Source: Podochytrium sp. JEL0797
Taxonomy: Eukaryota; Chytridiomycota; Chytridiomycetes; Chytridiales; Chytriomycetaceae
Length of the DNA stretch: 14,197 nt
Direction: 5' to 3'
Assembly: GCA_027596195.1 (NCBI GenBank)
Contig: JADGJG010000687.1
Coordinates: forward strand, 1-14,197
Shown here piece after piece: positions 1 to 14,197 of this stretch (position 1 is its first letter; each line of letters starts with the position of its first letter). The notes beneath the pieces were generated by a model, which did not search any database, was not told where the DNA came from, and saw only the letters and a program-made list of their open reading frames with translations. Made by a program: the position numbers and the translations under genes.

Positions 1-125
1 CACGCCGTGGGTTAACTCCAAACCATCAAAATTTAACCCCTTTGGGTGGGGGGGGGGGGGGCGCCCCCCCCCCCCCCCCCCCCCCCGCCCCTATGAAATC
101 GAAAAATCAAAAGTAGGAATATTAC
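1..125. repeat. Left-edge non-coding stretch with a poly-G/poly-C palindrome
   Basis: Positions 48-61 are 14 consecutive G. They are followed by CG and then 23 consecutive C (64-86), one G and four more C. The two runs are complementary and would fold into an almost uninterrupted G:C hairpin. The rest (1-47 and 92-125) is ordinary AT-rich sequence with no reading frame. This part probably lies in the 3' flank of the leftward gene that ends at 126. Such a structure is hard to sequence or assemble, so a misjoin or length error here is possible. Confidence 0.8.
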
Positions 126-1471
126 TCAACTCGTTCGATTCCGCAACGCCCCCGCCGTTTCATACCCCTTATGCAAATGACTCCCGATATCCAAACTCTC
201 TGTCGCGTCGAACGAATTACGGCGGTGCGGTTTATACGTTTTGTGTTGGGATGCGAGTTTCGACAGGGGAATAGATACTCTGGTACGGCGTTTGGAGGTG
301 TCATAATCAGCATGCAAAAAGAGATGTTGATGGGGAAGTGGGTGGGGAGGTTTTACTTGACGGGCGGATCGTCTTGTGCCGTGAGACCGTCGTGATACGT
401 GAAGGTGGGTTGGTGTGCCCGTTCGGGGAGGAGGCGGTCGTTGAGGGTGAAGAATCCCGTTGCTAAAACGAAAGAAATGGGTGGGGGGGCTGTTGAGCAA
501 CGATTTTGGCTCTGAAAACGGCGGAAGTGAGGAGGGGGGACGAAACTGTAGAATTCTCTATCCATTTCGCGCGGTTCGATTCCAATTGGACTCGTAGATC
601 GGCTGCGTGACATGGATCGCATTACAGAGTCGCGGTTGTGGAGGGGGTGTTCGTAGTGACGTATAGGTCTGAGGAAAAGCGGGGGGTTTGAGTATCGATG
701 AAGTGGTTTTCCTGAAATAGTATACCGAGTTGCTTCAGCTTCGTTCATGCAGAGGTCTGGATGGAGCATTCGAAACTGCTGCCTGTTGAAATATTCGCAT
801 TGGTATTATGGCGATAGAGAAAGGTATTTCGAGGTTACATTTCGCGGTAAAACGCGTCGTCCTTTGACAAAGCCTCATCAATCTGAATCCACAAGAATCA
901 GCAAAATTCGCACACACGACGACAGGGAGGGTGTCAAACACACCGTATACTTGAGTCTCTCGTTGTGAAACTGGAAAATGGGCGACGGTGACCGCCGCGC
1001 ACGTTGTTCCATTTCGATTCGCGACAAGGCCCGGTCCGCGGCGCGCTGCTTCTCGGATGGGGAAGCTAAGCGGGGACTCGCGTTGAATCGGGGACGGCGG
1101 TCTTTTTTGGGGGATGTGTGGGAAGTGGGGCGGCCTCGGATTGGTTCGATTGGTTGCTTCGAGTCCTGTTTTTTGGATGTCAAGTGATACTTTGTCGAAG
1201 ATGGCGTACTACGGAGGGTTACCAGGATCATGTCAATCACAGGATCACCCGTCTCAAGCTTGTCGCTGGCGAGATAGCTGCGTGCCAGTTTCGGGCGAGG
1301 TTGTTTTGGTAGGGCCACCCTGTGGGGGCTCGCGGGGTCCGAGGCCGGCGACTGCGAGAGGGGAGTCCCGAACTTGGTATACGCAGCAGGAAAGATTTTA
1401 TCACGCTGCGATTCACGGAGGTTGCGGAGAGCCGAGCGCGTTTGTTCGCGGAGCTCGGCAAGGTCTGTCAT
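126..1471 (-). CDS. Unrecognised basic, probably disordered protein, three exons
   Basis: I do not recognise this gene. The model is exon 1 1471-951, exon 2 782-357 and exon 3 279-126. The introns are 950-783 (168 nt, GTATAC...CAACAG) and 356-280 (77 nt, GTAAAA...ACCAG), both phase 2. Total coding length is 1101 nt, or 366 residues. The product starts MTDLAELREQTRSALRNLRE, a short predicted helix or coiled coil. It continues with Ser/Pro/Arg/Lys-rich low-complexity sequence and an RRxSPSP-like stretch, and ends ...ETAGALRNRTS. I see no catalytic motif, signal peptide or membrane segment. A 57-nt piece of exon 1 (1222-1166) has intron-like ends but no stop and keeps frame, so it may be spliced out. 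The start lies only 17 nt after the stop of the upstream methyltransferase gene. Exon 1 is the best supported part; the 168-nt intron is the least certain. Confidence 0.55.
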
Positions 1472-1488
1472 TTTTTCGGACGAATTAT

Positions 1489-2151
1489 TTATGATTTTCG
1501 AAACCGATACAACGCAACATGATCCCCAATAAACTCCTCATCCCCTTCACTCGCAGCCACAGGATTCTGCCGCTTCACATTCTTGGACTTGAACCCCCTC
1601 TCCTTCATCAACTGCAAAAAGTGCTCCGAAACGCGTGGATCGCGATGTTCATGGCCGATCCAGACGTCTGTCTTGCGGTCGGATAAGGCTGTGATCGTGT
1701 CGACGAGTTTGACGACGGCTTCCATCGAGAATACGACGTCCGCACCCACGACCATATCGAACGGGGCAGATCGTGCGATTTCGGCGGGAATCACGGCAGG
1801 ACTGGACCATTCGAGTGGCATAACGGAACATTGAGACGACGTGGCGTTCGAACCACTCTTGATCAAATTCTGGCCCGCATTCTGCCTCAACGGATTCAAC
1901 ACATCAGGATGATCAATATCCGTAAGCACCACATTCGCCCCAAGTTGAGCACACACGATCCCTACAACACCAGTCCCTGAACCGAGGTCGATGCACGACT
2001 TTCCCGTGAGCGAGAGTTTGAGTTTGTTGGATTCCGCGGCGAGATGCCTCGCAAGGGCGACACCGCCTTCCCAGACTGTTGTGCCGGATTCGTTGGATTC
2101 CGTGTTGGTGTTGAGAGTTAACGAGAGCGCAGGGGTGATGGAGATGTGCAT
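1489..2151 (-). CDS. METTL21/EFM6-type protein-lysine N-methyltransferase (family 16)
   Basis: This is a seven-beta-strand SAM-dependent methyltransferase of the METTL21 group (methyltransferase family 16), which methylates lysines on proteins such as elongation factors and chaperones. It is intronless, 220 residues from the ATG at 2151. Visible motifs, in order: the family signature VWEGGVALARHL near residues 26-37; the SAM-binding motif I IDLGSGTGVVGIV near 54-66; the acidic post-I loop LTDID near 76-80; and GADVVFSMEAVVKL near 136-149, in the place of the family's DxxY-type motif. The C-terminal HVALYRFRKS looks like the family's final strand. An in-frame ATG at 2184 would add 11 residues, but it lies 6 nt from the divergent IF-3 start, so 2151 is preferred. 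The substrate cannot be read from sequence; EFM6 (eEF1A lysine) is the closest fungal analogue by motif only. Confidence 0.9.
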   Translation of the reverse strand: MHISITPALSLTLNTNTESNESGTTVWEGGVALARHLAAESNKLKLSLTGKSCIDLGSGTGVVGIVCAQLGANVVLTDIDHPDVLNPLRQNAGQNLIKSGSNATSSQCSVMPLEWSSPAVIPAEIARSAPFDMVVGADVVFSMEAVVKLVDTITALSDRKTDVWIGHEHRDPRVSEHFLQLMKERGFKSKNVKRQNPVAASEGDEEFIGDHVALYRFRKS

Positions 2152-2190
2152 TTCCGGATGCACGCAGGTTCGAAAAAAAAACAAAACAAA
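2152..2190. promoter_or_regulatory. Divergent intergenic region, methyltransferase / mitochondrial IF-3
   Basis: Only 39 bp separate the two opposed start codons. The segment contains an A-rich tract (about 2173-2190) just before the IF-3 ATG. The two transcripts must share a promoter or have overlapping 5' ends. No TATA-like element is evident. Confidence 0.4.
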
Positions 2191-3260
2191 ATGATATCTG
2201 CGGTGTTACGAACAACCCCTCGGCGGATCCCGGCCCTTCCATTCTTCCTCGCCCCGTTGCGATTCAAAACCACGACCTCTACCCCAACCCGCACCATCAA
2301 CCCCAAAGGCCCCACAGCCGCCAACGGCCTCCGCAACGGAGATATCCCATTCAAATGGATCGAACTGGACGGTCCCGGAAAGACAAAGCACGGCAACATT
2401 CTTCTTTCAGAGGCGTTGAAACTGGTTCAAGGAACGTTGCAGGATATCGTTGTTGGTGTGTATTGATTGGTTTCGCCACTTCCCACTTTCTAACCAACCC
2501 TGTCCTCCTGTAGTTGATTGCGCGCAAAAAAACCCATATTGTCGAATCGTGGCGACAGATCAAACCGAAAAACTCGCCCACGCAGCAGGTGAATAGTAGA
2601 ACCGAAACCAAAAACATCAAACCAACGCGTTAACCCTCCCTTCCCTCCCCCCCAACAGCAACCGCCGCCAAACTCCTCGCCTCCCCCAAAAACCAAGACC
2701 TCCTCCCCCAATTCCCACACGTCTACCTCGTCGGACACGGGATCATCGAAACCCCGTTAGCCCTCGCGCGTCTTGAATCGGGGCAAGACCTCGTCCTGTT
2801 GACGATCGGATCCGTTGGCAGACCGATGCCACCCGCGGCCAAGATTGTGGACCGCGCGCAACTGTTGGCGGCTGTGGAGTTGGGGAAGAAGGCGTACAAG
2901 AAACCTACTGCCGCGGCGTCGAGTGGGAAAGCACCGGCGGTGTTGTTGGCGCATAAACAGATTGTAAAGGATATCGAAATCAAGACAGCGATTGGGACGA
3001 ATGATTTATCCGTCAAGATCAAAAAATGCGGGGATCTGTTGCGGAAGGGGTACAGTGTGCAATTGAAGCTCAACGATACGCTCAAGAGTTCCAAGAAGGC
3101 AGCGGAGGTGTTGGCGAGTGTGAAGGCTGGGTTGACGGAGTCTGGGTTCAAGTTTGATGTGACGGAGAATGCTAAGCCTGTAAAGGCGGTGGTTCCTGGG
3201 AAGGAGGTGGGGGAGGATAAGGACAAGTATCGAAAGTTGTACATGATTCGGGCAAAATGA
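2191..3260 (+). CDS. MTIF3: Mitochondrial translation initiation factor IF-3, apparent double N-domain
   Basis: IF-3 keeps mitochondrial ribosomal subunits apart and checks start-codon selection. Exons are 2191-2455, 2514-2588 and 2659-3260. Introns are 2456-2513 (58 nt) and 2589-2658 (70 nt), both phase 1. Total is 942 nt, 313 residues. The first ~45 residues are Arg/Pro/Thr-rich with no acidic residue, fitting a mitochondrial presequence. Residues ~49-110 resemble an IF-3 N-domain: NGDIPF, ALKLV, then QKNPYCRIV at the place of the family's PPVCRIMD. Residues ~133-195 show the pattern again: HGIIETPLALARL, GQDLVLL, PPAAKIVD, AYKK. The C-domain follows from ~214 (KDIEIKTAIGTNDLSVKIKK and DLLRKGYSVQLKL). 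The usual RFRGRE motif is replaced by a divergent LNDTLKSSKK-like stretch, as in poorly conserved fungal (AIM23-like) factors. The gene converges on the nonaspanin gene with 24 nt between stops. Confidence 0.82.
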
Positions 3261-3284
3261 AGATTGGGCGAGACAGTTTGAATT

Positions 3285-5699
3285 TTAATCGAGTTTGATG
3301 TTTTTGTAAATGACGCGAACGAAGCGACGGGCAGAATAATGACTGACGAAACCTGAGTGAGAAGGGTGGAGTGTTAATTCGAGAGAGAGAAACGCGTTAC
3401 GAGTAGTGAGAGTTTTACCCAAAATCAAAAATATGCCAAAACACATCAGCGCAGTGTATCCGAAATACCACGTCGTCTGGAAGATGCCGTGCATCCTGTA
3501 TGATACAAAAATGGGTCAAAACGCGATCAAACAAATCAATCGAGCAAATCCAACTTACTTTGTTCGCGCGTAAAAGTAGTAGATGGAGTACAGGAAAATG
3601 TATCCAGCCGTGGACCCCCCAGACAGGAAAATGATCCAGTTCCAGCGATGATTTTCCGAGTTGAGAAGGAAATCTAAAAAAATGTTACGAGGATTTGTCC
3701 ACATTTCGCCAGGAAATTCAAAAAAACGATAAGCACTTACAGGTCGAAACAACAGACACACAACACGTCACGATAATCAGAATCAAGAACACCAACTATT
3801 TGTCATCGCAGAAGCGCAAGAGAAGAAAATTCAGTCAAATTCCCTAAAACCCCACTCCTTCGCCACCGAAACAAAAACAAAACCAAAAAAACTCACCAAC
3901 ATGAACCCAAACACATAATAACTCCGATACGCCCAAAACGACGTGAAAATATAATACATTTCAATAAAAATCGCCCCAAACGGCAACACCCCACTCGCCG
4001 CCACAACCACCACCGGATCCGCGTACCACTCGCTTTCCGGAATCGGTCTCGGGATCGGGTTCACGCGACACACGGCGTCCTTGTTGACTCCGTGCCAGTT
4101 CTTTCCGAGCACGACACCGAGGAGCGAGAGCGGGAGGACGACGAGGGCCCATATGAGGAGGATGGAGAGCATGGATGTGAATGGGATGGCGCGGGACGAG
4201 TTTTGGTAGATGGAGATGAAGTTGATGAGGAGGACGCAGGTTCCGACAGTGCCGGGCCAGATGCCTGAGGAGACGAATACGAGACGGACCCAGTTTTTGC
4301 CGCCGTTGCGGGTGTAGTAGGATCCTGCGTAGAAGGCCGAGAGGATGGAGGAGATGGCGTAGAAGAAGATGGCGATGGAGATGGTGTGTCCGTTTCTGGG
4401 GTTGGGGGGGGCGAAAGAGGTTGAGTATGAGACGCGACTTATCCCGAACTTCGCGACCCACTCGCGACCTCCCATGGTTCCCAAAACCAGATTAAAAAGC
4501 ACTCAACTCATTCTCCACATCCGCCAAAACAGCATACAAAATCACAATCAACGCCAAAATCCCCAACTGCAATCCACTCCCCAACAACCCGGCCAACGCC
4601 GTCAAATGCATCGGTGGTCGAAACACGTCCCCGTGCACTTGTTTCCAGCCATACTCGTCGCTCAGATCCGAGTCGAGGAACCCGCCGTCTTCGCCAATCA
4701 CGTTGTCGTAGCGAACCATGTCCTTTCGGAGAGTCCGCATGAGGATGATGACGACGAATCCCATGGTGAGGAGGACGATCATGGAAGAGTTGGCGATGGA
4801 GAACCAGTGGATCTGGGTTTGGGGGGGTCGAATTAAGGCCCGTTTCGTAGACTGGCCGCTGATCGTACCTTATTTTCAAAGAACGTAATATGGTTCTTGT
4901 ACCGCTCCTCAAATGAATCTTTCGTCTCCTCCCACACGACGGAATAAGTGAATTCGACGTGTTGCACCGCCGTCGCGGCTCCCTCCGCGACCGAGTCGAC
5001 TTCCGATTCATCCTTCAACGGCACCTTTTCAGCCTCAACTTCAACATCAATAATTCGATCTTGGTTGTATTTGAATCGGAATGTTTTGTGGGCGTACAGG
5101 AATCGCTTTGGCGGTGTTGTGGTTGAATCAACTTCGCCAATATAACCGTAGACAGGGAGATCGTCAATAATCATCTTGTACCAGTAATGTCTATCGATGG
5201 CAAAGTGGAAATCTCGCAGCGAGTCCTTGTTCAGATTGGTTGTGCATACGACCTTGTTGTCCACGGGAACTGCATTTGCGAAATCAGGCGTCAGGTCGAG
5301 AGGGAGACTAGATGGAACACGAGCAACTCGCCTCTGAAGTCAATTTCGATGCCTGGGAATTCCATGTTGACTCCTAACAGGGCCTCGCCCAAACTCTCGT
5401 GGCGATGGGCCACCACGGCATCGCCTTTGCAGAAGGGGAGTTGGAAATAGTCGTATGTTTCCTGGCGGTTGGCGTAGGGCCCGATGCCGTTGAGCCAGGG
5501 GACCTAGTGATCTTTCTATCAGGGGAAACGACAAAAGGTAATCTAGGGAAGGAAGTGGGATACGCACAACTTGCTCATGGTCCTAGGGGAAAGCGTTAGA
5601 ACGTATATAGGAGGTATATAAAACACTCACCTCGTAGCGATGCGAATGCTCGTCCGCTTTGGCAACGAGGGCCAGCAGAAGCAGCAGAAACGATTTCAT
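3285..5699 (-). CDS. TM9SF1-type nonaspanin (EMP70 family), ten exons
   Basis: Nonaspanins are Golgi/endosomal proteins with nine membrane spans that help sort membrane proteins. Exons: 5699-5631, 5582-5568, 5503-5332, 5269-4869, 4812-4538, 4395-3897, 3795-3741, 3673-3559, 3495-3419, 3352-3285. Total is 1746 nt, 581 residues. The protein starts with a signal peptide (MKSFLLLLLALVAKA). The lumenal domain has NGIGPYANRQETYDYFQLPFC, then DDLPVYGYIGE near 175. The first span begins at residue 220 (IHWFSIANSS). Family hallmarks follow: GWKQVHGDVFRPP, RPIPESEWY, LPFGAIFIEMYYIF and HRWNWIIFLSGGSTAGYIF. The tail YKNIKLD matches the family's COPI/Golgi-retention ending. Oddities are a 15-nt second exon and a GC-AG intron (5331-5270). 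The intron 4537-4396 is the least certain: a donor further on would add residues before NGHTIS. The subfamily call rests on the ELYYIF-like and SGGSTAG segments. Confidence 0.93.
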
Positions 5700-5728
5700 C
5701 TCTTTGACCAAAAAAATAACTTTGGCGA
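5700..5728. promoter_or_regulatory. Very short bidirectional promoter/5' UTR region
   Basis: The nonaspanin ATG (5699, -) and the PPP4R3 ATG (5729, +) are separated by 29 bp that include a run of seven A. Both genes are well identified at their N-termini: a signal peptide on one side, MTDLTRVKVYQL on the other. Transcription of each must therefore start in or beyond the other's 5' region. Start sites cannot be placed from the sequence. Confidence 0.6.
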
Positions 5729-8700
5729 ATGACGGACCTCACGCGTGTCAAGGTGTACCAGCTGGACAACGAAGGAGTGTGGGAAGACAAGGGCACTGGG
5801 CATGTGGCGGTAACCGCTCTTCTCTCTCTCTTTCTCTCTCTAACACTCCACCAGATCTCCGAACTCGTCTGGATACATGTCGAGCACGAGGCACCGCCAG
5901 CCAGCGAAGAAGATGGTCCCCTGCCTCTCCTGCTCAAGACAAAGATCAAGAAGGACGTGGACTTTATCCGCCAGCAGGGTAACTGCTTCGCATTGCGATA
6001 GAATCAAACACTAACAACACCTCCAGACACCCTCATTGTCTGGACCGAGGATGACGGCAGGGACATGGCCCTCAGCTTCCAGGACCAGGATGGATGCTGC
6101 GAAATGTGGTGCGTATCCAGCCACTCCTTGCCCCCTCGCCCAACGCCACACTTTAAGCCGAGAGATCCCCCGATTCATTCCTCCTTGCTGGATATATGTG
6201 ATTTATGCTGTACTCTGCGTGCTGTGAAGCCCGTGCGAACGCTGCCTGGATTTGTTATCACTCGAAAATGCCAACCCAACTGCGGAGGCCCCATGTCAAC
6301 CAAACCAGACCCTTTCCCATTCGAATTCGGCTCCTGAATCCTTCACTGGACGCACCGCATTGATACGAAAAACGCCCCCTCATCCCATACAGGAACACCA
6401 TCCGCGACATCAAAAAGCAGCTCAACGGGACAGACCCCGACGGCGACAGTGATCTGCCACGCCGTCTGGAAGGTTCACAACCATACCCTATTCTGTCGCT
6501 TGTGCTGATCCAAAACCGGTTGTTTCCCCCGCCAGAAGACGAATCACCGCCCGACGATCCCATGCAATCAGACACGGGAATCGTGCTTCCAAAACCATCC
6601 ATGGCGACCATCAAAGAGATTGAAGAGACTCTATTTGCGGCATCGAAAGGGGCGTATGGTCGCGCACAGTTGGGGCGAGCTGTCTTGCAAGATGTAATGT
6701 TTTTTGTAACGCGGAGGCGAGACTTTGTTTTATTCATTCTTCGGATTCTTTAGAATTATCCCGAGAAGCTGATCCCGTTGCTCGAAATGTGTGAAGATTT
6801 GGAGAGCCTGGACGAACTGTATTCCTTGTCGCACATTGTGAAACTGATTGGTATTTCAATCTTGGATTTTGGGGGAAGCTGAACTAATCCAATTCCTTTC
6901 CTTTTCCCTACGCGACAGTATTCTTGAACGACCCTAAAATTTACGAAATCATTCTGAAAGACGACGTGTTTCCGTACATGATGGGAATGTTAGAATGTGA
7001 GTTTCCTTGCCCCGAAACGCGAAACGTTGCAATTCTAATCCCAATCCGTACAACCAACTCACGCAACTCCTTCACCGTCCAATAAAACTAAGACGACCGC
7101 GAATACCCCGCCGCTAAATCCAACTACCGCCACCAAACCCAAACCGCACAATTCAAACAACTCCTCCCCATACCCGACGCCACCATCGCGTCCAAAATCA
7201 TTCAAACCTACCGCCTCCTCTTCCTCCGCGACACGGCCCTCGCGCGCATGCTCGACGACGCCACCTACGCGTCGCTGAACAGCATGGTGTTTTGCAATCA
7301 GGTCGATATCGTGGGATGGTTTGTGGTTGGGGCTGGGGAAGAGTATTTGGCCAAGATGATTGGGGTGTTGAATCAGGAGGAAGATGTTGGGGAGGAGGCG
7401 AAGGAGGTCAAGAGGGAGGATGTGGTGTTGTTTTTGCATGAATTGAGTGGAGTTGCGAAGGGGATGCAGGTTACTTTGAGGGCGAATTATTATCGGTTTG
7501 TTGTTTTCTTGTTGCGGGGTGCGCGACGCGTTTTTGCAGGTGCGGGGGTTGGCTGAAGCGTGAGTTGTATTTTTTGCAGGACAATGGCAAAGCTTGGACT
7601 TTTTGCAATCTTTGATTACACGCTCGTACATGAGGAAATCAAGGTGCGGTTAGCTGCTACGGCGATTTTGGCGTCGATTCTGGATCACGACCCGTCGCTG
7701 GTTCGATCCTTCTGCTTGGCACAGGTAACCCGATTGTCGCTTGTGTATCACAATCGGAATCTGGTTTACTTAAAATGCCCTCTAGATGAAACAAAACCAA
7801 CCGCAACTCCTCATCAACCTCCTAATCGACCGATTCCTGCACGACCCAGACCCAGGCCTCCAATCGCAACTCTGCGAACTCATCCGCATCATTCTCGAAA
7901 CCGACGACGCGTCAACACTCTCGTCCGCCGTTATTTCCAGCGATTCCGAAATCAATTCGTTCCTTGACCTCTTTTACGACAAATGCATCCTCCTCCTCGC
8001 CGCGCCTATGTATTCCTTCGACGCCACCACTGTTGTGGAATTACGGGACCCCCAATCAACCCTCTGCGCACACATCTGCAGCCTCCTCTCCTTCATTGTC
8101 AAAAGCCACTCCTACCGCAGCAAATATTATATCCTCGGCAACAGCATCACGATGCAAATCGTGCATTTGCTACGGGCCCCCGAAACGCATGTCAAGTTGG
8201 CGGCGTTGCGGTTTTTCAGGACGTGTGTGGGCATGAAGGATGAGTTTTATAACCGGCATTTGGTCAAGTGTGATTTTTTGGGGGCTGTGGTTGCTTGTTG
8301 GGAGGGGACAGGGGGGAAGTACAATCTGCTGAATAGTGCGTGTTTGGATGTGTTTGAGTATGTAAGGAAGGTGAGTTGTTGTGTCTTTTTTTTTGGGGGG
8401 GGGGGGGGGTTGAATGGGAGGGGGGTGGTTGACGCGTTTTCTTGATTTGGTAGGAGAACATCAAAAGTCTCGTTTCGAATCTCGTGCAGAATCATAAGGC
8501 TGCGTTTGAGAATGTCACGTATGTGAGTACATTCAAGGATTTGATTCTGCGGTATGAGCAGAATCAGGAAGGACCTGTGGCGGGTCTGGGCGCCGATGAC
8601 GAAAGGTAACTCTTGCCCCCCATCAATGTTTGATGCAGCATGGGGCATTCTGACGTTTTGATTTTTCAGCACCAAACCGTCCGCCGCATCCAAACCGGAC

Positions 8701-9237
8701 GGATACGCTCGTATTGATAACGACGAAGAAGCCTACTTCAACGACTCGGATGACGACGAATCATCCACCTCCACCACTTCCCCTACGACCAAACAACCCG
8801 CTTCTCCACGTCCCGCCGCTGATACACCCGTTTCCATCGAACCCTGCACTACCCCGCCGCGTGCTACTACGGGAGGCAAAACGGTTCCTTCGGCCGTTGT
8901 GTTGTCCATTTCGACGGAGAACGTGGGCAACCCGAGTCCACGCATGAAACGCAGCGCGTCGCCGTTGGGGTTGGTAGATTACGAGGATGACGAAGAAGAC
9001 GAGGACGTGGATATGTTTGAGATGGCGTTGTCAAAAAAGAAAACGTTGGCGTCACCCGTGAGTGGGGTTCCTCCACCGCCCGTGCCGGTGGTGGTGAATG
9101 GGGGTGGCGGGAAGATTTCGTTTTCGTTGAATAAGGTTGCGGGTGGGGGTGTGGGGTTGATGGGTCCTGGGGCGGGTGCGAAGAGGAGGAGGACGGGGTC
9201 ATTTTCGGGGGTGGAGGAGGTGGGGATGGATACTTGA
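5729..9237 (+). CDS. PPP4R3: Serine/threonine protein phosphatase 4 regulatory subunit 3 (SMEK/Psy2)
   Basis: This subunit directs protein phosphatase 4 to substrates in DNA-damage recovery, the cell cycle and metabolism. Exons: 5729-5809, 5855-5978, 6027-6108, 6393-6693, 6754-6850, 6919-6996, 7093-7495, 7580-7724, 7786-8370, 8454-8605, 8670-9237. Total is 2616 nt, 871 residues. Residues 1-~105 form the PH/EVH1-like domain: RVKVYQL, W.DKGTGHV, QQDTLIVWTEDDGRDMALSF. The SMK-1/armadillo region follows: PEKLIPLLEMCEDLESLDEL, IVFLNDPKIYEIIL, FKQLLPIPD and RTMAKLGLFAIFDY. It continues through KPSAASK to an acidic tail with LGLVDYEDDEEDED and a KRRR basic patch, as in animal and yeast homologues. 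All 11 junctions keep phase. Intron 3 (6109-6392, 284 nt) is much longer than the others (45-96 nt). Intron 1 (45 nt) is a multiple of three without a stop. Intron 9 (8371-8453) holds a T9/G15 homopolymer block. Confidence 0.95.
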
Positions 9238-9573
9238 TCAATAAGGGGGGTGGGGAGGATTGTATTTTATTTTTTTGCTCCGGGGGTGAGAGGTTTGGAA
9301 ACACTGCAAAGTGAGTGTGTGTGACGTATGTGTTTTGTCGGATGGAATAGATTATCTGTTTATTCTGCTGAATGGATTGAAAGTGGATTGAGAAGTGGAA
9401 ACGAGAAACACATCCTCTCACCCTTTCTATGAAACTTGTGTCAGCTCTATATTCTGATTTTTAATCTTTATTCTTTGGGAGTGGAGAGAAGGGGGACCAG
9501 CCCCTCAAGTCACTCACTCTCATATAGCTCGAAAGGAAAAAAGAAAAAGAAGTGGGGAAAACAAAACGAGATT
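9238..9573. other. Intergenic region between convergent genes
   Basis: This 336-bp stretch holds the 3' flanks of PPP4R3 and the CAP gene. It is T/G-rich at the left and ends in a purine-rich tract (about 9530-9558). No reading frame with family resemblance and no RNA gene was recognised in it. Confidence 0.6.
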
Positions 9574-10500
9574 TCAATTCCCATTCAACCAACTCGACCC
9601 CACCCAATTCCCAGCCGGAAAATAATCACATACCAACACCTCACAAAACTTGAACCTCGTTCCACTCCCAAACGCCTTGGCACACCCAACCTCCTTTGTC
9701 GTTGCCCACAACATCTGTGTAGCGTGGTTATACAACCCAGGTGCAACCGATTCATCCGTCCACCCTTTCACAAGATCGCTCATGGGCGTGTTGTATAAAG
9801 GATACGTTGCGCTCATTTGAGACAAGTTCTGACCAACCCCGTTTTCGAGGTTTCCATGTTGCAACACGCACCCGCTGGCTCCGGCCAAAATCTGGGCACG
9901 GATTGCAGCTTGTTGCGCGAGGGTGGGGTTGTATGTGAGTTGGGTTGAGACTCCGTGTTGGGCGCGGTACGTGTTGTGGAGGGTGAGGAGGTCGGATTGG
10001 TCCTTGGGTGTGATTTGGGTGGCGTCTGGGGAGGTGGGGGCTGGTGGACGGCCACGAGATGGAGCTTGAGGGGCGGGAACGGGTGCTGGTGCTTTCGGAG
10101 CGGGGGGTGGAACGGGGACCGGTGGTGATTCAGGAGCAGGAACAGGTTCGGGAGCTGGAATAGGAGCCGGGGTTTCAGGAGGTGGAATCGGTTCGGGAGA
10201 TGGAATAGGAGCCGGGGGAGGTGGAGGAGGAGCGGGTTCCTCCATTTTTTCTGGCTGTGGGGCTGGAGCTGGAGCGTTCTCGACTTCCGGCTGCGGGGCT
10301 GGAGCTGGAGCTGGAAGAGGCGGAACCGGGGCAGCAGCAGTGGTGGCAGCTGGAACATACACTGTAGTGGTCGCGATTGGGATGGTCGCGGCGATTGGGG
10401 CCGTTTGGGCTGGGACAGATGGCGGAGTGTAATTGGGCATGCACTTCCATCCGGCTTCACAGAGAGACGACGCGATAAGTGTGAGGAGGAGCACTTTCAT
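9574..10500 (-). CDS. Secreted CAP/SCP/PR-1 (Pry-like) protein with long proline-rich linker
   Basis: This is an intronless 308-residue secreted protein. A signal peptide occupies residues 1-~16 (MKVLLLTLIASSLCEA). A Thr/Ala/Pro-rich region runs to ~165 with many PAP, APEP and PPPPPP repeats. This resembles an extended wall-spanning or glycosylated stalk. The CAP domain fills ~168-308: LLTLHNTYRAQHG, QHGNLENGVGQNL, the CAP1 signature NHATQMLWATTKEVGCA, and CAP2 at FCEVLVCDYFPAGNWVG. Candidate tetrad residues are His215, Glu250 and His259. The usual GEN glutamate is Gln224 (GVGQN), a substitution I also associate with insect antigen-5 proteins. CAP proteins bind sterols or act extracellularly in defence and virulence; which applies here cannot be told. 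The start at 10500 gives a clean signal peptide. The gene converges on PPP4R3. Confidence 0.92.
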   Translation of the reverse strand: MKVLLLTLIASSLCEAGWKCMPNYTPPSVPAQTAPIAATIPIATTTVYVPAATTAAAPVPPLPAPAPAPQPEVENAPAPAPQPEKMEEPAPPPPPPAPIPSPEPIPPPETPAPIPAPEPVPAPESPPVPVPPPAPKAPAPVPAPQAPSRGRPPAPTSPDATQITPKDQSDLLTLHNTYRAQHGVSTQLTYNPTLAQQAAIRAQILAGASGCVLQHGNLENGVGQNLSQMSATYPLYNTPMSDLVKGWTDESVAPGLYNHATQMLWATTKEVGCAKAFGSGTRFKFCEVLVCDYFPAGNWVGSSWLNGN

Positions 10501-10747
10501 TTTTTGGAATGGTTTGTGATTGAGCCAGCTTTGATCAATTTGAGGTCGACCAATGAATTGGGGGAATCAGTGGAAATCAATTACATTTTTTTTTGTAAAT
10601 CAGAAGTAAATCAATCAGAGGGGGAGATTAAATCATGTTTATTTTATCAGCCCACTTAATTGGAATTATGTGGTTGGGTAGTAAACGCATGAGAAGCGAT
10701 GCGTGTCGGTGGGAGCGCGTGCTGGGTACTGATATACCACCGATATT
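10501..10747. other. 5' flank of the CAP gene, no gene seen
   Basis: This AT-rich stretch contains a T9 run near 10587-10595 and a small imperfect hairpin (GCAT/ATGC arms near 10687-10702). It probably includes the CAP promoter. No convincing coding or RNA feature is visible. Confidence 0.45.
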
Positions 10748-10960
10748 AACACATCTCTCATATTGCAAAAACGCGATGAAAACTATACTATACAACTCGA
10801 GAACGCTGTAGCAACAAAAGCGCACACATACGCAACAAGTAGTTACCAACAACCCATCCTCGCCGCCTCACAACTCAATTCCCCTTTACAGACACAAAAC
10901 AAACTGTTGGGGTCCGAGATTGCGATGGCAGAGACGCGGGCGGAAATGTTATGGAATAAT
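10748..10960 (-). pseudogene. Decayed, internally deleted duplicate of the CBS gene's 3' end
   Basis: This segment is a diverged copy of the neighbouring CBS gene's terminus. Positions from about 10748 (AACACATCTCTCATATTGC) match those from about 10966 (AACACCTCTTTGATATTGC). They continue in parallel through TACAACTCG, AGCAACAAAA, CACACATAC and CTCAATTCCCCTT to the position of the CBS stop codon and its last codons. Directly afterwards, at about 10910-10945 (GGTCCGAGATTGCGATGG), the copy jumps to sequence matching about 11410-11445 inside CBS exon 3 (GGTCCGTGATTGCGATGG). Roughly 270 bp of coding sequence are missing from the copy. The relic cannot encode the CBS C-terminus in frame. I judged similarity by eye; an alignment would fix the exact ends. 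Confidence 0.75.
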
Positions 10961-10965
10961 CAAAA

Positions 10966-11094
10966 AACACCTCTTTGATATTGCAATACGCGGATGAAAG
11001 CAAAACAAAAAAATATACAACTCGCGACCCACTGAAGCAACAAAAAGCACACGCACATACACCCTCAAACCACCAGATTTTCACTCACAAAAAC
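10966..11094 (-). repeat. Parent copy of the duplicated 3' flank of the CBS gene
   Basis: This is the immediate 3' flank of the CBS gene (probable 3' UTR), paired with the diverged copy at about 10748-10885. Shared blocks occur in the same order: CTCATATTGC / TTGATATTGC, then TACAACTCG, GAAGCAACAAAA / GTAGCAACAAAA and CTCAATTCCCCTT. The two copies are direct repeats about 220 bp apart, which fits a tandem duplication followed by decay of the distal copy. Confidence 0.7.
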
Positions 11095-12478
11095 TCAATT
11101 CCCCTTCACTGGCACAAATAAACTCAACATATCTCCCATCGTCACCACCCCCACCGGTTTGTCCCCTTCCCCCTCCTCCACGACCCAAACACGATGAATG
11201 TGGTCCCTCAACATCAAATTCACTGCATGTTCGACCGACTGTTTTCCATTCACGTCTCTCACTTGATCCGCTTTCACACTCTCGGGGCCACGTCCGCGGG
11301 CTTCGAGGAAGGAAAAGACGGGGAGGAGGAAGGATTCGAGGGAGGCCATGTCGGCTGTGATTCCGCGGAGGTCGGAGGCGGACAGGTTGGCCACCATCTC
11401 ACCCGAAACCGGGTCCGTGATTGCGATGGCGGAAACGCGGTGGATGTACATGACGCGGAAAGCCGCGAGGGCTGTGAATGTGGAAGGGACGGTGATGAGG
11501 CGGGGTTTGTGTGGGGTCGTGGTGGCCGGTTGGTTGAGATCGAGGTCGAGGTTTCTGGTGGTTGAGCGGGGGAGGTAGGCTTTGGAATAGTGTTGGGCGG
11601 AGTGGATGGAGGAGGTGAGGAGGTGGGTCATGGAGTTGGGGGCGATGGTGTCGCGGAAGGTGAAGAGAAAGTCGAGGAGGTCGCTCTGTGTTTGTTTTGC
11701 GCAGTGGTATGTGTTAGAAAATGTGTGTGGTGTGCATGTGTGTAGTGTGTGGGTGAACAGTAATACCTGCGTAATCATGACGATACACCCATCCTTGTCA
11801 CTCGCGTTCTTGTCACCGACTTCAATCACTTTCGTCGCCTGATCCACATCAATAACAAGCATGCGGTGATATGGCGGTGTAGTAATCATTTGCAACAGCG
11901 ACGACACGGGTTCAGTGGAATGCAACGTCCACGACATGCTCGATTCCGCTGTGTACCCAATCAGTTGCTTGACGGGAGTCGAAAAGTACGCTTCCGCTTG
12001 GTCGTTGAGATCCGTGAAGCCCTTTGCGGTGGTTCCTTGGTTGGAGGGGGTGTCGAGTTTCCTGTGGGAATTGGCGTGAGAAGGAGGGGAACAACACCCG
12101 CGCCACTAACTCGAGCCACAGGAACAAACAAAACACTCACTCGAGGTCGTCAAACATCTTTTGAAACACGGTCCACGCGAGGACATCGTAAATGCTCACG
12201 ATCCCCGTGTATTTCTTGCCCTCCTCATCCTCGACGTACACGGCAACAGCGAGAATGTTGTTCTCATTCAAGACCTTGAGTACGTCACGCAGTGGGGTGT
12301 CGTGTTCGACGGCAATGAGGTGCAGGCTGTTGTCGGGTCTTCTCGAGCGCTTGTGGGCGAGGAGGGCCGAGATCGGAGTGGAGGAGAGAGCGTCGTAGAT
12401 GTCTTTGGTGGCGAGACGGAGGGACTCGTCGCGCTTGGTGATGGCTTGGTCGGGTGGAGTTCTCGATGCGGTGTTCAT
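11095..12478 (-). CDS. Four-CBS-motif (double Bateman) protein
   Basis: CBS pairs bind adenosyl ligands such as AMP, ATP or SAM and regulate partner proteins. Exons are 12478-12141, 12061-11767 and 11685-11095. Introns are 12140-12062 (79 nt, phase 2) and 11766-11686 (81 nt, phase 0). Total is 1224 nt, 407 residues. Four CBS-like units are visible. The first is ~35-110 (ISALL, LRDVLKVLNENNILAVAVYV, YTGIVSIYDVLAW). The second is ~140-212 (VSSLLQMITTPPYHRMLVID, VIMITQ-like end). The third is ~271-322 (TALAAFRVMYIHRVSAIAI, VANLSASDLRGI). The fourth is ~350-403 (VEHAVNLMLRDHIHRVWVV, PVGVVTMGDMLSLF). The order resembles an AMPK-gamma/Snf4-like or SDS23-like architecture. I could not assign it to either, and nothing N-terminal adds an enzymatic domain. 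A decayed copy of its 3' end lies just downstream. Confidence 0.88.
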
Positions 12479-12839
12479 TCTGTTTTTTCGTTTGTTTGCA
12501 TCGCGGTGGCGCGTTTTCCCTTTTCGCCGATGCCCGGAGAATCATGGCTGGTCATCGTGACAACGGGGAAAACAAACCCACATGGGAGGAAAGGGAGCGC
12601 GAGTCAATTAATCAAGTTTGCTTCTTTGGTTGCAGTTGCGAGTGCGATCAAAAGTAGAATTGGGTTTGGGTGGAATTCATTAATGATGTGCCTCCTTCGC
12701 TAATCGCCTCTCCCAATATTTCCTCTTTTTTTTTAATTCTCTCTCATTCGCGAAAGTACCCGGCAAGATGATTACAATAGTGAGAAAGAATTCTTTTTGT
12801 TTGTTTTCTATTTTTTTGGCTTTCGGACAAAAAGACGGC
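12479..12839. promoter_or_regulatory. Divergent intergenic region, CBS protein / CENP-S
   Basis: These 361 bp separate two outward-facing starts and should hold both promoters. Visible elements are a GC-rich GGCGCGTTTTCCC block (about 12507-12520), AATTAAT- and ATTAATGAT-type AT palindromes, and T-rich tracts at about 12724-12735 and 12790-12820. An ATG at 12768 is in frame with the CENP-S start. It would add a hydrophobic 24-residue leader not expected on a nuclear histone-fold protein. Confidence 0.5.
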
Positions 12840-13317
12840 ATGGACTTTTCCGACGACGAACTCGCTGCGGCGGAGACTGAAGAGACGCTGGTGAGACCAG
12901 GCGCCCTTGGCTAGGCGACACTAGGCGACACTAGGCGGCACTAGGCGCACTTGACTAGGGACTCTAAAGACACCTTCCTAGCGCCTCCAAGCGGCGCTTC
13001 ACTTTGCCGTGTCCAAAATCATCGCTCAGAACCTCGCTGCCAACGGCCACAGCGGCACCAAAGTGACTCCGCAGTTCATCCACGCTGCCGCAAGCACCGT
13101 CTGGCTGCAGACCCTGACCCTGGGAAAGGATGTTGACGCTTTCGCGAAACACGCGAAGCGAAGCGTTGTTTCGGTTGATGATGTGAAGCTGTGTGTGAGG
13201 AGGAGCGAGAATGTGGTGCGTTGCGTGTTTTATTCCCTTTCGCAGTTAATCAGTGAATATCAGGTCGACCACTTGACCGAATACGCCGCGAGTATCAAGG
13301 GGAGCAAGAAAAAATAA
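12840..13317 (+). CDS. MHF1: CENP-S / MHF1 histone-fold protein
   Basis: CENP-S pairs with CENP-X at kinetochores and, as the MHF complex, with FANCM-type helicases at stalled forks. Exons are 12840-12890, 12982-13215 and 13264-13317. Introns are 12891-12981 (91 nt) and 13216-13263 (48 nt), both phase 0. Total is 339 nt, 112 residues, the usual family size. A short acidic N-terminus (MDFSDDELAAAETEE) leads into the histone fold: RLQAALHFAVSKIIAQ, then TPQFIHAAASTVWLQTL, DAFAKHAKRSVVSVDDVKL and CVRRSENV. The AKHAKR..V..DDVKL..RR pattern is the family hallmark. If intron 2 is removed, the end reads VRRSENVVDHLTEYAAS, which fits the last helix better than the unspliced reading. The 48 nt also stay open in frame, so a retained-intron form of 128 residues is possible. 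The protein ends in a Lys-rich tail. Confidence 0.9.
12911..12950 (+). repeat. 10-bp tandem repeat inside CENP-S intron 1
   Basis: Four consecutive 10-bp units of CTAGGCGACA type are present: two identical, one with GGCA and one with GCAC. They are followed by a partial ACTAGGG. The array fills nearly half of the 91-nt intron. Every unit carries a CTAG that resembles the true acceptor used at 12979-12981 (CCTAG). Confidence 0.85.
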
Positions 13318-13318
13318 A
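13313..13318 (+). promoter_or_regulatory. AATAAA poly(A) signal overlapping the CENP-S stop codon
   Basis: The hexamer AATAAA contains the TAA stop at 13315-13317. If used, it implies a 3' UTR of only a few tens of bases. Further AATAAA hexamers lie near 13736 and 14071. Confidence 0.35.
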
Positions 13319-14197
13319 CAATATGAATTTTTGCACTTCAGAATGCTTCTTTCGTGGTCCAGGAATCGCTTCCATAAAAAATCCGAAACCCTCGACCAAT
13401 CTCGTCCATTGATTCATGTGGCCAAGGAACAAATTCTAGGGAAGGCCCGAGTGGTTCTCAAATCGTCCCATTTCTCTGCCGACTCAAAAAACCTCAATCG
13501 AGGCGAGTATCGCAGCAATCTTCAATGCCACTTCGTTTGATGCTTTTTAACGGTATTTTCGAAGTGGGACAGAAGCTTCTCGTGGTGTGAGAAGGTGCTT
13601 CCACTCAAACGAGGTGACTGTGGCTGCGGTTGTTCAAGGTGTGCCTCTGTGATGTCGGCATGAATGTTTGTTTGACCTGATTGACAGCCGCCGCAAGAAA
13701 AGCGTGAAAACCACCTAAGTGTTGTTTATAATTCCAATAAATATCCATGCAGGTTATTTACGCTCAAAGTAAAGAAGATGAGGGAGAAATCAACTTTGCG
13801 AAAATTCGACGAGGTTCTCTCGAGCTTCGAATCCGAGTCCTGAGCACAAAAGCCTCTGAAGGTTCGACAACGCACCATTTTGCACGCGCATCATCTGTTA
13901 TTGTCTCCTTTTCCCCTCGTAGCGTGCTTGAGACTGTCCGAATAAACTGGGTCAAGTTGCCGGCAAAGTCAAAAATGACGCTTTGCCGTGAATACGAAAA
14001 TAACGCGTCGTTGGCCTGACAACACGTTGAAAGCCTAATTCTACGTGTTTGATATGGTTAAGCTTTTCTTAATAAAGAGGAACTGGACCTCATATTTTTA
14101 TTTTTTCCGACCTATATTATTATCCAAAAAGAGACGGATCAAGAAAAATCCTGATCGCGTGCTTGCTTACGTGTAGCTGCGAACCTTGGACATTTTG
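13318..14197. other. Unresolved right-hand region with weak candidate exons
   Basis: No gene here could be recognised. On the minus strand an ATG at 14193 opens MSKVRSYT and meets a good donor (GTAAGC) at 14170. It looks like a first exon whose continuation would lie in this region. A minus-strand stretch at 13714-13522, after an acceptor-like CACTTAG, reads 64 codons without a stop. It includes CGGCQSGQ and SHHEKLLSHFENTVKKHQTKW. On the plus strand, 13747-14019 is an open frame of 90 codons that overlaps other open minus-strand sequence. The two directions exclude each other, and I could not join the minus-strand pieces in phase. Composition differs from the genes to the left, with no clear C-to-G exon gradient. 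Confidence 0.35.
14171..14193 (-). CDS. Possible first exon of a gene starting at the window edge
   Basis: CAAAATG context, seven complete codons (MSKVRSY) and two bases, then a GTAAGC donor. The early intron is reminiscent of ribosomal-protein or other highly expressed genes. No downstream exon could be joined with confidence: acceptors near 14110 run into stops, while those near 14040-14045 lead into an open frame of unknown identity. Confidence 0.3.

What the first reader, a model, noticed from the sequence alone, without database searches (positions are those of the whole stretch)
1489..13215. Exon-scale C-to-G sawtooth: exons begin C-rich and end G-rich on the coding strand
Hand counts for the first versus last 60 nt of exons (coding strand, C/G): IF-3 exon 3 (2659-3260) 33/4 then 5/22; PPP4R3 exon 7 (7093-7495) 27/7 then 6/22; PPP4R3 exon 9 (7786-8370) 23/6 then 4/23; CENP-S exon 2 (12982-13215) 24/12 then 5/25; CBS exon 3 (11685-11095, minus) 29/7 then 3/26. 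Nonaspanin exons 5 and 6, the intronless CAP gene and both other CBS exons look the same by eye. Short exons (for example PPP4R3 exon 2) show it weakly. Because it follows transcription on both strands and resets at exons, replication or single-strand chromosome skew cannot explain it. Exon definition by C-rich/G-rich enhancers, codon ramps, R-loop or co-transcriptional mutation, or RNA-structure avoidance are candidates. It could also serve as a gene-finding signal.
Basis: seen in the sequence. Interest (0 to 1): 0.75.

Follow-up and report, generated by a model that had tools for sequence, protein, structure and literature searches.

The report
Exon-by-exon C-to-G skew in chytrid
In this chytrid fungus most long exons start rich in C and end rich in G, strongly enough to show in the encoded proteins; the pattern restarts at introns and gene ends, and it looks the same from either DNA strand, so it need not come from transcription direction.

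Summary
The five hand counts are exact. In 314 kb of the same genome (Podochytrium sp. JEL0797, named through near-identical deposited proteins), 263 of 315 predicted exons of at least 200 nt rise from C-rich to G-rich. Exon position explains this far better than gene position (coefficients 0.263 and 0.035). It survives moved boundaries and a test without gene models (128 of 158 ORFs against 72 of 158 random placements). All codon positions and amino-acid use are affected. A gene-blind segmentation puts 51 G-to-C and 7 C-to-G switches at introns, but 32 and 160 within exons.

Gene-scale C-to-G skew is known in unicellular fungi (PMC3315797). My searches listed no paper on an exon-scale reset. 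Best mechanism, at 0.35: break-and-resection-like mutagenesis centred on gaps between exons. Pre-mRNA selection remains possible.

The parts
2659..3260 (+).
   Evidence: counts; exon
4508..4812 (-). nonaspanin (EMP70) internal exon: tooth 23/9 to 3/23
   Evidence: gene 97% identical to deposited HDU98_010145
3897..4395 (-). nonaspanin internal exon: tooth 27/6 to 6/16
7093..7495 (+). PPP4R3 internal exon: tooth 27/7 to 6/22
   Evidence: gene 99% identical to deposited Platinum sensitivity protein
7496..7579 (+). intron after that exon
7786..8370 (+). PPP4R3 internal exon: tooth 23/6 to 4/23
8371..8453 (+). intron with a run of 15 G (8395-8409)
8670..9237 (+). PPP4R3 last exon: tooth 20/13 to 5/31
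9574..10500 (-). intronless CAP-domain gene: weak C start, strong G end (17/15 to 4/24)
11095..11685 (-). CBS-domain gene, last exon: tooth 29/7 to 3/26
11767..12061 (-). CBS-domain gene, internal exon: 23/11 to 9/20
12141..12478 (-). CBS-domain gene, first exon: 25/11 to 14/16
12982..13215 (+). CENP-S internal exon: tooth 24/12 to 5/25
1551..2151 (-). lysine methyltransferase (Methyltransf_16) gene, long exon: 25/6 to 9/23, with a second dip near 1861-1980; the predicted join to exons at 835-1464 is doubtful
5729..5978 (+). PPP4R3 first exon as predicted: an exception, 13/21 to 19/14; it probably includes a retained intron

Best explanation
A nucleotide-level, strand-symmetric pressure is centred on the gaps between exons (introns and intergenic spacers). 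It favours G over C on the strand left of each gap and C over G right of it. Shown here: the phase, the sign, the symmetry and the reach (mostly within 300 nt into exons, and tens of nt into long introns). Inferred: the gaps are preferred sites of DNA breakage. 5'-to-3' resection exposes the 3'-ended strand on each side, and lesions in that single strand are bypassed by translesion synthesis that inserts C (REV1-type; recalled), giving C-to-G, with some C-to-T, on the exposed strand. The exposed strand is opposite on the two sides, so every gap becomes a G|C step and every long exon a C-to-G tooth. Protein constraint damps the pressure but does not stop it.
For: Sign and shape match the break-resection signature in human meiotic hotspots: C>N and A>N on the forward strand, the complement on the other side, no asymmetry in the central 100 bp each way, C>G prominent (PMC7615360, passages). 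The pattern is reverse-complement symmetric (even part near zero; strand-blind ORFs). Steps of the same sign occur at tandem, convergent and divergent gene pairs (0.19-0.29, n=68). The exchange is mainly C/G: in 224 exons of at least 300 nt, first against last 150 nt go from C 0.327, G 0.217 to C 0.206, G 0.316, with T 0.222 to 0.247. All neighbour contexts take part to a similar degree. Non-coding DNA takes part: in introns of at least 200 nt (n=41), +0.16 at 30-60 nt from the donor and -0.20 at 60-35 nt from the acceptor. Fourfold sites shift about twice as much as codon positions 1 and 2. Amino acids rise along exons more in Podochytrium than in relatives at the same columns (0.45 against 0.27 close and 0.10 far; 3 chosen proteins, 12 exons). 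The step grows with intron length (0.09 to 0.19, 272 introns).
Against: No break map, chromatin map or mutation data exist here. The reach is much shorter than in the human paper. That paper has A>N as well as C>N, but here A hardly moves (0.234 to 0.230). Exons look insulated: the end skew of a long exon does not depend on whether the next exon is short (0.101 se 0.023, n=31) or long (0.098 se 0.014, n=74), and a model using only flanking boundaries beats one summing all of them (CV R2 0.150 against 0.136), which is awkward for resection running through a 65-nt intron. Steps at intergenic gaps do not depend on gap size. Drops inside long exons are not AT-rich (r=-0.026). Exon bases are in skewed states more often (52%) than intergenic (25%) or intron (26%) bases.
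Confidence: 0.35

Rival explanations
1. Selection on pre-mRNA: C-rich exon starts and G-rich exon ends help splicing, packaging or folding (for example poly-C binders after the 3' splice site and G-run binders before the 5' splice site, or less local structure).
For: Skew is concentrated in exons (52% of bases in skewed states); exons behave as separate units; local folding of real exons (-19.3 kcal/mol per 90 nt) is weaker than codon-shuffled (-22.5, se of difference 0.59) and slightly weaker than synonymous-shuffled (-20.2, se 0.42), 180 windows of 60 exons; the step rises with intron length.
Against: Single-exon genes show it (9 of 11 of 200-1200 nt); it reaches 200-300 nt; it goes with up to 1.6-fold changes in amino-acid use; cognate exon-end/next-exon-start pairing barely exceeds non-cognate (-0.74 se 0.41 kcal/mol); it continues into long introns beyond the splice signals.
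Confidence: 0.25
2. Transcription-start-linked C skew in both directions: every gap is nucleosome-poor and fires sense and antisense initiation, and the known C-bias near fungal start sites acts from both ends of each exon.
For: C-bias at start sites is reported for fungi (PMC3315797); bidirectional firing explains the reverse-complement symmetry; steps at gene ends are as large as at starts (convergent 0.29, divergent 0.19).
Against: Needs initiation at 50-90 nt introns; no RNA data here; the cause of the start-site skew is itself unknown.
Confidence: 0.2
3. The known gene-scale fungal skew (C-biased 5' end, G-biased 3' end), seen as exon-scale because the quoted exons are long.
For: Same sign; single-exon genes fit it; skew extends about 80-120 nt outside genes.
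Against: Internal exons show the full tooth (136 of 164); the gene-position term is 0.035 se 0.018 once exon position is in the model.
Confidence: 0.05
4. Artefact of gene prediction, base calling or assembly.
For: Exon borders come from my own ab initio finder without RNA support; 9 of 28 contig starts carry poly-C runs.
Against: The three gene models compared match deposited proteins at 97-100%; the tooth appears in ORFs without gene models; base-calling errors cannot know exon borders.
Confidence: 0.03

Closest known systems
[quoted passage not shown] parts 1-2 of 4 and term passages read)
   Same: C-biased start, G-biased end, extends outside the coding sequence, changes amino-acid use.
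   Different: There the unit is the gene; 'exon' does not occur in the text and 'intron' once. Here the unit is the exon, the gene term is small, and fourfold sites shift more than codon positions 1 and 2, whereas they report similar magnitude.
Splicing-coupled strand asymmetries in introns (Touchon et al. 2004, NAR; content recalled, paper not held; seen only as a citation)
   Same: Skew strongest near splice sites and fading inward in long introns.
   Different: As recalled, it concerns introns and splicing; here exons carry it and single-exon genes have it.
Opposite exon and intron asymmetries in human and mouse (Zhang et al. 2008, as described in the review PMC10030826, passage)
   Same: Strand asymmetry separates exons from introns.
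   Different: There each has one sign along its length and intronless genes lack it; here the sign flips within each exon and intronless genes have it.
Introns as compositional barriers (Ressayre et al. 2015, PMC4684703; abstract and outline read)
   Different: G+C content in plants, not C-against-G skew with a repeating tooth.
Strand-asymmetric mutagenesis at meiotic breaks (PMC7615360; passages read)
   Same: Sign, mirror symmetry around a centre, prominent C>G.
   Different: Human hotspots, flanks of about 2 kb with off-centre peaks at 700-800 bp, A>N as well; here exon-scale, A flat, and no break data.

Membership tests
Gene-scale fungal GC skew (PMC3315797) | C-biased 5' ends and G-biased 3' ends of genes | tested here: met
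   first 30-nt bin of first exons -0.26, last 30-nt bin of last exons +0.27
Gene-scale fungal GC skew (PMC3315797) | the gradient runs along the gene as a whole | tested here: not met
   gene term 0.035 se 0.018 against exon term 0.263 se 0.025 in genes with at least 3 exons
Gene-scale fungal GC skew (PMC3315797) | AT skew flat and almost always positive | tested here: not met
   A/T go from 0.234/0.222 in the first 150 nt of exons to 0.230/0.247 in the last 150; a small effect
Gene-scale fungal GC skew (PMC3315797) | similar effect at fourfold and non-degenerate sites | tested here: not met
   means of the first four 30-nt bins at each end, internal exons: fourfold -0.32 to +0.20, position 1 +0.12 to +0.38, position 2 -0.35 to -0.12
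Splicing-coupled intron asymmetry (Touchon 2004, recalled) | bias maximal at intron ends, fading inside | tested here: met
   41 introns of at least 200 nt: +0.21, +0.16, +0.08 going in from the donor; -0.32, -0.20, -0.07 going in from the acceptor
Splicing-coupled intron asymmetry (Touchon 2004, recalled) | depends on splicing | tested here: not met
   single-exon genes show the tooth: fourfold -0.33 to +0.30, n=15
Break-resection mutagenesis (PMC7615360) | C lost left of a centre, G lost right of it | tested here: met
   + strand step positive at introns and at all gene-pair types; composition only, not mutations
Break-resection mutagenesis (PMC7615360) | A>N changes on the same strand as C>N | tested here: inconclusive
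   A 0.234 to 0.230 from exon start to end; right sign but nearly flat
Break-resection mutagenesis (PMC7615360) | flanks of 1-2 kb, off-centre peaks at 700-800 bp | tested here: not met
   in internal exons of at least 600 nt skew peaks about 30-210 nt from the edge and is down to -0.04/-0.06 and +0.09/+0.10 at 300-360 nt
Break-resection mutagenesis (PMC7615360) | programmed breaks at the centre | not testable with these tools
   no break map

The most novel reading that the evidence does not exclude
Introns and gene borders in this fungus are recurrent break or repair centres whose strand-polarised C-to-G mutagenesis has written a mirror-symmetric compositional tooth into most long exons and bent protein sequences along exons; base composition would then be a genome-wide fossil record of where breaks occur, readable in a single assembly.
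Probability: 0.25. Interest if true: 0.88.

Novelty: new variant of a known kind. Interest (0 to 1): 0.62.

Why it matters
Skew gradients in fungal genes have been read as a signature of transcription phases. Here the same sign pattern restarts at introns and is blind to transcription direction, so the transcription reading does not follow, and may not follow for the gene-scale case either, since that pattern is also unchanged by reverse complement. The force goes with shifts in amino-acid use (P 0.62, T 0.66, E 1.54, G 1.58 end/start), so it could bias phylogenies, selection tests and gene finders. It makes an open question (what causes opposite skews at gene ends) directly testable in chytrid relatives.

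Tried and rejected
Rejected or not supported: codon ramp (internal exons and long introns show it); uniform R-loop or transcription-coupled bias (even part near zero); context-specific deamination (C falls to 0.42-0.59 and G to 0.39-0.58 of its level with every 5' or 3' neighbour tested); specific pairing across introns (-0.74 se 0.41 kcal/mol, n=185) or between an exon's own ends (-0.82 se 0.38, n=224), both at most weak; avoidance of cryptic splice sites as the main cause (AG o/e 0.74 in the first 60 nt fits, but GT and AG frequencies rise at exon ends, 0.044 to 0.068 and 0.039 to 0.060, though GT o/e is 0.85 there); AT-rich hidden gaps inside long exons; a second copy of the window stretch 7000-9300 to read substitutions from (only itself found). 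My first own-genome family search used an accession recalled wrongly and rang nowhere. tblastn of the PPP4R3 exon in phages gave nothing. I looked at no DNA of a related fungus: the collections offered are prokaryote, virus, phage, plasmid or metagenome, and I did not scan the viral or prokaryote ones for fungal DNA. Comparison is protein-level only. Gene models have no RNA support, and some joins are doubtful (methyltransferase gene 835-2151; first PPP4R3 intron).

Dropped rows: slope statistics use exons of at least 200 nt (315 of 542). The segmentation counts use skewed segments of at least 40 nt no more than 150 nt apart. The ORF test leaves out ORFs over 1500 nt and those at stretch ends. 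The comparative test uses exons of at least 200 nt of 3 genes; I chose 9, 10 and 9 relatives out of 120 listed per search; the helicase and PPP4R3 genes were picked partly because they show the tooth; relatives not marked close (Entophlyctis and Physocladia among them) were counted as far; most of the slope in relatives comes from the helicase (0.21-0.44), while nonaspanin relatives are at or below zero. The E. coli baseline is 17 coding sequences of one region.
Full report
What was checked. The window is C653:1-14197 of a 24.4 Mb, 995-contig genome. Its nonaspanin and PPP4R3 genes are 97% and 99% identical to deposited proteins of Podochytrium sp. JEL0797 on a contig of the same 14,197 nt, and a helicase gene from another contig matches a deposited protein of that strain at 100% over 1198 residues. 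The genome is therefore taken as that of this chytrid fungus. The five hand counts in the finding are exact.

Data and gene models. I fetched thirty 10-kb stretches of the same genome, 314 kb with the window, and wrote a self-training gene finder (GT-AG introns of 40-400 nt, order-4 codon-phased model).

The exon tooth is widespread. GC skew rises along exons of every kind. In internal exons of 600-1200 nt it goes from about -0.2 to +0.3 (30 of 32 rise). Over all exons of at least 200 nt with 30 nt trimmed from each end, 263 of 315 rise: single 12 of 16, first 43 of 54, internal 136 of 164, last 72 of 81; on + strand genes 115 of 140, on - strand genes 148 of 175. By gene, 106 of 115 genes with a long exon are positive. 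In genes of at least 3 exons the within-exon rise is 0.142, against 0.000 sd 0.011 when sequences are rotated within genes and 0.033 sd 0.009 when exon lengths are permuted (1000 draws each). With both terms in one regression, exon position carries 0.263 se 0.025 and gene position 0.035 se 0.018. Short exons (under 150 nt) show 0.087 se 0.032.

It is not a coding effect. Codon positions 1, 2 and 3 all shift. At fourfold sites of internal exons C goes from about 0.43 to 0.24 and G from about 0.20 to 0.37, while A and T move little. The change is similar with every neighbouring base. Amino acids follow: end/start ratios run from P 0.62 and T 0.66 to E 1.54 and G 1.58, Spearman 0.82 with G-minus-C at codon positions 1 and 2. 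Across three proteins (12 exons), Podochytrium residues rise along its own exons by 0.45 se 0.08, residues of close relatives at the same columns by 0.27 se 0.08, and those of more distant fungi by 0.10 se 0.07; the differences are 0.18 se 0.08 and 0.35 se 0.10. The pressure therefore seems to act on nucleotides and to have changed proteins. These three genes were not a random sample, and most of the slope in relatives comes from one of them.

It is blind to transcription direction. A profile that goes from C to G reads the same on the complementary strand. Splitting profiles into even and odd parts leaves an even part within about 0.04 of zero, while the odd part reaches 0.14. When 158 long ORFs are read on the + strand whatever their own strand, 128 rise (-0.10 to +0.09), against 72 of 158 random placements. 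At gene borders the + strand steps from G to C for tandem, convergent and divergent pairs alike (0.19-0.29, n=68).

Where the steps are. A three-state segmentation that uses no gene models gives 117 G-to-C and 190 C-to-G switches within 150 nt. Switches touching introns are 51 G-to-C and 7 C-to-G; switches wholly within exons are 32 and 160; switches touching intergenic DNA are 34 and 23 (Fisher p 2e-23 for intron against exon). Skew fades within about 300 nt into exons, over about 80-120 nt outside genes, and in introns of at least 200 nt (n=41) from +0.21 to +0.08 going in from the donor and from -0.32 to -0.07 going in from the acceptor. In long introns the switch therefore lies inside the gap; in short introns the first part is near zero. 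The step grows with intron length (0.09 for 40-90 nt, 0.19 for over 150 nt; standardised coefficient 0.033 se 0.010 with exon lengths controlled), and at intergenic gaps it is about 0.24 at any gap size.

Patches. Inside long exons GC skew is correlated over about 200 nt (r 0.52, 0.36 and 0.17 at 30, 90 and 180 nt, falling to zero by 300 nt). Shuffling codons within exons leaves r about 0.19-0.27 at all lags, from differences between exons, so only the short-range excess and the fall are informative. Fourfold sites and codon positions 1 and 2 are each autocorrelated and correlate with each other (0.21 at lag 0; part printed before its error). A set of 17 E. coli coding sequences gives r from -0.01 to 0.08. 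Some long exons hold two teeth with no predicted intron between them. Exon bases are in skewed states twice as often as intron or intergenic bases (52%, 26%, 25%).

Mechanism. An account should be mirror-symmetric, centred on gaps, exchange mainly C with G in every context, act on long introns and gene flanks, and override amino-acid choice. Break-resection mutagenesis with translesion bypass has this sign and symmetry: at human meiotic breaks C>N and A>N dominate on the exposed forward strand and the complement on the other side, with C>G prominent and no asymmetry in the centre (PMC7615360, passages). That REV1 inserts C opposite lesions is recalled, not from a call. Against it stand the short reach, the nearly flat A, the apparent insulation of exons, the lack of dependence on intergenic gap size, and the absence of any break data. 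Selection on pre-mRNA explains the concentration in exons and the insulation, but not the single-exon genes or the cost to proteins. Bidirectional initiation at every gap is a third account with the right symmetry.

Relation to print. The gene-scale form is known in unicellular fungi (PMC3315797; parts 1-2 of 4 and term passages read). That paper's text has no occurrence of 'exon' and one of 'intron', and it lists Batrachochytrium dendrobatidis among its species. Searches listed no paper on an exon-scale reset, as far as titles and abstract starts show; subscription papers are mostly not held. I file this as a new variant of a known kind.

Noticed in passing
window 49-86 and the starts of L001, L003, L009, L014, L015, L016, L017, L019: 9 of 28 contig starts carry a C-run of at least 10 within 150 nt, and 2 (the window again, and L027) a G-run; possibly poly-G read tails at contig ends, or real G-run|C-run junctions that break assembly.
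   Followed up: partly
L014:7160-8619, L028:1348-3690, L004:7101-8468: Long exons with two C-to-G teeth and an interior drop but no predicted intron; candidates for lost introns.
   Followed up: partly
L029:4011-7821: A 3.8-kb predicted exon that is C-rich nearly throughout, without a tooth.
   Followed up: no
L020:29-1815 (minus): Extreme tooth, 90-nt bins from -0.9 to +0.8.
   Followed up: no
L022:8495-8690: Cluster of long G-runs (29, 12, 23) followed by a C-run of 22.
   Followed up: no
window 9574-10500 (minus): Intronless CAP-domain protein with an apparent signal peptide (by eye) and a long proline/alanine-rich stretch.
   Followed up: no
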